From contig JACPHN010000023.1 of the NCBI GenBank assembly GCA_016188575.1, positions 1-64,000 on the forward strand: 64,000 nt of DNA. Reading direction: 5' to 3'. Both the position numbers and the translations under genes were made by a program. Each line of letters opens with the position of its first letter. Position 1 is the first letter of the stretch. The notes below the pieces were generated by a model. That model did no database searches. It saw only the letters and a list, made by a program, of their open reading frames with translations, and was not told the origin of the DNA. This DNA comes from Candidatus Schekmanbacteria bacterium (GTDB lineage: Bacteria; CSSED10-310; JACPHN01). Positions 1 to 64,000 of this stretch are shown one piece after another.

Positions 1-1
1 G

Positions 2-682
2 GTCAATGCGCCGCTGGCCGCCGCGGTCGACCCGCGGGATGGGTCGCCGATCATCGCGGGCTACTTCGTCTACCCTATGACCTTCGACCTGGGCGAGCCC
101 GGCGAAAGGACGCTCGTCCCCGTGGGCTTCTACGACATGTTCGTCGCGAAATTTTCGCCGGCCGCGTTTACCAGCGTGCCAGTAGACCCCGCGGCGCTGT
201 GTCTGCTGATCATCGCCGCCGGCGCCTGCGTCGGGATCTACGAACGCCGGCGCCGCCGGGTAACGGTTTCGCGTTCGGGCCACCGCCCGGCCGATGGACG
301 GATCGGCGGACGGAAATTGTCGGGCTGCAGATCGGCACCCCGCGAAATCGCTGCTTCAGTGCAGACCTATGACGCGCTCGACCCGCGAGGAGGGGCCGAG
401 CTCCTTGTACGGGAAGGGGAAGTGAAACCTCCGCCTCGTCACGGAGCTCGGTGTCGTGGTGGGCTCATCCCAGGTAATGAAGATGTCAGCACCCTGAGTC
501 TCGACCCTGAGCGGCAGGAGGCCGCGAACGCCGCTCTTTGCAAAAGGAGTCTGGTACCGCCCCCCGTCCCACGTGTATACCTCGATGCGGTTGAAGTCGG
601 CACCGAAATCCTCGCCGATCGAAGCATACGCGACCACGTACTCGTTGACGGATCCAAGATCGCCCATGGGCACGGAACGTAG
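2..682 (+). CDS. C-terminal end of a secreted repeat protein with a membrane-anchor/sorting tail (5' partial, probably frameshifted)
   Basis: The frame is open from the left edge, so the start lies outside the window. The visible part includes DMFVAKFSP, the kind of blade end seen in SBBP beta-propeller repeats. It is followed by VPVDP, one hydrophobic helix (about nt 184-240) and a run of five arginines (about nt 245-259). That order (short motif, helix, Arg cluster) resembles IPTL/PEP-CTERM-type sorting tails, which normally stop just after the basic run. Here the frame stays open to 682 and overlaps the opposite-strand lipoprotein gene by more than 300 nt. A TAA lies at 261-263 in a neighbouring frame, so a single-base indel would give the expected end. 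I infer that the true protein ends near 260. The function of the upstream part is not visible. Confidence 0.5.
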   Translation, partial: VNAPLAAAVDPRDGSPIIAGYFVYPMTFDLGEPGERTLVPVGFYDMFVAKFSPAAFTSVPVDPAALCLLIIAAGACVGIYERRRRRVTVSRSGHRPADGRIGGRKLSGCRSAPREIAASVQTYDALDPRGGAELLVREGEVKPPPRHGARCRGGLIPGNEDVSTLSLDPERQEAANAALCKRSLVPPPVPRVYLDAVEVGTEILADRSIRDHVLVDGSKIAHGHGT

Positions 683-1387
683 CACCTGCCAGGCGACGGT
701 GCGGCGCTGTCGGGTGTATTCAGAGAGCGCCACCGGTGGGTCGAATTCGACGTTGCTCGTGTAGCAGTAGCCCACTCGGCCATCCTCCAGGCGTACCTTG
801 TACCAAATCTCCTTGACCGCCGATTCGGGCGGACCATCCTCGCCGTCGACGGCGCCTTTTGCGGTGCGCAAGGTAGCGGCGCGCTCGAACATCTCGAAGG
901 TGGTCCCGCGCGGAAGCTTTTCGAGCGTTTGGCCGTCGCGGCCCGGGGCGAGTCGGAGAAAAGTGGCGACTTTCGCGTGGCCCATGGCTTGCACAGGGAT
1001 GTCTTGAACGCTCTTGGCGAGCTCATCGAGCACCACCATGACGGTGGCGTCGGCGAACATCGACCGCTTCGCGTACCCGCGTCTCCCATCCTCCAACAGT
1101 ACCGCTACCCATCCCTCGGGTAGCGCCTTGCCGCCGGTCTCCTCCTCCTGAACCTTGACTCCGTAGCGCAGTGAGTCGAGGCTCCGCGAAAAACGGTCCG
1201 GCGCTTCGTAAATGTCCGCCTTCGAAACGACCACGAACAGCGGAGCTTTCGGCGTGGCCGCCTTGTCCTTGCCGAGCTCCAGGGAGCACGATGCAAGCAG
1301 CGCGGCGGCGAGCAGCGAGGCTACTGTGCGGGCGGCGCTGCGGCGGCGCGGGATACCGAAACATACGGCGCGGATTGCCTGGCTCAT
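356..1387 (-). CDS. Lipoprotein with two bacterial SH3-like domains
   Basis: This predicted lipoprotein has 343 residues. The ATG at 1387 gives an arginine-rich n-region, a hydrophobic core and the lipobox LLASC with the lipidated cysteine near residue 34. A start 26 codons upstream would put a long untypical leader ahead of the signal. Two SH3b-like segments follow. One spans about residues 50-115 and ends in EDGRRGYAKRSMF; the other spans about 125-200 and ends in EDGRVGYCYTSNV. Both carry the W(V/Y)xVxLEDGRxGY signature of extracellular SH3 domains, which often bind peptidoglycan or peptides. The last 140 residues (an all-beta-looking region rich in W, Y and F) match nothing I recognise. 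The 3' end overlaps the convergent partial gene at the left edge. The specific role is unknown. Confidence 0.75.
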   Translation of the reverse strand: MSQAIRAVCFGIPRRRSAARTVASLLAAALLASCSLELGKDKAATPKAPLFVVVSKADIYEAPDRFSRSLDSLRYGVKVQEEETGGKALPEGWVAVLLEDGRRGYAKRSMFADATVMVVLDELAKSVQDIPVQAMGHAKVATFLRLAPGRDGQTLEKLPRGTTFEMFERAATLRTAKGAVDGEDGPPESAVKEIWYKVRLEDGRVGYCYTSNVEFDPPVALSEYTRQRRTVAWQVLRSVPMGDLGSVNEYVVAYASIGEDFGADFNRIEVYTWDGGRYQTPFAKSGVRGLLPLRVETQGADIFITWDEPTTTPSSVTRRRFHFPFPYKELGPSSRVERVIGLH

Positions 1388-1484
1388 GGGAAGCTCAGCA
1401 TAGCCCGACGAGGAGCCGGCCGCCACCGCGCGGCACGTGGCGGTGCGGCAGGCAAGGGCACACACCGCGATTCAGCAGGGGCGG

Positions 1485-1787
1485 TCACCGCTGCTTGGGC
1501 GGTGGGACGCGCTGCTCCTGCCAGCCGGCATTGAGGCGGTAGACGAACGCGAGGATCTCCGCGACGACCTGGTACAGCTTGGGGGGAATCTCAAGACCGA
1601 CCTCGAGCTGTTGAAGCATTTGCGCCAGGTCCGGGTCCTCGCGAATGGGGATGCCATGCTCCAGGGCGACCGAAACGATGCGATCGGCAATCGCGCCGGA
1701 GCCCCGGGCGATCAAACGCGGCGCCGTTTCCAATTCCGGGTCGTACCGCAGGGCGGCGGCCGTCTTGCGATTGAGTGGCGCGTTCAC
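1485..1787 (-). CDS. Stand-alone FlhB C-terminal-domain-like protein
   Basis: This 100-residue protein matches the cytoplasmic C-terminal domain of the flagellar/type III export switch protein FlhB/YscU. It has ALRYDPE near the start, AP-x-LIARGSGAIADRIV in the middle, then GIPIREDPDLAQML and LEVGLEIPPKLYQVVAEILAFVY. In true FlhB the segment is preceded by four membrane helices and contains the self-cleaving NPTH motif; here the helices are absent and the matching position reads DPE. Such short FlhB-like proteins (YlqH/FhlB type) occur in many bacteria and may contact the flagellar export gate. No other flagellar gene is in the window. The gene is on the same strand as queG, about 400 bp downstream of it. 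Confidence 0.85.
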   Translation of the reverse strand: MNAPLNRKTAAALRYDPELETAPRLIARGSGAIADRIVSVALEHGIPIREDPDLAQMLQQLEVGLEIPPKLYQVVAEILAFVYRLNAGWQEQRVPPPKQR

Positions 1788-2189
1788 TGAAGTCCTCCAC
1801 CGTGGCCTGGCAAGGCAAAAAGCACCTGCTCTACCCCAAGTTTCGCCCCAACCGCTTGGGGAATCAAGAGTGGAGCTTCCGCTGAATCCACCGCTCGTTC
1901 GGCGTCGGGGTGACAGCGCCCCTCACCTCACCCCCCTTGTTGGGCGTCGGCCGAATCTGCCTTACACGTGAGGCCGCGACGATAGGCGCGCGATTTATCG
2001 CGCCCTCATCGCGGCCGGTAATCGGGGCGGATCATTCTCGGCCCGATAATCCCCGCCCCTGCTCACCGAAGCCTGCGGCGGGAAGAAGTGTAAAGGACGA
2101 AACCTGACATTCGGCCGACGCCTTTTTTCTGAAGTCAGTCGCGGCGCGCCGCGGCGAGTGCCACCTGCGGGCGCGCCGCGCGGGCTCGC
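1788..2189. other. Intergenic region without recognisable gene
   Basis: These 400 bp separate queG from the FlhB-like gene on the same strand. Short open frames exist but none has a credible ribosome-binding site or family resemblance. The only structure I see is the palindrome at 1985-2004. Confidence 0.5.
1985..2004. repeat. REP-like palindrome
   Basis: A 20-bp element has arms GGCGCG(CG)A and TCGCGCC around a TTTA loop; the left arm carries two extra bases. It strongly resembles the longer hairpin at 44302-44333, whose inner arms are GGCGCGA and TCGCGCC around CTCA. Both lie between genes. Short dispersed palindromes of this kind are common in GC-rich genomes. No transposase accompanies either copy. 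Confidence 0.4.
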
Positions 2190-3425
2190 TCATTCGGCGC
2201 TCTCCCCGCGACCTCCGGGAGCCGCAGCGGATCGCGCGCCGAGCTCCGCAGCCTGGCGCGCCACCAAGCCGTCGCCGCAGTCCGCGAGCCGATGCGCGAG
2301 CGTTTCCAACTCCACCACCCGCTGCGCGTCACGGCACTCCCTGGCGTGGCGTCGGAGATTGCTTACGACCACGAGCAGGTTGCGCAACAAGCCGTCACCG
2401 TGGGCACGCCGCAGCGCGGAGCCGCGGGTCAGCTCGTCGAAGCCGGCGAACCTGTCCGTTGCCGTCGATCCTCTACCGTTAGGGTTGGCCAGGCCGTCGC
2501 CGGCAGCACCCACTCCTAGCCGCCCCGCAAGTTCCTCCGGGGACAGCGTCGCAATACCCGCCCGCGGCCACAGGTCGCGATCCAGAGTCATGGCGGCCTT
2601 GCGGTTGTAGGGACAAACGTCCTGGCAAACGTCACATCCAAAAACGCGGTCACCGCTTTGCCGGGCGAGCTCGGCGCCAATGGTGTCGCGGTTCTCGATG
2701 GTGAGGTAGGAGATACAACGGCGCGCGTCGAGGCGGTGCGGGGCGATCAGCGCGCCAGTTGGGCAAGCGTCGAGGCAGCGGCGACAGGACCCGCACAAGC
2801 CCCCCAGCGGTTCGTCAGGAAGAAGCTCGAGCGTGGTCACGACCTCACCGAGGAACAGCCACGAACCGATCCGGGGATGAATGAGGCAGGTGTTCTTGCC
2901 AATCCAGCCGAGCCCGGCTCGCGCCGCGTGAGCGCGCTCGAGAATCGGTGCCGAATCAACCGCGATGCGCGCGACGCCGCCCAACCGCGTGAGCTCCCGG
3001 GCAATTGCCGCTAGCCGGCGCCGCAGCACCTTGTGGTAATCACGTCCCCACGCGTACCGGGAAATCCTGGCGATCTCTTCCCCACCGTTTTTGTCAGGGC
3101 AATCCTGCACTTGGGCGCCTGCTTGCCCGGGCTCGCGTCCCGCGGTTCCACCGTGCGCCGGCGCGGCTGGCGGCGCATTATAGACTTGCGCGCAGCATAC
3201 GACGGCGCGAGCGCCGGGCAGGAGCTCGCGGGGATCACGGCGCACGGACGCCATAGACGCCATGTAGGTCATGCCGCCGTGGAGCTCGTCCGCGAGCCAG
3301 CTCAGCAGCCGCTCTCCGTCCGCTGGCGGCAGCGCCGGAGCGATCCCGGCAAGATCGAAGCCGACCTCGTGGGCAAGCCGCTTGACGGCCGCGGACCGCT
3401 GGGCAGGATCATTCGCCCACAACAT
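2190..3425 (-). CDS. queG: Epoxyqueuosine reductase QueG
   Basis: QueG reduces epoxyqueuosine in tRNA to queuosine, using a cobalamin cofactor and two [4Fe-4S] clusters. The 411-residue protein has the family landmarks in order: an N-terminal half with RYAWGRDYHKVL, the segment PILERAHAARAGLGWIGKNT, then the ferredoxin motifs CGSCRRCLDACP and CDVCQDVCPYNR. A C-terminal extension follows, as in longer QueG proteins. It is somewhat longer than usual because of a roughly 30-residue low-complexity insert near residue 90 (rich in G, A, P and Q) ahead of the RYAWG motif. The ATG at 3425 sits 21 nt after the stop of the DUF3467 gene, so the two are probably co-transcribed. No other queuosine gene is nearby. 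Confidence 0.93.
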   Translation of the reverse strand: MLWANDPAQRSAAVKRLAHEVGFDLAGIAPALPPADGERLLSWLADELHGGMTYMASMASVRRDPRELLPGARAVVCCAQVYNAPPAAPAHGGTAGREPGQAGAQVQDCPDKNGGEEIARISRYAWGRDYHKVLRRRLAAIARELTRLGGVARIAVDSAPILERAHAARAGLGWIGKNTCLIHPRIGSWLFLGEVVTTLELLPDEPLGGLCGSCRRCLDACPTGALIAPHRLDARRCISYLTIENRDTIGAELARQSGDRVFGCDVCQDVCPYNRKAAMTLDRDLWPRAGIATLSPEELAGRLGVGAAGDGLANPNGRGSTATDRFAGFDELTRGSALRRAHGDGLLRNLLVVVSNLRRHARECRDAQRVVELETLAHRLADCGDGLVARQAAELGARSAAAPGGRGESAE

Positions 3426-3446
3426 CTCGCCAGCGCCCGGCCCGGC

Positions 3447-3752
3447 CTAGTTGACGAATGAAGGCGGCGCCGCCGGACCGGGCGGAGGCGCGTCTGTGAT
3501 TACCCCATGCGCTTCTTCGAACTGCCTGATGTTGTCCATCAAGGCCGCGCTGAGCCGCTTTGCATGCGCGGGGCTGAGAATGACGCGCGCCCCTACGACG
3601 GTTTGCGGCGGCAAGGCTATCGCGAAGTCGATGGCGAACTCTTCGCGCGTGTGGGTAATGATCGCAAGGTTGCTGTACGTTCCTTTCACAACGTCATCCG
3701 AGATCTTCATATTGACGGACCGACGAGGATTGGGATCCTCTGGTGAGGCCAT
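3447..3752 (-). CDS. DUF3467 family protein
   Basis: This small protein (101 residues) belongs to the DUF3467 family. The core is YSNLAIITHTREEFAIDFA, followed by VGARVILSPAHAKRLSAAL and a helix ending in QFEEAHG, the usual pattern of this family. A Pro-rich tail ends the protein. I chose the ATG at 3752 because AGGAG lies eight bases upstream; two in-frame ATGs further upstream lack such a site. The biochemical role of the family is not established. It precedes queG by 21 nt on the same strand. Confidence 0.85.
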   Translation of the reverse strand: MASPEDPNPRRSVNMKISDDVVKGTYSNLAIITHTREEFAIDFAIALPPQTVVGARVILSPAHAKRLSAALMDNIRQFEEAHGVITDAPPPGPAAPPSFVN

Positions 3753-3797
3753 GGTGGGTACTCTCCTGGGTGGCATCCGCTGACTTGTAGAGACGCG

Positions 3798-3828
3798 AGT
3801 ATACATGGGGCTGCCCGGGCCCTGCCAA
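3798..3828 (-). promoter_or_regulatory. Possible sigma-70 promoter for DUF3467-queG
   Basis: On the minus strand TTGGCA (828-823, in the 3.8-kb region) and TATACT (803-798) are separated by 19 bp, about 45 bp upstream of the DUF3467 start. The hexamers are good but the spacing is long, so this is only a candidate. Confidence 0.3.
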
Positions 3829-3989
3829 GGGCGAATCGGGGGATTGCTCGACGGTTGTGCGCGGCGTTGCGGCGGACTATCCTCTGCTCAGTTCGCCGCG
3901 GCGAGATCGGTGCCACGAGGTATTGGCGCTTTCTCGCGGGCCACGAATCCTCGCTGGGAAAAAGCGTGTCTGTCGTCTCGACTCGTCTC

Positions 3990-5990
3990 ATGATTCGCCA
4001 CAAGCTGCTGTTGCTGTTTTTCTTGTTGGCAACAGTGCCGATGGTGGCGATGAGCACACTGGCCTACGTACGTTCGGTCAATGGTGTGGAGCAGATGCTC
4101 ACGGAGCAATCCGTCGTCATTGTCAATGACATGCTCGGCCGAGTGCGGCAGACACTTGCCGAGCCGGTGGCGGCATTGGGCGCCATGGCGCAGATGGAAG
4201 ACCTCGTGAAGCTGGCCGGAGATCCCGGCTGTGCTCGGGCTTCGGCGGCGCCAGGCGATTCAACGCTGGGCAGCTCGGGAACTGAGCTCGCCGGCCCCTG
4301 TCGGCGCGGCCAGGAGATCCTCGGAGACTTTTTTCTCGGTTACCGACACAGCTACTCGCGGATCCTGGTGGTTTCCTTGCTGCCGGCGGCAAGCCCCAGT
4401 GCCGGCGCACCTGTCGCCGACGGACCCGCTGTGGAGCGGTCCGACGAGGTCAGGGCCGTGTTTCGCACCAAGGAGGTGGTCGAGGTCCGCGGCGGCGAGT
4501 GGGCGTACGTCGAGCCGCAACCGCGGGAGCGCATCGTTCGCGCTGAAATCGACCGCTTGCTCGGACGTAGCAGCGACCACGTCAAGGCGTCGGAGCTACG
4601 CATGGACGCGAGTGGTTACGTGCATCGCGTAGCCGTGCCGCTGCGCACGCGGGATGCAGTCGTGGGCGCGATCGTGGGCGACCTGAAGGTCTCCACCTTG
4701 CTTGAGGAGACGGGTCGAGCGCAGAAGCTCGGCCGCTACGGTGAGCCGACGATCCTCACGGCGGACGGCATGGTGCTCTTCCATCCTGATCCAGCGCGTA
4801 TCAACCTATCGGCGGGGCTCGTCATGCCCGAAGTCGCGGCGGCCGCCGCCGCGGTTGGCAAGGGAGCCGCCCAAACGCGCCGCTTTGTGCGCGGCGGGGA
4901 GACGTGGCTATTTTCCGCGGCAGTCGATGACTCCTTCGGCTGGGTTGTGGGGCTCGCGACGCCGCTAGGCATTTTTGTGCGGCTGCCGGCGCGCGCGGCC
5001 AAGATTAACGTAACGATCGCCGTCATCTCGGCGCTGCTCGGTTTCGCGGCGCTGCTGTGGCTGGTCGCCCTGATTTCCCGGCAAGTGCGAACGCTCACGA
5101 CTGGTGCCGACGCCATCGCGTCTGGAAACCTCGCCACGCGCATCGAGGTGCGCTCCCAGGATGAAGTCGGCAAGCTCGCGATCAGTTTCAATGCCATGGC
5201 GGAGCGGCTCGACGAGCTCGTCCGGCAGTTCATCGAGGACGAGCGCATGCGCGAGGAGCTACGCATCGGCAGCTCGATGCAGGCGCGGCTCATCCCCAAG
5301 CAGTTTCCGCGCGTGCGCGGGGCGAGGGTGTACGGCATCATGCGCCCGGCGACGGAAATCGGCGGCGACTACTTCGACGTTATCGGTGACGGCACGGGCG
5401 GCGTCATCATTGCGATCGGCGACGTTTCGGGTAAGGGGCTGCCGGCCGGGCTGCTGATGGTGCAGGCCAATGCCATCGTCCGCAGCTATGCGGCGATGGG
5501 CTTTGGACCGCGGGACATCCTCCTCGGGCTGAACCGATTCCTCTCCGAGCGCATGTCGGCGAATCTCTTCATGAGTCTGCTTGTCCTCAGCTATGATGCC
5601 ACGCACCGCACGATTCACGTTTCGGGCGCCGGCCACGAGCACATCCTCGTGCTCAGCCGCGCTACGGGTACCGTGGAGGCGCGGCGGTGCGGCGGCACCG
5701 CGATCGGCATTCTCGACAGCGAACACGGACGATTCAGCGAGGTCGAGTTGGCACTGCAGGCGGGAGACCGCGTACTGCTCTACACGGATGGGGTTACCGA
5801 AGCCCGCGACGCGCAGGGCGCCTTTTTTGGCCTGGACCACCTGAGCGAGCTCTTCGTGGCAACAGCCGGCCTCGCCGTTCAGGAGTCGGTGCACGCGATG
5901 CTCGAACGCATCACCTTGTTCTATCATGAGACCGAGCAGTACGATGATATGACGATGGTCTTGTTCGAGATTGGGGAGGATGCGCTGTGA
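3990..5990 (+). CDS. Membrane-bound PP2C-type serine phosphatase (RsbU/SpoIIE-like) with HAMP domain
   Basis: This is a 666-residue sensor phosphatase. Helix 1 (about 7-27) and helix 2 (about 338-362) flank a large extracytoplasmic region, probably a Cache-type sensor. A HAMP domain follows (about 362-415, with VRSQDEVGKLAISFNAMAER) and then a SpoIIE/PP2C domain (about 428-660). Metal-binding motifs are present: EIGGDYFD, GDVSGKGLPAGLLM, YTDGVTEARDAQG and QYDDMTMV. Proteins of this kind dephosphorylate a STAS anti-sigma antagonist. A substrate candidate is encoded two genes downstream (7705). The ATG at 3990 starts directly at helix 1; a GTG at 3966 is an alternative. The stop overlaps the GTG of the next gene (GTGA), so this is the first gene of a five-gene coupled operon. 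Confidence 0.9.
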   Translation: MIRHKLLLLFFLLATVPMVAMSTLAYVRSVNGVEQMLTEQSVVIVNDMLGRVRQTLAEPVAALGAMAQMEDLVKLAGDPGCARASAAPGDSTLGSSGTELAGPCRRGQEILGDFFLGYRHSYSRILVVSLLPAASPSAGAPVADGPAVERSDEVRAVFRTKEVVEVRGGEWAYVEPQPRERIVRAEIDRLLGRSSDHVKASELRMDASGYVHRVAVPLRTRDAVVGAIVGDLKVSTLLEETGRAQKLGRYGEPTILTADGMVLFHPDPARINLSAGLVMPEVAAAAAAVGKGAAQTRRFVRGGETWLFSAAVDDSFGWVVGLATPLGIFVRLPARAAKINVTIAVISALLGFAALLWLVALISRQVRTLTTGADAIASGNLATRIEVRSQDEVGKLAISFNAMAERLDELVRQFIEDERMREELRIGSSMQARLIPKQFPRVRGARVYGIMRPATEIGGDYFDVIGDGTGGVIIAIGDVSGKGLPAGLLMVQANAIVRSYAAMGFGPRDILLGLNRFLSERMSANLFMSLLVLSYDATHRTIHVSGAGHEHILVLSRATGTVEARRCGGTAIGILDSEHGRFSEVELALQAGDRVLLYTDGVTEARDAQGAFFGLDHLSELFVATAGLAVQESVHAMLERITLFYHETEQYDDMTMVLFEIGEDAL

Positions 5991-7708
5991 GGAACAGGGG
6001 CCGCGGCCGAGCAATGAGGCTGGGGGCGAATGCCGGGCTGCTCTTGGCGCTCTTGGCGGCCTGCACCGGGGGCCCGGAAAAAGCGGGGCCGGCAGCTCGC
6101 GCCGGGCAGTATCACGGAGCGCTCGCGGCGTCGTTGCGGCATCTCGACCCCGCGCTCATGGAGGATCACACCTCCAGCATTGTCGGCACCCAGCTCTTTG
6201 ACGGGTTGGTTCAGTACCGCCGCGGTACCTTCGACGTTGAACCGGCACTCGCCGAGCGCTGGGAAGTCACCGCCGACCAGAAAGTGTGGCGCTTCTTTCT
6301 GCGCAAGGGCGTGCGCTTTCACGACGATCCTTGCTTTCCCGGTGGCCGCGGACGCGAGGTAACCGCCGCCGACGTCGTCTACTCGTTCCATCGACTCGGC
6401 GATGCCGCCGTGGGTTCCCTGGGGGGCTGGATCTTTGCCGACAAGGTCGCGGGGTTTCGCGAGCTCGCGGCGGGTACAGCCAAGTCGGTATCCGGCTTTC
6501 GTGTTCTTGACGACCATTCCCTGGAAGTCGAGCTGGTAGATGTCTTCGCGCCTTTTCTGCACTTGCTCACGACTCCCTACGCGTACGTCGTCCCGCGGGA
6601 GGCTGTCGAGTACTACGGCGAGCTGTTCGACCGCCATCCGGTGGGTACCGGCCCATTCCGCCTCGTGCGCTGGGACGCGGCGTCGGAGATCTTGCTCGTC
6701 CGCCATGATGGATACTGGGAGAAGGCACCGGACGGCCCGGAGCAGTTGCCGCTGTTCTCTCAAGTGTCGTTCCGGTTTCTGGTCCGCCCCATCGAGATGC
6801 TTGGGGAATTCGAGGCGCGGCGACTGGACAACATGGAGATTGTCGCGGAGGTGGAAGGTGGGGTGTATGCGCCGATCGATGGCGGCGTGCCGGGAACCGA
6901 CCGAGTACTGCTCCCGAAGTGGCAGGAGCGACAGGTCGTGCTGGTCTCGCCGCGCGTCATCGGTGGCCTTTACTTCATGGCGCCGGCGCAGTCAGCCGCC
7001 GGCTCGTTGATCGAGGGGAATCGCGACGTCCGCCTGGCGCTCAACTGGGCCATTGACCGGGAGCGGCTGATTCGCGAGATCCTGGGTCCGACAGCCAGCC
7101 CCGCGGGCCGCGTTATTCCTCCGGGTATGGACCCGCTACCTCCACCTCAGCCAGCGTTCGGCTATGATCTTCCACGCGCCCGACAACTGCTGGCCAGCGC
7201 GGGCTACCCCGGCGGCAAGGGCTTTCCGCCATTGCGCTTGCTCACCAGCTCCGGCATCACCTCGGCAATCGCAGACTTCGTCTCATCGACGTGGGCGGAG
7301 CTAGGCATCACCTCGACGGTGCAGGTCGTGCCCTGGTCCGAGCAGGACGCGGCGCAAGACAGCGGCCGTTATGACATGTACTCGATGGGGTGGAGCGCCG
7401 ACTACCCCGACGCGGAAAACTTCCTACGAATTTTCTATACTCCCAGCGTCGTCGGCATTCGCTACGCGGAACCCGACTTCCGCGCGCTCTTCGAAAAGGC
7501 GCTGGGTGTGCTCGACACGCAGGAACGTTATGGCCTGTATCGAAAGGCCGAGGCATTGATTCTCCGAGACGCTCCCGTGGCGTTTCTGTACCACACGCGG
7601 AATCGCGATTATCTTCAGCAGCCGTGGCTCAAAGGCGTACCTATCTCGAATACGGGTCTCTACTTCTTGAAGTACGGTTGGATTGAAGCGGAAGGAATGA
7701 CTCCATGA
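5987..7708 (+). CDS. Solute-binding lipoprotein, family 5 (OppA/DppA-like)
   Basis: This 573-residue extracytoplasmic solute-binding protein belongs to the peptide/nickel family (SBP_bac_5). It starts with GTG overlapping the previous stop. The signal peptide ends in LLAAC (cysteine near residue 26), so the mature protein is lipid-anchored. Family landmarks are LAERWEVTADQKVWRFFLRK with GVRFHDD, VTAADVVYSFHRL, HPVGTGPFRLVRW, VRLALNWAIDRERLI and the C-terminal FLYHTRNRDY region. In transport operons this protein feeds a permease and ATPases, but none is present. The neighbours are instead an RsbU-type phosphatase (4-nt overlap) and a STAS protein (ATGA overlap). I infer a sensory role: it may present a ligand to the phosphatase sensor domain. 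Transport with a distant permease remains possible. Confidence 0.88.
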   Translation: MRNRGRGRAMRLGANAGLLLALLAACTGGPEKAGPAARAGQYHGALAASLRHLDPALMEDHTSSIVGTQLFDGLVQYRRGTFDVEPALAERWEVTADQKVWRFFLRKGVRFHDDPCFPGGRGREVTAADVVYSFHRLGDAAVGSLGGWIFADKVAGFRELAAGTAKSVSGFRVLDDHSLEVELVDVFAPFLHLLTTPYAYVVPREAVEYYGELFDRHPVGTGPFRLVRWDAASEILLVRHDGYWEKAPDGPEQLPLFSQVSFRFLVRPIEMLGEFEARRLDNMEIVAEVEGGVYAPIDGGVPGTDRVLLPKWQERQVVLVSPRVIGGLYFMAPAQSAAGSLIEGNRDVRLALNWAIDRERLIREILGPTASPAGRVIPPGMDPLPPPQPAFGYDLPRARQLLASAGYPGGKGFPPLRLLTSSGITSAIADFVSSTWAELGITSTVQVVPWSEQDAAQDSGRYDMYSMGWSADYPDAENFLRIFYTPSVVGIRYAEPDFRALFEKALGVLDTQERYGLYRKAEALILRDAPVAFLYHTRNRDYLQQPWLKGVPISNTGLYFLKYGWIEAEGMTP

Positions 7709-8106
7709 GCCTGAAAATCGACATCGAACCGCTGAGCGACGCCGCCGGGAGCGCGCTTCTGGTACGCGTGAGCGGCGAGTTGGACGCCACCACGGCGCCG
7801 CAGCTCACCAGCGAGATCAACAAGAGCTTCGACGCGACGCGCAAGTCCCTCGTTATCGATTGCGCTGGCATCGGCTTCATGAATAGTACGGCGCTGGGCC
7901 ATCTGATCGCGTATCGCAAGCTGGCGTTGAGCCGCGGCGGCTGCGTCGCGCTGGTCGCCCTGCAGGCGCGCACCCGCGAAGTTCTCGACCTGCTCGGCGC
8001 GCTCGACCTGTTCGTCGCGGTGGACACTCTGCAGGGGGCGCTGAGCGCCATCGGGCACCGCGGGGCGACTGGTGAGCCCCTGAGCGGAACGGCGGGGCGA
8101 CCGTGA
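7705..8106 (+). CDS. STAS-domain anti-sigma factor antagonist
   Basis: This single-domain STAS protein has 133 residues. The fold signature is visible: VRVSGELDATTAPQL, then SLVIDCAGIGFMNSTALGHL. Ser61, in the loop before the second helix, is the position phosphorylated by anti-sigma kinases in SpoIIAA/RsbV proteins. The last 25 residues (GATGEPLSGTAGRP and preceding) are a flexible tail. The gene overlaps the solute-binding gene upstream by ATGA and the STAS-kinase fusion downstream by GTGA. It is the likely shared substrate of the kinase (8103) and the phosphatase (3990) of the same operon. Confidence 0.88.
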   Translation: MSLKIDIEPLSDAAGSALLVRVSGELDATTAPQLTSEINKSFDATRKSLVIDCAGIGFMNSTALGHLIAYRKLALSRGGCVALVALQARTREVLDLLGALDLFVAVDTLQGALSAIGHRGATGEPLSGTAGRP

Positions 8107-8927
8107 CGCCGAAATCGTACAGACCACCCCGCCTGCGCCTGCAACCACCGCTACCGACCTTTCCCGTCGTCCATGTCCGGCTCGCCGGTGACATCGCGCG
8201 CGCGGGGGCCGACCGGCTCGGACACGATCTCGCCGAGCTTCTGGACGACAGCGCGCTTTCGGTAGCCGACTGGATCATTGACTTGGGGGACCTGGACTAC
8301 CTGAGTAGCCGCTGCCTTGGCGCGCTGGTCGCCCACCAGCGACGCCTCGCGGAAGCCGGTCTACGCCTGGCGCTGGTCGTGCCGAGCTCGTGGATCCGCC
8401 AAAAGATCGAGCTTCTCGGGCTCCACGAGCGGCTCCTCATCGCGCGGACCAAGCGAGAGGCCCTGGCGTTGCTGCTCGGACGCGCCGAACCGGGCGAACG
8501 CCGCCTGCAAATCCGCTTTCCTGCCGATCTTCAGGCATGCGTTTCGGTCCGGCGCCTCGCTGCCGATATCGCCATCCAGAGCGGTCTGAGCGAGATGGAC
8601 GCGATGCGCCTGGAGCTCATTACCGACGAGCTCTGCAACAACGCCGTCGAGCACGGAGCAGTCGGCTCCACGGAACCGATCGAGCTCGTGCTCACCGTGC
8701 GCGCCGATAGTGTCGTCATCGAGGTTGTGGACCCGGGCGGGAAGTTCTTCGCCCTGCCCAATGCGGCCGCGTTGTCGACCCAGGTGAATGACCCAACAGG
8801 CGATATTCCACTCCGGCGGCGCGGGCTGATTCTCGTTCAGAAAATGGCGCGGGATCTCGAAGTTGAGGTCGTCGAGGGAGCCACACACGTGCGCGCGGTG
8901 CTCGCCCGGGAAGGTGGCGCGGCGTGA
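8103..8927 (+). CDS. Fused STAS antagonist and RsbW-like anti-sigma kinase
   Basis: One 274-residue chain carries two halves of a partner switch. Residues about 20-120 form a STAS domain with LGDLDYLSSRCLGALVAHQ at the phospho-loop (Ser68/Ser69). Residues about 135-270 form a GHKL ATPase of the RsbW type. Its N box is ELITDELCNNAVEHG (Glu176, Asn180), its G1 box is VVDPGG, and RRRGLILVQKMA follows. Start is GTG, overlapping the previous stop, and the stop again overlaps the next start. In Bacillus these two functions sit on separate proteins. The covalent link may hold the kinase in an intramolecular complex that the free STAS protein (7705) competes with. That model is inference. Confidence 0.87.
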   Translation: MTPKSYRPPRLRLQPPLPTFPVVHVRLAGDIARAGADRLGHDLAELLDDSALSVADWIIDLGDLDYLSSRCLGALVAHQRRLAEAGLRLALVVPSSWIRQKIELLGLHERLLIARTKREALALLLGRAEPGERRLQIRFPADLQACVSVRRLAADIAIQSGLSEMDAMRLELITDELCNNAVEHGAVGSTEPIELVLTVRADSVVIEVVDPGGKFFALPNAAALSTQVNDPTGDIPLRRRGLILVQKMARDLEVEVVEGATHVRAVLAREGGAA

Positions 8928-10354
8928 CGGTCGCGGCACCGGGTCTCGGCGCGCCACCCGATCTCGCCACCGCCATCGCCGAGCGAGACGAGGCGTTGCT
9001 GCGACTGGAACAAATGGGCAAACGGCTGTCGCGCCTGATGCTCGACGTTCGCACCTTGTTCGACCTGCCGCGCCAGCTCCAAACCATGGGCGGACCTGAG
9101 GACATCCTCCGCTTGCTCGTGTACACGATCAGCGGGCAGTTTCTCGTGGAGGACGTCGCCGCCTACTGGCGTAGCGGGCACGAGAAACAGTTTTCGCTGC
9201 TGGCCCGGGTCGCGCTGGTGGAGCCGGCTCCTCCCGACAACATCGTCGTCGACGAGCTGTGGGCGGCGCACGCCGGGGTGAAACCGCAAGCCCTTCGTGA
9301 CATCCCGGCCGGAACCTTTTCCGCGGTGCCCAGCGCCACGACCTACGTAGTGCCCCTGTGGCAGGACGGCAGTCTTTCGGGGTTGCTCTTCCTGGCAGAC
9401 CAGCTCACGTCTGGCGCCCTGTCGGCCCAGGATCTCTCCCTGTTACAGGCGTTGGCCGAACAATCCGTGCTTGCCATGGACAACGTGCGCCTGCTCCAGG
9501 AGACGCAGCGTCAGCAGCGCGAGCTGGCCGTGCGAAACGAAGCGCTCGCACTGGCATATTCGCGCTTGCAACAGCTCGACGAGCTCAAGGGAGAAATCAT
9601 CGGCCGCACTCTACATGAGTTCAACACGCCGCTGACCACCATTCTCGGCTACGTCCAGTTGGTGCGCGGACGCGAGCAGGACGTGCTCTCGGATCGTATG
9701 AGCCGCATTCTTGGCATCATCGAAGAGAACGCGGGCCGCATCGCCGAGAGTGTCCGCGCCATTGCCGACGCCGCCTACCTCGAGGAGGGCATGGCCGACA
9801 GGGGCCCGGCGCGTACCCCCGTAGTGGTGGCGGACCTCGTCGCGGAAGTCGTCAACCGCTTCCAGATGATCGCCAGCTCTCGGCACCTCACGCTTGACCT
9901 GGTGCAGCAGCCGCCCTTCGGCGTCCTCGCGGTGGATGTGCGACAGATCGAGCAAATCGTCGGCGAGCTCCTGCAGAACGCGATTCGCTTCACGGAAGAC
10001 GGCGGAGCGATTCGGGTGTCGACGAGCCCGTGGCGACCTGGGCAAACAGACTGGACACTGGCAGTCGCCGACACCGGAGTCGGGATCGCCGCGGCGCATC
10101 ATCAGCGGATTTTCGAACGCTTCGAGAGCGCCCGCGACGTACGCCTGCACAGCTCAGGAAAATACGAATTCGCATCTGGCGGTCTGGGGCTCGGCCTGTG
10201 GGTCGTGCGCAAGATCGTCGAGAACCATGGTGGGACCGTCGGCGTTACGAGTGCCCCCGGACGCGGCTCCACCTTTACCGTCACGATCCCGGGGTTGCAG
10301 CCGCCTCCCGGGTTCACGCCGCCTGCCGGTCTCGAAATCGGCCCCGGCGAATAG
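8924..10354 (+). CDS. GAF-domain sensor histidine kinase
   Basis: This cytoplasmic histidine kinase has 476 residues and no membrane helix. A short coiled coil (about 15-45) leads to a GAF domain (about 50-195), a second coiled coil (190-225), a HisKA domain and a HATPase domain (about 340-460). The H box reads LHEFNTPL (His231) rather than the common HELRTPL. The ATPase has the N box GELLQNAIRF, the G1 motif VADTGVGIA and GGLGLGLWVVRKIVE. It begins with GTG overlapping the previous gene and is the last gene of the coupled operon. No response regulator follows, so its phosphoacceptor lies elsewhere, or the kinase acts within the partner-switch complex. Confidence 0.87.
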   Translation: MTVAAPGLGAPPDLATAIAERDEALLRLEQMGKRLSRLMLDVRTLFDLPRQLQTMGGPEDILRLLVYTISGQFLVEDVAAYWRSGHEKQFSLLARVALVEPAPPDNIVVDELWAAHAGVKPQALRDIPAGTFSAVPSATTYVVPLWQDGSLSGLLFLADQLTSGALSAQDLSLLQALAEQSVLAMDNVRLLQETQRQQRELAVRNEALALAYSRLQQLDELKGEIIGRTLHEFNTPLTTILGYVQLVRGREQDVLSDRMSRILGIIEENAGRIAESVRAIADAAYLEEGMADRGPARTPVVVADLVAEVVNRFQMIASSRHLTLDLVQQPPFGVLAVDVRQIEQIVGELLQNAIRFTEDGGAIRVSTSPWRPGQTDWTLAVADTGVGIAAAHHQRIFERFESARDVRLHSSGKYEFASGGLGLGLWVVRKIVENHGGTVGVTSAPGRGSTFTVTIPGLQPPPGFTPPAGLEIGPGE

Positions 10355-10395
10355 CGCTCACGGCTCGGATCCACAACGGCACTCAGAGGAGACCC

Positions 10396-11211
10396 ATGAA
10401 CTCGTCCACCTCGTCCCCATCGGCCCCTCGAATCCTTCTCGCCCTCGCCATCGCCGCCGCTGCTGTCTTTCTCTCCGTGTCAACGCCGGCAGCCGCCGGC
10501 GAAAACATCCTCGGCGTTCGCGTCACCCGCACGGACGGCTCGGTGATCAAGGGCGATTTTCTCGGCATGACCACGCACGAGCTGACGATCCGGGCCAACG
10601 GCCGCGAGACGCCGTTGTCGTTCGACAATGTACAGATCGTTGACTTCGGCGGCGAAGCGAGCGGGCTCGACATGGAAGCTGCCTCCGCCCAGGCCTCCCC
10701 ACATCTGGTCATCAAGCGCACCGGGACCGTTATCGCGGGCATTGTCAAGATGGCGGACCTGCGCATCGTGCGCGTGCGCACTGCAGAGGGCGGATCCAAG
10801 GACGTCGAGCTTGATCAGATCGCGCGCATTTACCTGCAGGCAGGCGCTGCCCCGGAGCCGGCGGCTCCGGTTGGTCCCAGCCCGCACCAGCTCGCCGCTT
10901 TGCAGGATGCGGCCCGCAACTTCGCCGACGCCATGGAGCAAGCCGGAGGCGGCGCGGCGCTGCCGAAGTGGGACGCAATCAAGCGGGAGGCGCGGGCATT
11001 CGCCAGACTGACGGCCGACTACGCGCACAAGATTCGCGGTAACGCCAGTATCGACGACCTGCGCTTCGACTTCGTCCCGGTGCGGCGGTCGTTCGACAAG
11101 CTGTCTGAGCTTTACAACAGCGCCCCGGCGCTCGACCACATGGAGGCGGTGGCGCCATTCTGGAAGGCGCTCGGAGCGACTTACGAAGAGGTGCGTGCCG
11201 CGCTGGAGTAG
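10396..11211 (+). CDS. Exported protein of unknown function
   Basis: This 271-residue protein has a signal peptide (core LLALAIAAAAVFL, cleavage likely after PAAAG). I chose the ATG at 10396 because AGAGGAG lies just upstream; the open frame to its left overlaps the kinase gene. The first half contains two similar beta-rich segments: RVTRTDGSVIKGDFLGM with LTIRANG, and LVIKRTGTVIAGIVKMADLRIV. These look like small barrel or SH3/Sm-like folds. The second half is helical, from QLAALQDAARNFADAM onward. I do not recognise the family. It starts 41 bp after the partner-switch operon and could share its transcript. Confidence 0.65.
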   Translation: MNSSTSSPSAPRILLALAIAAAAVFLSVSTPAAAGENILGVRVTRTDGSVIKGDFLGMTTHELTIRANGRETPLSFDNVQIVDFGGEASGLDMEAASAQASPHLVIKRTGTVIAGIVKMADLRIVRVRTAEGGSKDVELDQIARIYLQAGAAPEPAAPVGPSPHQLAALQDAARNFADAMEQAGGGAALPKWDAIKREARAFARLTADYAHKIRGNASIDDLRFDFVPVRRSFDKLSELYNSAPALDHMEAVAPFWKALGATYEEVRAALE

Positions 11212-11484
11212 CGGGATCGAGGAGGGCGGGAGCGCGATTCGTCGTGCCCCCGCCCGGGAGAGGGGTGCGGGTCCGGGCTGGCGGCGACCGCACCCTCGCG
11301 TCATACTCGACCAGTAGCGTGGTGGCGACGCTCCGAGATCGGCGGCCAGTCGATCCGGTTGTCGATCGGCTGGCGGAGAAGCACCGATTGCGGGTTTGTT
11401 GCGCCATGGCGGGTTTGCGACGAACTTCGAAGCCAGGGGGAGAAGTGTGTTCCGAGTCCTTGGTTGCAGAGGGAGGCTTCGAAG

Positions 11485-14400
11485 ATGCGAATCATGCGTG
11501 GTGCGCTGCTCATCCTCATCATGGCGGGTGCCGCGGTCCTCGCCGCGCCCGAACGTGCGGCGGCCCAACCCGAGCCGGTGTTGCTCAACGCCGAGCTGGA
11601 CACCAGCGGGGATATTGCGCTCTCCTGGTCCGCTTCTGAAGCCACAGACTTTGCATACTACAGAATCGAGCGCGCTGAGGCAGAGCTGGTTCCCCTATTC
11701 GGAAGCGGCGCCGCTCCCTGGCGCGCGTCGATCGTTGTTGCGGTGGCTGCCGCGCTGGTCTTCATGGCCCTGCGGCGACAGCGCCGGCGCCTCGCTGCAG
11801 CCGCGTTGACCGCCGGCGGGCTGTCTTGCCTGGCTTTCGCCGTGCTGACGGCAGCGGCCCCGGCGACGGACGCGTGGCGGGTCACCGCGCTCGTAGATAT
11901 CCCGGATCAGCAGCAACTCACCTACACCGATACCAGCGCTGCAGACGGGACCCAGTACTATTACACAGTGCGCGTGTTTGACGACTCCGGCGGCGCCTCC
12001 GACAAGTCCAACCGCGTTGGTGGCAAACCGAGCGGGGTCGCCGTGCAAACGGTGCCGCTGGCGGGCCAGTTGGTCACCGACGTCGACGCCACGGTGTTCG
12101 CCGCCGGAAGCAAGGCGCTCATTACGACGAGCGAGAATGATGGCACTGGCAAACTGGCGGTCCTCGATATGGCCACCGGCAGCCTGACGACAGTCGGCCT
12201 CGCCGGGAACCCGGTCTGGGGCGTCGACCCCGCCATCCTGGCAGATGAGAGCCGTGTGCTCGTAGCCACCACGGGAGATGGCGGCGCCGTCCTCGAGTCC
12301 TTCGGATTGGCAGAGCTTACTCAGGACCAGCTCTGGCCGCTCCCGCAGGCGCTGGTCACGGACGTCGACATCGCGGTCGACGACGCAGCGCAGTTGGCTG
12401 TGGTGCTCACCGGCAGCACGAATCCACCGGCGTCGGCAACCGTCATCGATCTCGCCAGCGGCACCGCGGTGTCCGGCGCGCTGCCCGGCACACTGGTCGC
12501 CAACGTGGATGCAACGGCGATTGGCGGAGGGATCTTCATTGCCGCCGTGGATCAGGCCGACTCGACCTCGCGGCTGGCTCGTTTCGATCGCACAGCGACC
12601 GTCCTGCTGGATGCTGCGCTTCCCGGACACCTGGTGCCCGAGGTCGACGCCGCCTGGATTCCGCAGATTCCAGCGCTCGCCGTCGTGACCAACGCGGCGG
12701 GAAACGATGCTCGCCTTAGCCTCGTCAATCCCGCGGACCTGACCATGACCGCCCGGGACCTTCCCCTGGCCGCGCACGTGGGCGTCGATCCGCAGCTCAC
12801 TCCGGATGGCGGCAAGCTCGTCGTGCCGACCAACCAAGTCGACGGAGACAGCGCCATGGCGACCATTGTAACCATGTCCGCGCCCGCGTTCGCAACCACC
12901 GAGGTGCCGCTCCTGCACAACTTGGTCGACAACGTCGATGTCACCTTCACCCCGAACAGTCTGTATGCGCTCCTGCCGACACGTGGCGAAGGCTCCGACT
13001 CGATGCTCACCGGAATCGACCTCACGACAGGCACCGCGTTCCCACCGGTTACCCTGGTGGGCGCTCTGCGCAGCGCCGTTGACGCCATTTCTACCCCGGA
13101 CGGCGCCATGGCCGTCGTGCTCACGGACGCGGCCAGCGGTCAGGCCATCCTGACGGCGATTTCGCTGACTTCAGACGACGAGTGGCAACTCGCCTTGCCG
13201 GCGGCGCTCGTGCGCGACATAGACCCGGTGTACGTGCGGTTCACCGCGCCGGAGGGCACGGGCGAGGCGCTGGCCCTGCTCGGCACCTCCGATACCGCGC
13301 CGCTCGCGACCATTCTTCGCGGCGTCCCAAACGACCGTGTCCTCGGCCTGACAGAGGCTCCGGGCGAGATGGCCTATCTTTCCATTGTCGATCTGGCGAC
13401 GCTGAGCACCGACGACTATCTGTTGCCTTCGGGTGCCATTGACGGCGTCGATATGGCTTCCTCAGGCGACGTGACCGGGCTTGATCCCGATGAGGATTTC
13501 GCGGTCGTCGAGCTGGATACGCCGACGCCGACACCCACGGAGACGCCCACGTGGTGGGTGGATACACCCACTGAGACCGAAACTCCTACCGAGACGCCGA
13601 CCTGGTGGGACGAGTCGCCCACGCCGACGCAGACCCCGCAGGAGCCGACCTCGACGGCTACGGTAACACCGACGCCGTTGTCGATCCTGACCGGAATCAG
13701 CTCGACCTTCTCGGTTGGCACGGATGGTCTCGTGAGTATGCGCGTGCACGTCGGCCAGGGCGTGGTGGGTACGGAGACCATCTATGACGACATAGAGATC
13801 TACTGGGCCCAGCAGAATCCACCGGTGGCAACGGAACCGCAGCCGCCTCAGCCGATCGCTCCAGACGGCTGGCAGGCGGAGACGCTCGTGGACGGTGACG
13901 GCAAGCCGATCGGTATTCGGTTTGTGAAGATCACCGGCCACCTCGTCGTGTGCTCCCCGGTCTTTTTTGGGATCCAGTTCGCGGATGACACGTTTGCCAA
14001 TCAATACTTCACGCTCATCATGACCTCCGGAGGCACGCCAATTGGCCAAATAACGTCGACGCGTGTCGCCTCGATCAACCTCACCGACGAGGTATCCGGT
14101 ACATTCGCATTCGACCCGGCCGATCCAAATGGCGAGCTGCTAGTCCAGCTTCACGTGCTCACCGACAAGGGCTTCGGCAGCACGGGAACCACCACGGGCA
14201 TCAATGACTGGCACCTCGACTTCGCCGCGCAGACGCCACCTCTCGACCCCACGCTTATTGGACAGGTCACCATCAACCCGCTCAGTAGCTGGCCTGGAAC
14301 CGTCGAGAACGGCGGCGTGACCGGAGTCAATCGCGTCTCGTTCAGCACGGATGATCCAGCCCACAACCTGGTGGTGTGCACCCCGGTGCCATTTGCAATC

Positions 14401-14511
14401 AACTTCCCACCGGGATCTCTGGCGGAGTACCAGACGCTCAGGATAGAGCTTACGACACACGACCAGAGCGGATCTCGGGTCGTCGGCCACACCTTCGCAA
14501 GCAAGCAGTAG
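11485..14511 (+). CDS. Large exported repeat protein: interrupted FnIII-like domain, about ten propeller-type repeats, Thr/Pro linker, twin C-terminal domains
   Basis: This protein has 1008 residues. The ATG at 11485 has AGGGAGG eight bases upstream and gives a clean signal peptide (about 1-28). Next comes a fibronectin-III-like domain (IALSWSASEATDFAYYRIER ... YYYTVRVFDDSGG), but two membrane helices (about 78-97 and 109-128) with a RRQRRR loop are inserted in its middle. Residues about 185-670 contain about ten units of 50-60 residues, each with a motif like L-x3-LV-x2-VDA and an LTGS/LTTSEN-type strand, suggesting a beta-propeller. A linker rich in TPTPTE and TWW (about 675-735) leads to two related domains of about 135 residues, each with LVVC(S/T)PV and an aromatic strand. 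Function unknown; a surface or adhesion role is inference. Confidence 0.8.
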   Translation: MRIMRGALLILIMAGAAVLAAPERAAAQPEPVLLNAELDTSGDIALSWSASEATDFAYYRIERAEAELVPLFGSGAAPWRASIVVAVAAALVFMALRRQRRRLAAAALTAGGLSCLAFAVLTAAAPATDAWRVTALVDIPDQQQLTYTDTSAADGTQYYYTVRVFDDSGGASDKSNRVGGKPSGVAVQTVPLAGQLVTDVDATVFAAGSKALITTSENDGTGKLAVLDMATGSLTTVGLAGNPVWGVDPAILADESRVLVATTGDGGAVLESFGLAELTQDQLWPLPQALVTDVDIAVDDAAQLAVVLTGSTNPPASATVIDLASGTAVSGALPGTLVANVDATAIGGGIFIAAVDQADSTSRLARFDRTATVLLDAALPGHLVPEVDAAWIPQIPALAVVTNAAGNDARLSLVNPADLTMTARDLPLAAHVGVDPQLTPDGGKLVVPTNQVDGDSAMATIVTMSAPAFATTEVPLLHNLVDNVDVTFTPNSLYALLPTRGEGSDSMLTGIDLTTGTAFPPVTLVGALRSAVDAISTPDGAMAVVLTDAASGQAILTAISLTSDDEWQLALPAALVRDIDPVYVRFTAPEGTGEALALLGTSDTAPLATILRGVPNDRVLGLTEAPGEMAYLSIVDLATLSTDDYLLPSGAIDGVDMASSGDVTGLDPDEDFAVVELDTPTPTPTETPTWWVDTPTETETPTETPTWWDESPTPTQTPQEPTSTATVTPTPLSILTGISSTFSVGTDGLVSMRVHVGQGVVGTETIYDDIEIYWAQQNPPVATEPQPPQPIAPDGWQAETLVDGDGKPIGIRFVKITGHLVVCSPVFFGIQFADDTFANQYFTLIMTSGGTPIGQITSTRVASINLTDEVSGTFAFDPADPNGELLVQLHVLTDKGFGSTGTTTGINDWHLDFAAQTPPLDPTLIGQVTINPLSSWPGTVENGGVTGVNRVSFSTDDPAHNLVVCTPVPFAINFPPGSLAEYQTLRIELTTHDQSGSRVVGHTFASKQ

Positions 14512-15010
14512 AGGTAGCCGGCGGACGGGCGGGCAGCAGGGTGGACGTTTCGCAGGGGCGACCGGCAGGCCCGAATCCACCGCCCAAGTGTGCTGAGCTC
14601 GTGGGTGATGGCAGGCTGAAGCGCCGTTCGGGTGGTCGGTAAGGGCGTGGGCATTGACCGCAATTGTCGCGCACTATGGTGTTGCCCACGTCCACGCCGT
14701 TTCCGGAAACTTGGCCCTTGTTGGGCTGACGGTCGCTTTGCGAGCTAGCAAAGAAGCGGGCGTCCCGCTGATCACAGGTTGCTCAAGTACATGGCCCGTG
14801 GAAAGGACGAGCGCTGTGACGTCATCGAGTTTGGGGTTAGCGCCGACATCAGTGACCTCTCCATCACCGGCCTCAGTTTCGGCGGCTGCCCCGGCCAGGT
14901 GCAGGTCGTCTCGCCAGCCGGCGCGCTCGCCGCGGCCGGACCGCGGATCGCAAACCTCTCCACCGGCGGTGCAACCGCCCATAGTAACCAGGAATGGCGG
15001 CCGACAGCAG
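14512..15010. other. Intergenic region, possibly gene remnants
   Basis: No intact gene is convincing in these 500 bp. On the minus strand, around 14700-14870, DDVTALVLSTGHVLEQPV is faintly ankyrin-like and could belong with the ankyrin remnant at 15011-15189. Nothing else is recognisable. Confidence 0.35.
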
Positions 15011-15189
15011 TCAACCCTTCCTGGCCTCGCCCGCGATTTCGGGCAGCGTGGGGCCCCGACAGCCCCTGGCCGTTTCCTCGGCGCCGTGCGCGCGGAGCAG
15101 CCTGTACAGCTCCGGGTTGCGCTGCCCTGCGGCGTCGTTCCAAAGCGCGTCGCCGCATTGACGTTAGGACCCGTAACGAAATAACTGTG
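15011..15189 (-). pseudogene. Ankyrin-repeat gene remnant (frameshifted)
   Basis: Read on the minus strand, two adjacent frames give pieces of an ankyrin repeat. The first reads GPNVNAATRFGTTP. After a shift of one base the next reads LWNDAAGQRNPELYRLLRAHG and continues to a TGA at 15011. The joined pattern (GxxVNAxTxxGxTPL-(A)A--G--ELYRLLRAHGA) fits the repeat and the usual short C-terminal tail. A TGA at 15192-15190 closes the frame upstream and no start is visible, so this is a fragment rather than a working gene. The identification rests on one repeat and is tentative. Confidence 0.4.
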
Positions 15190-15470
15190 TCAAGCACCGA
15201 GGCCGAGCGAGAAGGCCGCTGGCGAGGAACGACGACGAAGCGTATCAATGGAGCGATACGGTGAGGAGGAGAGACGAAGCCGGCGGCCTTCGCAGCCGGC
15301 CGACCCGGGCCTGATAGAGTTTCAGGAGTACGTCATTTTTTTCGAGTAGTGGCGTTGCCAATTTCACGCTGTGCTCCGCCAGCCTCCGCAGCAGGGAGGG
15401 TTTGGGTGTGCGTTCGCGACCCCGCGGAGACGAGCCGACGAGGGCGTAGCCGACGTCATCCGAGCATCTT
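15190..15470. other. Upstream region of the hybrid kinase, no gene seen
   Basis: These 280 bp hold no credible reading frame. They must contain the promoter of the kinase gene at 15471, but I find no pair of hexamers good enough to call. Confidence 0.4.
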
Positions 15471-18400
15471 ATGCCCGCATCCGATCCCCTGTGCGCGGTG
15501 ATTGCCGAACGCTACGAGCTGATTCGCGAGCTCGGCCGCGGCGGCATGTCGACCGTCTACCTGGCGGAAGACCGCCAGCTAGGGCAAAAATGCGCGCTGA
15601 AAGTCTTGCATCACGGTGCCGGGGCGAATCGGGAGCTGCTGCGCGCCGAGTTCGCGGCGATGCTGCGAATGCGGCATCCCGCGATCGTAGAGGTGTTCGA
15701 TTTCGGCGTCTCCGGCGATGGCAGTGCGTACTTCACGATGGAGGCCGTGCAGGGAACGGATTTCGGCGTGTTTGCGGCCGCCGCAATGTCCGAAATCGGG
15801 GTGGCCAGCCGTTTCTGTGAGGGTCCTCTCGGGTCAATCATGGCCGACCTCTTGGGCGCGCTGGAGTGCATTCATCGGCAGGGATTCCTGCACGCGGATT
15901 TGAAGCCGTCGAATGTCTTGGTGACAACCTCAGGAAACGGGATCACCACACGGCCTCGCGCCAAGCTCGTCGACTTCGGGCTCCTGACCTCGCCACGGCG
16001 CTTTCCTCCGGGCGAGGCTCGCGGCACGCTGCGATACATGGCCCCGGAAATGCTCGCATCCGAATTCGTCGATCAGCGAGCCGATCTGTTTTCGCTCGGA
16101 GTCATTCTCTTCGAGGCGCTTTCCGGCAGGCACCCATTTCGCGGAGAAGATCTCGCCGAGATGAGCGCCACGGGCGCGGAGCGGCCCGCCGCACCAAAAG
16201 AACTTCCGGAAACCGTTCCCGCGGCGCTGGGAGCGATCGTAAGGCGGCTCTTGGAGCCGGTCGTGGCGTTGCGGTATCTGTCGGCAGCCGAAGCCCTGGA
16301 AGACCTGGTCGCCTGCGGCGCCGGCGTGTCACCAGAGACAGCCAACGAGGTTTACCAAGACAGCGATGCAAGCTGGCCGCTGCGCGCCACCCGCTTTTGC
16401 GGCCGAGAATGGGAGCTCGGCCAGATCCAGCACGCCATTGGCAAGGCCACCGCCCGCGCCGGCGCCGTCATCGTCGTCCACGGGCAGAGCGGCGCGGGAA
16501 AGAGCCGGCTGATCGCCGAGCTGAAACACCGCCTGGAGCTGACCGAGGCAGAAGTCGTGGAGCTCCCCCGCCACCTATCCCGAAGCATCGGCACCCAAGG
16601 CGACGCGGCAAACCTGCGCTCCGCGGAACCCGGAGCCGAGCCTTTAGAGGCGACCGGAAGCAGCGATCTGCTGGAGGCCGAGGCCGCCGCCATGGCGCCG
16701 GCTGCTCCTGCCGGACCGAGCAACGCCAACGCAGCCAGCATAACGATCGCACGACACCGAGCTCAGGCCGTGCTCGCGGCCGCTATCCTGCCCAAGCGAG
16801 CTGCGGTGACCCTGTTGCTTGATGATGTCGACCTCCTTACCGCTGACGACCTCGAAACGCTCCGCTATCTCACCTCGCTGGCCGTTTGCGAAGGCCACTC
16901 CCTGGTCCTCGCATCGCGAGTCATGCCGCAAGGCGCGGTGGAATCGGCCGAAGAAACGGTGCCCGCGGGCGTTTCTTCATTTCTGGAGTATGCGCTCAGT
17001 CTCGATACGGCTCTGGCGCTGCCGCTTGAGGGGCTGACCCCCGCCGAAGTGGACAGATATCTCGCCGTGACGCTCGGGCATGTCAATGCACCGGAGCAAC
17101 TGGCGCACCTGGTGCATGGGAGGACACAAGGGATCCCCGCCCTGATCGAGGAGCTGCTGGACTCCGCTCGTCGCCTCGGCGCGGTTCGCCGCCGGGGCGG
17201 CCGGTGGGAGTGGGACCCTGACCGGCCCGCGCTGGCGGAGCTCGTCCTCCCGGAGACGGCGTTGGACATGCTGCGACTGCGCCTGCGGCGGTTGCCACCC
17301 GGCGAGCTGCAGATTCTGGGCCGGATCACCGTGCTGGGGACCGACTTTGACCGCGGAGCGGCGCACGCGCTCTCCGGTGTTGAGCCAGCGACGACCGAAG
17401 AGGCGATTCGGCGCGCCGCAGCGTTTGGACTCGTGCTGCCGGCGGATGAGAAGGCGGAGGCAGGAGGCGAAATGCGCTTCGCCTCTCCTGAGGTAGCAAG
17501 CCTCCTCGGCGAATCGCTGCTCCCCGCCGAGCGCTCGCTCGCGCACCAGCGGGCGCTGGAGTGGATCGCCTCGCAGCCCCAGCTTCAAGACAGCCAGTGG
17601 CGATGTGCCCGCCACCTCTACGAGCTCGGTCGGGTGGTCGAAGCGGTGAGCGCTGGCCTGGCGGCGGCGGCCTACAGCGAGGCGAGCGGTGCTCCGCGGG
17701 AAGCCGTGAAACGCTATCAATGGGCCGAAGAAGCGGCACGCGAGGGCGGCTTGGAGCTCGGCGACGGGCCACGGAACATCAGGGAGCGCCTGGCGCGTGT
17801 TGCCATGGCGTGTGGTGACTTCGAGACGGCGGAGCGAGCCGGCCGCGAGGCGCTCGCCGCGCTTCCACGGGCTGATGTCGACCGGCGCGAGGAGATGCAC
17901 GGGCTCCTGGCGCAGGCTCTACAATGTCAGGGGAGGGCACGGGACGCGCTCGCAGAAGTCGAGCAGGGCCTTGCCATCGCGGGCGCGGAAACCCGAGGCC
18001 GACTTGAGTTGCTGATCCGCTCCGGCAGGTTGGCTTGGTCGATGGGAAACACCGACGACGCCGTAGTGACGTTGCGGGCGGCGCTGGCCATGGCGGAACG
18101 GCGCCATAGCGCCCGGCATCAGGCGCTTGCGAGAATCAGCATGGGGGACGCGCTGGCCCAGGCCGGACGGAGCGGAGAGGCTCGCGACTGCTTCGCAGCA
18201 GCGCTTGGCGTCGCTGAGCTAGTACGCGCTCCCGATCTGCGCGCCGCCGCCGAGCTCGGCCTCGGAAACTGCGCGATCGACACCGGATGTCCGGCGGACG
18301 CCCGCCATCACTACACGGCGGCACTGGAAGCCGCAGGGTTGTCCGGAGACGACGCCCTCATCGCGCGCTGTCGCAACAGCCTCGGTCGGACGCTGGCCGT

Positions 18401-20402
18401 GTTCGGAGATTGGCCCGGAGCCCGCGAGCAGTGGCTTGAGGTAGGCCGACTGACAACGCTTCTTGGGAACGACCAGCAGTCGGTATACGTGCTCCACAAT
18501 CTCGCCAGTCTCGACAAGCTTTCGGGAGCTTTCGATACGGCGCGCCGCCAGTGCCGGCGGGCGCTCGAAATTGCCAGACGCGCCGGGCTTGAGGTCCTGC
18601 TGCCTCATCTCGAGGAAAATCTCGCCGACATCGAGCTCGCAGCGGGGGACGCCGCGCGTGGCGTCCCCTTGATGCAGGCATGCCTGACCCGGGCAGTCGC
18701 CGCCTGCGAGTGGGACCGCGCGATGGCAGCGCTGCGCGCCCTGATCGATTGCGGCGTACGCGTGGGCAGTCGTGCGGAGCTGGCGGAGCTGCACAATCGC
18801 GCCGAGAGCATCATCGCCAAGCACTCTGGCGCTGACTTCAGCGAGCTTCCCGAGCTCCTCCGGGCGCTGTCCGAGGCGGACGCCATACTCGGAGCTCCCG
18901 AATCCGCTCTCGCCCGGATCGAGCAACTGCGGAGCCCGCAGCCGTCTGGCGTGGCAGACCCTCTCGTGCTCGCGCGCCTCGATGCCGCCGAGGCGCGGGC
19001 CAGAGCCGGCCTCGGGCAATTCGAGGCCGCTCTGGAACGAATACAGGCGGCGGTTAGCTCCTTCGCCAGCCTCGGCGCCCGTCCCGACCTCGCTAGAGCC
19101 CAGAAGCTCCTTGCGGAGCTCGACGCGGCCCGCGATTCCCGCCGCCAGCGCGGTCGCCACCTCGATATCCTGCTCAGCGTCGCTCAGGACGTCGGCGCCC
19201 TCCAAGATCTCGATACGTTGCTCGATCGCATCATGGACAAGGTCTTCGCAGTTACCGGGGCGCAACGCGGATTCCTGCTTCTCTTTCGAGAGGATGGCTC
19301 GCTCGAGTGCCGCGTCGGCAGAAATCTCGAGGAGCGACTGCCCAATCTCAACGAGATCCGCTTCAGCCGCAGTCTGGTGACCGAGGTAGCATCCTCGATG
19401 CGCCCCGTGAGCTACACGAACATCCTCGAGCACGAAGCCTTTGCCACCCAGGAGTCCGTCATCGCTCTCGGCCTACGATCGGCGATGTGCGTGCCGATGA
19501 CCACCAAGGGAAAGAAGATCGGCGTGATCTATGTTGACAGCCAACGCGTTGCCAACCGCTTCTCCAAGGAAGACCTCGAGCTCCTCGCGGCGCTGGGGCT
19601 GCAAGCCGCGATCGCCATCGAAAACGCCCGACTCTACGCCGACCAGGAACGCAAGACGGAGCTGCTGGGCTACCTGGCACACGAGCTGCGCACGCCCATG
19701 AGCTCGATTCTCCTGTATGCTCACCTCGTGCGGCGAGAAGCAGGGGATAACACCATCGTGGACGGCTACCTGAACAAGATCGACGAGCAGGTCAACCGCA
19801 GCGATGGTCTGATCAGGCACATACTCGACCTGGCGCGCGCCGAAGCCGGCAAGCTCCCGCTGGTCATGGGCAAGGTCGACATCGCGGTGGTGATCGACGC
19901 CGTCATGGACTCGGTCCGCGGTCTCGCCGAGGCCAAGGACATTGCTGTCGCCGTCGATATCCCGCGGGAGGTGCCCGCGCTGCGCGGCGACGCCGACCGG
20001 CTCGTTCAGGTGCTGACCAACCTCATGGTCAACGCCATCAAGTTCGCGCCCCGCGGCAGCGAGGTAGCGATCATGGCGCGCAGCGAGCATCGCCACGCGG
20101 GCTCCGCGGGCCGCGAGCGGTCCATTGCGGACTTGCTGATGGAGGGCGTCGCCGCTCAGCCACAGCACTTCGTGCGCGTGTCCGTGTCGGACAGCGGACC
20201 GGGGATCCCGGTTGAGCAACAAGAGCTGATCTTTCGGAAATTTGAAAAAGGCCGTCAGTCCAAGGAGCTGGCGCGAGAGGGCGCAGGCTTGGGGCTGTCG
20301 ATCGCCAAGGAGATCGTGCGCCTTCACAGCGGGCGCATCGGAGTCACAAGCGCGCCGGGCGCCGGCACGACGTTCTTTTTCACCGTGCCGGCTAGCGAGT
20401 AG
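15471..20402 (+). CDS. Hybrid Ser/Thr protein kinase - ATPase - TPR - GAF - histidine kinase
   Basis: One 1643-residue signalling protein. Residues about 14-280 are a Hanks-type kinase with glycine loop LGRGGMSTVY, Lys44, HADLKPSNVLV (catalytic Asp143) and DFG near 169; the usual HRD arginine is replaced by alanine. An AAA/STAND-type ATPase follows, with P-loop HGQSGAGKSRL near 336-346 and LLLDDVDLL near 450. A helical TPR array runs to about 1180. A GAF domain (about 1240-1385) precedes HisKA with YLAHELRTPM (His1404) and a HATPase domain with NLMVNAIKFAP near 1517. This layout is known from cyanobacterial and myxobacterial hybrid kinases. It has no receiver domain and no membrane helix. The convergent subtilase gene ends 39 bp downstream. 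Confidence 0.92.
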   Translation: MPASDPLCAVIAERYELIRELGRGGMSTVYLAEDRQLGQKCALKVLHHGAGANRELLRAEFAAMLRMRHPAIVEVFDFGVSGDGSAYFTMEAVQGTDFGVFAAAAMSEIGVASRFCEGPLGSIMADLLGALECIHRQGFLHADLKPSNVLVTTSGNGITTRPRAKLVDFGLLTSPRRFPPGEARGTLRYMAPEMLASEFVDQRADLFSLGVILFEALSGRHPFRGEDLAEMSATGAERPAAPKELPETVPAALGAIVRRLLEPVVALRYLSAAEALEDLVACGAGVSPETANEVYQDSDASWPLRATRFCGREWELGQIQHAIGKATARAGAVIVVHGQSGAGKSRLIAELKHRLELTEAEVVELPRHLSRSIGTQGDAANLRSAEPGAEPLEATGSSDLLEAEAAAMAPAAPAGPSNANAASITIARHRAQAVLAAAILPKRAAVTLLLDDVDLLTADDLETLRYLTSLAVCEGHSLVLASRVMPQGAVESAEETVPAGVSSFLEYALSLDTALALPLEGLTPAEVDRYLAVTLGHVNAPEQLAHLVHGRTQGIPALIEELLDSARRLGAVRRRGGRWEWDPDRPALAELVLPETALDMLRLRLRRLPPGELQILGRITVLGTDFDRGAAHALSGVEPATTEEAIRRAAAFGLVLPADEKAEAGGEMRFASPEVASLLGESLLPAERSLAHQRALEWIASQPQLQDSQWRCARHLYELGRVVEAVSAGLAAAAYSEASGAPREAVKRYQWAEEAAREGGLELGDGPRNIRERLARVAMACGDFETAERAGREALAALPRADVDRREEMHGLLAQALQCQGRARDALAEVEQGLAIAGAETRGRLELLIRSGRLAWSMGNTDDAVVTLRAALAMAERRHSARHQALARISMGDALAQAGRSGEARDCFAAALGVAELVRAPDLRAAAELGLGNCAIDTGCPADARHHYTAALEAAGLSGDDALIARCRNSLGRTLAVFGDWPGAREQWLEVGRLTTLLGNDQQSVYVLHNLASLDKLSGAFDTARRQCRRALEIARRAGLEVLLPHLEENLADIELAAGDAARGVPLMQACLTRAVAACEWDRAMAALRALIDCGVRVGSRAELAELHNRAESIIAKHSGADFSELPELLRALSEADAILGAPESALARIEQLRSPQPSGVADPLVLARLDAAEARARAGLGQFEAALERIQAAVSSFASLGARPDLARAQKLLAELDAARDSRRQRGRHLDILLSVAQDVGALQDLDTLLDRIMDKVFAVTGAQRGFLLLFREDGSLECRVGRNLEERLPNLNEIRFSRSLVTEVASSMRPVSYTNILEHEAFATQESVIALGLRSAMCVPMTTKGKKIGVIYVDSQRVANRFSKEDLELLAALGLQAAIAIENARLYADQERKTELLGYLAHELRTPMSSILLYAHLVRREAGDNTIVDGYLNKIDEQVNRSDGLIRHILDLARAEAGKLPLVMGKVDIAVVIDAVMDSVRGLAEAKDIAVAVDIPREVPALRGDADRLVQVLTNLMVNAIKFAPRGSEVAIMARSEHRHAGSAGRERSIADLLMEGVAAQPQHFVRVSVSDSGPGIPVEQQELIFRKFEKGRQSKELAREGAGLGLSIAKEIVRLHSGRIGVTSAPGAGTTFFFTVPASE

Positions 20403-20441
20403 ACAGCGCAGGGCGCGCCGCCGGCCATCCGCCAGAAGCGA

Positions 20442-23000
20442 CTAGTGTCCGGATCCGGCTGCCAGTCCCAGCCAAAGCTGCGCTGCCGGTTGTCCCAGCC
20501 AGGCCTGGCCCGCGGGGGAGCTGAGCCAGAGCTCGCCTTCGGCGGTCGCGAGCCATGCCGACCACATCCACGCCTGGCCGGCCGGCGACAACACCCACGC
20601 CTGACCGGCAGGAGACGACATCCACGCCTGGCCCGCGGGCGATGACAACCACCGCTGGCCGGCAGTGCCTTCGAGCCAGAGCTGTCCCGCGGGCGAGGAA
20701 AGCCAGCCCTGGCCGGCCGGCGAGGAAAGCCAACCCTGGCCGGCCGGCGACGAAAGCCATGCCTGGCCCGCTGGGGACGAGAGCCAGGCTTGACCGGCTG
20801 GCGAAGAGAGCCACGCTTGACCCGCGGGCGACGAGAGCCACGCCTGGCCTGCAGGTGATGATAGCCACGCCTGGCCTGCAGGGGAGGAGAGCCACGCCTG
20901 GCCAGCGGGCGACGAGAGCCACGCCTGACCATCCTCGGTCGCGAGCCACGCGGCCAACTGCCACGCCTGACCTGCTGGCGACGACAGCCACGCTTGCCCG
21001 GCCGGCGACGACAGCCAGGACTGGCCGGCAGGCGATGACAGCCATGCCTGCCCCGCCGGTGAGGACAGAAATGCCTGACCGGCAGGCGACGATAGCCAGG
21101 CCTGGCCCGCGGGCGACGAAAGCCACGCCATAGCGAAATGCGACTGGAGGAACGCGCTACCCGCCGGCGAGAGGATCCACGCCAGGCCATCGGCCGTAGA
21201 CAGCCACGCCAACCCCGCCTCCGACAGGAGCCACTCGCGGGCGGCGTGCGTGTGGGAGAGCCACCACAGGCCCACCTCCGTCATCAGCCACGCCTGCCCA
21301 GCGGGAGAGGAGAGCCACGCTTGACCTTCGTCGGTCCGGAGCCAACTGACGAGCTCCTTGAGCTGCTCCTCCGCATCGGGGTTAGCAGGGTGCCGGGGCC
21401 ACGGCGTGCCGGGGCGGAGCGAGGAGCGATACGGGCTCCCGACCGCAGTCACGCGATCCACGAGGAACCGTACACCGCTGCTTTCGCGTGCGGTCGAGTC
21501 ATAGGGGCTGCTGGAAAACGAGACCCGGCCGTGGCCATTGGTCTTGAGGCCAAAACTGTCAGCGACGGCCCCGACGAAATGGCCATATACCCAGACCCCC
21601 TCGGCGGCCTCTCCGGTCGCGTCAGTAACGGCAACCGTCGCCTGCGCCGTCCACCGGCCAGCGCGGCGCCGCTCGCTCAACCGCACGCTTGGCGCAAAAG
21701 CTGCGGCCGGCGGCGACGTCCCGCTGCGCAGCATCGCAATCGCCCGGCCAAGTGAGACGTGTCCGCAGCCGGTCAACGCGTCGAATCCCGCGAATCCCAT
21801 GTCAACTGCCGAGGCCTCGATGATCGCGCGTGCGAGCTCCGGCGTCGCCCCGGCACTGATGAGCGATGCCAGCACCGCGGAGACTTGGGCGGCCGCGCCC
21901 GAAGTGCCGACCGAGTACCATGCTCCGTACGCCGCCGGCTGGTCCGGGGCGAAGGTTTCTCCGAGAATGCCATCGATGTCGCCATCTCCGTCGGCGTCCA
22001 TCGACGCGCCGCCCGGAGCAAGAACATCCAGAGCGGAACCGCGGTTCGAGTAGCCGGCGGGAATGACGTCTGAGCCGTTGAGCCCCCGTTGCGTTGCGCC
22101 CACTGAAAGCACCGCGGGGTGCGAGGCTGGGTATGCGACCATTGCCGCCCCGTGGTTGCCCGCGGCAGCAACCACTGTGATTCCCAGGGCGGAAAGCTCC
22201 GCGAGCGCCTCGTCGAGCACCGGCCCGGGATAGAACTCGGGCGCATACGCCAAGCTCAGGTTGACGACCTCCGCCCCCTGCTCGGCTGCGAAGTACAGCC
22301 CTTCGACGAGCGCCGAGGTAGTTCCCACCGCGCTGCCATCGAGCACCTTCACCGGCAGCAAGATCACGTCAGGGGCGATGCCGGCGATGCTGACGCCATT
22401 GTCCACCGCCGACGCGATGACGGACGCAACGAATGTGCCGTGTTGATGATCATCCGCCGGATCGGCGTCGTTGTTGACGAAGTCGTAACCCGAGAGCACG
22501 CGGACGTCGGCCAGATCGGGGCCGGGGCTCAGGCCGGTATCCAGTAGGGCCACGGTGACGCCATTGCCTGTGACTCCCGCCGCCCACGCTGCGGGCACCG
22601 ACAGCGCGGCGAGATTCCACTGGCGAGAGTAGTACGGGTCGTTGGGCGACGCGCCGCGGGTTTGCCCATCGACGACCGCGGCCGCCACACGCGGGTCCGC
22701 GACAAGCCGACCGCGCACCTGGTCGCTGTTCAGTCCGGAACAAGAGCGCACGCGCAACCACCCATGCGCCTGCAACCGCGGCGTGCCAGGCACGACGCAG
22801 AGATCATGGTCGTTCAGGACGCTTGCTTCCAGGTCTTGGGCGCCGCGCTGGAGGTGCAAGAGCAGCATCGCGCCATCGCCCGCGGCGGCCGTTGCCGGCG
22901 CGGAACCCGTGGCGCCCCAGGCGCACATCACGGCCACGAGCCAGATCCGCGCCACCGGCATGTCAGGTTTCCGTACCGCGCGCGGCTGCCGTATGCTCAT
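20442..23000 (-). CDS. Secreted subtilisin-family serine protease with C-terminal nonapeptide repeats
   Basis: This 852-residue S8 protease has an ATG at 23000 with GAGGAGG four bases upstream, then an Arg-rich n-region and signal peptide ending near ATAAAG. A propeptide-like stretch leads to NDPYYSRQWNL. The catalytic set is visible: Asp in VALLDTGLS, His in HGTFVASVIAS, oxyanion Asn in AAAGNHG and Ser in GTSGAAAQVS (usual form GTSMAAPHV). After the catalytic domain and a beta-rich segment, the last third is about 30 tandem nonapeptides of the type AWLSSPAGQ. The first units are degenerate (WLRTDEGQA, WLLSEAGLA, WLSTADGLA) and the later ones nearly identical. Two five-residue inserts (WQLAA, WMWSA) break the register. 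I know no function for the repeat; surface attachment or substrate binding is a guess. Confidence 0.9.
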   Translation of the reverse strand: MSIRQPRAVRKPDMPVARIWLVAVMCAWGATGSAPATAAAGDGAMLLLHLQRGAQDLEASVLNDHDLCVVPGTPRLQAHGWLRVRSCSGLNSDQVRGRLVADPRVAAAVVDGQTRGASPNDPYYSRQWNLAALSVPAAWAAGVTGNGVTVALLDTGLSPGPDLADVRVLSGYDFVNNDADPADDHQHGTFVASVIASAVDNGVSIAGIAPDVILLPVKVLDGSAVGTTSALVEGLYFAAEQGAEVVNLSLAYAPEFYPGPVLDEALAELSALGITVVAAAGNHGAAMVAYPASHPAVLSVGATQRGLNGSDVIPAGYSNRGSALDVLAPGGASMDADGDGDIDGILGETFAPDQPAAYGAWYSVGTSGAAAQVSAVLASLISAGATPELARAIIEASAVDMGFAGFDALTGCGHVSLGRAIAMLRSGTSPPAAAFAPSVRLSERRRAGRWTAQATVAVTDATGEAAEGVWVYGHFVGAVADSFGLKTNGHGRVSFSSSPYDSTARESSGVRFLVDRVTAVGSPYRSSLRPGTPWPRHPANPDAEEQLKELVSWLRTDEGQAWLSSPAGQAWLMTEVGLWWLSHTHAAREWLLSEAGLAWLSTADGLAWILSPAGSAFLQSHFAMAWLSSPAGQAWLSSPAGQAFLSSPAGQAWLSSPAGQSWLSSPAGQAWLSSPAGQAWQLAAWLATEDGQAWLSSPAGQAWLSSPAGQAWLSSPAGQAWLSSPAGQAWLSSPAGQAWLSSPAGQAWLSSPAGQGWLSSPAGQGWLSSPAGQLWLEGTAGQRWLSSPAGQAWMSSPAGQAWVLSPAGQAWMWSAWLATAEGELWLSSPAGQAWLGQPAAQLWLGLAAGSGH
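20460..21345 (-). repeat. 27-bp tandem coding repeat (nonapeptide AWLSSPAGQ)
   Basis: Minus-strand codons repeat with a 27-bp period. The most uniform block is about 20490-21125; the copies between 21125 and 21345 are diverged. Synonymous differences between copies (GCCTGG/GCATGG, CCCGCG/CCTGCA/CCGGCC) show that the peptide is conserved more strictly than the DNA. This suggests selection on the peptide or continuing unit exchange. Confidence 0.85.
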
Positions 23001-23440
23001 GGGTCCTCCTCGTATGAAACGGATCACGATCCATATTACATGCAAAAACTGCACCGCCGAACGAGCCCGGCCTGGGCCTGCCGCGCTCGCACATCTCGTG
23101 ATTCTCACGCGATTTTACCGCGTCGCGCGAGCAGCCGCCACGGGTCGCCGAGGGCGATCCAGGCGCGTGTCCCCGCAGGTGGGGCATTCGTGCCACAGGC
23201 CTCCCGGAGAACAAGCAAGGCTGGCCTTCTCCAAGGTCGCGGACCGCGGCATTGGTGCCCCACCTGGTGAGGCGTCCCGACCCCCTCGCGGCCTCGCGGC
23301 GCTGCATCTTCTCGGCACCAATGCCGCTGCGGACGCATGGACGCTCGGACGCGATCATGAGCGAACGCGGGAAGCGCGGCATGTCTCTTGCAAGACCCAT
23401 TGGCGAGCTAGCGGCTCAGCTAGTCTCCAAACGGATCACC
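23001..23440. other. Structured divergent intergenic region between subtilase and FapA-like genes
   Basis: No intact gene is visible, although alternative in-frame starts of the FapA-like gene lie here. The region contains a 12-bp palindrome GGATCACGATCC at 23021-23032, just upstream of the subtilase start. It also contains the three evenly spaced palindromes described at 23183-23327. Confidence 0.5.
23183..23327. repeat. Three GGCA-N4-TGCC palindromes at 65/66-bp spacing
   Basis: Perfect 12-bp palindromes lie at 23183-23194 (loop TTCG), 23248-23259 (loop TTGG) and 23314-23325 (loop CCAA). The second and third are embedded in a perfect 14-bp inverted repeat (23246-23259 with 23314-23327). 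The first is preceded by CAGGTGGGGCA, which is the reverse complement of TGCCCCACCTG at the second. Several alternative long hairpins are therefore possible. This could be a dispersed intergenic repeat, a structured RNA or a protein-binding array. Confidence 0.5.
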
Positions 23441-26242
23441 ATGACAAGAAACCTGACCCCAGTCAGCAGTGAGGCTTTTTGGTCGGAGCCTCGAAGAACC
23501 GTCGCGGCGCCTGACGCCGCGAGCCGCACCAGCGGTGGCCCTTCAAGTCGCGTGCACCTCTCGATATCGGACAACCAAATGACTGCGGTCATTGATTGCC
23601 TCGATCCCGGCTCTCCGCGCTCCGACCCGATTTCGCCGGATGAGGTATACGCCGAGCTCGCCAGGCTCGGCGTCTGCCACGGCATCGATCATCAGGCGAT
23701 CCAGCTCGCGGTCTCGCGCACGGCCCAGCATGGAACCGCTCCATACCGCATCGTGGTCGCGCGCGGGACGCCGGCGACGCCGGGGTGGGCGGGCGAAGTT
23801 ACCCTGTGCTTCGATTCCGGCCTCCTGGGGCGCGGCCAGGAACAGGCCGTCGTCCCAGGCCAGATCCTCGCGCGCGTGCGCCCCGGAGCGCCGGGGTCCA
23901 GTGGCGTCACCGTCATCGGCGCCTACGTCGCGCCCACCGCCCCAGAGGGCATGACTCTGGAGGCTGGGGCGGGTGTGGTAAGCGATACCGACGGCGTTCA
24001 GACGACGTATCGGGCGGCGGCCTATGGCTTCCTGTACGTCACCGATCGCGTGCTGTCGGTCAATCCCACAGTCCGCATCTCGGCCAACGAGCTCGAGGTT
24101 CGCATGGACCTCCAGGCGCGGGTCGTTACCGCTGTGCCGCCGCGACCGGACCTCGCGATGGCTCCGTCAACAAGTCCGGCGGCACCCGCCTGGGTCAGCG
24201 CCGCCGAAATCGTCGCCACTCTCCACCAGCACGGCGTGACGTTCGGCATCGATGAAGGCGAGATCGCCCGCTCCCTGGAATCCTCCCGACTCTTCGGCCG
24301 ACTCGTTCGTGACGTCGTCGTCGCCCGTGGACGCACCCCGCAGTCGCCGGACCGACCCGCATTCCTGCTCGCGCAACAGTACCTCAACGACAGCGGCAGC
24401 CCGGACCTGGCCGGACCGGCGTACCCCTGGCCGGTCGTCGCCGGCGACGTCGTCGCCGCAGATCTTCCGCAAAGCTTCCGAGAAGGCTGCTCGGTGCGGG
24501 GAACACCCATTCCCCACGCGCCGGCGGAGGCCCCCGCTGCGGACGGCGCGGGCCTGCATCGGGATGCGGAAGGGCGCTGGATCGTGGATCGCCGCGGAGT
24601 GCTGCTGGTGCACGGTGCGTCCCTGCGCGTCTCCGAGGAGCTCGTGCTCACCGGCGCTCTGTTCGCTCCGGCAACCCTTTCCGTGGAGGCGAGTCTGCGT
24701 ATCGTCGGCGCAGTTGAAGACGATGTCTTCATCAAGGTCGGCGGCGATTGCATTATCGAGGGGGACGTCGGCAACGCCTTCATCGAGGCTCGCGGCAACG
24801 TCGTGGTCCGCGGCGAGGTCCGGGGGACAGGCGAGTGCCGGCTGCGCGCGGGTCAATCGATCATCGCGCGCTCGGTGGCGGACGTCGAGCTCGAAGCGCG
24901 CGGGGACATTCTGATCCACGGCAAGGCCGTTTCCGCGCGGCTCCGTTCCGGCGGCTCGGTGACGATCGCCGGCGAACCTGGCCTCCTGTCCGGCGGATGC
25001 GTGGACGCGGTGCGCGGCGTTTGCACCGTCAGCCTCGACTGCGGAACCACCGGCGTGACTCGGGTGCGCCTTGGGCTCGACAGTGAAAAGGCGGCCACTC
25101 TCGCCGACCTGCGCTGCAAGGTGGCCGCCGGTTTCAAGCTCTCCTCCCGGCAGCGGCGCGAGCTGGATCTTCTGGAAGCCGCGAGCTCGCACTCAGGAGA
25201 TATCAATCTCACCGTCCTCCGTTCGCTCGGCCCCGATCTCCAGATTCAGATCGGCGAGCATACGCGGCGAGTCACGCGCCCGCTATGCGCCGTAATGTTT
25301 GCCGCCAGCCCGCGGGGCTCGGGCATCGTCGAGCGTGAGCTGAACACTGGAGCCGACAAGGCACAGGCAAGCACCGCGGCTCCTGCAACGACCGCCGCAG
25401 CCATGGGTACCGGCACTGGCGCGGGCCGCGCGCTCATCGCCGACGCCTCGCGATTTTCTCGCAGCCACCTCGGCGCCATTCTCAAGCGCCAAGGTTGGAA
25501 GGTGATCGGCGAAAGTGCAACCGCCGAGGAAACTCGCGAAATCGCCGAGATCACCCACCCCGACGTGATCTTCCTCGATCTCGCGTTGCCGGGAGAGCCT
25601 GCCGGTCTGGGTCTGGTGCGCGAGCTGCGCCGGCGCTTCTCAGCGTCAAAGATCTGGGTCATGGGCACCGGAATCGGCGACGACGGTGAAGTGGCATCGC
25701 TGGCCGCCGGTGCCGGCAGGGTCCTGCACAAGCCCTTCGAAGCGCCGATCATCGCCGCAGCGCTACACGATGGCGGCAGCGCTTCCGCGCTGCCTGCCGC
25801 GCTGAACAGTGAGCTGGCCGGCTCGCCGCACGCCACCGCCGCCGCAGGCCGCCGCAGGACCGTGCTCGTCGTCGAGGACGACCTCGATTGCCGAGAGGCC
25901 ATTCGCGCCTTGCTCGAAGCCGACGATCTGGAAGTCGTCGTGTCCGGAACTGCCGAGCGGGCGATGCGCCTGATTGCCACGCGATGCCCGGACCTCATGC
26001 TGCTCGACCTCGACCTGCCGGGAATGCCGGGAGAGTCCCTGCTGCGCTGGCTCCGATTTCATTCGGCGCGACCCGACTTGCCAGCCATCATCGTCAGCGG
26101 GCGAGTCACCAAGAACGCCGTCAGCGACATCACCGAGCTCGGAGTCAGCGCGTGTCTGACCAAGCCGATCGACCCCGCCCGCTTGCGCAGCACCGTGAAC
26201 CGCACTGCGTCTCCCGCGGATACAGCGGCGGGGGGAGAGTGA
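23441..26242 (+). CDS. FapA/DUF342-type protein with duplicated N-domain and two receiver domains
   Basis: This protein has about 933 residues. Two copies of the FapA N-domain come first: VYAELARLGVCHGID ... VVARGTPATPG and IVATLHQHGVTFGID ... VVARGRTPQSPD. A DUF342 right-handed beta-helix follows (VLLVHGASLRVSEELVLTG, IIEGDVGNAFIEARGNVVV). The C-terminal third carries two receivers, about 663-780 with phospho-Asp in FLDLALPG and about 805-930 with LVVEDD, LLDLDLPG and LTKPID. FapA proteins of deltaproteobacterial types often accompany signalling modules, but two receivers on one chain is unusual. The start is uncertain: ATGs at 23357, 23381 and 23441 are in frame and none has a strong ribosome site. 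I took the last, which leaves the domains whole. The NtrC-type gene converges 136 bp downstream. Confidence 0.8.
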   Translation: MTRNLTPVSSEAFWSEPRRTVAAPDAASRTSGGPSSRVHLSISDNQMTAVIDCLDPGSPRSDPISPDEVYAELARLGVCHGIDHQAIQLAVSRTAQHGTAPYRIVVARGTPATPGWAGEVTLCFDSGLLGRGQEQAVVPGQILARVRPGAPGSSGVTVIGAYVAPTAPEGMTLEAGAGVVSDTDGVQTTYRAAAYGFLYVTDRVLSVNPTVRISANELEVRMDLQARVVTAVPPRPDLAMAPSTSPAAPAWVSAAEIVATLHQHGVTFGIDEGEIARSLESSRLFGRLVRDVVVARGRTPQSPDRPAFLLAQQYLNDSGSPDLAGPAYPWPVVAGDVVAADLPQSFREGCSVRGTPIPHAPAEAPAADGAGLHRDAEGRWIVDRRGVLLVHGASLRVSEELVLTGALFAPATLSVEASLRIVGAVEDDVFIKVGGDCIIEGDVGNAFIEARGNVVVRGEVRGTGECRLRAGQSIIARSVADVELEARGDILIHGKAVSARLRSGGSVTIAGEPGLLSGGCVDAVRGVCTVSLDCGTTGVTRVRLGLDSEKAATLADLRCKVAAGFKLSSRQRRELDLLEAASSHSGDINLTVLRSLGPDLQIQIGEHTRRVTRPLCAVMFAASPRGSGIVERELNTGADKAQASTAAPATTAAAMGTGTGAGRALIADASRFSRSHLGAILKRQGWKVIGESATAEETREIAEITHPDVIFLDLALPGEPAGLGLVRELRRRFSASKIWVMGTGIGDDGEVASLAAGAGRVLHKPFEAPIIAAALHDGGSASALPAALNSELAGSPHATAAAGRRRTVLVVEDDLDCREAIRALLEADDLEVVVSGTAERAMRLIATRCPDLMLLDLDLPGMPGESLLRWLRFHSARPDLPAIIVSGRVTKNAVSDITELGVSACLTKPIDPARLRSTVNRTASPADTAAGGE

Positions 26243-26378
26243 GCGCAATTGCGCCGGGGCACCGCCGCGTTTCCGACGTTGGCGCGCTCCATGAGCTCAG
26301 CCGCGGGCGGGGCGCGCCGAGGTGGGGCGTCTTCGTGAGGCGCTTTCAGCCGCACAGGCCGCGGATCCAGGGCGGCCG

Positions 26379-27791
26379 TCACCGCCGGAAGAGCTCCGCG
26401 TCGAGCTCGCAGCGCTTTAGCTTCCGCCAGAAGCTCTTGCGGTCCATCCCCGCGGCCTGCGCGGCGCGGCTGACGTTGCCGCCGAAGCGCCGCAACGATT
26501 CCTCCAGATACCGCCGATCGAAGAGATCAAGGAAACGCGTCTTCTGCACCTGGTAGGGCTCTTCAGCCGATGGCTGAATCGATACCGCGCCCGGCGTCAC
26601 CGCACCAAGAGCGTCCGTGTCGATCCACTCCTGATTCGTCATCACCATCAGTCGCTTCACCTTGTTGGCGAGCTCGCGCACGTTGCCGGGCCACTCATGC
26701 TCCATGAGCAGCCGCATGGCGCGCGGCGTGAAACCTTTCGTGGTTACATCGAGCTCGGCGCGAAAGCGAGCCATGAAGTGATTGACGAGAAGCGGGATGT
26801 CGTCGCGGCGCTCTCGCAGCGGTGGGGTCACGATCGGGACGACGTTGATCCGGTAGTAGAGATCCTCTCGGAAAGTGCCCCGTTTCACCTCGCGTTCCAA
26901 GTTCTTGTTGGTGGCCGAAAGTAGCCGCACGTCCACCTCGATGGTCTTGGTCCCACCCACGCGCGTGAACTGCTGCGACTGCAAGACGCGGAGGAGCTGC
27001 ACCTGGATCGGCGGCGTCATTTCTCCGATCTCGTCGAGAAAGAGCGTCCCGCCATCCGCTTCGTCGAAAAAACCCTTCTTCGCCTTGGTCGCACCGGTAA
27101 AGGCGCCCGGTTCGTGCCCGAATAGCTCATCGCGCAGGAGCTCCTCGCTCAGGGCCCCGCAATTGACGATGACGAACGGCGCCTCTTGCCGCTTGCTCAT
27201 GCGATGAATTGCCCGCGCCACGACTTCCTTGCCCGTGCCGCTTTCCCCGGTGATCAGCACCGTGACGTCGCTCTTGGCAACCATGGCAATCTGCGTCGCG
27301 ATGTCGCGCATGGCGGCGCTCTCCCCCACCAACACGTCGGACATGCGCCGCTGCCGGCGGTTGGCGTCTTGCTGGAGCGCCTGGACCTGGTTCTCCAGCT
27401 CCCACTGGTGCAGGACTTTCTTGACCCGGAGCATCAGCTCATCGGGGCGAATGGGCTTGGTAAGGTAGTCCGCCGCGCCCATCTTCAGCGCCTTGACCGC
27501 CGTCTGCACGGTGCCGTGGCCGGTGAGAATGATGGACGACATCCGCGGCGCAAGCGATTGCGCGCGCTGGAGCAGCGTGAGACCATCCATACCGGAGAGC
27601 GAGAGGTCAGTGATCATGAGAGCAAATGGCACCTCGCCAAGAATAGCCACGGCCGACTCGGCGGACGGCACCGTCGTTACCGTCAGGCCCTCCGCCTCCA
27701 AGATCAACCGGACCGGCTCGCGGATCTCCTCGTCGTCGTCGACGACAAGCACCTGTCCGAAGTCATTTGGAGCCACAGCGTTCACCGCCAC
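26379..27791 (-). CDS. Sigma-54-dependent response regulator (NtrC family)
   Basis: The 470-residue regulator has three domains. The receiver (about 12-130) has VVDDDEE, phospho-Asp62 in ITDLSLSGMDG and Lys in YLTKPIRP. The AAA+ domain (about 155-390) has Walker A GESGTGKE, the sigma-54 contact loop GAFTGA, Walker B GGTLFLDEIGEM and the arginine motif FREDLYYRINV. The C-terminal Fis-type helix-turn-helix is RFGGNVSRAAQAAGMDRKSF. It activates transcription from -24/-12 promoters. The cognate kinase is not adjacent. The gene begins 9 bp after proS on the same strand, so the two may be co-transcribed. I saw no -24/-12 site in the window. Confidence 0.94.
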   Translation of the reverse strand: MAVNAVAPNDFGQVLVVDDDEEIREPVRLILEAEGLTVTTVPSAESAVAILGEVPFALMITDLSLSGMDGLTLLQRAQSLAPRMSSIILTGHGTVQTAVKALKMGAADYLTKPIRPDELMLRVKKVLHQWELENQVQALQQDANRRQRRMSDVLVGESAAMRDIATQIAMVAKSDVTVLITGESGTGKEVVARAIHRMSKRQEAPFVIVNCGALSEELLRDELFGHEPGAFTGATKAKKGFFDEADGGTLFLDEIGEMTPPIQVQLLRVLQSQQFTRVGGTKTIEVDVRLLSATNKNLEREVKRGTFREDLYYRINVVPIVTPPLRERRDDIPLLVNHFMARFRAELDVTTKGFTPRAMRLLMEHEWPGNVRELANKVKRLMVMTNQEWIDTDALGAVTPGAVSIQPSAEEPYQVQKTRFLDLFDRRYLEESLRRFGGNVSRAAQAAGMDRKSFWRKLKRCELDAELFRR

Positions 27792-27800
27792 GCGAGCGCG

Positions 27801-29255
27801 TCAAAACGCGCGACTGAACACCGCGACGCGGTTGGTGAGCTGTCCGGTCAGGAAACAGCGGCCTGCCGGTCCACCTTGTTCGGACACCGGAAAGCACCGC
27901 AGCGTGAGCTTCGTTTCCTCTTTGAGGCGTAGCTCATCTTCATTGCTACCGGCCCAGTGAACCTTGATGAAACCACCGGCCTCCTCCGCGTGCTTCTTGA
28001 AAGCTGCGACGTCGTCGATACCCTCGCGCGTGTTCGCTTGCCGGAACGCCAGCGCCTGCTGGTACAGGCCATCGTGCACCTCGCGCAGCAAGCCGGGGAC
28101 GCGCGCCGCAAGTCCCTCGCTCGGAATTCCGAACGTCTTCCCTTCCTTCCCCGGCAGGTGTCGTCGCGCCACCACGACGCAGTTATCGCGCACGTCGCGC
28201 GGCCCCACCTCCAGCCGCAGGGGAACGCCGCGCAGCTCCCAGTCGTTGAATTTGAACCCCGGAGTGAGACCATCTCGTTCATCGAGGTGCACGCGAATCT
28301 CGGCCGCGGCAAGGTCATCGCGAACCCGGCGCGCATACGCCAGAACGTCTTGCCGCTCCTCATTCTTGCGCCAGATCGGCACGATGACCACCTGAATCGG
28401 CGCCAACGCCGGCGGGAGCCGCAGCCCGCGATCGTCCCCGTGAGCCATGATGACGGCGCCCACGAAGCGCGTGCTCACCCCCCACGACGTGGTGTGCACG
28501 TAGTGCTGCTCGTTTTGTACGTCGAGATATTGAATGTTGAAGACCCGTGAGAAGTTCTCCCCGAGGTAGTGCGACGTTCCCGCTTGTAGTGCCCAGCCGT
28601 TGCCCATCATCGCTTCGATTGCGTAGGTGGCGACGGCGCCCGCGAAACGCTCGTTCTCGCTTTTCTGGCCCTTGATGACGGGGATTGCCGCGACTCCCTC
28701 GGCGACCTCCGCGTAAATATCGAGCATCCGCAGAGTCTCGTCAAGCGCATCGTCCTGCGTGGCGTGCGCGGTGTGACCTTCCTGCCAGAGAAACTCCGTG
28801 GTGCGCAGGAACGGCCGCGTGCGCAGCTCCCAGCGCACGACGTTGGCCCATTGATTGATGAGCAGCGGGAGGTCCCGATAGCTCTTGACCCAGCGGGAAA
28901 AGGCGTGACCGATGATGGTCTCGGAAGTCGGGCGGACGGCAAGCGGCTCCTCGAGCTGCTTACCGCCGCCAATGGTGACGATGGCCAGCTCCGGGCTGAA
29001 ACCCTCCACGTGTTTCGCTTCCTTTTCCAGGAAGCTCATCGGAATGAAGAGAGGAAAATACGCGTTCTGGTGCCCTGTCGCCTTGAAGCGCCGGTCCAGC
29101 TCGCGCTGCACCGCTTCCCAGATGGCATAGCCATACGGTTTGATGATCATGCTGCCGCGCACCGGCGAGTCCTCCGTCAGCTCCGCCTCACGCAGGACGT
29201 CCAGATACCACCGGGAGTAGTCAACGGATCGGGGGGTGATGACGCTTTCTGTCAT
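27801..29255 (-). CDS. proS: Prolyl-tRNA synthetase, archaeal/eukaryotic type
   Basis: This class II synthetase attaches proline to tRNA-Pro. At 484 residues it is the short ProS type 3, found in archaea, eukaryotes and some bacteria; the inserted editing domain of the common bacterial form is missing. Landmarks are SPVRGSMIIKPYGYAIWEAV, PTSETIIGHAFSRWV, the motif-2 region RPFLRTTEFLWQEGHTAH, motif 3 near MAHGDDRGLRLPP, and the anticodon-binding domain with VHLDERDGLTPGFKFNDWEL. The ATG at 29255 has CGGAG ten bases upstream; an upstream in-frame start would add an implausible leader. The apbE gene is divergent. Confidence 0.95.
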   Translation of the reverse strand: MTESVITPRSVDYSRWYLDVLREAELTEDSPVRGSMIIKPYGYAIWEAVQRELDRRFKATGHQNAYFPLFIPMSFLEKEAKHVEGFSPELAIVTIGGGKQLEEPLAVRPTSETIIGHAFSRWVKSYRDLPLLINQWANVVRWELRTRPFLRTTEFLWQEGHTAHATQDDALDETLRMLDIYAEVAEGVAAIPVIKGQKSENERFAGAVATYAIEAMMGNGWALQAGTSHYLGENFSRVFNIQYLDVQNEQHYVHTTSWGVSTRFVGAVIMAHGDDRGLRLPPALAPIQVVIVPIWRKNEERQDVLAYARRVRDDLAAAEIRVHLDERDGLTPGFKFNDWELRGVPLRLEVGPRDVRDNCVVVARRHLPGKEGKTFGIPSEGLAARVPGLLREVHDGLYQQALAFRQANTREGIDDVAAFKKHAEEAGGFIKVHWAGSNEDELRLKEETKLTLRCFPVSEQGGPAGRCFLTGQLTNRVAVFSRAF

Positions 29256-29394
29256 GGCTTGCTCCGCTATGTGAGATGCTCCCCGCTGCCGTGATCGATG
29301 CGGCGCGCGGTGCGCAGGACAAAGATAGCATGGATCAGCGGCTGATGACAGACGGCCTGCGAAAAGGGACACCCGCTCTCGCATGCGACATTCG

Positions 29395-29423
29395 TGGATT
29401 TGCCTCGGCGCGTCGAGTATAAT
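29395..29423 (+). promoter_or_regulatory. Candidate sigma-70 promoter for apbE
   Basis: A consensus -10 TATAAT (29418-29423) is preceded at 17 bp by the weak -35 TGGATT. It lies 60 bp upstream of the apbE start in the proS-apbE divergent spacer. Confidence 0.5.
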
Positions 29424-29482
29424 GGGCGGAGCTCGGGATAGTAGCGAGCTGGGTAAGAGCTACTCGAAGCTGTGATCACACC

Positions 29483-30562
29483 ATGGTGCTCAGACTGCCT
29501 CGCAGCATCGCAGCCGCATTGATCGTTGCCGGCGCGGCCCTGGCCAGTTGTCGGGGCTCCGGAGAAAACGCCACGATGGTGGTAGCGATGGCCGGCCCTA
29601 CGATGGGCGCCACCTACTCGCTAGAAGTCGTGGCTGCAAGCGCAGCGGATGCCTCGCGCTTTCGGGACATGCAGGCCGCCGTCGACAGCATCCTCGCTTC
29701 CGTAGATGCCGACATGTCGACATACCGGCAGGACAGTGCGCTGGCGCGCCTCAATCATCACGCCGAGGCGACGCCTTTTCCGGTGCCGCAAGCGCTGGAG
29801 GAAGTGCTCGTCAGGGCAGCGGAGATTCACGCCGTCACCGATGGTGCGTTCGATGTCACGATCGCCCCGCTGATCCATCTTTGGGGCTTCGACCGGCCGG
29901 GAAGCCGCGACGCGCCGCCCACGGACGACGAAATCGCCGCCGCTCTCGCCGCCAAAGGAGCGAAAAGCGTGCTGGTCGAGAACGGGTTCGTTACGAAGAA
30001 GAACCCGCGGGTCACCATCAACCTGAACGCCATCGCTCCGGGCTACGCGGTCGATCGCATCTTCGCGGCGCTATGGGAGGCGGGCGCGCGCAATCTGATG
30101 GTCGAGGTAGGCGGAGAGGTGCGCGTTGCCGGGAGCAACTCGCAGGGAGATCCGTGGCGAATTGGCATCAACACTCCCGCTCCGGAGGCTGCAATCACCG
30201 ACGTAACCACCGTCGCTACCGTCCGCGCTGGGGCCGTGGCCACGAGCGGCACGTACCGCAACTTTTTCGCGTATCAGGGGAGGCGCTACTCCCATATCCT
30301 CGACCCCAGGACGGGCTATCCCGTTTCCCATGATCTGGTCAGCGCCACGATTCTCGCGTCTGACTGTATGACCGCCGATGGTCTGGCCACGGCCGCCATC
30401 GTGCTCGGGGAAGAGCGAATGCGCCAGGTCATGAGCGCCATGCCAGGCATCGAAGCCCTCTTCATTCACCGCGAAGGCTCCGCACCGGAGCGCTTTACCG
30501 TGTCGGCGACGAACGGTTTCCCCCTCGCGCGCAACGACGCTCGGCCGGCCAGCGGTTCCTGA
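29483..30562 (+). CDS. apbE: FAD:protein FMN transferase ApbE, lipoprotein
   Basis: ApbE attaches FMN to Thr/Ser of target flavoproteins on the outside of the inner membrane. The 359-residue protein begins with a lipoprotein signal ending LASC (Cys23). Family motifs are MGATYSLEV, DMSTYRQDSALARLN, GAFDVTIAPLIHLWGF, INLNAIAPGYAVDRI, VEVGGEVRVAG, TSGTYRNFF, RYSHILDPRTGYPV and the metal-binding segment ASDCMTADGLATAAIVLG. No Rnf/Nqr-type target is nearby. The ribosome-binding site of the ATG at 29483 is weak. The gene is divergent from proS. Confidence 0.93.
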   Translation: MVLRLPRSIAAALIVAGAALASCRGSGENATMVVAMAGPTMGATYSLEVVAASAADASRFRDMQAAVDSILASVDADMSTYRQDSALARLNHHAEATPFPVPQALEEVLVRAAEIHAVTDGAFDVTIAPLIHLWGFDRPGSRDAPPTDDEIAAALAAKGAKSVLVENGFVTKKNPRVTINLNAIAPGYAVDRIFAALWEAGARNLMVEVGGEVRVAGSNSQGDPWRIGINTPAPEAAITDVTTVATVRAGAVATSGTYRNFFAYQGRRYSHILDPRTGYPVSHDLVSATILASDCMTADGLATAAIVLGEERMRQVMSAMPGIEALFIHREGSAPERFTVSATNGFPLARNDARPASGS

Positions 30563-30627
30563 CGAGCATTGGCGCCCAGGTCTTCTCATCTGCAGGTTCC
30601 GAATGCCGCCCTCTGGAGGTCTTGGTG

Positions 30628-31401
30628 ATGAGCAAAGTCGCGCAGAAGTCAGGGGCGCGAGCACTCGTGCTGGCGCTGGCAATGTCGGTCGCACTTGCGA
30701 GCGCCAGGGAGGCCTCGGCGGAAGAGAACGGCGTATCAGCGTCTGTGGACGTGGCGATGTTCTCTGCATATATATGGCGAGGACAAGTTATCAATGACGA
30801 AGCCGTTTTGCAGCCGAGTTTGACTGTTGAAAAGAACGGATTATCCATAAACGCATGGTCATCTATGAACATGACGAATCGCGACGATGCTCAGTACGAT
30901 TTTTCGGAGCTCGATGTTACAGTTTCATACGCGCGGGCGCTCGGACCCATTACGGTCGAGGCGGCGCTTCTGAGCTATACCTTTCCCGGCCCGGGTCAGG
31001 GCGCTCAGGGCCGAGAAGCCTGCGTAAGCTTGTCCGCGGACGTCCCGGCGGCGCCGACAGTGGCGGTTTACTACGGCTTCAGTGGCCTCGAGGGCATCTA
31101 TGCCTCGTTGTCTGTTGGACACTCGCTTGCCTTCGGACAGCGGTATGCGCTTGATCTCGAGATCACGGGTGGATACGGAACGAACAAGTATAACGCTTTG
31201 TATTTTGGCGTTGCGGAAAATCGCATGAACGATGTGACGGCAACCGCTGCCTTCTCGGCCACGGTCACGCAGTCGGTCACGGTGACGCCGGTGATCCAGT
31301 ACGCCGTAATCGCCGACAGCAAGGTCGCTGACGGCGCAAGAGCGATATACGGTGATGATCGCAAGCTCGTGGCGGGAATCTCGATCGGCTACGCGCTGTA
31401 G
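30628..31401 (+). CDS. Exported outer-membrane-type protein (Gcw_chp/TIGR02001-like)
   Basis: This 257-residue protein has a signal peptide (core LVLALAMSVALASA, cleavage likely at AREASA). The mature start VDVAMFSAYIWRGQ with VLQPSLTVEKNG resembles the Gcw_chp family of proteobacterial exported proteins. The rest alternates hydrophobic and polar residues in beta-strand fashion and ends in ISIGYAL, as in small outer-membrane barrels. I chose the ATG at 30628 (GGAGG eight bases upstream); a TTG and GTG directly before it are alternatives. The stretch 30760-30900 is clearly richer in A+T than its neighbours, which may indicate acquisition from elsewhere. The substrate or role is unknown. Confidence 0.7.
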   Translation: MSKVAQKSGARALVLALAMSVALASAREASAEENGVSASVDVAMFSAYIWRGQVINDEAVLQPSLTVEKNGLSINAWSSMNMTNRDDAQYDFSELDVTVSYARALGPITVEAALLSYTFPGPGQGAQGREACVSLSADVPAAPTVAVYYGFSGLEGIYASLSVGHSLAFGQRYALDLEITGGYGTNKYNALYFGVAENRMNDVTATAAFSATVTQSVTVTPVIQYAVIADSKVADGARAIYGDDRKLVAGISIGYAL

Positions 31402-31495
31402 GCAAAGCAGGGCAGCGAGGCGACTTGCATTTCGGCCTCGTCGCGCTATGCTGAGGGGCATGCAACTGCGGTCGTCTGCGCCGGCACGTGATCTC

Positions 31496-32104
31496 ATGCG
31501 GAACGGTAATTCTCGGCGCGCGCTGAAACAAGGTGGCGGATCTACCCGGGGGGCGCATTCTCGTGCGCTCTTGGTGGTGCTCTGCCTGCTGCCCGTTTGG
31601 GGCGGGGGGTGCGACGTCCGTCCGGATCCCGTCGATGATCCGTACGTGCGGGCAAAGATCAAGGTGCCTGAAGAGCACCCTGACGGCCCGTCGGAGCGGG
31701 TCTTTGCGGCCACAGGAAAGGCCTCCGAAACCGGCGGCGATCTGGTCATCAAGGCCAGAAGTGGAAGCGATGCCTTATTCATGACCATTGACAGCTTCCC
31801 CGATCGTGAAGGGGTCTTTGAAATGGGATCGAGCACGAGCTTCGGCGCGTGGGGTTCGATTCCAAGCTCGTGTTCCGACTGGGGTCCGACTTCGCCACCG
31901 CCCTGCACGCTGACTCACACGAGCCGCCAGAACTGGGGCTATCTCGTGGTCACCACCTATCGCAGTGACCAGATTGCGGGTACATTCAATTTCCGCGCCC
32001 ACGACCCCAATGAGCCGGAAACATCGCTCAACCTCACCGATGGGGAGCTCAACCAGCCGTGGGCTGGATCACGGCGTGCCGAGTCGGCATTACCTCTGCC
32101 CTAG
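31496..32104 (+). CDS. Small lipoprotein, possibly DUF6252-like
   Basis: The protein has about 202 residues. A basic n-region, hydrophobic core and WGGGC form a plausible lipoprotein signal. Later segments LVIKARSGSDALFMTIDSF and DQIAGTFNFRAHDP resemble the beta-rich lipoproteins grouped as DUF6252, whose function is unknown. The start is unclear. ATGs at 31448, 31460 and 31496 are all in frame with weak ribosome sites; the last gives the most ordinary signal peptide. It follows the exported barrel-like gene by about 95 bp. Confidence 0.6.
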   Translation: MRNGNSRRALKQGGGSTRGAHSRALLVVLCLLPVWGGGCDVRPDPVDDPYVRAKIKVPEEHPDGPSERVFAATGKASETGGDLVIKARSGSDALFMTIDSFPDREGVFEMGSSTSFGAWGSIPSSCSDWGPTSPPPCTLTHTSRQNWGYLVVTTYRSDQIAGTFNFRAHDPNEPETSLNLTDGELNQPWAGSRRAESALPLP

Positions 32105-32243
32105 GCGCGCAAACGGGCGCCGGCCGCGGCGCTCCACGATGACGCGTAACCGCGCAGCGGCGGTCTGACAGCAGACCCGTTCGCGGCGCCGAGCGGAGCT
32201 GCGGCCAGTCGCAGCCGTATCGGTCGGCACCCGCGGGCCCTGA

Positions 32244-32273
32244 TTGACGCATGGCATCGCGGGGTATTACAAT
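32244..32273 (+). promoter_or_regulatory. Sigma-70 promoter for tRNA-Gln
   Basis: TTGACG (32244-32249) and TACAAT (32268-32273) are separated by 18 bp. Transcription would start about 15 bp before the mature tRNA. Confidence 0.65.
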
Positions 32274-32294
32274 TAGCCGCAATGGCACAACCGG

Positions 32295-32366
32295 TGGGGC
32301 GTGGCCAAGTGGTAAGGCACGGGGTTTTGGTCCCCGTATACGTAGGTTCGAATCCTACCGCCCCAG
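32295..32366 (+). tRNA. tRNA-Gln (UUG anticodon)
   Basis: This is a 72-nt cloverleaf. The acceptor stem TGGGGCG pairs with CGCCCCA, the anticodon stem is CGGGG/CCCCG around TTTTGGT (anticodon TTG, reading CAA), and the T arm is GTAGG-TTCGAAT-CCTAC. The discriminator is G and CCA is not encoded. The promoter at 32244-32273 serves it, and iscS follows about 90 bp downstream. Confidence 0.95.
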
Positions 32367-32405
32367 TTCGTCGGCAGGCGCATGAGCGCGCGGTTAGTGT
32401 GATGA

Positions 32406-32430
32406 AATCAGGACTGAAACGGTCCTGATT
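32406..32430 (+). terminator. Hairpin between tRNA-Gln and iscS (possible terminator or leader element)
   Basis: A perfect 9-bp stem, AATCAGGAC with GTCCTGATT, encloses the loop TGAAACG. Four bases later comes TTTTCTT. This could end the tRNA transcript or form part of the iscS leader. The T-run is imperfect. Confidence 0.45.
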
Positions 32431-32454
32431 CCGGTTTTCTTGGGCAATAGGGCA

Positions 32455-33681
32455 GTGACGCGACCCGTCTACATGGACTACCACGCCACAACGCCGGTCG
32501 ACCCGCGGGTCGTCGAGGCGATGATGCCGTATTTCACGGAGCGGTTCGGGAACGCCGCAAGCCGAAGCCACGTGTTCGGGTGGGAGGCCGCCGAAGCCGT
32601 GGAACAGGCGCGCGATGAAGTTGCGCAGCTCATCGGTGCTGCTGCCGCGGAGATCGTGTTCACCTCGGGAGCGACGGAGAGCAACAACTTGGCCATCAAG
32701 GGCGCCGTCGCCGGGGGCGCACGGAAGCGGCGACCACACGTCGTCACGTGTGCGACCGAGCACAAATCGGTGCTGGAGGTCTGCCGCAGGCTTGAGAGGC
32801 ACGGAGTTGCCGATCTCACCGTGTTGCCGGTGGACGGCACGGGGAGACTGGTGGCGGAGCAAGTGGGTGAGGCGTTGCGTGGTGATACGGTTCTGGTCAC
32901 GATCATGCTTGCCAACAATGAGATCGGGGTACTTCAGCCTCTCGCGGAAATCGGCGCGATCACTCGCCAACATGGCTGCCTTCTACACACCGACGCCACG
33001 CAGGCGGCGGGGAGGTTTCCGGTCGACGTTGACGGCTTGGGAGTCGACTTGCTATCGTTGTCAGCGCACAAGGTGTACGGCCCTAAAGGCGTCGGAGCGC
33101 TGTATGTGCGCAGGCGCCGGCCGCGAATCGACCTCCTGCCGCTGCAGGACGGCGGCGACCAGGAGCGAGGAGTGCGTGCCGGCACGATCAATGTGCCCGG
33201 GGTGGTAGGCTTCGGAGCCGCCTGCCGGATCGCGGGCGAAGAGCTCCAACAAGAACCCGCGCGCCTTTCGCGCCTGCGCGACCGTCTGGAGAACGGCATC
33301 CTGTCGGGCCTCGCGGGCGTCACCGTCAACGGTCATCAGGCGCACCGGTTGCCGAATAATTCCAACCTGTCCTTCGGCGGCGTCGAGGGAGAATCGCTAC
33401 TCATATCGCTACCGGAAATCGCACTGTCTTCAGGTTCGGCGTGCTCGTCGACCACCTCCTCGCCAAGCCACGTGCTCAAGGCGATGGGGCTCGACAACGA
33501 TGCGGCAATTGCCTCGCTGCGGTTTGGATTGGGAAGATGGACGTCGGTGGAACAGGTCGATTTCGCGATCGAGAAGGTTGTCGCCGCCGTGACGAAGCTG
33601 CGCAGAAACTCGCCGAGCTGGGCGGCCATGCGCAGCGTAAGAAGGGGCCACGAGCGGCTCGAAACCAAGGAGCTGGCATAA
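32455..33681 (+). CDS. iscS: Cysteine desulfurase, IscS/NifS type
   Basis: This PLP enzyme takes sulfur from cysteine for Fe-S clusters and other acceptors. The 408-residue protein has YMDYHATTPVDPRV at the N-terminus, ATEHKSVLE, HTDATQAAG, the PLP lysine in SLSAHKVYGPKG (Lys206), and the active Cys330 in ALSSGSACSST within the long loop typical of the IscS group. I chose the GTG at 32455; a TTG at 32440 and an ATG at 32473 are alternatives. Its stop overlaps the start of the IscA-type gene by one base, and the cluster continues with cysteine synthase and a sulfur-carrier/E1 fusion. It is therefore probably the sulfur source for that group. No iscU or iscR is present. Confidence 0.93.
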   Translation: MTRPVYMDYHATTPVDPRVVEAMMPYFTERFGNAASRSHVFGWEAAEAVEQARDEVAQLIGAAAAEIVFTSGATESNNLAIKGAVAGGARKRRPHVVTCATEHKSVLEVCRRLERHGVADLTVLPVDGTGRLVAEQVGEALRGDTVLVTIMLANNEIGVLQPLAEIGAITRQHGCLLHTDATQAAGRFPVDVDGLGVDLLSLSAHKVYGPKGVGALYVRRRRPRIDLLPLQDGGDQERGVRAGTINVPGVVGFGAACRIAGEELQQEPARLSRLRDRLENGILSGLAGVTVNGHQAHRLPNNSNLSFGGVEGESLLISLPEIALSSGSACSSTTSSPSHVLKAMGLDNDAAIASLRFGLGRWTSVEQVDFAIEKVVAAVTKLRRNSPSWAAMRSVRRGHERLETKELA

Positions 33682-34055
33682 TGACGACACAAGCATCGGA
33701 CGCAGACCTCGCGACGCAGGCTCCCGAGGCACCTATCGGCTTTACGGACAGGGCAGTGGCCAAAATCAGGGAGCTGATGAGCGCCCAGCCGGCCAATGCC
33801 TACCTGCGCATCGGGGTACGCGGCGGCGGCTGCGCGGGCATGTCCTATCAGATGGAGCTCAAGACGGATGACATGGGCAAGAAGGACCAGGCGTTTGAGG
33901 TGCTCGGTATCACAGTCGTGTCGGATGTCAAGAGCTTGCTCTATCTGACGGGATTGAGCATCGACTACAGCACGGACCTCATCGGCGGTGGATTCAAGTT
34001 TGTCAATCCCAACGCCATGAGCACGTGTGGTTGTGGAACGTCGTTTTCGGTATGA
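33681..34055 (+). CDS. Iron-sulfur cluster assembly carrier, IscA/ErpA/HesB family
   Basis: This 124-residue A-type carrier delivers Fe-S clusters to target proteins. The three conserved cysteines are present: Cys51 in RGGGCAGMSYQM, and Cys116 and Cys118 in STCGCGTSFSV. An N-terminal extension of about 20 residues precedes the domain (IGFTDRAVAKIRELM). The ATG overlaps the iscS stop (TAATG), with AGGAG ten bases before it, so translation is coupled to iscS. Sequence alone does not tell IscA from ErpA. Confidence 0.92.
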   Translation: MTTQASDADLATQAPEAPIGFTDRAVAKIRELMSAQPANAYLRIGVRGGGCAGMSYQMELKTDDMGKKDQAFEVLGITVVSDVKSLLYLTGLSIDYSTDLIGGGFKFVNPNAMSTCGCGTSFSV

Positions 34056-34074
34056 GGGGTAGCACAGCGAATCG

Positions 34075-35052
34075 ATGTACGGACATGATCCAATCGTCCC
34101 CGACGAGGGTGCTGAGGAGCTGAGACCGAGATCGCCAGCGCCGTCCAGCATTCTGGACCTCATCGGACACACACCGATGGTAAATATCACGCGGATCATC
34201 GGGGACCTCCCCGCTGGCATTGAGGTGTACGCAAAGGCAGAATGGTTTAATCCCGGCGGTTCAGTGAAGGATCGGGCAGCGGCGGCCATGATCGCCGATG
34301 GCGAGGCACGGGGCCTGCTGAGCCCGGGCAAGATCATCCTGGATGCGACCAGCGGCAATACGGGAATCGCCTACGCGATGATTGGCGCGGCCAAAGGATA
34401 TCGCGTCGAGCTGTGCCTCCCCCAGAACGCCTCCGACGAGCGCAAGAAGATCTTGAGGGCACTGGGCGCTGAAATCGTGTACACTTCTCCCCTCGAAGGA
34501 AGCGACGGCGCGATTCGCGAAGCTCGAAGGCGCTTCGCCGCGGCCCCGGAAAAGTACTTCTACCCGGACCAGTATCGCAACGCCGCCAATTGGCGCGCGC
34601 ATTACGAGTCGACAGGGCCGGAGATCTGGGAGCAGACTGGGGGGCGTGTGACCCATCTCGTGGCGGGTATGGGGACGACGGGTACCATCATGGGAAGCGG
34701 CCGCTTTCTCCGGGAAAAGAATCCCGATATCGAGATTGTTGCGCTTGAACCTGATTCCCCGTTTCACGGCCTCGAAGGCTTGAAGCACATGGAAAGCGCG
34801 ATCGTGCCAGACATCTTTGATGCATCTTTCCCCGATCGGACCATTCCAATATCGACGGAGGCGGCCTATGATGCCGTCAAGAAACTCGCCCGCAAGGCGG
34901 GGATCCTCCTCGGTATCTCTTCCGGCGCCGCCTTTGCCGGTGCCGCGGAAGTTGCTCGGGGGTTGGCAACGAAAGGTGTAGACAAGGCCGTTATTGTAAC
35001 CGTATTTCCGGACGATGGGGACAAATACCTGAGTGAATCTTTTTGGGATTGA
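34075..35052 (+). CDS. Cysteine synthase, CysM-like
   Basis: This 325-residue PLP-dependent beta-replacement enzyme makes cysteine. The PLP lysine is Lys65 in NPGGSVKDR. The substrate loop is DATSGNTGIAYAM, and the phosphate cradle GMGTTGTIMGSGRFLRE is clear. The segment SPLEGSDGAI and the ending DKYLSESFWD resemble CysM proteins that use a protein-bound thiocarboxylate, such as mycobacterial CysM with the carrier CysO. The next gene encodes a ubiquitin-like sulfur carrier fused to its activating enzyme, which supports that reading. Use of sulfide, as in CysK, cannot be excluded. The gene is 19 bp after the IscA-type gene. Confidence 0.85.
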   Translation: MYGHDPIVPDEGAEELRPRSPAPSSILDLIGHTPMVNITRIIGDLPAGIEVYAKAEWFNPGGSVKDRAAAAMIADGEARGLLSPGKIILDATSGNTGIAYAMIGAAKGYRVELCLPQNASDERKKILRALGAEIVYTSPLEGSDGAIREARRRFAAAPEKYFYPDQYRNAANWRAHYESTGPEIWEQTGGRVTHLVAGMGTTGTIMGSGRFLREKNPDIEIVALEPDSPFHGLEGLKHMESAIVPDIFDASFPDRTIPISTEAAYDAVKKLARKAGILLGISSGAAFAGAAEVARGLATKGVDKAVIVTVFPDDGDKYLSESFWD

Positions 35053-35091
35053 CCGACGCCACCTGAACCTCAATTATCGAGGAGATTTTTC

Positions 35092-36585
35092 GTGCCAGTA
35101 AAAGTTCTTATCCCTACGCCGCTTCGCCGCTTTACTGGGGAGCAGGCCGAGGTCGAAGTCAACGATGCCGCCACCGTCGCTGAAGCGCTCAGCGTCCTTA
35201 TCCGCGAGCACGACGCGTTGAAAAAGCATCTGTTCGACGACCAGGACAAGATCCGCAGCTTTGTAAATGTCTACGTCAACGATGACGACATCCGCTATCT
35301 GGATCGCGAGCGAACGTCGATCAAGGAAGGTGATACCCTGTCCATCGTGCCGTCAATCGCCGGGGGCGCGGCGGCCGGTGGTGTCGGCGTGGTGCCGAAA
35401 GGCAATGGAACGCCTGCGTCCGCTGCGGTGGTTGACTCTGTCGTTCTTGACCAGGATGAAATTCACCGCTACAGCCGCCACCTCATTATGCCCGAGGTCG
35501 GCATGGACGGACAGAAGCGGCTGAAAGCGGCAAAAGTGCTATGCGTCGGCGCGGGCGGCCTGGGCGCTCCGCTGACGATGTACCTCGCCGCAGCCGGGAT
35601 CGGCCGCATTGGCCTTGTGGAATTCGACGTCGTCGACGTCACCAACCTGCAGCGACAGCTCCTGTACTCCACCCGAGACGTCGGACGCCCCAAGCTCGAG
35701 GCGGCTGCAGAGCGACTCCGACACCTCAACCCGCACATTGAAATCGCGCCCCATCCGGATCGTCTCACCTCAGAGAATGCCCTGGACCTCGTGGCGGGCT
35801 ACGACATGGTCGTCGACGGCACGGACAACTTCCCCACGCGCTACCTCGTCAATGACGCGTGTGTGCTTACGGGCAAGCCAAACGTCTACGGCAGCATCTT
35901 TCGCTTCGAAGGTCAGCTCAGCGTGTTCTCTGCGAACGCGGGACCATGCTACCGCTGCCTGTTTCCGACGCCGCCGCCGCCGGGACTCGTTCCGAGCTGC
36001 GCTGAGGGAGGTGTGCTCGGCGTTCTGCCCGGCATCATCGGTTCGCTGCAGGCACTTGAGGCAATCAAGCTGGCGATTGGCGCGGGCGACTCCATGATCG
36101 GCCGCTTGCTGCTGTTCGATGCACTAGCCTTGAAATTCCGCGAGCTCAAGCTCCGCAAGAACCCCGAGTGTCCGATCTGCGGCCCCCACCGCACCATTAC
36201 CAAGCTTGTCGACTATGATGAGCTCTGCGGCATTCCCCGTGCAGAGCCGGCGGCGGACAAGGCGACCGGAGACGAGCTTACCCCGCGGGAAGTCAAGGCA
36301 ATGATGAACCGAGGCGAGCCCTTCGTGCTTCTGGATGTTCGCAATGTCGCCGAATGGAATATCTGCAGAATCGAAGGTGCGCGACTGATCCCGCTCGACG
36401 CTCTGGAGCGGCGTATCAGTGAGCTCGATACCGCAGACAAGATCGTCGTCCACTGTCGCTCCGGCGTCCGCAGCCGGCGCGCCGTCGCGACCCTGCGGGA
36501 CATGGGTTTCACCAAGGCACAAAACATGGCGGGCGGAATCCTCCGCTGGACGGATGAGGTCGATCCGAGCCTGCCGAAATACTAG
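35092..36585 (+). CDS. Fused ubiquitin-like sulfur carrier - E1-like adenylyltransferase (MoeB/ThiF) - rhodanese
   Basis: One 497-residue chain with a GTG start and GAGGAG upstream. Residues 1-92 are a MoaD/ThiS/CysO-like carrier ending SIVPSIAGG, so the diglycine is at 91-92. A Gly/Ala/Pro linker (93-115) follows. Then comes an E1-like domain with RYSRHLIMPEVG, nucleotide motif GAGGLGAP (153-160), VDGTDNFPTRYL and the zinc ligands CYRC and CPIC. A rhodanese domain (about 390-490) has VHCRSGVRSRRA. MoeZ-type E1-rhodanese fusions are known; attaching the carrier to the N-terminus is rarer. Because the diglycine must be free to be adenylated and thiocarboxylated, the chain would need cleavage after Gly92, or the carrier may be inactive. 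No JAMM protease gene is visible here. Confidence 0.9.
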   Translation: MPVKVLIPTPLRRFTGEQAEVEVNDAATVAEALSVLIREHDALKKHLFDDQDKIRSFVNVYVNDDDIRYLDRERTSIKEGDTLSIVPSIAGGAAAGGVGVVPKGNGTPASAAVVDSVVLDQDEIHRYSRHLIMPEVGMDGQKRLKAAKVLCVGAGGLGAPLTMYLAAAGIGRIGLVEFDVVDVTNLQRQLLYSTRDVGRPKLEAAAERLRHLNPHIEIAPHPDRLTSENALDLVAGYDMVVDGTDNFPTRYLVNDACVLTGKPNVYGSIFRFEGQLSVFSANAGPCYRCLFPTPPPPGLVPSCAEGGVLGVLPGIIGSLQALEAIKLAIGAGDSMIGRLLLFDALALKFRELKLRKNPECPICGPHRTITKLVDYDELCGIPRAEPAADKATGDELTPREVKAMMNRGEPFVLLDVRNVAEWNICRIEGARLIPLDALERRISELDTADKIVVHCRSGVRSRRAVATLRDMGFTKAQNMAGGILRWTDEVDPSLPKY

Positions 36586-36641
36586 GTCCACACTCGGCCC
36601 CTTGGGTGCAAGAGCGTGGACCGGACTGAGCTCCGCCCGGC

Positions 36642-38711
36642 ATGGCCACCAGCGTGAACAAGCAAGCGGGACAAACGGCAGGGTCCGCGCCGTCGCTGGG
36701 CGGTGAGCTCAATGGCGATTCCCTCGCCGACTTTCCCGTCGAGCTCCTGAAGCGCTACCGCTTCGAGGGCAAGGTCGGAACTGGAGCCATGGGTGTCGTG
36801 TACAAGGCGCACGACGCCTACCTGGACCGCAGCGTCGCGGTCAAGACGCTGAAAATCCAGGACGACCTCACCAACGAGGCGAAAGAGGAGAACCTCGAGC
36901 GGTTTCGCAGAGAGGCCAGAGCGGTCAGCCGCTTGCTGCACCCCAACATCGTCGTCGTCTATGACGCGTTCGAGTCGGGCAGCCGCGCCTTCATGGTCAT
37001 GGAGTTTATCGCCGGCGAGACGCTCTCGAAGTTCCTGCGCAACCAGGGGCCGCTGCCGGTCGACGTCGCCACCGATATCCTGGCCCAGGTGGCATCCGGC
37101 CTCCAGTACGCGCACAAGAGCGGCATCATTCACCGCGACATCAAGCCTGGCAACATCATGATCGTGGACCATTGCCAGGCCAAGATCACTGATTTCGGCC
37201 TGGCACGTCTGGCGCATAGCGAGCTGCAAACGCTCACCCGACCGGGGCGAGCCATGGGGACTCCGCTCTACATGTCGCCGGAGCAGATCCAGGGAGGCGA
37301 TCTCGATGGGCGCAGCGACATCTTCAGTCTCGGCACCGTCTTTTTCGAGATGCTCACGCAGCAACGACTTTTCAAGTCAGACAACGTCACTGCCGTGATC
37401 CTCAAGATCCTGTCGGATCCGCCGCCGGCGATCCACGACTTCCGCCCGGATCTACCAGCGGCCGTGGACACTGTCATCCGGCGCATGCTTGCCAAGGATC
37501 GCAAAGATCGTTACCCGAGCGCCGAAGCACTATGCAATGACCTGGTGACCACGGGGCTGCTTGCGACTCCGATTGGCGGCATGACGCGGTCGGGTGCCGC
37601 CGCACGGCGGGCGTTGGGTGAAGCGACGAGTACCAATCCGCTGCCGCTCGCTCCTCCGGACCTCCCCGAGCTCCCCGCCAACGACTCGGCCACGGAGACA
37701 CACCGCCCTCAGGAAGGCGCGCAACCCAGTCCGCCTTGGGCCGCCTCCGGGGCTCCTCCGGTGCGACGTCCGCGCATGGTTTTCGCACCCTTGGCGGTGG
37801 CCGCGCTGGTCACACTGGTCGCGGTGCCCACCTACTTGGGCTTCACCTATGCGCAACGCGCCGGGCTCTTGCCCTGGGCTCGCGGCGACAAAACCACTGC
37901 GGACCCGGGAATCCGGCCGCTGAGCCGCGAGGCGAGCACGCTCGTCGAGGCCGCAAACACGGCGCTCCTGAGGGGTCGCGGGGCCGCCGAAGCGCGCGCG
38001 TTGTTCGGTAAGGCCGCGCTTCTCGCGCCAGACAATCCGATTCCCGAGGTAGGTCTGGCCTACTGTGATCTCGGCGACGGCAAGGCCGCCGCAGGACACG
38101 AGCGCCTGCTACACCTGTTGGCAAGGTATCCTGGCTCGGCCGAGGTACTGGTCGGGCTGGGCTTTTCCGAGGAGCGCCAAAAGAATGACGCGGCCGCGCT
38201 AAAGTACTATGAAGCCGCGATTAGGCTCAAGGCGGAGCTCCTGGATGCACACATGCGCATCGCCTCGATCTACTATCGCAAGAACGAGCTACTGAACGCC
38301 AAGCACGCTTTCGAGGAGGCGCGACGAATCGCGCCAAATAGTCCAGATGTCGTCTTCAACCTGGCCCACGTTTACGCCAAGTTGGGCGATCTCGAGCGCG
38401 CTCGCGAGCTTCTCGAAATGGCGACCCGCGATTTCCCGGCAGATCTGGAAATCGCCACACAACTCGGCCGCATCTATGCGATGAAGGGCGACGTCGGCGC
38501 AGCGGAAGCTCAGTACCGGCGCGTGCTCAGCTCCGGTGGCGCCGTCGGGCCAGCCGCGTATCGCGAGCTAGCGAACCTGCTGCAGTCCCAGGACCGGTTC
38601 GCCGAGGCCCTCGAGGTCTTGCGAACATTCCGCAGCCGCCTGCCCGAGCCGAGTAGCGAAAGCTCCGTGGAAGCGCAGATGCACGAGCTCGAGGCGCGCC
38701 TGAAGCAGTAG
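36642..38711 (+). CDS. Membrane Ser/Thr protein kinase with periplasmic TPR domain
   Basis: This Hanks-type kinase has 689 residues. The catalytic domain (about 38-305) has GTGAMGVVYKA, Lys68, HRDIKPGNIMI (Asp near 166), DFGLAR and GTPLYMSPEQ, all intact. A Pro-rich juxtamembrane segment leads to one membrane helix (about 381-404). Six or so TPR units follow (about 425-680), predicted outside the cytoplasm. This resembles PknB-type receptors with a TPR sensor. It starts 56 bp after the sulfur-carrier fusion. A hairpin with a T-rich tail lies just after the stop. Confidence 0.92.
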   Translation: MATSVNKQAGQTAGSAPSLGGELNGDSLADFPVELLKRYRFEGKVGTGAMGVVYKAHDAYLDRSVAVKTLKIQDDLTNEAKEENLERFRREARAVSRLLHPNIVVVYDAFESGSRAFMVMEFIAGETLSKFLRNQGPLPVDVATDILAQVASGLQYAHKSGIIHRDIKPGNIMIVDHCQAKITDFGLARLAHSELQTLTRPGRAMGTPLYMSPEQIQGGDLDGRSDIFSLGTVFFEMLTQQRLFKSDNVTAVILKILSDPPPAIHDFRPDLPAAVDTVIRRMLAKDRKDRYPSAEALCNDLVTTGLLATPIGGMTRSGAAARRALGEATSTNPLPLAPPDLPELPANDSATETHRPQEGAQPSPPWAASGAPPVRRPRMVFAPLAVAALVTLVAVPTYLGFTYAQRAGLLPWARGDKTTADPGIRPLSREASTLVEAANTALLRGRGAAEARALFGKAALLAPDNPIPEVGLAYCDLGDGKAAAGHERLLHLLARYPGSAEVLVGLGFSEERQKNDAAALKYYEAAIRLKAELLDAHMRIASIYYRKNELLNAKHAFEEARRIAPNSPDVVFNLAHVYAKLGDLERARELLEMATRDFPADLEIATQLGRIYAMKGDVGAAEAQYRRVLSSGGAVGPAAYRELANLLQSQDRFAEALEVLRTFRSRLPEPSSESSVEAQMHELEARLKQ

Positions 38712-38713
38712 CT

Positions 38714-38750
38714 CCAGCAGAGCTCGTCGCGCCACTGCTGGCTTACTTTT
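38714..38750 (+). terminator. Possible rho-independent terminator of the kinase gene
   Basis: CCAGCAG (38714-38720) pairs with CTGCTGG (38735-38741), followed by CTTACTTTT. It lies in the 60-bp gap between two convergent genes. The stem is short and the loop long. Confidence 0.4.
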
Positions 38751-38771
38751 CCCGCCTGGGAAGCGAGGCCG

Positions 38772-40091
38772 CTATTGACCCCGCAGCTCGCTGGCGACCA
38801 GCCGGGCGACCACGTCGGCTTGCCTGAAGGAATCGGCAACCGAACGTTCGGGGAAGCTGTGCACCATGGACGCATGCCACAATCTGTGGATCGGCGTTTC
38901 GTGCGTAGGCATCGCCGAAAGGTAGCCCTTTCGGTAGATGGGACCCGCTTGTGCAGCTCGGGCAACGCGCCACCACAAGAGGTCGGAACGCTGCCAGTGG
39001 AACTGCCGCTCGAGGCCATGCAAGTACTTCTCTACGAGATCTTCTTCCGGCAAACAAAACAATGGATCAGTCGGGCGGGAGTGATAGGATGCCAGATAGA
39101 GAAGTCGACAATCATAATCCGGAGAGTTCATAAGGTTGTTATGCTCTAGCATTACATCAAACGGAAGATCCTCGCAGTCTATGTTCAACCAGTATATAGG
39201 CAAGACTGATCGCCGTACGCCAACAACGGCACACGTGCAGGCCTGGAACTCGATGCGCCCGGTGGTCCGCACCCACTCCTCAGGCATTGCGACGAGTCTT
39301 GCGAGAAGTGGCGGAGTTAGCGCGGCAACGACGGCGCGACTCCGGTAGTGGCCGGTTTTCGTGAGGACACCGGCGGCCATCCCATGCTCGACGACGATGG
39401 CGGCCGCCGGCTCTCCCATGCGCACGTCACCCCGCGCGACCACGTCGCGCGCGAGCGCATCGACGAGATCCTGGAAGCCCCCGCGGAAGTAGCACAGCAT
39501 CTCCCCCTTGCGGAGGGAGCGACCGCTGCGGAGTCGCACGCGGGCGACAAGCCAGGCGGCGCTGATGTCGGGCGCTGCCTCTCCGAATTTGCCTTTCAGT
39601 AGCGGCGCGAAGAAGCGCATATAGACCTCCTCGCCACCAATAGAGCGAATCCAATCGATAGCCGAGACGTTGTCCAGGCGCTCCAGCTCAGCGGCGTCGA
39701 GCGTGCGGGCAGCGCGTACCAGCCGTGCCAAACGCACCTTGCCGGCAAAGCTCAATCCCGGGAATCGCAGGATCTCAAACGGCGTATTCAGCGGATAAAC
39801 GGCGCCGCCGACCAGGTAACCGACGCTGCCCGGAACGGTCACGACGCGGTCGGAGATGCCGAGGTCGCGGATTGCCGTGAGCAGTTCCCGGTCGCTCGGG
39901 AAGAAATGATGGTAGAACTTTTCGATGCGGAACGTTGGGAACGCGTAGCTGGCGACCAGGCCACCGAGGTCTGCCGCCGCCTCCAACACGAGTACGCGCA
40001 GCCCCCGGCGCAACAGGTTCCACGCGGTCCCCAGCCCCGCGAACCCGCCGCCGACAACGATGCAGTCATAAGAGTCCGTCGTCGCGTCCAT
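38772..40091 (-). CDS. FAD-dependent oxidoreductase of the amine-oxidase/protoporphyrinogen-oxidase-like family
   Basis: This is a 439-residue flavoprotein. It opens with the dinucleotide fold CIVVGGGFAGLGTAWNLLRRG, broken here as CIVVGGGFAG and LGTAWNLLRRG, then the GG motif LVLEAAADLGGL and YAFPTFRIEKFYHHFF. The C-terminal FAD segment ends RSVADSFRQADVVARLV. Related proteins act on carotenoids, porphyrinogens or sugar-nucleotide precursors (UDP-galactopyranose-mutase-like); the substrate is not clear from sequence. The ATG at 40091 has GGAG about 12 bases upstream. The gene overlaps the 3' end of folC by 26 nt. Confidence 0.75.
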   Translation of the reverse strand: MDATTDSYDCIVVGGGFAGLGTAWNLLRRGLRVLVLEAAADLGGLVASYAFPTFRIEKFYHHFFPSDRELLTAIRDLGISDRVVTVPGSVGYLVGGAVYPLNTPFEILRFPGLSFAGKVRLARLVRAARTLDAAELERLDNVSAIDWIRSIGGEEVYMRFFAPLLKGKFGEAAPDISAAWLVARVRLRSGRSLRKGEMLCYFRGGFQDLVDALARDVVARGDVRMGEPAAAIVVEHGMAAGVLTKTGHYRSRAVVAALTPPLLARLVAMPEEWVRTTGRIEFQACTCAVVGVRRSVLPIYWLNIDCEDLPFDVMLEHNNLMNSPDYDCRLLYLASYHSRPTDPLFCLPEEDLVEKYLHGLERQFHWQRSDLLWWRVARAAQAGPIYRKGYLSAMPTHETPIHRLWHASMVHSFPERSVADSFRQADVVARLVASELRGQ

Positions 40092-41457
40092 GTCGCAAGA
40101 TTTCTCCAATGAGGTAGTAGGAGCCTGTGACGACGATGTTCGCCGCCCTGGATATGAGCTCATGAAGGCGTTGCAGACCGTCCGCGGGGGTGGCGGCAAT
40201 AAATGCCGCCGGGTCGCCGCTCGCGGCGCGAGGCCCGGTCGCGGCCCCCATCCTCAGGGCGCTCAGCAAGTCCGCGGGCGGAGCGCATCGTGGAGAAGCC
40301 ACGGCGACCGCGCAGAAGGCCTCGACCACTGCGGCCTGGAACGAGCACAGCAGGCTCATACAGGTGCGGAAATCCTTGTCAGCCATCATGGCCACCAACA
40401 GCCCGAGCCGGACATTCGCCTGATCGCAGTCCCGCACGAGCTCAGCCAGCGCCGCAGGATTGTGCGCACCGTCGAGAATCACGGTACGGCCCCGCCAGCT
40501 CGCTACCTGCCGTCGGCCAGCGGCGCGGACGCCGTCCAGTATCGGTTGCACGACGCCGGCATCATCGAGAGCAGCGCCGCGCGCGGCCAAGACGGTTTGC
40601 GCAAGGCCCAAAGACACCGCCAGATTCTCGACCTGAAAACGGCCGGCGAAGGGAGCGCAGAGCCTGCCGCGCCAAACACGTGGTGGCGCGGGCAGTCCAA
40701 AGAGCGCGCGGTGGCGAGGCGGAAAACCGGATGTCTGTTCCGGCGTCACCGCGATGTCCTCGCCAACGACATGGAACGGACACGCTAGCTGCCTGGCCTC
40801 GTCGCGCAATACCGACAAGGCTTCCGGCTCCTGCCGCACTGCAAAGGCGGGCACCGACGGGCGCATGATCGCGGCTTTCTCGGCGGTGATCGCGCGCAGG
40901 TCACTGCCGAGGACCGGAACATGATCCAGTGCCATGGCGCCAAAGCCGACCGCCATCCGCTTGGCGGCGTTCGTCGCGTCGTAGCGGCCGCCCATTCCGA
41001 CCTCGAGCACCGCCACATCGACTCGGCACTCTTGAAAGTAGGCGAACGCAGCCGCCGTCATCATCTCATAGTAGCTTGGAACTTGCCCCGAGGGTAGCAG
41101 CAACGCCTCACCAAGTCTGGAAATCAGCTCACCAAGTAGCCGGTGCAGCGCGCCCGCCGGAATCGGCCAGTCGTCGACGCAAATCCGTTCCAGTACATCA
41201 ATGATGTGAGGCGAGATGTAGCGACCGACGCGCAGACCGTGACCGGTCAGCAGCGCGGAAGTCATGTGCACAATGCTCCCCTTCCCGTTGGTACCGGCCA
41301 CAATGAGCGCAGGGGTGTCGCGTTCCGGGCTTCCGGCCACTCGTAGCAGCTCGCGAAAGCGATCCAGTGACCGAAAGGAGAGCGTCGCCGCAGGATTGCG
41401 TTCAGCGTTGTCGAATTGACCCAACAGGCGATTAACGTCGCCGAGTGAAGCAGTCAT
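40066..41457 (-). CDS. folC: Bifunctional folylpolyglutamate/dihydrofolate synthase
   Basis: FolC adds glutamate to dihydropteroate and to folates. The 463-residue protein has the ATP loop ALIVAGTNGKGSIVHM, the omega-loop region GRYISPHIIDVLERI, VAVLEVGMGGRYDATN, GFGAMALDHVPVLGSD and the C-terminal Mur-ligase-like domain with VILDGAHNPAALAELV. I took the ATG at 41457 (MTASLGDVNRLL); an ATG 17 codons earlier is possible and neither has a strong ribosome site. The downstream FAD oxidoreductase starts inside its last codons. Confidence 0.93.
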   Translation of the reverse strand: MTASLGDVNRLLGQFDNAERNPAATLSFRSLDRFRELLRVAGSPERDTPALIVAGTNGKGSIVHMTSALLTGHGLRVGRYISPHIIDVLERICVDDWPIPAGALHRLLGELISRLGEALLLPSGQVPSYYEMMTAAAFAYFQECRVDVAVLEVGMGGRYDATNAAKRMAVGFGAMALDHVPVLGSDLRAITAEKAAIMRPSVPAFAVRQEPEALSVLRDEARQLACPFHVVGEDIAVTPEQTSGFPPRHRALFGLPAPPRVWRGRLCAPFAGRFQVENLAVSLGLAQTVLAARGAALDDAGVVQPILDGVRAAGRRQVASWRGRTVILDGAHNPAALAELVRDCDQANVRLGLLVAMMADKDFRTCMSLLCSFQAAVVEAFCAVAVASPRCAPPADLLSALRMGAATGPRAASGDPAAFIAATPADGLQRLHELISRAANIVVTGSYYLIGEILRHGRDDGLL

Positions 41458-41827
41458 GGCTTGCTCTGGCGCGGCTGGCCGCCGGAGCGGGACAACCGGG
41501 GTGGTCATGGATGTACGCCGCGCGATGCGGGCGGGATCTTCACGTCGCCGGCTCATGGCACGCGGGCTCCTGCGAGCTGTAGCGCGTGCGCTCCACACTA
41601 AGCGTCGGCGACGGCGAAGTCAAGGTCGCTCGACCAAGGCAGACGCAGTGACGTCCGCCTTGTCGCCGCGCGGCTCCGCCGTCGCGTTCACGCCCGCGGA
41701 GATCGTCGCGAGTACGCCGTAGCTCCACGCGCGGCCCACCAAGGGCAGGCAGGCGATGAAGCCCTGCAGTGTTCGGTGTACAATGTCACAGCAGGTAGTA
41801 CGCGCGTAATGTTTTGCCTGTCGAGAC
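41458..41827. other. Divergent intergenic region, folC / receiver-GGDEF gene
   Basis: No credible gene is seen in these 370 bp. A TACAAT at 41779-41784, some 45 bp before the next start, could be a -10 box, but no good -35 accompanies it. Confidence 0.4.
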
Positions 41828-43219
41828 GTGGTGGAAGCTCCCGAGCCGATCAAGGTTCTCGTCGTCGATGACTCCGCGGAGTATCGACTGCTCGTCGGTC
41901 TGTCGCTGAGCTGTAGCGAGATCGACATCACGGAGGCCGCCGACGGGGTGACAGCACTGGAGCTATGCGAGCAGACTGACTTCGACGTGATGCTGCTCGA
42001 TGTGCTCATGCCAGCCGTCGACGGATTCACCGTCATGCGGCGGCTCCGTGACCAGGTGAGCGCGCCCGCAGTCATTTTTCTATCGTGCCGCGAGGGCACC
42101 TCCGACAAGCTCAGGGGCGAGCGACTGGGGGCATTCGATTACATTGCCAAACCGGTGACCGGTGCTGTGCTTCTGCACCGCATTCGTGCCGCAAAAGCAC
42201 ACCGTGACCGAGCTCACGGGAGCCGGCTCGAGTGGATGCTTGATCCGGCCACAGGCCTGCCGAGTGCTCCCGCATTCCGCACGGTGCTCGAAAGCGAAAT
42301 CGCCTGGGCGAAGCGCTACGGGGAGGGCTGTGCGATCGTCGTTGGGACCCTGCAGCCTCACCACCAGGCCGAGCAGCGGCAGGGGGAGCGAGCGTCCTGT
42401 TTCAGGCTCGCCGGCGACGTGATCCGAAGCGCGTGCCGCAGCACCGACAAGGTTGGAAGAACCGGGGACGGTGACCTGGCAATTGTCATCCCGGGTGCGG
42501 ACGCGACCGCCGTGGAGCGCTTCTGCGACAAGCTACGCCGCCTCGTCGACGCTGCGCTCGACCAAGTGCCAGAGCGCGACAGCATCAACATGCAGCTCGC
42601 CTTCGCCCTTTGCCCCGAGGACGGCACGGACTTCGCCTCGCTTCTTTACGCCGCCCGGCACGAGCGGCGCCAGGAGCCCCCGTTTGGCAGGAGCCTGCTC
42701 ACCTCGTCTCCCTCCCTGACGCCCGCGCAACGCGCCGTCGCCAGGGAAGGGCCCATGAATCTCCACGTGCAGCGCGCTGCTGCATGCACGGCCGAAACCG
42801 CGTACCCCTTCGCAGTAGTGCTTGTGCACGTTGGCCAACCGCGCCCGGAGGTGGATGCGGCACCCCATGGGCACCAGCTCATGAGCGCGGCGGATGTGGT
42901 TGGTTGCGCAATCGCGGCGACCAAGCGTGCGTCCGACGCCGCGATCGACCCGACCGCCAACCGCTTCAGCCTACTCTTGCCGAGAACGAACGCCCGCGGC
43001 GCCCAGGCGTACCTGCGCCGACTGCGGGCGGCCATCGAGAAGAGCGGGAACAACCCGGCTCCTTCATCGTTTTGGATTGATGTAGGCACTGCCATATTTC
43101 CCACCGACGCGACCAGCGTGGAAGACATATTGCCGCGGGCTCTCGGCTCAATGAGCCGATGGGACTTTCACCGCTTGGACCACACGAGATCGAGCGGAGC
43201 TCGTAGTGACGATGCATGA
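41828..43219 (+). CDS. Response regulator with two degenerate GGDEF-like domains
   Basis: This is a 463-residue protein with a GTG start. The receiver (about 7-125) has LVVDDSAEY, phospho-Asp58 in LLDVLMPAVDG and YIAKPVTG. A GGDEF-like domain follows, with the typical lead-in DPATGLPSAPAF, but the signature is RTGDGDLAIVI instead of R-x-GGDEF, so catalysis is unlikely. A second similar segment (about 305-450) has ATANRF-type residues (DPTANRFSLLLP) at that position. The protein probably binds a nucleotide or a partner. Its last 14 nt overlap the sigma-factor gene, so the two are translationally linked and may be functionally linked. Confidence 0.78.
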   Translation: MVEAPEPIKVLVVDDSAEYRLLVGLSLSCSEIDITEAADGVTALELCEQTDFDVMLLDVLMPAVDGFTVMRRLRDQVSAPAVIFLSCREGTSDKLRGERLGAFDYIAKPVTGAVLLHRIRAAKAHRDRAHGSRLEWMLDPATGLPSAPAFRTVLESEIAWAKRYGEGCAIVVGTLQPHHQAEQRQGERASCFRLAGDVIRSACRSTDKVGRTGDGDLAIVIPGADATAVERFCDKLRRLVDAALDQVPERDSINMQLAFALCPEDGTDFASLLYAARHERRQEPPFGRSLLTSSPSLTPAQRAVAREGPMNLHVQRAAACTAETAYPFAVVLVHVGQPRPEVDAAPHGHQLMSAADVVGCAIAATKRASDAAIDPTANRFSLLLPRTNARGAQAYLRRLRAAIEKSGNNPAPSSFWIDVGTAIFPTDATSVEDILPRALGSMSRWDFHRLDHTRSSGARSDDA

Positions 43220-44252
43220 CGACGATCCTTACCAGCTCGAGGATGAGCAGGACGAATCAGAGGATACTGACACCTACGACGACGGCCTGTCCGAGGAGCT
43301 ACCGGACGGTGGCGATGGGGCCGAACCAGAGGAGGAGGAAGCGGAGAATGGCGATCTTCGGCAAGCGCTGGACACGTTGACGATGCCGGTGTCGGGTCTT
43401 ATTCTGTATGATCCGTACCAGCATTACCTCGCCAAGATCCGCCGACACCCTTTCTTGACTCGCAAGGAAGAGGAGGAGCTGTTCAGAAATTTCCATGAGC
43501 AGGGCGATCGATTAGCAGCTCTCAAACTGGTGCTTTCGCATCTCGGGCTTGTCGTAAAGATCGCCAATAAATATCGTTGGACTGGGTTGTCCATTATGGA
43601 TCTCATCCAGGAGGGCAATATCGGACTTATGCATGCCGTTACAAAGTTCGACACGGAGAAAGGTGCTCGCCTGGCCACATATGCGGGCTACTGGATTAGA
43701 GCCATGTTGATCAAATATGTTGTTGATAACTGGCACCTCGTCAAGACCGTCACTACGCAGACTCACCGGCGATTGCTCCCGAAGTTGCTGCGCGCCCGCC
43801 AAAAGCTCCAATTGCTCGGCGAATCCGCGACCACGGCTCTGCTTGCAGATCACCTGAACGAAAAGGAGGAGGATGTTATCGAGGCCCAGTACATCCTGAG
43901 TCTTCGCGAGGTATCTCTGGACGCGCCGATATCGGCGGACTCGGATCAATCGATCGGCGACCAGCTATCGTCGGACAATGACGATTTCGAGGAAGACGTC
44001 ATCGACGATGACTTTCGGATCAAATTTCGCTACGTACTGGATGGGTTCAAGAAAGCTCTCGATCCGCGGGATATCCGCATCCTCGACGCGCGGCTCCTCG
44101 GCGATCCTCCCGCGACACTTCAGGCGCTCGGCAGCGAGCTGCACCTGACGCGGGAAGCTGTTCGGCTGCGCGAGAAGTCCATCCAGAAAAAACTAAAGAA
44201 ATACGTCCAGCAGAACTTTCCGGAGGCGGAGCTGCAAATTCGCGACATGTAG
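43206..44252 (+). CDS. RNA polymerase sigma factor, RpoH-like group
   Basis: This sigma-70-family factor has 348 residues. An acidic N-terminal tail (about 1-55, rich in D and E) is followed by region 1.2/2.1 (YLAKIRRHPFLTRKEEEELF), region 2 (LVLSHLGLVVKIANKYRW, MDLIQEGNIGLMHAVTKFD, ATYAGYWIRAMLIKYVVDNW), region 3 and region 4 with the helix-turn-helix LQALGSELHLTREAVRLREK. WIRAMLIKYVVDNW and the following RRLLPKLLRARQKL correspond to the RpoH signature, so a heat-shock or related alternative role is likely. The acidic extension is unusual. It starts with GTG inside the upstream receiver gene. dnaK and grpE lie 13 kb away, with a promoter that looks sigma-70-like instead. Confidence 0.87.
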   Translation: MTMHDDDPYQLEDEQDESEDTDTYDDGLSEELPDGGDGAEPEEEEAENGDLRQALDTLTMPVSGLILYDPYQHYLAKIRRHPFLTRKEEEELFRNFHEQGDRLAALKLVLSHLGLVVKIANKYRWTGLSIMDLIQEGNIGLMHAVTKFDTEKGARLATYAGYWIRAMLIKYVVDNWHLVKTVTTQTHRRLLPKLLRARQKLQLLGESATTALLADHLNEKEEDVIEAQYILSLREVSLDAPISADSDQSIGDQLSSDNDDFEEDVIDDDFRIKFRYVLDGFKKALDPRDIRILDARLLGDPPATLQALGSELHLTREAVRLREKSIQKKLKKYVQQNFPEAELQIRDM

Positions 44253-44301
44253 CGGCCTGCCGGGAGCGCGCGACAAGTCGCGCGTCAACGCCATGGTGAC
44301 G

Positions 44302-44333
44302 GCGTAGCGGCGCGACTCATCGCGCCGCTACGC
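44302..44333. repeat. Perfect 14-bp-stem palindrome (REP-like or bidirectional terminator)
   Basis: GCGTAGCGGCGCGA (44302-44315) pairs perfectly with TCGCGCCGCTACGC (44320-44333) around CTCA. It lies between the convergent sigma-factor and rpsR genes. It has no T-run. Its inner arms match the palindrome at 1985-2004. A separate 8-bp palindrome, CGCGCGAC-AA-GTCGCGCG, lies just upstream near 44265-44285. Confidence 0.6.
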
Positions 44334-44396
44334 GCGAGCGTGTGGACGACAATGCGCATCACGCGTCCACGATGGTGTCTTATTGCGAACCCGAGG

Positions 44397-44642
44397 TTAC
44401 TCTGCCACGAATGGCAAGATGGCGATACAGCGCGATCGCTTGATGGCGCGGGTGAGCTGGCGCTGGTGTTTGGCGCAGTTTCCTGAGATTCTTCGGGCAA
44501 TGATCTTTCCCCGCTCCGTGAGGAAGTTCCTCAGAACGCGAACTTCTGTGTAGACCACCTCCTCGGATGCGTCGGCGCAGAATCGGCAGAACTTCCGCCG
44601 CTTTCGTCCAAGGCCTTTTGCTCGTTTGGGTCGTGTGTTCAT
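44397..44642 (-). CDS. rpsR: 30S ribosomal protein bS18
   Basis: This small-subunit protein (81 residues) has the family core [20 protein letters not shown] followed by [18 protein letters not shown] and IAILPF. Cysteines at 19, 22 and 56 (FCRFC and GNC) fit a zinc-binding form of S18. The ATG at 44642 has GAGGAG ten bases upstream. S18 is usually found with rpsF and rplI; here it stands alone. Confidence 0.95.
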
Positions 44643-44706
44643 GTGCTATGCACTCCTCTTCATGTTGGTCAGGCGCAAGCCGGTTGCCCCAGCCATGGGG
44701 TCGGAA

Positions 44707-45672
44707 TCACGCCGAAGACACCTGTTGCACCGCTCTGACCACCTGATTTCGGCCTGAGCGTTTGGCGCAATAAAGAGCCTCATCCGCGAGCCGGATGAGC
44801 TCGGCCGGAGAGTCCGGCGACCCCTTGGAGGCCACCGAGAATCCAAGGCTCACGGTTACGGTGAGCATTCCACTTTCGCCGCCATCAAAGCTATTTCGCT
44901 CGAAGCGCGACCGTATGCGTTCCGCCACTGTAGCGGCGTCCTCGATCCCGCATTGTGGCAGGATCACGACGAACTCCTCGCCGCCGTAGCGAGCCGGGAT
45001 GTCGCACTCGCGAACGCACGACACCACCAGGTCGGCGCTCTGCTTGAGCACGAGATCTCCAACCATGTGCCCGTAGGTGTCGTTGAAGCGCTTGAAGTGG
45101 TCTATGTCCATAAGAATCAGCGACATCGGGCTGCCATACCGCGCAACGCGAGAGTACTCAAAGGCAAGCCGCTCCTGGAAGTGGCGGTGATTGAAGAGCC
45201 GAGTCAAGCCATCGCGCGTGGCCAGTTGCTCCAATTCCTGGTTCTGTTGCTCCAGCAGGCGGTTCTTCGCCTCAAGCTCGTACTCGAGCTCCTTCAGACG
45301 GAATAGCGCGCGCACTCGCGCCAACAGTTCCAGTTCGTTGAAGGGTTTGGTCATATAGTCGTCAGCTCCGGTGTTCAAGCCCTCAACGACATCGCGAGTG
45401 GCGGTGCGCGCGGTAAGCATGATCACCGGAATGTATTTCGTACTGGCTTGCCCTTTCAGGATTTTGCACAAATCGCGCCCGGATAGTTTCGGAAGCTCCC
45501 AATCCAGGATCAGCAGATCAGGACGATCCCGACGGATTGCCTTGAGCGCTTCGGCGCCGTCCCCGGCCGAGGAGACCACAAACCCCTGCTCGGTCAGCAC
45601 CTTTTCCACCATATCCTTGATCATGGCCACATCGTCCACCACCAAGATCCGATTGCGGCTTTCGTTCGTCAC
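44707..45672 (-). CDS. Response regulator diguanylate cyclase (receiver + GGDEF)
   Basis: The 321-residue PleD/WspR-like protein makes cyclic di-GMP. The receiver (about 8-125) has LVVDDVAM, phospho-Asp57 in LILDWELPKLSG and YMTKPFNELEL. A coiled coil (about 128-155) leads to the GGDEF domain. Its lead-in is TRDGLTRLFNHRHF, its metal site MDIDHFKRFND and its active site RYGGEEFVVILP. RECD lies five residues before GGEEF and fits the inhibitory I-site. GTG (45672) or TTG (45675) serves as start. It lies 27 bp downstream of the lipoprotein gene on the same strand. Confidence 0.93.
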   Translation of the reverse strand: MTNESRNRILVVDDVAMIKDMVEKVLTEQGFVVSSAGDGAEALKAIRRDRPDLLILDWELPKLSGRDLCKILKGQASTKYIPVIMLTARTATRDVVEGLNTGADDYMTKPFNELELLARVRALFRLKELEYELEAKNRLLEQQNQELEQLATRDGLTRLFNHRHFQERLAFEYSRVARYGSPMSLILMDIDHFKRFNDTYGHMVGDLVLKQSADLVVSCVRECDIPARYGGEEFVVILPQCGIEDAATVAERIRSRFERNSFDGGESGMLTVTVSLGFSVASKGSPDSPAELIRLADEALYCAKRSGRNQVVRAVQQVSSA

Positions 45673-45699
45673 CAACAGTATCGTCCGGGGAAAATAGAT

Positions 45700-46395
45700 C
45701 TATCTCGTCGCTTCGACGGCCGCAATTGATTCTCCCGCATCAGCGAAGCGCCACACCATGCGGGCCTGGCCAAGCGGGCCACTGATGACGAGGTCCATGC
45801 GCGTGGACGAATCGAGCAACTCGCCAATAGCTCGGTGGGGGCTTGCAAAGTGAAAGCGGTAGAGTTTTCGCCACGGTGAAATGACGTCGGGCAAATAGCG
45901 CTGGGCAAAGGCATCTGCGACTGGCTCCTCGCGAACTGTAGCGACGGTGAGGCGCTTCCCCTCCGGCTCCAGCTCCAGGAACGCGCCCCAATTGGAACTC
46001 TTCCCGGCGAGATCGTTCCACTCCTTTTTTCCACAGTACACCGCGACCAGGAAGTCCAGCCCCGCGGCGCCGGCAGCTCTGGCTTCAGCCAGGCTCCGCT
46101 CGGCCAGCTCCGGGGAGCGCCCGAGATCACGCGCCTGAGTAACCGCCCACGCCTCGCGAAGCTCGGCCGCCAGGAACACCGCGCGCACGTCAATGGTCGT
46201 AATCCAGTCGCGAATCTCCTTGTCGGCTCGGAGCCAGCGAGCCACGACGGGGCGGAGATCCTGACGTGCAGCGGTGCCTCGCGCGTCGCCTGCACTGTGG
46301 ACAGCGCCGCGAGCACACGACAGCAGACCGGCGCACAGCAACAAGATGGCGCCGATAACCCGAGAAGGGTAGCGGCGAGACGGGGCTTTGGTCAT
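45700..46395 (-). CDS. Lipoprotein of unknown function
   Basis: This 231-residue protein has a clear lipoprotein signal (core VIGAILLLCAGLLSC). The ATG at 46395 gives a typical basic n-region; an ATG 13 codons earlier is possible. The mature part has helices (RWLRADKEIRDWI, ELREAWAVTQARDLG) and then a beta-rich half with LDFLVAVYCGKKEWNDLAG and AQRYLPDVISPWRKLYRFHF. I do not recognise a named family. The diguanylate cyclase follows 27 bp downstream, so they may be co-transcribed. Confidence 0.65.
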   Translation of the reverse strand: MTKAPSRRYPSRVIGAILLLCAGLLSCARGAVHSAGDARGTAARQDLRPVVARWLRADKEIRDWITTIDVRAVFLAAELREAWAVTQARDLGRSPELAERSLAEARAAGAAGLDFLVAVYCGKKEWNDLAGKSSNWGAFLELEPEGKRLTVATVREEPVADAFAQRYLPDVISPWRKLYRFHFASPHRAIGELLDSSTRMDLVISGPLGQARMVWRFADAGESIAAVEATR

Positions 46396-46634
46396 TCTAG
46401 CTCGGCCTCGGCAATGCGGGCATTCTCTTGACATTGCGTCACGAAAGGGAGTAGGAGACTAGCATCCTTTCGTCATTTGCGCCAGAGGATCTCGCGAAAG
46501 CGTGCGGGGATCGAAGCCTGGCTGTCGCGCAAGACGGCCACAAGCCCGTTCTTGGCCGCCCGAGATCGACGGTGCTGTTGCGGTGTGGATTGAAGAGGGC
46601 CGGTAACGCTGATGTGGTGATCCGAGGTGCTGCG

Positions 46635-46961
46635 ATGGGAAACGCGACGATGCAACTGACGGAGGCGACCTTCGATAGCGAAGTCTACGGCTCGCGATTT
46701 CCGGTTCTGGTGAGCTTTTGCGCCGACTGGTGTGCTCCTTGCCGCATGCTGTCTCCCATCGTCGACGAGCTTGCCACCGAGTACTCCGGGCGCGTCAAGA
46801 TTGCCGTCATCGACGTCGACGAGAACAGTGCCGTGGCGCATCGCCTGGGAATCCGATGCGTACCCGCGCTCGTGCTCTTTGCCAAGGGTGAGGTCGTCGA
46901 GCAGCTTGTTGGAGTGCGCACCAAGAAGGAGCTCATCGCACTATTGGATCGCCTCGCCTGA
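46635..46961 (+). CDS. Thioredoxin
   Basis: The 108-residue thioredoxin has the active site DWCAPCRML (Cys33, Cys36; usual form WCGPC) and the cis-proline loop RCVPALVLF (Pro77). Extra cysteines at 29 and 75 lie close to the active site, which is unusual and could affect redox behaviour. The ATG at 46635 has CGAGGTG about nine bases upstream. Its last 21 nt overlap the convergent LolA-like gene. Confidence 0.93.
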   Translation: MGNATMQLTEATFDSEVYGSRFPVLVSFCADWCAPCRMLSPIVDELATEYSGRVKIAVIDVDENSAVAHRLGIRCVPALVLFAKGEVVEQLVGVRTKKELIALLDRLA

Positions 46962-47699
46962 GCGCCGTGGCGCCTCGACCCCACTGTCGCGCGTGCTCTC
47001 CGGCGCTTTCGGAACCGGGTTCCCCGCGAAGTCAACCACCTCGGTTCCCTGGGGCAGGGAGAACGCAAATGTCGATTCGGACTGGTCGGCGTCTCTCGGG
47101 CACTTCGAGAGGAGGATTTCGGTGCGATTTCCATAGGCATCTTCCACCCGTACAGCGCGAAGCTCGAGCTCAGGTAGCGGCGTCAGATCGACAGAAATGC
47201 GAGCAGGCTCAGGGGAGGACGCCTCGGACCTGTCGCGGAGCTCAAGTCGCCACAGTCCCGCTAGTGGTGTCCACGCTCGCGCCCACGCGGCGTCAATCGC
47301 CTTGTCCACCTCCGTCGCGCCGGCGAGCAGCAAGAGCCCGATTTGCGTTCCCGAGGCTTCGGCGTATGAACCCACGTAGGCGAGCCGCTCCTCGGGGAGG
47401 TAGAACACGAGGTTGTCATCGCTAGCAACGAGCACCTTGCCGCTCGCGTAATCCCAGCGCATTCGGCCTGGCACCGACAGTAGCACGGTCCCGCGCTCTT
47501 CGGTCGTAGAGCCGAGAGATGAGTTCAGGGTCGACTGAACGAAGCAGCGACGGACGAGGCCGGACGCTCTGAGCTGCCTGGCGAATTCGGCAACCACCTG
47601 CCCCGCCTCGATGTCGGGCGGCCATCCAGCGGCGGACGACGCGAGAGGAGCATGGCTGCCCATGGTCAAAAGCAGGAATGCGATCACTTTCCGAGTCAT
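46941..47699 (-). CDS. Outer-membrane lipoprotein carrier LolA-like protein
   Basis: The 252-residue protein has a signal peptide (VIAFLLLTMGSHAPL). The early segment FVQSTLNSSLGSTTEERGTVLL followed by PGRMRWDYASG and NLVFYLPEERLAYVG is the LolA pattern (Q-x-G-x-LWxxRPGRFRW-type strand). LolA carries lipoproteins through the periplasm to LolB. At 252 residues it is a little longer than usual because of a C-terminal tail. The ATG overlaps the ftsK stop by four bases (ATGA), an arrangement often seen for lolA after ftsK. Confidence 0.82.
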   Translation of the reverse strand: MTRKVIAFLLLTMGSHAPLASSAAGWPPDIEAGQVVAEFARQLRASGLVRRCFVQSTLNSSLGSTTEERGTVLLSVPGRMRWDYASGKVLVASDDNLVFYLPEERLAYVGSYAEASGTQIGLLLLAGATEVDKAIDAAWARAWTPLAGLWRLELRDRSEASSPEPARISVDLTPLPELELRAVRVEDAYGNRTEILLSKCPRDADQSESTFAFSLPQGTEVVDFAGNPVPKAPESTRDSGVEAPRRSGEAIQ

Positions 47700-50167
47700 A
47701 GTATTTCGCTCAAGCGAGGCAGATCTTTAGGTTTCCAGAGGACTTCACGCGTCTTTGAGCCCTGAAAGGGCCCTACCACGCCCATTAGCTCCATGGTATC
47801 GACCAGGCGGGCGGCCCGGGCATGTCCTACTCGCAGGCGCCGCTGCAAGAGTGAAATCGAGGCGGTTTTCGCGGTCACGATCAGCTCCACGGCCTGCGGT
47901 AGCAGGTCGTCGGTCTCGCCAGAAAAGCCGTCTTCCTCGTCGCCATCCTCGCCGACGTCGTCAAAGATAGAAACTTCATCGGCGACCGCTACTCCGGATT
48001 CCTTCCAGAAACGCACCACGGCTTCGACTTCCTCGGGCCGCAAGAAGGCGCCGTGAACGCGGACAAGATCGCGACTGCCGGCCGGGAGGTACAACATGTC
48101 GCCTTGTCCCAGGAGGTGCTCGGCGCCTACGCGACCGAGAATGGTCCGGGAGTCCTCGCGTTGCGCGACCTGCAGTGCGATCCGGCACGGAAAATTCGCC
48201 TTGATCGTGCCGGTAAGAACGTCGACGGAAGGTCGTTGCGTTGCCAGGATAAGGTGGATGCCCGAAGCTCGTGCCTTCTGTGCCAGCCGCGCGATCGACG
48301 TCTCGATATCTGCCCTGGCCACCATCATCAGATCCGCGAGCTCATCGATCACTACGACAATGTATGGCATGGCGTCCGGGACCGGCCAGGTTCCGTCCTC
48401 ATTTGCGGAGGCTCCGGAGGCCTCGCCAATCCGGCGGCTGATGCGCATGCGTTCGCTTTCATCCGCAAGAGCGCGGTTGAAGTCCCTGGCTTGCTGCACG
48501 CCGGCATGCGCAAGAATCGCGTAACGACGTTCCATTTCGCGCACGCACCACTCCAAGGCGAGCGGTGCTTTCTTTTCCGAAGTTACCACGGGTTCGCGGA
48601 GGTGAGGGAGGTTGGCGTAGTAGCTGAACTCCAGGCGTTTGGGATCGATGAGGATGAGGCGCAACTGATCGGGTCCGGCGTTCATGAGCAAGCTCACCAG
48701 GACGGCATGCAGGCACACACTCTTTCCCGAACCCGTCGCGCCGCCGATGAGCAAGTGGGGCATCTGGGCAAGGTCAGTAACGTAGGGCTCGCCTCCCACC
48801 GATTTCCCGAGGCCGATGCGCAACACGGAGGCCCCCGCCTGGTAGATCGGTGCACCGAGGATCTCGCGGAGTGCGACGACCTGGCGCCGCTGATTGGGAA
48901 CCTCGATGCCAATCGTCTCCTGACCGGACACGCGGTGGACACGAACGCCGCCGCGCGTCGCCATCGCGCGAGCCAGATCCTCCTCGAGGTTCTTCACCTT
49001 GGACACGCGGACGCCGGAACCGGGTTGCAGGTCAAAGCGCGTGATCACTGGTCCGGGTCGGGCGCCAATGACCTTACCCTCCACAGTGAACTGGGCGAGG
49101 GCCGCCTCGAGTCGGCGGGAGATGGGCTCGAGGTCGGCTTCGGTCAACTCATTGGTGTCGCGAGGTGGCGGATCTCTGAGCAGCTCAAGAGGCGGCAATC
49201 CACCGCCGGAGAGGCAGTCGGATGCCGGCCACACCGAGGCCGATGATTCGCTCTCCGGGGCTTCCTCGACGGGGTCGGCAGCGGGCTTCACCGTACGCGC
49301 GGTCGGCTTTCGCGCTGGCAGGGCCGCGCTGGCGAACGGACCCACCAGCGGTGGGCTGGCGGCGTCGTCTGCCGCCATGGCCGCGCTCTGCCGACCTGCC
49401 GATCGCCGCGCGCGCAAGGCGCGCCAACAGGAAGTTCCGACACGACGGCAACGTGCGGCTGCGGCGCCACCCGTGCGGAAGAGCGCCCACCAGGCTCGAA
49501 AGGCAATTCGACCGCCATGCTGCAACGCCGGCATGAGCGCGCGGCCGATGCCGCCGAGCCTGTCCTCGCCAAGCGCGTGCGCGCCTGCGCGGGCAGGCCA
49601 GACGCCCAGAAGTGCGCAGGCCAACAGGGACGTCCACACGATGTAAGCACCCCAGGTGCCGAGAGTTTCGCCTGTCCGCCACGCCAGGAATCGTCCCACG
49701 AGTCCACCCCCCGTAACCGGGCTCAGGTCCCACAGACCCGAGGAGTCGCCGAGCCCTAGCAGGCCGCACGCCGCAAGGCTGAGTAGCACCCAACTCGCGA
49801 CGCGCCACCACAAAAACTCCAGCGCCCGGCGTCGCGACAGCCTGACCCCGAGCACCAAGATGATCGCGGGCAAGAGCCAGGCAACCAGGCCCCCGACAGT
49901 GTATAACAGCTCGGCGATTTGGGCGCCGAGCCTGCCCGCCAGGTTGCGGGTTGGTCCGGCTACCGCGCGCGTCCAGGTGGGATCCGCCGCCTGATATGAC
50001 GCAAGCGCCACGATGACGTAGGTGGTAACTCCCCACAGCAAGACACCGGCGCTGCGCGCCAGCCACACAAACCCTCTCCCGAGCTCGTGATCATCGCCGC
50101 GAGCTCGGGCCATCACCCTGGTATCGGCGCTCGCCGCCGATCGCGGTCGCGTGGTCCGTTGGGCCAT
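47696..50167 (-). CDS. ftsK: DNA translocase FtsK/SpoIIIE
   Basis: FtsK pumps DNA through the septum during division and helps to resolve chromosome dimers. The protein has about 823 residues: four N-terminal membrane helices (within about 20-190), a short linker (190-330) and the motor with Walker A GGATGSGKSVC and Walker B YIVVVIDELADLMM. QKARASGIHLILATQRPSVD is conserved too. The C-terminal winged-helix gamma domain (LIVTAKTASISLLQRRLRVG) binds KOPS sites. The start is uncertain: ATG at 50167 or 50113; a TTG at 50188 directly abuts rpoD. Its stop overlaps lolA. Confidence 0.93.
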   Translation of the reverse strand: MAQRTTRPRSAASADTRVMARARGDDHELGRGFVWLARSAGVLLWGVTTYVIVALASYQAADPTWTRAVAGPTRNLAGRLGAQIAELLYTVGGLVAWLLPAIILVLGVRLSRRRALEFLWWRVASWVLLSLAACGLLGLGDSSGLWDLSPVTGGGLVGRFLAWRTGETLGTWGAYIVWTSLLACALLGVWPARAGAHALGEDRLGGIGRALMPALQHGGRIAFRAWWALFRTGGAAAARCRRVGTSCWRALRARRSAGRQSAAMAADDAASPPLVGPFASAALPARKPTARTVKPAADPVEEAPESESSASVWPASDCLSGGGLPPLELLRDPPPRDTNELTEADLEPISRRLEAALAQFTVEGKVIGARPGPVITRFDLQPGSGVRVSKVKNLEEDLARAMATRGGVRVHRVSGQETIGIEVPNQRRQVVALREILGAPIYQAGASVLRIGLGKSVGGEPYVTDLAQMPHLLIGGATGSGKSVCLHAVLVSLLMNAGPDQLRLILIDPKRLEFSYYANLPHLREPVVTSEKKAPLALEWCVREMERRYAILAHAGVQQARDFNRALADESERMRISRRIGEASGASANEDGTWPVPDAMPYIVVVIDELADLMMVARADIETSIARLAQKARASGIHLILATQRPSVDVLTGTIKANFPCRIALQVAQREDSRTILGRVGAEHLLGQGDMLYLPAGSRDLVRVHGAFLRPEEVEAVVRFWKESGVAVADEVSIFDDVGEDGDEEDGFSGETDDLLPQAVELIVTAKTASISLLQRRLRVGHARAARLVDTMELMGVVGPFQGSKTREVLWKPKDLPRLSEIL

Positions 50168-50188
50168 GAACCGGCAGCGCCGCCACAA

Positions 50189-51934
50189 TCACTCGTAAAA
50201 CGGCTTCAGGATGCCGCTTCGAGTAGGATGCCGCAGCTTTTTCAGGGCACGCGCTTCGATCTGCCGGATCCGCTCTCGGCTCACGTTGAGCTCGCGACCG
50301 ATCTCTTCGAGCGTGTGCTCCTTGCCACGCTCCATCCCGAAGCGCATGCGTATGACCTTCTTCTCGCGGTCGCTCAAGGTCTGCAAAACGCCATCGGTGG
50401 CATCGACCAGGGCGCTGCCGCTGGCTTCCTCCAACGGGCTTTCCGCGTCCTCGTTCTCGATGAAATCGGCCAAGAAGCTGTCCTCTTCTTCGCCGACGGG
50501 TAGCTCCAGCGATACTGGATCCTTCGCCGCCATCATCAGGTGCCGAACTTTCTCCTCTGGAATCCCCATCTCCTCGGCGACGTCCTTGATCGTCGGCCTT
50601 CGGTCTTCGCCCTGCGCAATGGTGGCGTAGACGCGCTTGATTTTCTTCAGTATTTCCTGGGTCTGGACGGGGATACGAATCGTCTTCGCTTGATCCGCGA
50701 TCGCTCTGGCGATGGATTGGCGAATCCACCAAGTTGCATACGTGCTGAACTTGCACCCTTTTCGGTAGTCGAATTTCTCGACGGCGCGGATCAGGCCAAG
50801 GCAGCCTTCCTGAATGAGATCCGGAAAGGACAGGCCCTGGTTCGCGAATTTTCGCGCGATATGTGGGACCAGCTTGATGTTGGATTCAACAAAGAGGTTT
50901 CGCGCGCGCTTTTCGCGCTCCCTCACAACTTCGATCACCTGCATGACCCGCCGAAATTGCTCAATGGGACAAGCGTAGCGATCTTCGACTCGCTGGATGC
51001 TGGCGTGGGAATCTTTCAGCACGGGGAGGATAGCCGCCAGTTGCTGACGTGTAAACCTGCTGATGCCGACTTGCTCGGGGGTCATCGATTCGTCTGCGAG
51101 GAGTGCGGGCAGGACCTTGAGCAGCTCTGTGTGGGATAGCCCCAGCTCGTTTTCAACGGCCTTGAGCCGGGCCATGGAGCGTTCTACGTCGTCGAGATAC
51201 CGCGTCAGTTTGCGATAGATCTTCTTGATTCCGTCAAAGTTGAGAAGGAGCGACTTGAGTCGGGCGGAGATCCGCTCGACTGTTTTCTCGTGCTCTTCCT
51301 GCAGCGCGATCTCCTCGGGGTGCGGCAGGGTCGAGCCGAGGAGTTTCTTGACGGCATCGCGGCGGAGTGCGTCGAGATCCTGAATCTCCTTCATGCTCCA
51401 GTCGAGGTACGAGCGGATCGCTCGCTTATCCATCCCGTAGGAGACCTTGAACATGGTAACGGAGAAGAATTCGTCCAGGCGAATGCGGCGCAGTCGAAGC
51501 CGCTTTCCGAGCTCGACGACCTCGATCGGCGCCATCGGTGAGCGAAAGAGCAGCTCGGCAATCTCGGCTTGCGCCGACTCCATTTCCTTGGCGAGTTGCA
51601 CCTCCTCATCGCGCGTGAGTAGCTGTGGTCCACTCACTTGCTCAAAGAAGTGCTCGGTCTCGTTGTGGTCCTCTTCCGCCTCACGGATGACGTCCTCGAG
51701 CGAGGTGTGCGACTGGCTACTGAACTGCTGCATGTAGCCCACGTCTCCGCTGATATCGTCCTTAATGACGGGAATCCCTTCGTTGAGCAGCTCGATCAGC
51801 ATTTCGTCGAACTCGCCGTCGCGATCGATCTCGTCGGGGAGCGCGTCTTCGATGTCGTCGTGCGTCAGATAGCCTTTTGACTGCCCGATGGCTTCTAACT
51901 TCTCGAGATATCTCTTTTTGGATTCTTCGTTCAT
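50189..51934 (-). CDS. rpoD: Primary RNA polymerase sigma factor RpoD
   Basis: The 581-residue housekeeping sigma factor has region 1.1 ([20 protein letters not shown]), a non-conserved insert after region 1.2 and region 2 ([57 protein letters not shown]). Region 3 and region 4 ([20 protein letters not shown]) follow. The ATG at 51934 has a poor ribosome site. The frame stays open upstream, and a TTG at 52102 has AGGAGG ten bases before it, so a 56-residue N-terminal extension is possible. The promoter at 52237-52265 would give a leader of about 130-300 nt. ftsK follows immediately and is probably co-transcribed. Confidence 0.95.
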
Positions 51935-52412
51935 ACGCCCACGCGGCTGGCGGGAACGGAGCGGTCCGATCCCTGGGTTTATGGTTTTGGCGGCGACAGC
52001 TCCAGTCTCCGAACGCCCTGGAGTGTACGTTGCCGCCGTGCGTCCTTCCTCGGCGCCAGCGGCCGGCCGCGACGAGGAGAGGCTGGGTCCGGGCTTGACC
52101 AACGCTATCAATCCTCCTAGGATCAAGGAGCCAAGAATATCAATCGGCAGACTCCGTCGTGTACTTGACCGGAGCTTACGAATTGGACCAGAAATTGGTC
52201 TCGAACCGCAACAGGAGTGGAAAAAGGCGTCGTTAATATAGACCTGGCGCTGGCACCTGTCAATATCATTGCGCACGCTTCCTGAAGGCAGTCCGCAAAG
52301 GTACTTTCTTATCCTGGAAACCGCGAACAGGGGGAATTCGTTTCCGCGCATCGAGTCAGTGGCTTCGACGCGCGTGGCGGCTCGAAGCCACTGACATGCG
52401 GAGTGGGTTGGC
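51935..52412. other. rpoD leader and promoter region
   Basis: No separate gene is seen between ssb and rpoD. The region holds the rpoD promoter (52237-52265), a short GACCA/TGGTC hairpin near 52190 and the alternative rpoD start at 52102. Confidence 0.5.
52237..52265 (-). promoter_or_regulatory. Sigma-70 promoter of rpoD
   Basis: On the minus strand TTGACA (52265-52260), a 17-bp spacer and TATATT (52242-52237) form a near-consensus promoter directed at rpoD. Hexamers and spacing are identical to the dnaK promoter. Confidence 0.8.
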
Positions 52413-52817
52413 CTAGTAGGGTACGGATACTTGGTCAGCTTCGGCAAACTCCGAGGTGAGAGTTTCGCTTGGCGCGGCTTCGTCATGCACCAAGCCACCG
52501 CGCTCTCGACTCGACAGAAAATCGACCGCGTCGCCGACGATCTCGGTAAAATAGCGCCGATCTCCGTCGCGCTCGTAGGGCTTGGTTTGTAGGCGGCCGC
52601 GCACCGATACCAGCGATCCAACTTGCAAGTACTGCTTGCAAACTTCTGCCAGGCGGCCCCAGACCGTTACCGTCTGCCAGTCTGTCCGCCGCTCTCCTCC
52701 CGACCACACGTTCATTGCCAGACGAAAGCGCGTGCATGGCGTTTGCGCCTGACCAACCATACGAAGCTCGGGTTCCGTTCCCACGTTGCCTACCGCGAAT
52801 ACGGCTGCGTAACTCAT
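52413..52817 (-). CDS. ssb: Single-stranded DNA-binding protein
   Basis: SSB coats single-stranded DNA in replication and repair. The 134-residue protein has the OB fold in order: [54 protein letters not shown] and [20 protein letters not shown]. The C-terminal tail is short and ends EADQVSVPY. Standard bacterial SSBs end in an acidic tip such as DDDIPF, which recruits partners; here the tip is weaker and ends in Tyr. A more typical paralogue may exist elsewhere in the genome. The ATG has AGGAG eight bases upstream. Confidence 0.92.
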
Positions 52818-53127
52818 GGCTGCACTCCTGTGCGAGAGACTTGTCGTTGCCCGTGGCTGACGCCAGCGGGCGGTAGCTCATCAGCGGCTACCGCGCACAG
52901 TAGATAGCAAGGAGCATGCCAACAAACTGCCAGGCGCCTCGCCGCCGGCCTACCGCGAGGCGCCGTCCACATCGCCTCCTCGTGCGCAGCCAGCTCCCGG
53001 CACGCCGGCATCCGACCGCAGACCCGCTCGCGGTTTCGCAACTCTGGTTGTCGTCCGCAACCCGGGTTTACACCGGCCCGAAAACAGGATCGCAGCGACC
53101 ACTCGCACCGCCGCCACCGCCGTCCGG
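52818..53127. other. Intergenic region with hairpin, hydrolase 3' end / ssb
   Basis: No gene is convincing. GGCGCCTCG (52933-52941) and CGAGGCGCC (52956-52964) form a 9-bp stem. On the minus strand it is followed after five bases by a T-rich stretch, so it may terminate the hydrolase operon. Confidence 0.4.
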
Positions 53128-54279
53128 TCAGCGCACGCTCTGCATCAACGTCGTCGCGAGTGAATGGAAGCGCGGCCGGAGCCGTCGGGCGGTATCCGGA
53201 CTGCCACCGGCGTAGGGCCGGTTGGTCAACAAGACGTAGTACAGCTCCCGATCTGGATCTATCCACAGGCTGGTGCCCGTGTAGCCGGTATGACCGTATG
53301 ACGATGTGCTCAGCAGATCCCCGCAGCTCGCCCCATCGTTTGTGGCCAGATACCAACCCAGGCCGCGCGACTCCTCGAGCCCGGGTGTGCGACTGCGCAC
53401 CATGGCGGCAATCGCCGGCCGCGAGACCGGCGATTGCCCGGTGCCAAGCAAGGCCCTCGCGTAGCGACCCAGGTCCTTGGCGGAGGCAAACATCCCGGCG
53501 TTGCCCGATTCTCCCCCGAGGTGCCGGCAGTTCCCATCGTGCGGTTCTCCCCACACCAGACAGGCGCTGCCACCGAGCCCGCTGCGGCCATTCCACCAGT
53601 CCGGAAGCTCGTCACGTTGCTCGGCCGAAATCATGGCCCGTTCCTCGTTGCGCCCCCGCTCGGTCGGCATGATCCGCTCGACCGGCACGTCCAGCGCAGG
53701 CCAGAGGAAGCTGTCTGTCAGGCCAAGCGGAGCGAAGATCATGGCGCGTGCCAGATCTCCCAGGCTACGCCCAGAGACGATCCGCAAAATTTCACCGAGC
53801 AGAACGTAGCCAAGGCAGCTATAACGCACCAACTTCCCCGGGGGCGCCTCCAGTGGCAGCTCGTACAGTGCGGCCAACACTTCTGACCGGTTCTTGCCTA
53901 GCAAGTACAGCGGCTTCCACGCCGGCATGCCGCTCACGTGACAAAGCAGGTGCTCCAGGGTCATGCGGTCCTTCTCCGCGCCGGCGAGCGGGAGATAGTC
54001 GGAGATCTTGTCGGCCAGCCACATTTCTCCCTGCTCGATCAGCTTCGCGGCGATCATGGCCGTGACGAGTGGTTTGGTCAAGGAGGCGAGGTCCCAGACA
54101 ACTTCATCCCCACCCGCGCTCGCCCCAAGCACCTCCGAGACGGCGACGCTGCCAGTGAGTACCGGCCCGTGGCGATCGCCACACTCGAACGCCACGGCTC
54201 CGAAAGCTCCTTGGAGGTACCATCGCCGCAGCCACTGCTCGAGCTGTTTGGACGCCAGTCGCGCTCCCGGCCGATTCAT
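53128..54279 (-). CDS. Serine hydrolase of the beta-lactamase/esterase class C fold
   Basis: This 383-residue member of the beta-lactamase superfamily (AmpC/esterase-like) has the nucleophile motif DLASLTKPLV (Ser66, Lys69). LLCHVSGMPAW and the third motif GHTGYTGTSLWIDP are also present. The second motif reads RYSCLGYVLLG; Tyr153 is kept but the usual Asn (Y-x-N) is Cys155, which argues for an esterase or peptidase rather than a beta-lactamase. No signal peptide is seen, so it is probably cytoplasmic. Its ATG overlaps the flippase-like gene by four bases (ATGA), so translation is coupled. Confidence 0.88.
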   Translation of the reverse strand: MNRPGARLASKQLEQWLRRWYLQGAFGAVAFECGDRHGPVLTGSVAVSEVLGASAGGDEVVWDLASLTKPLVTAMIAAKLIEQGEMWLADKISDYLPLAGAEKDRMTLEHLLCHVSGMPAWKPLYLLGKNRSEVLAALYELPLEAPPGKLVRYSCLGYVLLGEILRIVSGRSLGDLARAMIFAPLGLTDSFLWPALDVPVERIMPTERGRNEERAMISAEQRDELPDWWNGRSGLGGSACLVWGEPHDGNCRHLGGESGNAGMFASAKDLGRYARALLGTGQSPVSRPAIAAMVRSRTPGLEESRGLGWYLATNDGASCGDLLSTSSYGHTGYTGTSLWIDPDRELYYVLLTNRPYAGGSPDTARRLRPRFHSLATTLMQSVR

Positions 54280-55373
54280 TGTGGCATCGCCTCGCGGCCT
54301 GGTGCCGCCGCAGCGGACGCGACCGCGCCGGAAAAGAGCACCGACTCCGAGGTAGCGGTGGAATGGGCGCGGAGCCAGCGTTGGTAGGAGAACAGGCTCA
54401 GCGCTCCCACGCCAACGGCAAACCACAGGGTCGACAGCCGAATGCCGACAGTCGTCGCCGCGGCTACTGCCGGCGACTGAGACATCTGCAGCAGCACCAC
54501 GGCCAGGCTCCCCTCGGCGGCGAAAAGGCCACCAGGGAGAAAACTGAGGGCCCCGACCAGAGTCGAAAGCGCGAAAGCGCAGGCAGCGGGTGTCCATGCC
54601 AGATTTCCCCCGAGCGCTCTGCATAGAACGTAGAGCGCCGTGCATTCGCAGGACCAGCCGACAGCGCCCAGCGCGGTCCCGACGAGCAGCGGCGCCGGCC
54701 GCAAGAGCGCGGCGGTACCGCGATACAGGGCGACCGCGCGCGCAGCCTGCGCGCCGAACCGCGTCTGCTCGGCGCGGCGGAGCATCCTCTCGATCCACTG
54801 CTGGCGCGTCAACAGCCATAGCCCGGCGACGACGAGGCCGCCAAAAGCCACCGCCGCACCGCCGCCGAAGCCGGCAGCGCCGGCACTCGCCAGAAAAATC
54901 AGGACGAGAGAAGAAACGTCCGTCACGCGCTCCGCCATGACCGCCGGAAGCGACTTCGTCAGCGGCGCCTGGGTGCGCAGCCGCAGCAAGTACGATTTCA
55001 GCACTTCGCCGAGCTTGCCCGGGGACGCGGCCATTACCAGCCCGGACAGAAAGATCGCCGCATTCTCCCCGAAGGGAACCGAGATCTCCAGAGCAGTCAG
55101 GTAGTAGCACCAGCGTCCGAAGCGCAGCGCGTAGTTCGCGAGCACGAGCGCCAGGACTGGGAGAATGATGCGCCGATCGAGGTGCAGGATCAGAGAGCTG
55201 AGCTCGTCGCCCACGGCCAGCAGCGACAGCAGCAGAAACACGAAAGCGCCGAGCAGGATCGACGGCAAGAGCTTTCCCGCCAGACGCCACTCGGGCAGCG
55301 TTGGCGAGATGAGCGGCTCCGCCGGTGTCGTGCCCGCAGTGCGGATAAGCGGGCTGGGACTGGAGTCATCCAT
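54276..55373 (-). CDS. Lysylphosphatidylglycerol-synthase-type transmembrane (flippase-like) protein
   Basis: This 365-residue membrane protein of the UPF0104/LPG-synthase TM family has seven or eight helices. Landmarks are LALVLANYALRFGRW, the SGLVMAASPGKLGEVLKSYLLR segment (read here as LVMAASPGKLGEVLKSYLL), MAERVTDVSSLVLIF and LVGALSFLPGGLFAAEGS. Family members are proposed to move lipids or lipid-linked sugars across the membrane. The only visible ATG (55373) lies inside the 3' end of the RNase P RNA, so the message is either processed from or read through rnpB. The serine hydrolase is coupled downstream. Confidence 0.85.
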   Translation of the reverse strand: MDDSSPSPLIRTAGTTPAEPLISPTLPEWRLAGKLLPSILLGAFVFLLLSLLAVGDELSSLILHLDRRIILPVLALVLANYALRFGRWCYYLTALEISVPFGENAAIFLSGLVMAASPGKLGEVLKSYLLRLRTQAPLTKSLPAVMAERVTDVSSLVLIFLASAGAAGFGGGAAVAFGGLVVAGLWLLTRQQWIERMLRRAEQTRFGAQAARAVALYRGTAALLRPAPLLVGTALGAVGWSCECTALYVLCRALGGNLAWTPAACAFALSTLVGALSFLPGGLFAAEGSLAVVLLQMSQSPAVAAATTVGIRLSTLWFAVGVGALSLFSYQRWLRAHSTATSESVLFSGAVASAAAAPGREAMPQ

Positions 55374-55754
55374 AAGCCGAGTTCTGTTTCACCGCCCTCT
55401 GACGGTGATCGTGGCCATTTCTCTAGGGCGCCGGTCTCCCGGCGCCTCAAGCGACCTACCCGAGGACATCGGCGGGCCACGCCTTGGCGTCCTCCTATTT
55501 GGTCTTGCTCCAAGCGGGGTTTACCGAGCCGAGGGAGTCACCTCCCTCGCTGGTGAGCTCTTACCTCCCCGTTTCACCCTTACCGGTCAAGCGGAGGTTC
55601 CTCGCGAAACGCGCGCTCGTCCGGCGGTTTGTTTTCTGTGGCACTTTCCGTAGGCTCGCGCCTCCTGGGTATTACCCAGCGCTCTGGCCCGGGAGCTCGG
55701 ACTTTCCTCCCGCCGTTTTTTTGGCGAACGGCCGGCGACCACGTGGATGACTCC
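55362..55754 (-). ncRNA. rnpB: RNase P RNA, class A
   Basis: This catalytic RNA trims the 5' ends of tRNA precursors. On the minus strand the hallmark segments occur in order: GAGGAAAGTCCGAGCTCC near the 5' end (P4 strand), GGTAAGGGTGAAA in the middle, GGAGCAAGACCAAATAGG, and ACAGAACTCGGCTTAT near the 3' end. GGAGTCATCCA (55754-55744) pairs perfectly with TGGATGACTCC (55372-55362) as helix P1, which fixes the ends within a few bases and gives about 393 nt. The 3' strand of P1 contains the start codon of the next gene. Confidence 0.95.
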
Positions 55755-55901
55755 AATCATACTCCAACCCTGAGGGGACCCAGTCTTTTCGCGGCTCGAG
55801 CAACGCGCCCATGCACCCGAGCTGCCGCACCTGGCTTGCCCGCGAAACTCGTGACAGCCTGGCGCCGAGGTCCTGGAAGCGAGGCGGCATGCCCCTCGCA
55901 C

Positions 55902-56636
55902 CTAGCCCTCCATGGCTTCATGAGCTTCCTCAACCTGCTCATAGTATAGGATGCGCTGACAACTCTCGCACGTAACCAGCCGCGCCTGTGTCCGGAGCTC
56001 CGCGAGAAGCTGCGGGCGGAGGTAGACGTTGCAGCCACCGCAGGCCGGGCCATTGACTGCAACTACAGCGATACCTCCCCGGCTAGCCGCGATGCGATCG
56101 TACGTACGTCTCAGGGACGCGCGGATCGCCGTCGCCAAGAGCTCGCGCTCGGTGGCGAGGGCTGCCGCTTTGTTCTGAACGTTGATGAGCTCGCCAGCGA
56201 GCACGCGGCAGCGCTCCGCCGTGAGCCTTTCCTGGTCTACAAGCGCCGTCTTGCGCTCCTGGACCGTCGCACTGCAGTGGTCAAGCTCTTCGAACAAGCC
56301 GAGGATCTGCTCCTCGAGGTCACCATTGGCGGCCTCTAGCAGCCCCACCTCGTGGCGCAGCGCTTCGAGCTCGCGATTGGTCTTGACTTGCCACTGCTGG
56401 GACTTGTATCGTTGCACCTTGGAACTGTTGGCTTCGAGATCGCGCTCGAGCTTGCGGCGCGTCTTCTCCGTCTCCTCCCGTTGCTGCTCGGCAGCGACAA
56501 GTTTTTCCTTCAGTTCTTTGACCCGCTCCTCAAGCGCGGCACGGCGGCGCGGAATCGCCTCGCCTTGGGACCGCAGATCGCGAAGGCAGTCATCGAGCTT
56601 CTGAAGTCGCCGGAGTTGATCGAGATCCTGAACCAT
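55902..56636 (-). CDS. C4-type zinc-ribbon coiled-coil protein (DUF164/zf-RING_7)
   Basis: The 244-residue protein is a long antiparallel coiled coil (about 3-175) capped by a zinc ribbon with GPACGGCNVYL and VTCESCQRILYY (two CxxC pairs). The family is widespread in bacteria, often near rnpB or RNase HI genes, and its role in nucleic-acid metabolism is only suspected. GGGAGG lies seven bases before the ATG at 56636. It is upstream of rnpB on the same strand (about 150 bp apart) and downstream of tRNA-Met. Confidence 0.92.
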   Translation of the reverse strand: MVQDLDQLRRLQKLDDCLRDLRSQGEAIPRRRAALEERVKELKEKLVAAEQQREETEKTRRKLERDLEANSSKVQRYKSQQWQVKTNRELEALRHEVGLLEAANGDLEEQILGLFEELDHCSATVQERKTALVDQERLTAERCRVLAGELINVQNKAAALATERELLATAIRASLRRTYDRIAASRGGIAVVAVNGPACGGCNVYLRPQLLAELRTQARLVTCESCQRILYYEQVEEAHEAMEG

Positions 56637-56712
56637 GCAGCGCCTCCCTGAGTCACGCGCGAGGTGGCGCGAACGCTACGGCCACTGGCCGTGGAATCGG
56701 CATTCAACGTAG

Positions 56713-56784
56713 TGGGCCCGCCTGGATTCGAACCAGGGGCCTACCGGTTATGAGCCGGATGCTCTGCCGCTGAGCTACGGGCCC
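56713..56784 (-). tRNA. tRNA-Met (CAU anticodon), elongator type
   Basis: This is a 72-nt cloverleaf on the minus strand. The acceptor stem is GGGCCCG/CGGGCCC, the D stem GCTC/GAGC, the anticodon loop CTCATAA and the T arm CCTGG-TTCGAAT-CCAGG; the discriminator is A. A paired first base pair and the lack of GGG/CCC in the anticodon stem exclude the initiator. A lysidine-modified tRNA-Ile cannot be fully excluded. Confidence 0.92.
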
Positions 56785-56864
56785 GGAGATAGTTGCAGAA
56801 ACCGAAGGTAGCATGAAACGGCGGCGAGGGCAACGGCGCGGGAGTGATCGCGGCGGCCGCGTGC

Positions 56865-58887
<2,023 letters not shown>

Positions 58888-58931
58888 GCGGCCGAGCCCT
58901 GCCGCTCGCGGCGCACAACCAAGGTAAGTCA

Positions 58932-59723
58932 ATGCCAAGCCACGACGACAACAGTGACTCCCAAGTTATCGACATCGAGGACGACGATTCCGACTTGAGC
59001 CTGCTGGCCGCTCAGGCGGCCGCCGCGCGGTACGAAAAGGCGCAGCGAGCAGCAGATGAGGCGAGGGCCTCCAAGCCCGCTGCGAGTAAGGCGTCCGCCG
59101 AGAGAACGAGCATTTCCCTGGAGCCAGAAGCGCCCGCCGAAGAAGCCGCGGCGTCCGAACCCGCGGGCACGCGCCAAGACCTGGACCTTGTGGGGCGGGT
59201 GGCGGAGCTGGAGCGAGCCCTGGAGGATCAAGCCAAGCTCGCGAGTGAGTATCTAGATCATTTGCGGCGAATGAAGGCCGAGTTCGAGAACTTCCGCAGG
59301 CGTTCGCAGCGGGACCTCGAGCGCACTTCTTCGGCGGCGAAAACCGACATCATCGTCAAACTATTGCCGACGGCGGACAACCTCGAGAGGGCGCTGGCGG
59401 CTGCCAGAAAACAAGACGAGGAAGTTGTAGGGGCCGCCAGGGCCCTGCTCGACGGCGTCGCCTTCGTCCACAAGGACTTCCTTGAGAGCCTTCGCCGGGA
59501 AGGCGTCGAGCGCATCGATGTCATCGGCAAGACGTTCGATCCGCGCACTCAGGAGGCCATCAGCATCGTGCCGGTCACGGACCAGCCTGATGGCGCCGTG
59601 ATCGCGGAGGTGCAGGCCGGCTACCTGCTCGATGGCGAACCCCTGCGTGCGGCGCGCGTGGTAGTTGCGAAGAATGCGGCTGCCCCGGCGACCGCTCCGG
59701 GGGGCGCGGCGGAGGACGGGTAG
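58932..59723 (+). CDS. grpE: Nucleotide exchange factor GrpE
   Basis: GrpE releases ADP from DnaK. The 263-residue protein has an acidic/Ala-rich disordered N-terminus (1-85) and a long coiled coil (about 85-140, with MKAEFENFRRRSQRDLERT). The core follows: LLPTADNLERAL, FLESLRREGVERID, TFDPRTQEAISIVP and the beta domain ending VQAGYLLDGEPLRAARVVVAK. It lies 44 bp after dnaK, with the TPR gene 8 bp downstream, so the three are probably co-transcribed. Confidence 0.96.
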   Translation: MPSHDDNSDSQVIDIEDDDSDLSLLAAQAAAARYEKAQRAADEARASKPAASKASAERTSISLEPEAPAEEAAASEPAGTRQDLDLVGRVAELERALEDQAKLASEYLDHLRRMKAEFENFRRRSQRDLERTSSAAKTDIIVKLLPTADNLERALAAARKQDEEVVGAARALLDGVAFVHKDFLESLRREGVERIDVIGKTFDPRTQEAISIVPVTDQPDGAVIAEVQAGYLLDGEPLRAARVVVAKNAAAPATAPGGAAEDG

Positions 59724-59731
59724 CGATCGGC

Positions 59732-61615
59732 TTGGAGCCTATACCTTCGGCAGTTTCCTTGGACGGCGGGGCCCCGTTCGGCCCAGGCTGGGGGCAACTT
59801 CGATATTGCCTCGAGCTTGGGCTGTTTCTTGGGTTCATTCTGCTGGTGCGTGTTGCTCCTTCGGCCGTGGCAGCAGAGCGCGCTGGCGAGCTTTTCGAAG
59901 TCGGCATTTCAGCCTACAAGGAGGGGCTGCTCGACCTCGCCGAACGCCAGCTCGAGGCATGCCTCCAATCCACCCCGCCAGTGGACCTCGCAGCCGAGGC
60001 GAGCTTTGTCCTGGCAACGATCGCCTACGGCAAGCGGGAGTTCGCCAAGGCGGCCACGGGCTTTCAGCGCACCCACGAGCTTGCCCCGGACGAACGTCAC
60101 GAGTCGCTCTACTGGGCCGGTAAGTCGCTGGCTCTCGCCGGCCACGCAAAAGAAGCCGCAGCATCATTGGCCGCGTTTCGCCGGCAGGTTGGGCCCGCCG
60201 CGGTTGGCGGCGTCCGACTCGCTGAGGAAATGCTCCTGCTGCTGCGCCTCGGCGACTGTGACGCCGTCGTGGAGCTCGCGACGAGCGCTGAAAAACACGG
60301 TGCCGAGACCGCGGCGCGGCGCGCCAACGCCGCATGCCTGGAGCAGCTCGGTCGCCTGCATGACGCGAGCCTCGCCTACGAGAGCCTGTCGCGAACACCG
60401 GGGATGGCGCGCGCGGATCGCGGCGAGGTGCTGTCGGCCGCGGCCCGGTGCGCGCGCGCAGCGGCTGAGCCGGCCCGCTCCGGCCGGCTTTTCCAGTCGG
60501 TGGGCACAGACACTGAGCTGCCGTTGCTCGTGCGACTCAACGCGCTTGACGCGGCGGCGCGCGACTACGAGGCGGCGAAAAACTCGACAGATGCGCTGGC
60601 GAGCTTGCAGACCGCGATCGCGCTGGCGCGGACCGATACCAATCTCGGCGCGACCTGGCTCCCCGGCCTGCTCTATCGGAGAAGCGCCGTGGCGCTTGAG
60701 CACGGCTCCTCGGCGGAGGCTGTGGAAGCAACGCGGGAGCTGCTACAATGGCTCACCGCTTCGCCTCGAGGTACGCGGGCTAGCGGTGATGAAGTGAGCA
60801 AGCTTCGCGCTCTACTTGCGGACTTGCTCGAAGCAAGCGGAGCTCCACAGGAGGCGATCACGGTGCTGACAGCGGGAGGATTGGACGGCGCGGCCGCTGC
60901 GGAGGCCCAGGTGCAGGCGGGGCTGATCGCGTGCCGGGCAGCGCTGTGGGATGTCGCCGCCGAGCAGTTTGCCGGGGCGCTGGCATCGGGACAGCTCGCC
61001 GCGGGCTCGCGAGCGACGGCCCTCGAATGGCGAGGTCGGGCGCTCGAGCGAACCTCCCGGTGCAAAGAGGCCGCGGCGCTCTGGGCGTCGCTCGAAAAGA
61101 TCGGTGCGGAGCTTTTTTTCATGACCATGGCGTGCTTCGACAAGGGCGACGGTGGCGCCGCTGGTTTGCAGTGGCTGGCTGCTGCAGGTGACCGCGTATC
61201 GGGTGTTCCGGAGTGGGAGCGCGCCGCCTGGCACGTGCGTCTGTTGCGCCGCGGCGACGACACTGCCAAGACTCTGAGCGCTTCCCGGGAGTGGCTTGCC
61301 ACGCTGGGAAAGGCGGCTCCACCTGCCGTTCGCGAAGAAATCGCAGTGGATTTCGGTCTGTCATTGATGCAGTCCGGACACGTGGACGAGGCAGAGCAGG
61401 TGTTGCGACCCATAACCGCCTCCGCGTCGGCGCACGCGGCGCGGGCGGCGCTTGGCCTTTCCGCGATCGCCGCCACGCAAGGCGATACCAAGGTGGCGTT
61501 GGCGCTTCTGGACTCGGTTTCACGGCGTGGCGAGCTGTCCGAGGAGCTACGTACCCGCATCGACGGAATGAGGAAGGAGCTCCAGGCCCTGGCCGCGGCG
61601 ACTCCAACCCACTGA
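59732..61615 (+). CDS. Exported TPR-repeat protein
   Basis: This 627-residue protein has a TTG start 8 bp after grpE. An N-terminal hydrophobic segment (LELGLFLGFILLVRV, cleavage likely near SAVAAE) suggests export. The rest is helical repeats of TPR type, for example ELFEVGISAYKEGLLDLAER with ASFVLATIAYGKREFAKAA, and later HVDEAEQVLRPITASASAHAARAALG. No catalytic motif is visible. Together with the next gene it forms a pair of large periplasmic TPR proteins, probably scaffolds for an envelope complex, but which one cannot be told. Confidence 0.75.
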   Translation: MEPIPSAVSLDGGAPFGPGWGQLRYCLELGLFLGFILLVRVAPSAVAAERAGELFEVGISAYKEGLLDLAERQLEACLQSTPPVDLAAEASFVLATIAYGKREFAKAATGFQRTHELAPDERHESLYWAGKSLALAGHAKEAAASLAAFRRQVGPAAVGGVRLAEEMLLLLRLGDCDAVVELATSAEKHGAETAARRANAACLEQLGRLHDASLAYESLSRTPGMARADRGEVLSAAARCARAAAEPARSGRLFQSVGTDTELPLLVRLNALDAAARDYEAAKNSTDALASLQTAIALARTDTNLGATWLPGLLYRRSAVALEHGSSAEAVEATRELLQWLTASPRGTRASGDEVSKLRALLADLLEASGAPQEAITVLTAGGLDGAAAAEAQVQAGLIACRAALWDVAAEQFAGALASGQLAAGSRATALEWRGRALERTSRCKEAAALWASLEKIGAELFFMTMACFDKGDGGAAGLQWLAAAGDRVSGVPEWERAAWHVRLLRRGDDTAKTLSASREWLATLGKAAPPAVREEIAVDFGLSLMQSGHVDEAEQVLRPITASASAHAARAALGLSAIAATQGDTKVALALLDSVSRRGELSEELRTRIDGMRKELQALAAATPTH

Positions 61616-61631
61616 TCACCGGAGCCAAGAC

Positions 61632-64000
61632 GTGATTCTCCAAAGGAAGTTGGTGGCCTGGTGGCCCCTGCCGCTCGGCGTCGTGCTTTCTTGCTACCTC
61701 ATCGCGGTCAGTGTCCAGGCACATGCGCAGCAAGATACCGCCACCCTTGACGAGACCCTGCGGCTGCCGCAAGAACTCATCGTGGCCGCGCGGGACCGCA
61801 TCGTTCCGACGATGCCTGCGCACGAACCCCCTGTCGCCCTCCCCGGTCTGAAACTGGAGCCCTCGCTCGAAAAGGCCGCCACCGATCCGATCACCACGCC
61901 TCCGATCCGGGTTGAGCGGGAAGCGTTAGCGGACGGGGAAAAGTGGTACCTTCGCAGCGATTTTGGGCGCAAGCTCTACACTACCTTTGGCGGAGCCAAG
62001 GCGCGGGAGAAAATAGCGGCCTACGACTTGTCCAAGGGCCAGTTCGACGAAGCGCTGCGACGTCTCCACGACCTGCGGCGACGGTACCCGGACACGCCGG
62101 AATCGGCGCGCGCCGCAAGGCTGTTGGCCTGGGTGTACGTCGGTTTGCAGGACCCGGAGGCGTCACTCGCCTTTCTGCTGGCGGCCAAGGATGAGCTTGC
62201 CAGTGAGGACATCGAGGTGCTTTTTCAGGTGGGCCACGCGTATCTCGAAGAGGAGGAGCCGTTCCTCGCGGAGCACTTCTTGCGGCAGTACAGAGAGCTT
62301 TCCACGGCGCGCGCGGACCAGTCTGCCTATCTCCTGGGATTGGCGCGAGTGCAACTCGGGAAGTGGCAAGAGGCGCTGAAGAACTTCGAGGAAGTCATCA
62401 CACGACACCCCTTCAGTCCGCTCAAAGACGAGGCACAGTTTTGCATGGCGGAAGCCGCGTATCGCCTGGGGAGCTATAGCGAAAGCGAACGGCTCTGGAC
62501 AACATACTTGAAGGGCTCCGGAGGTACCGCGCCCATGGCGGATCAAGCCGTCTATGGGCTGGCGTTTAGCCGCATGGCTCAGGACGACAAGCCGGGCGCC
62601 GCAAAACACTTCGCCCGGGTATTCGCGGATTTTGGCCAGTCGCCACTGCGATTCGAAGCGAAGTACTTTCAGGCAACACTCCAGGAGTCTTCGGGGGACG
62701 ACGACGCCGCCCGCCGCACGTTGTTCGACTTGCTCCAGGCAGACCCTCCCGAGCCGTTTCGTCAGACCATTTCTTATGCCGTAGCGCTTTCGCTCTTTCG
62801 CGCCGGCGAGCTTCCCGAGGCGAAGCTGCGCTTCGAGGAGCTGCGCGCCCGGGACCCCGAATCCGCGTTGCTTCCAGAAATTCAGTACATGCTCGGCACG
62901 ATCACCTACAACTTGCACCAGCCGGCAGCGGCGGCCGAGCTCTTTGCGGCGATGCCGGCAACCGCCAGGCCGGAACGGGTCGCGGCAGCGCGCCTGCGCG
63001 CCGGGCACAGTTGGTTCCGCGCCGGACGTATGGAAGATGCGGCCCGAGAATACGCGGCGGCCATGGCCTCCGATTCCGCGAGCATCGATCGCAGTGAGGC
63101 CACGTATTGGGCAGGCTACGCCGCCATGATCGCCGGGAAGACCGACGAAGCCGTGCGCCACCTCGAGGCGATCCTGCCGGACAGCAGCGACCCGAATCGG
63201 CATCTCCAAACCGTTCTCGACTTGGCGTACTGTTATTCGACACTGGTCCGCGATGTGGACGCGCGCAACCTATTGAGCGAGCTGACGCACAGCGAAAGCG
63301 TCTCCCCGCGCGTCCGGGCCGAGGCGTTGGTCATGACTGGAATCGCGGAAACGAATCTACGAAACTTCAGCGCCGGCGGCGAGGCGCTGCGCCTCGCCCA
63401 AGAGCTCGCCCCCGCGGAGCGCAGTGCCCAGGAAGCGTCATTTCGCCTCGGTCAACTCTACTTGTCTCAGGAAGAGCTGAGCAAAGCAGAAAGCACCCTC
63501 AAACAGTACCTCGACACCTACGGTAGCGGGCCATGGGCTGCCGACGCCATGTACCTCCTCGGCATGGCCCGATTCCGCAAGCCCGATTATGAGGCCGCCG
63601 CGGCGACGTTTCTGGAGCTGTCGATGGATCACGCCGCCAGTCCCCTGGCGCTTTCGGCAATGCTAAAGCGAGGTGATTGCTTCTATAACTTGGAGCAGTA
63701 TGACCGCGCCGTAGAAACCTATCGCCAGGTCGTGGAGCTGTATCCGGACCGTCCGGAAGCCGCTGAGGCGCATTACGCAATCGGCCTGGCGCGCAACCGC
63801 CAAGGCGACATCGCCTCATTCGCCGCGGAAACAGAGACGTTCTTGTCAGCCCATGCAGACAGCCCGTTGGCGCCCGCCATCCTCTTCCTGTTGGCAGAGG
63901 AGCACCGCAAGGCCGGGCGGATACCGGAGGCGCAGCAGGCGTACGAACGTCTGTTGCGAGAGTACGGAGCGTCGGAGACCGCGGACAACGCGCAATACGA
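61632..64000 (+). CDS. Exported TPR-repeat protein, BamD/YbgF-like repeats (3' partial)
   Basis: The frame is open from a GTG at 61632 (GGAG seven bases upstream) to the window end, giving at least 789 residues. A signal peptide is visible (core PLGVVLSCYLIAVSV, cleavage near AHAQ). Many TPR units of about 35 residues follow, of the kind found in BamD/YbgF (FDEALRRLHDLRRRYPDTPE, YDRAVETYRQVVELYPDRPE). A segment before the repeats, REALADGEKWYLRSDFGRKL, is not TPR. It starts 16 bp after the preceding TPR gene, in the same operon. The C-terminus and any further domain lie outside the window. Confidence 0.82.
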   Translation, partial: MILQRKLVAWWPLPLGVVLSCYLIAVSVQAHAQQDTATLDETLRLPQELIVAARDRIVPTMPAHEPPVALPGLKLEPSLEKAATDPITTPPIRVEREALADGEKWYLRSDFGRKLYTTFGGAKAREKIAAYDLSKGQFDEALRRLHDLRRRYPDTPESARAARLLAWVYVGLQDPEASLAFLLAAKDELASEDIEVLFQVGHAYLEEEEPFLAEHFLRQYRELSTARADQSAYLLGLARVQLGKWQEALKNFEEVITRHPFSPLKDEAQFCMAEAAYRLGSYSESERLWTTYLKGSGGTAPMADQAVYGLAFSRMAQDDKPGAAKHFARVFADFGQSPLRFEAKYFQATLQESSGDDDAARRTLFDLLQADPPEPFRQTISYAVALSLFRAGELPEAKLRFEELRARDPESALLPEIQYMLGTITYNLHQPAAAAELFAAMPATARPERVAAARLRAGHSWFRAGRMEDAAREYAAAMASDSASIDRSEATYWAGYAAMIAGKTDEAVRHLEAILPDSSDPNRHLQTVLDLAYCYSTLVRDVDARNLLSELTHSESVSPRVRAEALVMTGIAETNLRNFSAGGEALRLAQELAPAERSAQEASFRLGQLYLSQEELSKAESTLKQYLDTYGSGPWAADAMYLLGMARFRKPDYEAAAATFLELSMDHAASPLALSAMLKRGDCFYNLEQYDRAVETYRQVVELYPDRPEAAEAHYAIGLARNRQGDIASFAAETETFLSAHADSPLAPAILFLLAEEHRKAGRIPEAQQAYERLLREYGASETADNAQY

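Follow-up and report, generated by a model that had tools for sequence, protein, structure and literature searches.

Partner switches of the Rsb/Spo type (RsbU-RsbV-RsbW and SpoIIE-SpoIIAA-SpoIIAB of B. subtilis) are built from a PP2C phosphatase, a STAS antagonist that carries a phosphoserine and a HATPase_c_2 kinase, and the locus described here has all of these parts. Activation of RsbU runs through coiled-coil linkers, which bring its phosphatase domains together as dimers; the same linker activation has been proposed for HAMP-linked phosphatases, and would let histidine kinases and diguanylate cyclases exchange sensors with phosphatases (PMC12143880). The closest known switch is SiaABCD of Pseudomonas aeruginosa, which shares with our locus a two-TM HAMP-PP2C phosphatase, a kinase and a STAS-type substrate; it responds to carbon availability, its substrate is phosphorylated on threonine, and its output is a diguanylate cyclase, not a sigma factor (PMC7647112, PMC8457831). 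Other bacterial receptors take as their stimulus a ligand-loaded solute-binding protein (SBP); those surveyed are chemoreceptors, sensor kinases, c-di-GMP enzymes and Ser/Thr kinases, with no PP2C phosphatase or partner switch among them (PMC9602780). Here we describe an operon from a Candidatus Schekmanbacteria bacterium that, judging from sequence comparisons, we are inclined to read as a partner switch gated by an extracellular ligand, in which a family-5 SBP (SBP5) would act via the extracytoplasmic domain of the phosphatase.

Results

Five open reading frames occupy positions 3990-10354 of the window (the whole stretch of 64,000 nucleotides that was analysed) on the + strand: a dCache-like/HAMP/SpoIIE phosphatase (3990-5990), an SBP5 lipoprotein (5987-7708), a STAS protein (7705-8106), a STAS-RsbW fusion (8103-8927) and a soluble GAF histidine kinase (8924-10354). 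Successive genes overlap by 4 nt on that strand, with GTGA at 5987-5990, ATGA at 7705-7708, and GTGA again at 8103-8106 and 8924-8927. ORF coordinates, Pfam profiles and motifs bear out the first-pass annotation, which had named five genes of these types joined by 4-nt overlaps and had seen no permease or ATPase gene in the operon; permease and ATPase profiles have no match in the window, and BPD_transp_1 has none on its 144-kb contig. The fixed stoichiometry that had been read from the overlaps is unsupported, as they indicate translational coupling instead. The five genes form a genuine, intact feature that very probably works as a unit. Transcription may extend beyond them, since a same-strand frame (10396-11211; a putative secreted protein of 271 aa without a Pfam family) starts 41 bp after the kinase. 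The source genome, about 94% complete, comprises 9.2 Mb in 275 contigs and belongs to a sparsely sampled phylum. Elsewhere in the window, positions 15471-20402 encode a protein of 1643 aa that, judged from its translation, is an apparent fusion of Ser/Thr kinase, ATPase, GAF and histidine kinase.

The first gene encodes an RsbU-type phosphatase for which Pfam, motifs and a TM scan give the order TM - extracytoplasmic region - TM - HAMP - SpoIIE/PP2C (SpoIIE 1.6e-43, HAMP 2.2e-15). Its two TM segments, at about residues 6-24 and 343-362, enclose an extracytoplasmic stretch of roughly 318 residues, and the PP2C metal-binding motifs GGD, GDVSG, LYTDG and DDMT are intact, as is required for assignment to the RsbU type. 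The C-terminal half of the extracytoplasmic region (residues 210-321) gives a weak, sub-threshold match to dCache_1 (5.5e-7). Across 386 genomes, the phosphatase matched only itself at E<=1e-70 and the extracytoplasmic sensor region had no relative at E<=1e-6. This absence of relatives counts against the sensory reading of the window pair, for which SBP-sensor co-conservation is out of reach, and it precluded a deep alignment; the single-sequence AlphaFold model of this phosphatase was unusable (pLDDT 37).

The SBP gene adjoins, through its 4-nt overlap, this two-TM receptor with an extracytoplasmic domain, and thus stands as the genes of SBP-activated receptors do. Its product has a family-5 domain (SBP_bac_5, 5.9e-70; 236.7 bits against a cut-off of 32.4) and a lipobox at Cys26, and a strong Shine-Dalgarno sequence precedes the GTG start. 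In both a PDB alignment and an alignment of 57 SBP5 sequences, Asp472 aligns with Asp408 of DppA, a residue that touches the amino end of the bound peptide. Because of this alignment, and because the nearest family-5 proteins in the PDB by sequence are peptide-, dipeptide- and heme-binding, a peptide-like ligand is plausible. An initial search with the SBP through 84,980 species genomes returned no relatives; neither of its nearest relatives (L026 and L027) adjoins a phosphatase, the L026 contig being only 4 kb long.

Downstream, the STAS antagonist (Pfam STAS 5.9e-18) carries a predicted phospho-acceptor, Ser61, in the motif FMNS61TALG, which we take to be the position of SpoIIAA Ser58; a partner-switch antagonist is thereby recognizable from profile and motif. 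The fusion protein (STAS 1.4e-8, HATPase_c_2 1.2e-17; alignment and motif agree) has an intact RsbW N-box, ELCNNAVEH, at residue 176, and hence a HATPase_c_2 kinase of the expected kind. Its STAS part has Ser69 (window 8307-8309) at the acceptor position, which is occupied by Gly and Tyr in the fusions of L049 and L050. The last gene product is a GAF-HisKA-HATPase histidine kinase (HisKA 1.7e-7, HATPase_c 2.2e-27, GAF sub-threshold) with an intact H-box, HEFNTPL, and no TM segment in the TM scan; the operon encodes no response regulator. In the genome as a whole, there are 16 SpoIIE proteins and five strong HATPase_c_2 proteins.

As the first-pass annotation had stated for the output sigma factor, the operon encodes none of the SigB/F/G type, and none in the genome (about 94% complete) exceeds the TIGR02980 cut-off (best 152 versus 234 bits). 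A SigB-type output was rejected on this ground, and classical SigB is unlikely to be the output because no SigBFG-type sigma factor passes the curated cut-off. Our guess is that the operon's soluble histidine kinase is the target or a second input. Sigma-70-type matches occur in the window at 43518-44204 and 50228-50911, the second within a frame of 825 aa that is probably the primary sigma factor.

For the STAS-RsbW fusion, a search of 290 genomes gave only distant matches. When 84,980 species genomes were scanned with the fusion as a pattern, 37 loci came up, none of which has the same five genes, and the full arrangement is known only from this genome, which weakens the sensory reading. Fibrobacterota and Chitinivibrionales loci (L051-L066, L069, L070 and L072, except L055) have two RsbW-type ATPases in succession, one free-standing and one fused to STAS, followed by a STAS protein, and no phosphatase or SBP was found near them. 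An order unique to the window genome, where only one of the 16 SpoIIE genes neighbours an SBP5, would speak for the chance insertion of a transport gene into a partner-switch operon of one lineage, without a functional link. We consider such an insertion highly improbable, given the overlaps at all four junctions, the intact motifs, and the presence of SBP5-phosphatase and SBP1-STAS-RsbW clusters in other phyla.

The SBP5-phosphatase pair itself recurs in Patescibacteria. One of the 37 loci, L077 (Gracilibacteria), has RsbW - STAS - SBP_bac_5 - HAMP-SpoIIE on one strand, with a YMNS motif in its STAS protein and no importer genes beside the cluster. Relatives of the L077 SBP were present in 22 of 287 Patescibacteria genomes, L077 included; the search was seeded with a paired SBP, so these loci share a common ancestry and do not count as separate events. 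SBP5 lies directly upstream of a HAMP-SpoIIE phosphatase at 12 loci (L077 and L122-L132), with an ATGA overlap of 4 nt in 4 of the 11 loci L122-L132, spacings of 2 to 55 bp in the rest, and 76 bp in L077. At L133, L135, L136 and L138 it is instead followed by a membrane TM/HAMP histidine kinase, and at L134 by a HAMP protein; the remaining relatives stand in other contexts or at a contig end. The two genes remain linked even where identity to the L077 query is 29-37%. The PP2C catalytic residues are invariant in all 12 phosphatases, and a model of a Patescibacteria phosphatase (pLDDT 85) matches the structures of the RsbU, SpoIIE and SiaA phosphatases, mostly in the PP2C part.

The extracytoplasmic region of these SBP5-paired phosphatases is shorter than and different from that of the window phosphatase, with no Pfam sensor match, yet the pairing persists, and the SBP is the shared part. 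This argues against a phosphatase that senses its own ligand via the dCache-like region, with the SBP only buffering or delivering that ligand locally and no signalling from protein to protein. Direct binding of small molecules is common among dCache domains, and the weak dCache_1 match in the window phosphatase speaks for such self-sensing, which we regard as quite unlikely; the sensory role of the SBP is nonetheless weakened because this region could bind the ligand directly.

In a tree of the 57 SBP5 sequences, the SBPs of the 12 Patescibacteria phosphatase pairs group in a single clade (SH-aLRT 99) adjacent to those paired with kinases, and the window SBP falls among transporter SBPs, with L026, L029 and L032 close by. 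A single origin, with the window SBP and these 12 in one clade, was rejected (AU p 0.00015); joining the window SBP to the full Patescibacteria signalling clade of 19 rows, which takes in the kinase-paired SBPs, was not (AU p 0.078). Separate recruitment of the window SBP5 and the Patescibacteria SBP5s is therefore favoured by the branching of the former among transporter SBPs, although not proven.

No BPD_transp_1 permease was found in any of the 17 tested Patescibacteria genomes with a signalling-type SBP5 (12 in which it is paired with a phosphatase, 5 with a kinase or HAMP protein), whereas all 14 control genomes, like the genome of the window, are positive. The 17 genomes are assemblies of unstated completeness, but gaps would hardly account for a count of zero in 17, and the SBP5 proteins they encode thus cannot feed a standard ABC importer. 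Within Patescibacteria, a second SBP5 group forms its own clade (L139-L142, L150 and L151), and at several of its loci the gene comes after one for a SecG-like membrane protein of ~85-90 aa; for this group, the permease search covered two of the source genomes (G290 and G488).

This absence is the strongest evidence of a sensory role, but it bears on the relatives and not directly on the window genome, which is rich in permeases. There, BPD_transp_1 has 32 matches and SBP5 genes stand with permease genes in several sets, and these permeases could serve the SBP in trans, so that the case for sensing is weaker for the window itself. The SBP might then be an ordinary peptide-uptake protein whose permease is encoded elsewhere, the operon merely co-expressing it with a stress or nutrient switch; its place among transporter SBPs and its retention of the DppA Asp408 equivalent would fit. 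However, the 4-nt overlaps put the SBP between phosphatase and STAS, and the SBP5-phosphatase pairing recurs in genomes devoid of BPD_transp_1 permeases. Ordinary uptake is accordingly an unlikely explanation.

SBPs also occur with other signalling partners. In two genomes assigned to one other phylum, Gemmatimonadetes J002 and Cloacimonetes 4572_55, the order is SBP_bac_1 - HAMP-DUF4388 - STAS-RsbW - STAS, and in one of the two SpoIIE phosphatases follow the cluster. SBP_bac_1 proteins of partner-switch clusters (L049:11481-13259 and L050:5551-7032) have extra domains, AhpC/TSA in one and LysM in the other. SBP5 partners in two further genomes are a HAMP-PAS-GGDEF-EAL protein (L034) and a Cache-HAMP-PAS histidine kinase (L035). 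Such exchange of SBP5 partners among phosphatase, kinase and GGDEF-EAL proteins fits the proposal that sensors are swapped between enzyme classes (PMC12143880).

Discussion

Of the readings considered, a sensory role has the best support from the comparative evidence. In the mechanism that we propose, the SBP5 lipoprotein, probably a binder of a peptide-like ligand, would close on this ligand outside the cytoplasm and touch the membrane phosphatase on its extracytoplasmic side. From there the signal would run by way of the HAMP domain and linker helices, and the PP2C domain would change its activity on phosphorylated Ser61 of the STAS protein. Dephosphorylated STAS would bind the RsbW domain of the fusion and displace whatever RsbW holds, and the RsbW domain would put the phosphate back on STAS; the switch may act on a regulator of another kind, the soluble kinase of the operon being one candidate. 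Of this scheme, we infer the contact between SBP and phosphatase, the class of ligand, the sign of regulation and the target.

The idea that ligand binding outside the cell regulates the phosphatase had been put forward in the first-pass annotation, together with conservation of gene order as a check. It gains from the recurrence of the SBP5-phosphatase core pairing in permease-less Patescibacteria and loses from the exact five-gene order, which fails that check because it was seen in one genome only; the core pairing does not fail it. A sensory role is further weakened because adjacent genes for an SBP and a sensor kinase can be functionally unlinked: in one study, sensor kinases showed no binding to the SBPs of neighbouring genes (PMC11113362). 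The novelty then claimed for the combination stands, in that the survey of SBP-activated receptors lists no phosphatases (PMC9602780) and the open-access literature, to which our search was confined (subscription papers being outside its scope), held no relevant report of partner switching, RsbU or SpoIIE combined with SBPs.

The wider proposal is that SBP-gated phosphatases are an unrecognised receptor class, assembled at least twice, and that the family-5 SBPs of permease-less Patescibacteria are dedicated extracellular sensors for partner switches and histidine kinases; we hold the chances of its being right or wrong to be about even. If true, Ser/Thr phosphatases would join the receptor types driven by SBPs, partner switches would gain a defined outside signal, such as is known for few of them, and the keeping of peptide-binding proteins by small Patescibacteria that have no ABC-importer permeases would be explained. 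The system offers an input (ligand), a relay (SBP) and a readout (STAS phosphorylation) that are testable with purified parts.

Compared with Rsb/Spo switching, the phosphatase of the window is a two-TM HAMP receptor, the kinase has an additional STAS domain joined to it, an SBP and a histidine kinase are added, and there is no sigma factor in the operon nor one above the SigBFG cut-off in the genome. SiaABCD, as described, differs in having no SBP (PMC7647112, PMC8457831). With the DppA and OppA proteins, the window SBP has in common a full SBP_bac_5 domain, the equivalent of DppA Asp408 and a lipoprotein signal; unlike in these importers, no permease or ATPase is encoded in its operon, and its gene lies between those of the phosphatase and the STAS substrate. 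What the operon shares with SBP-activated receptors is an SBP gene beside that of a membrane receptor with an extracytoplasmic domain (PMC9602780).
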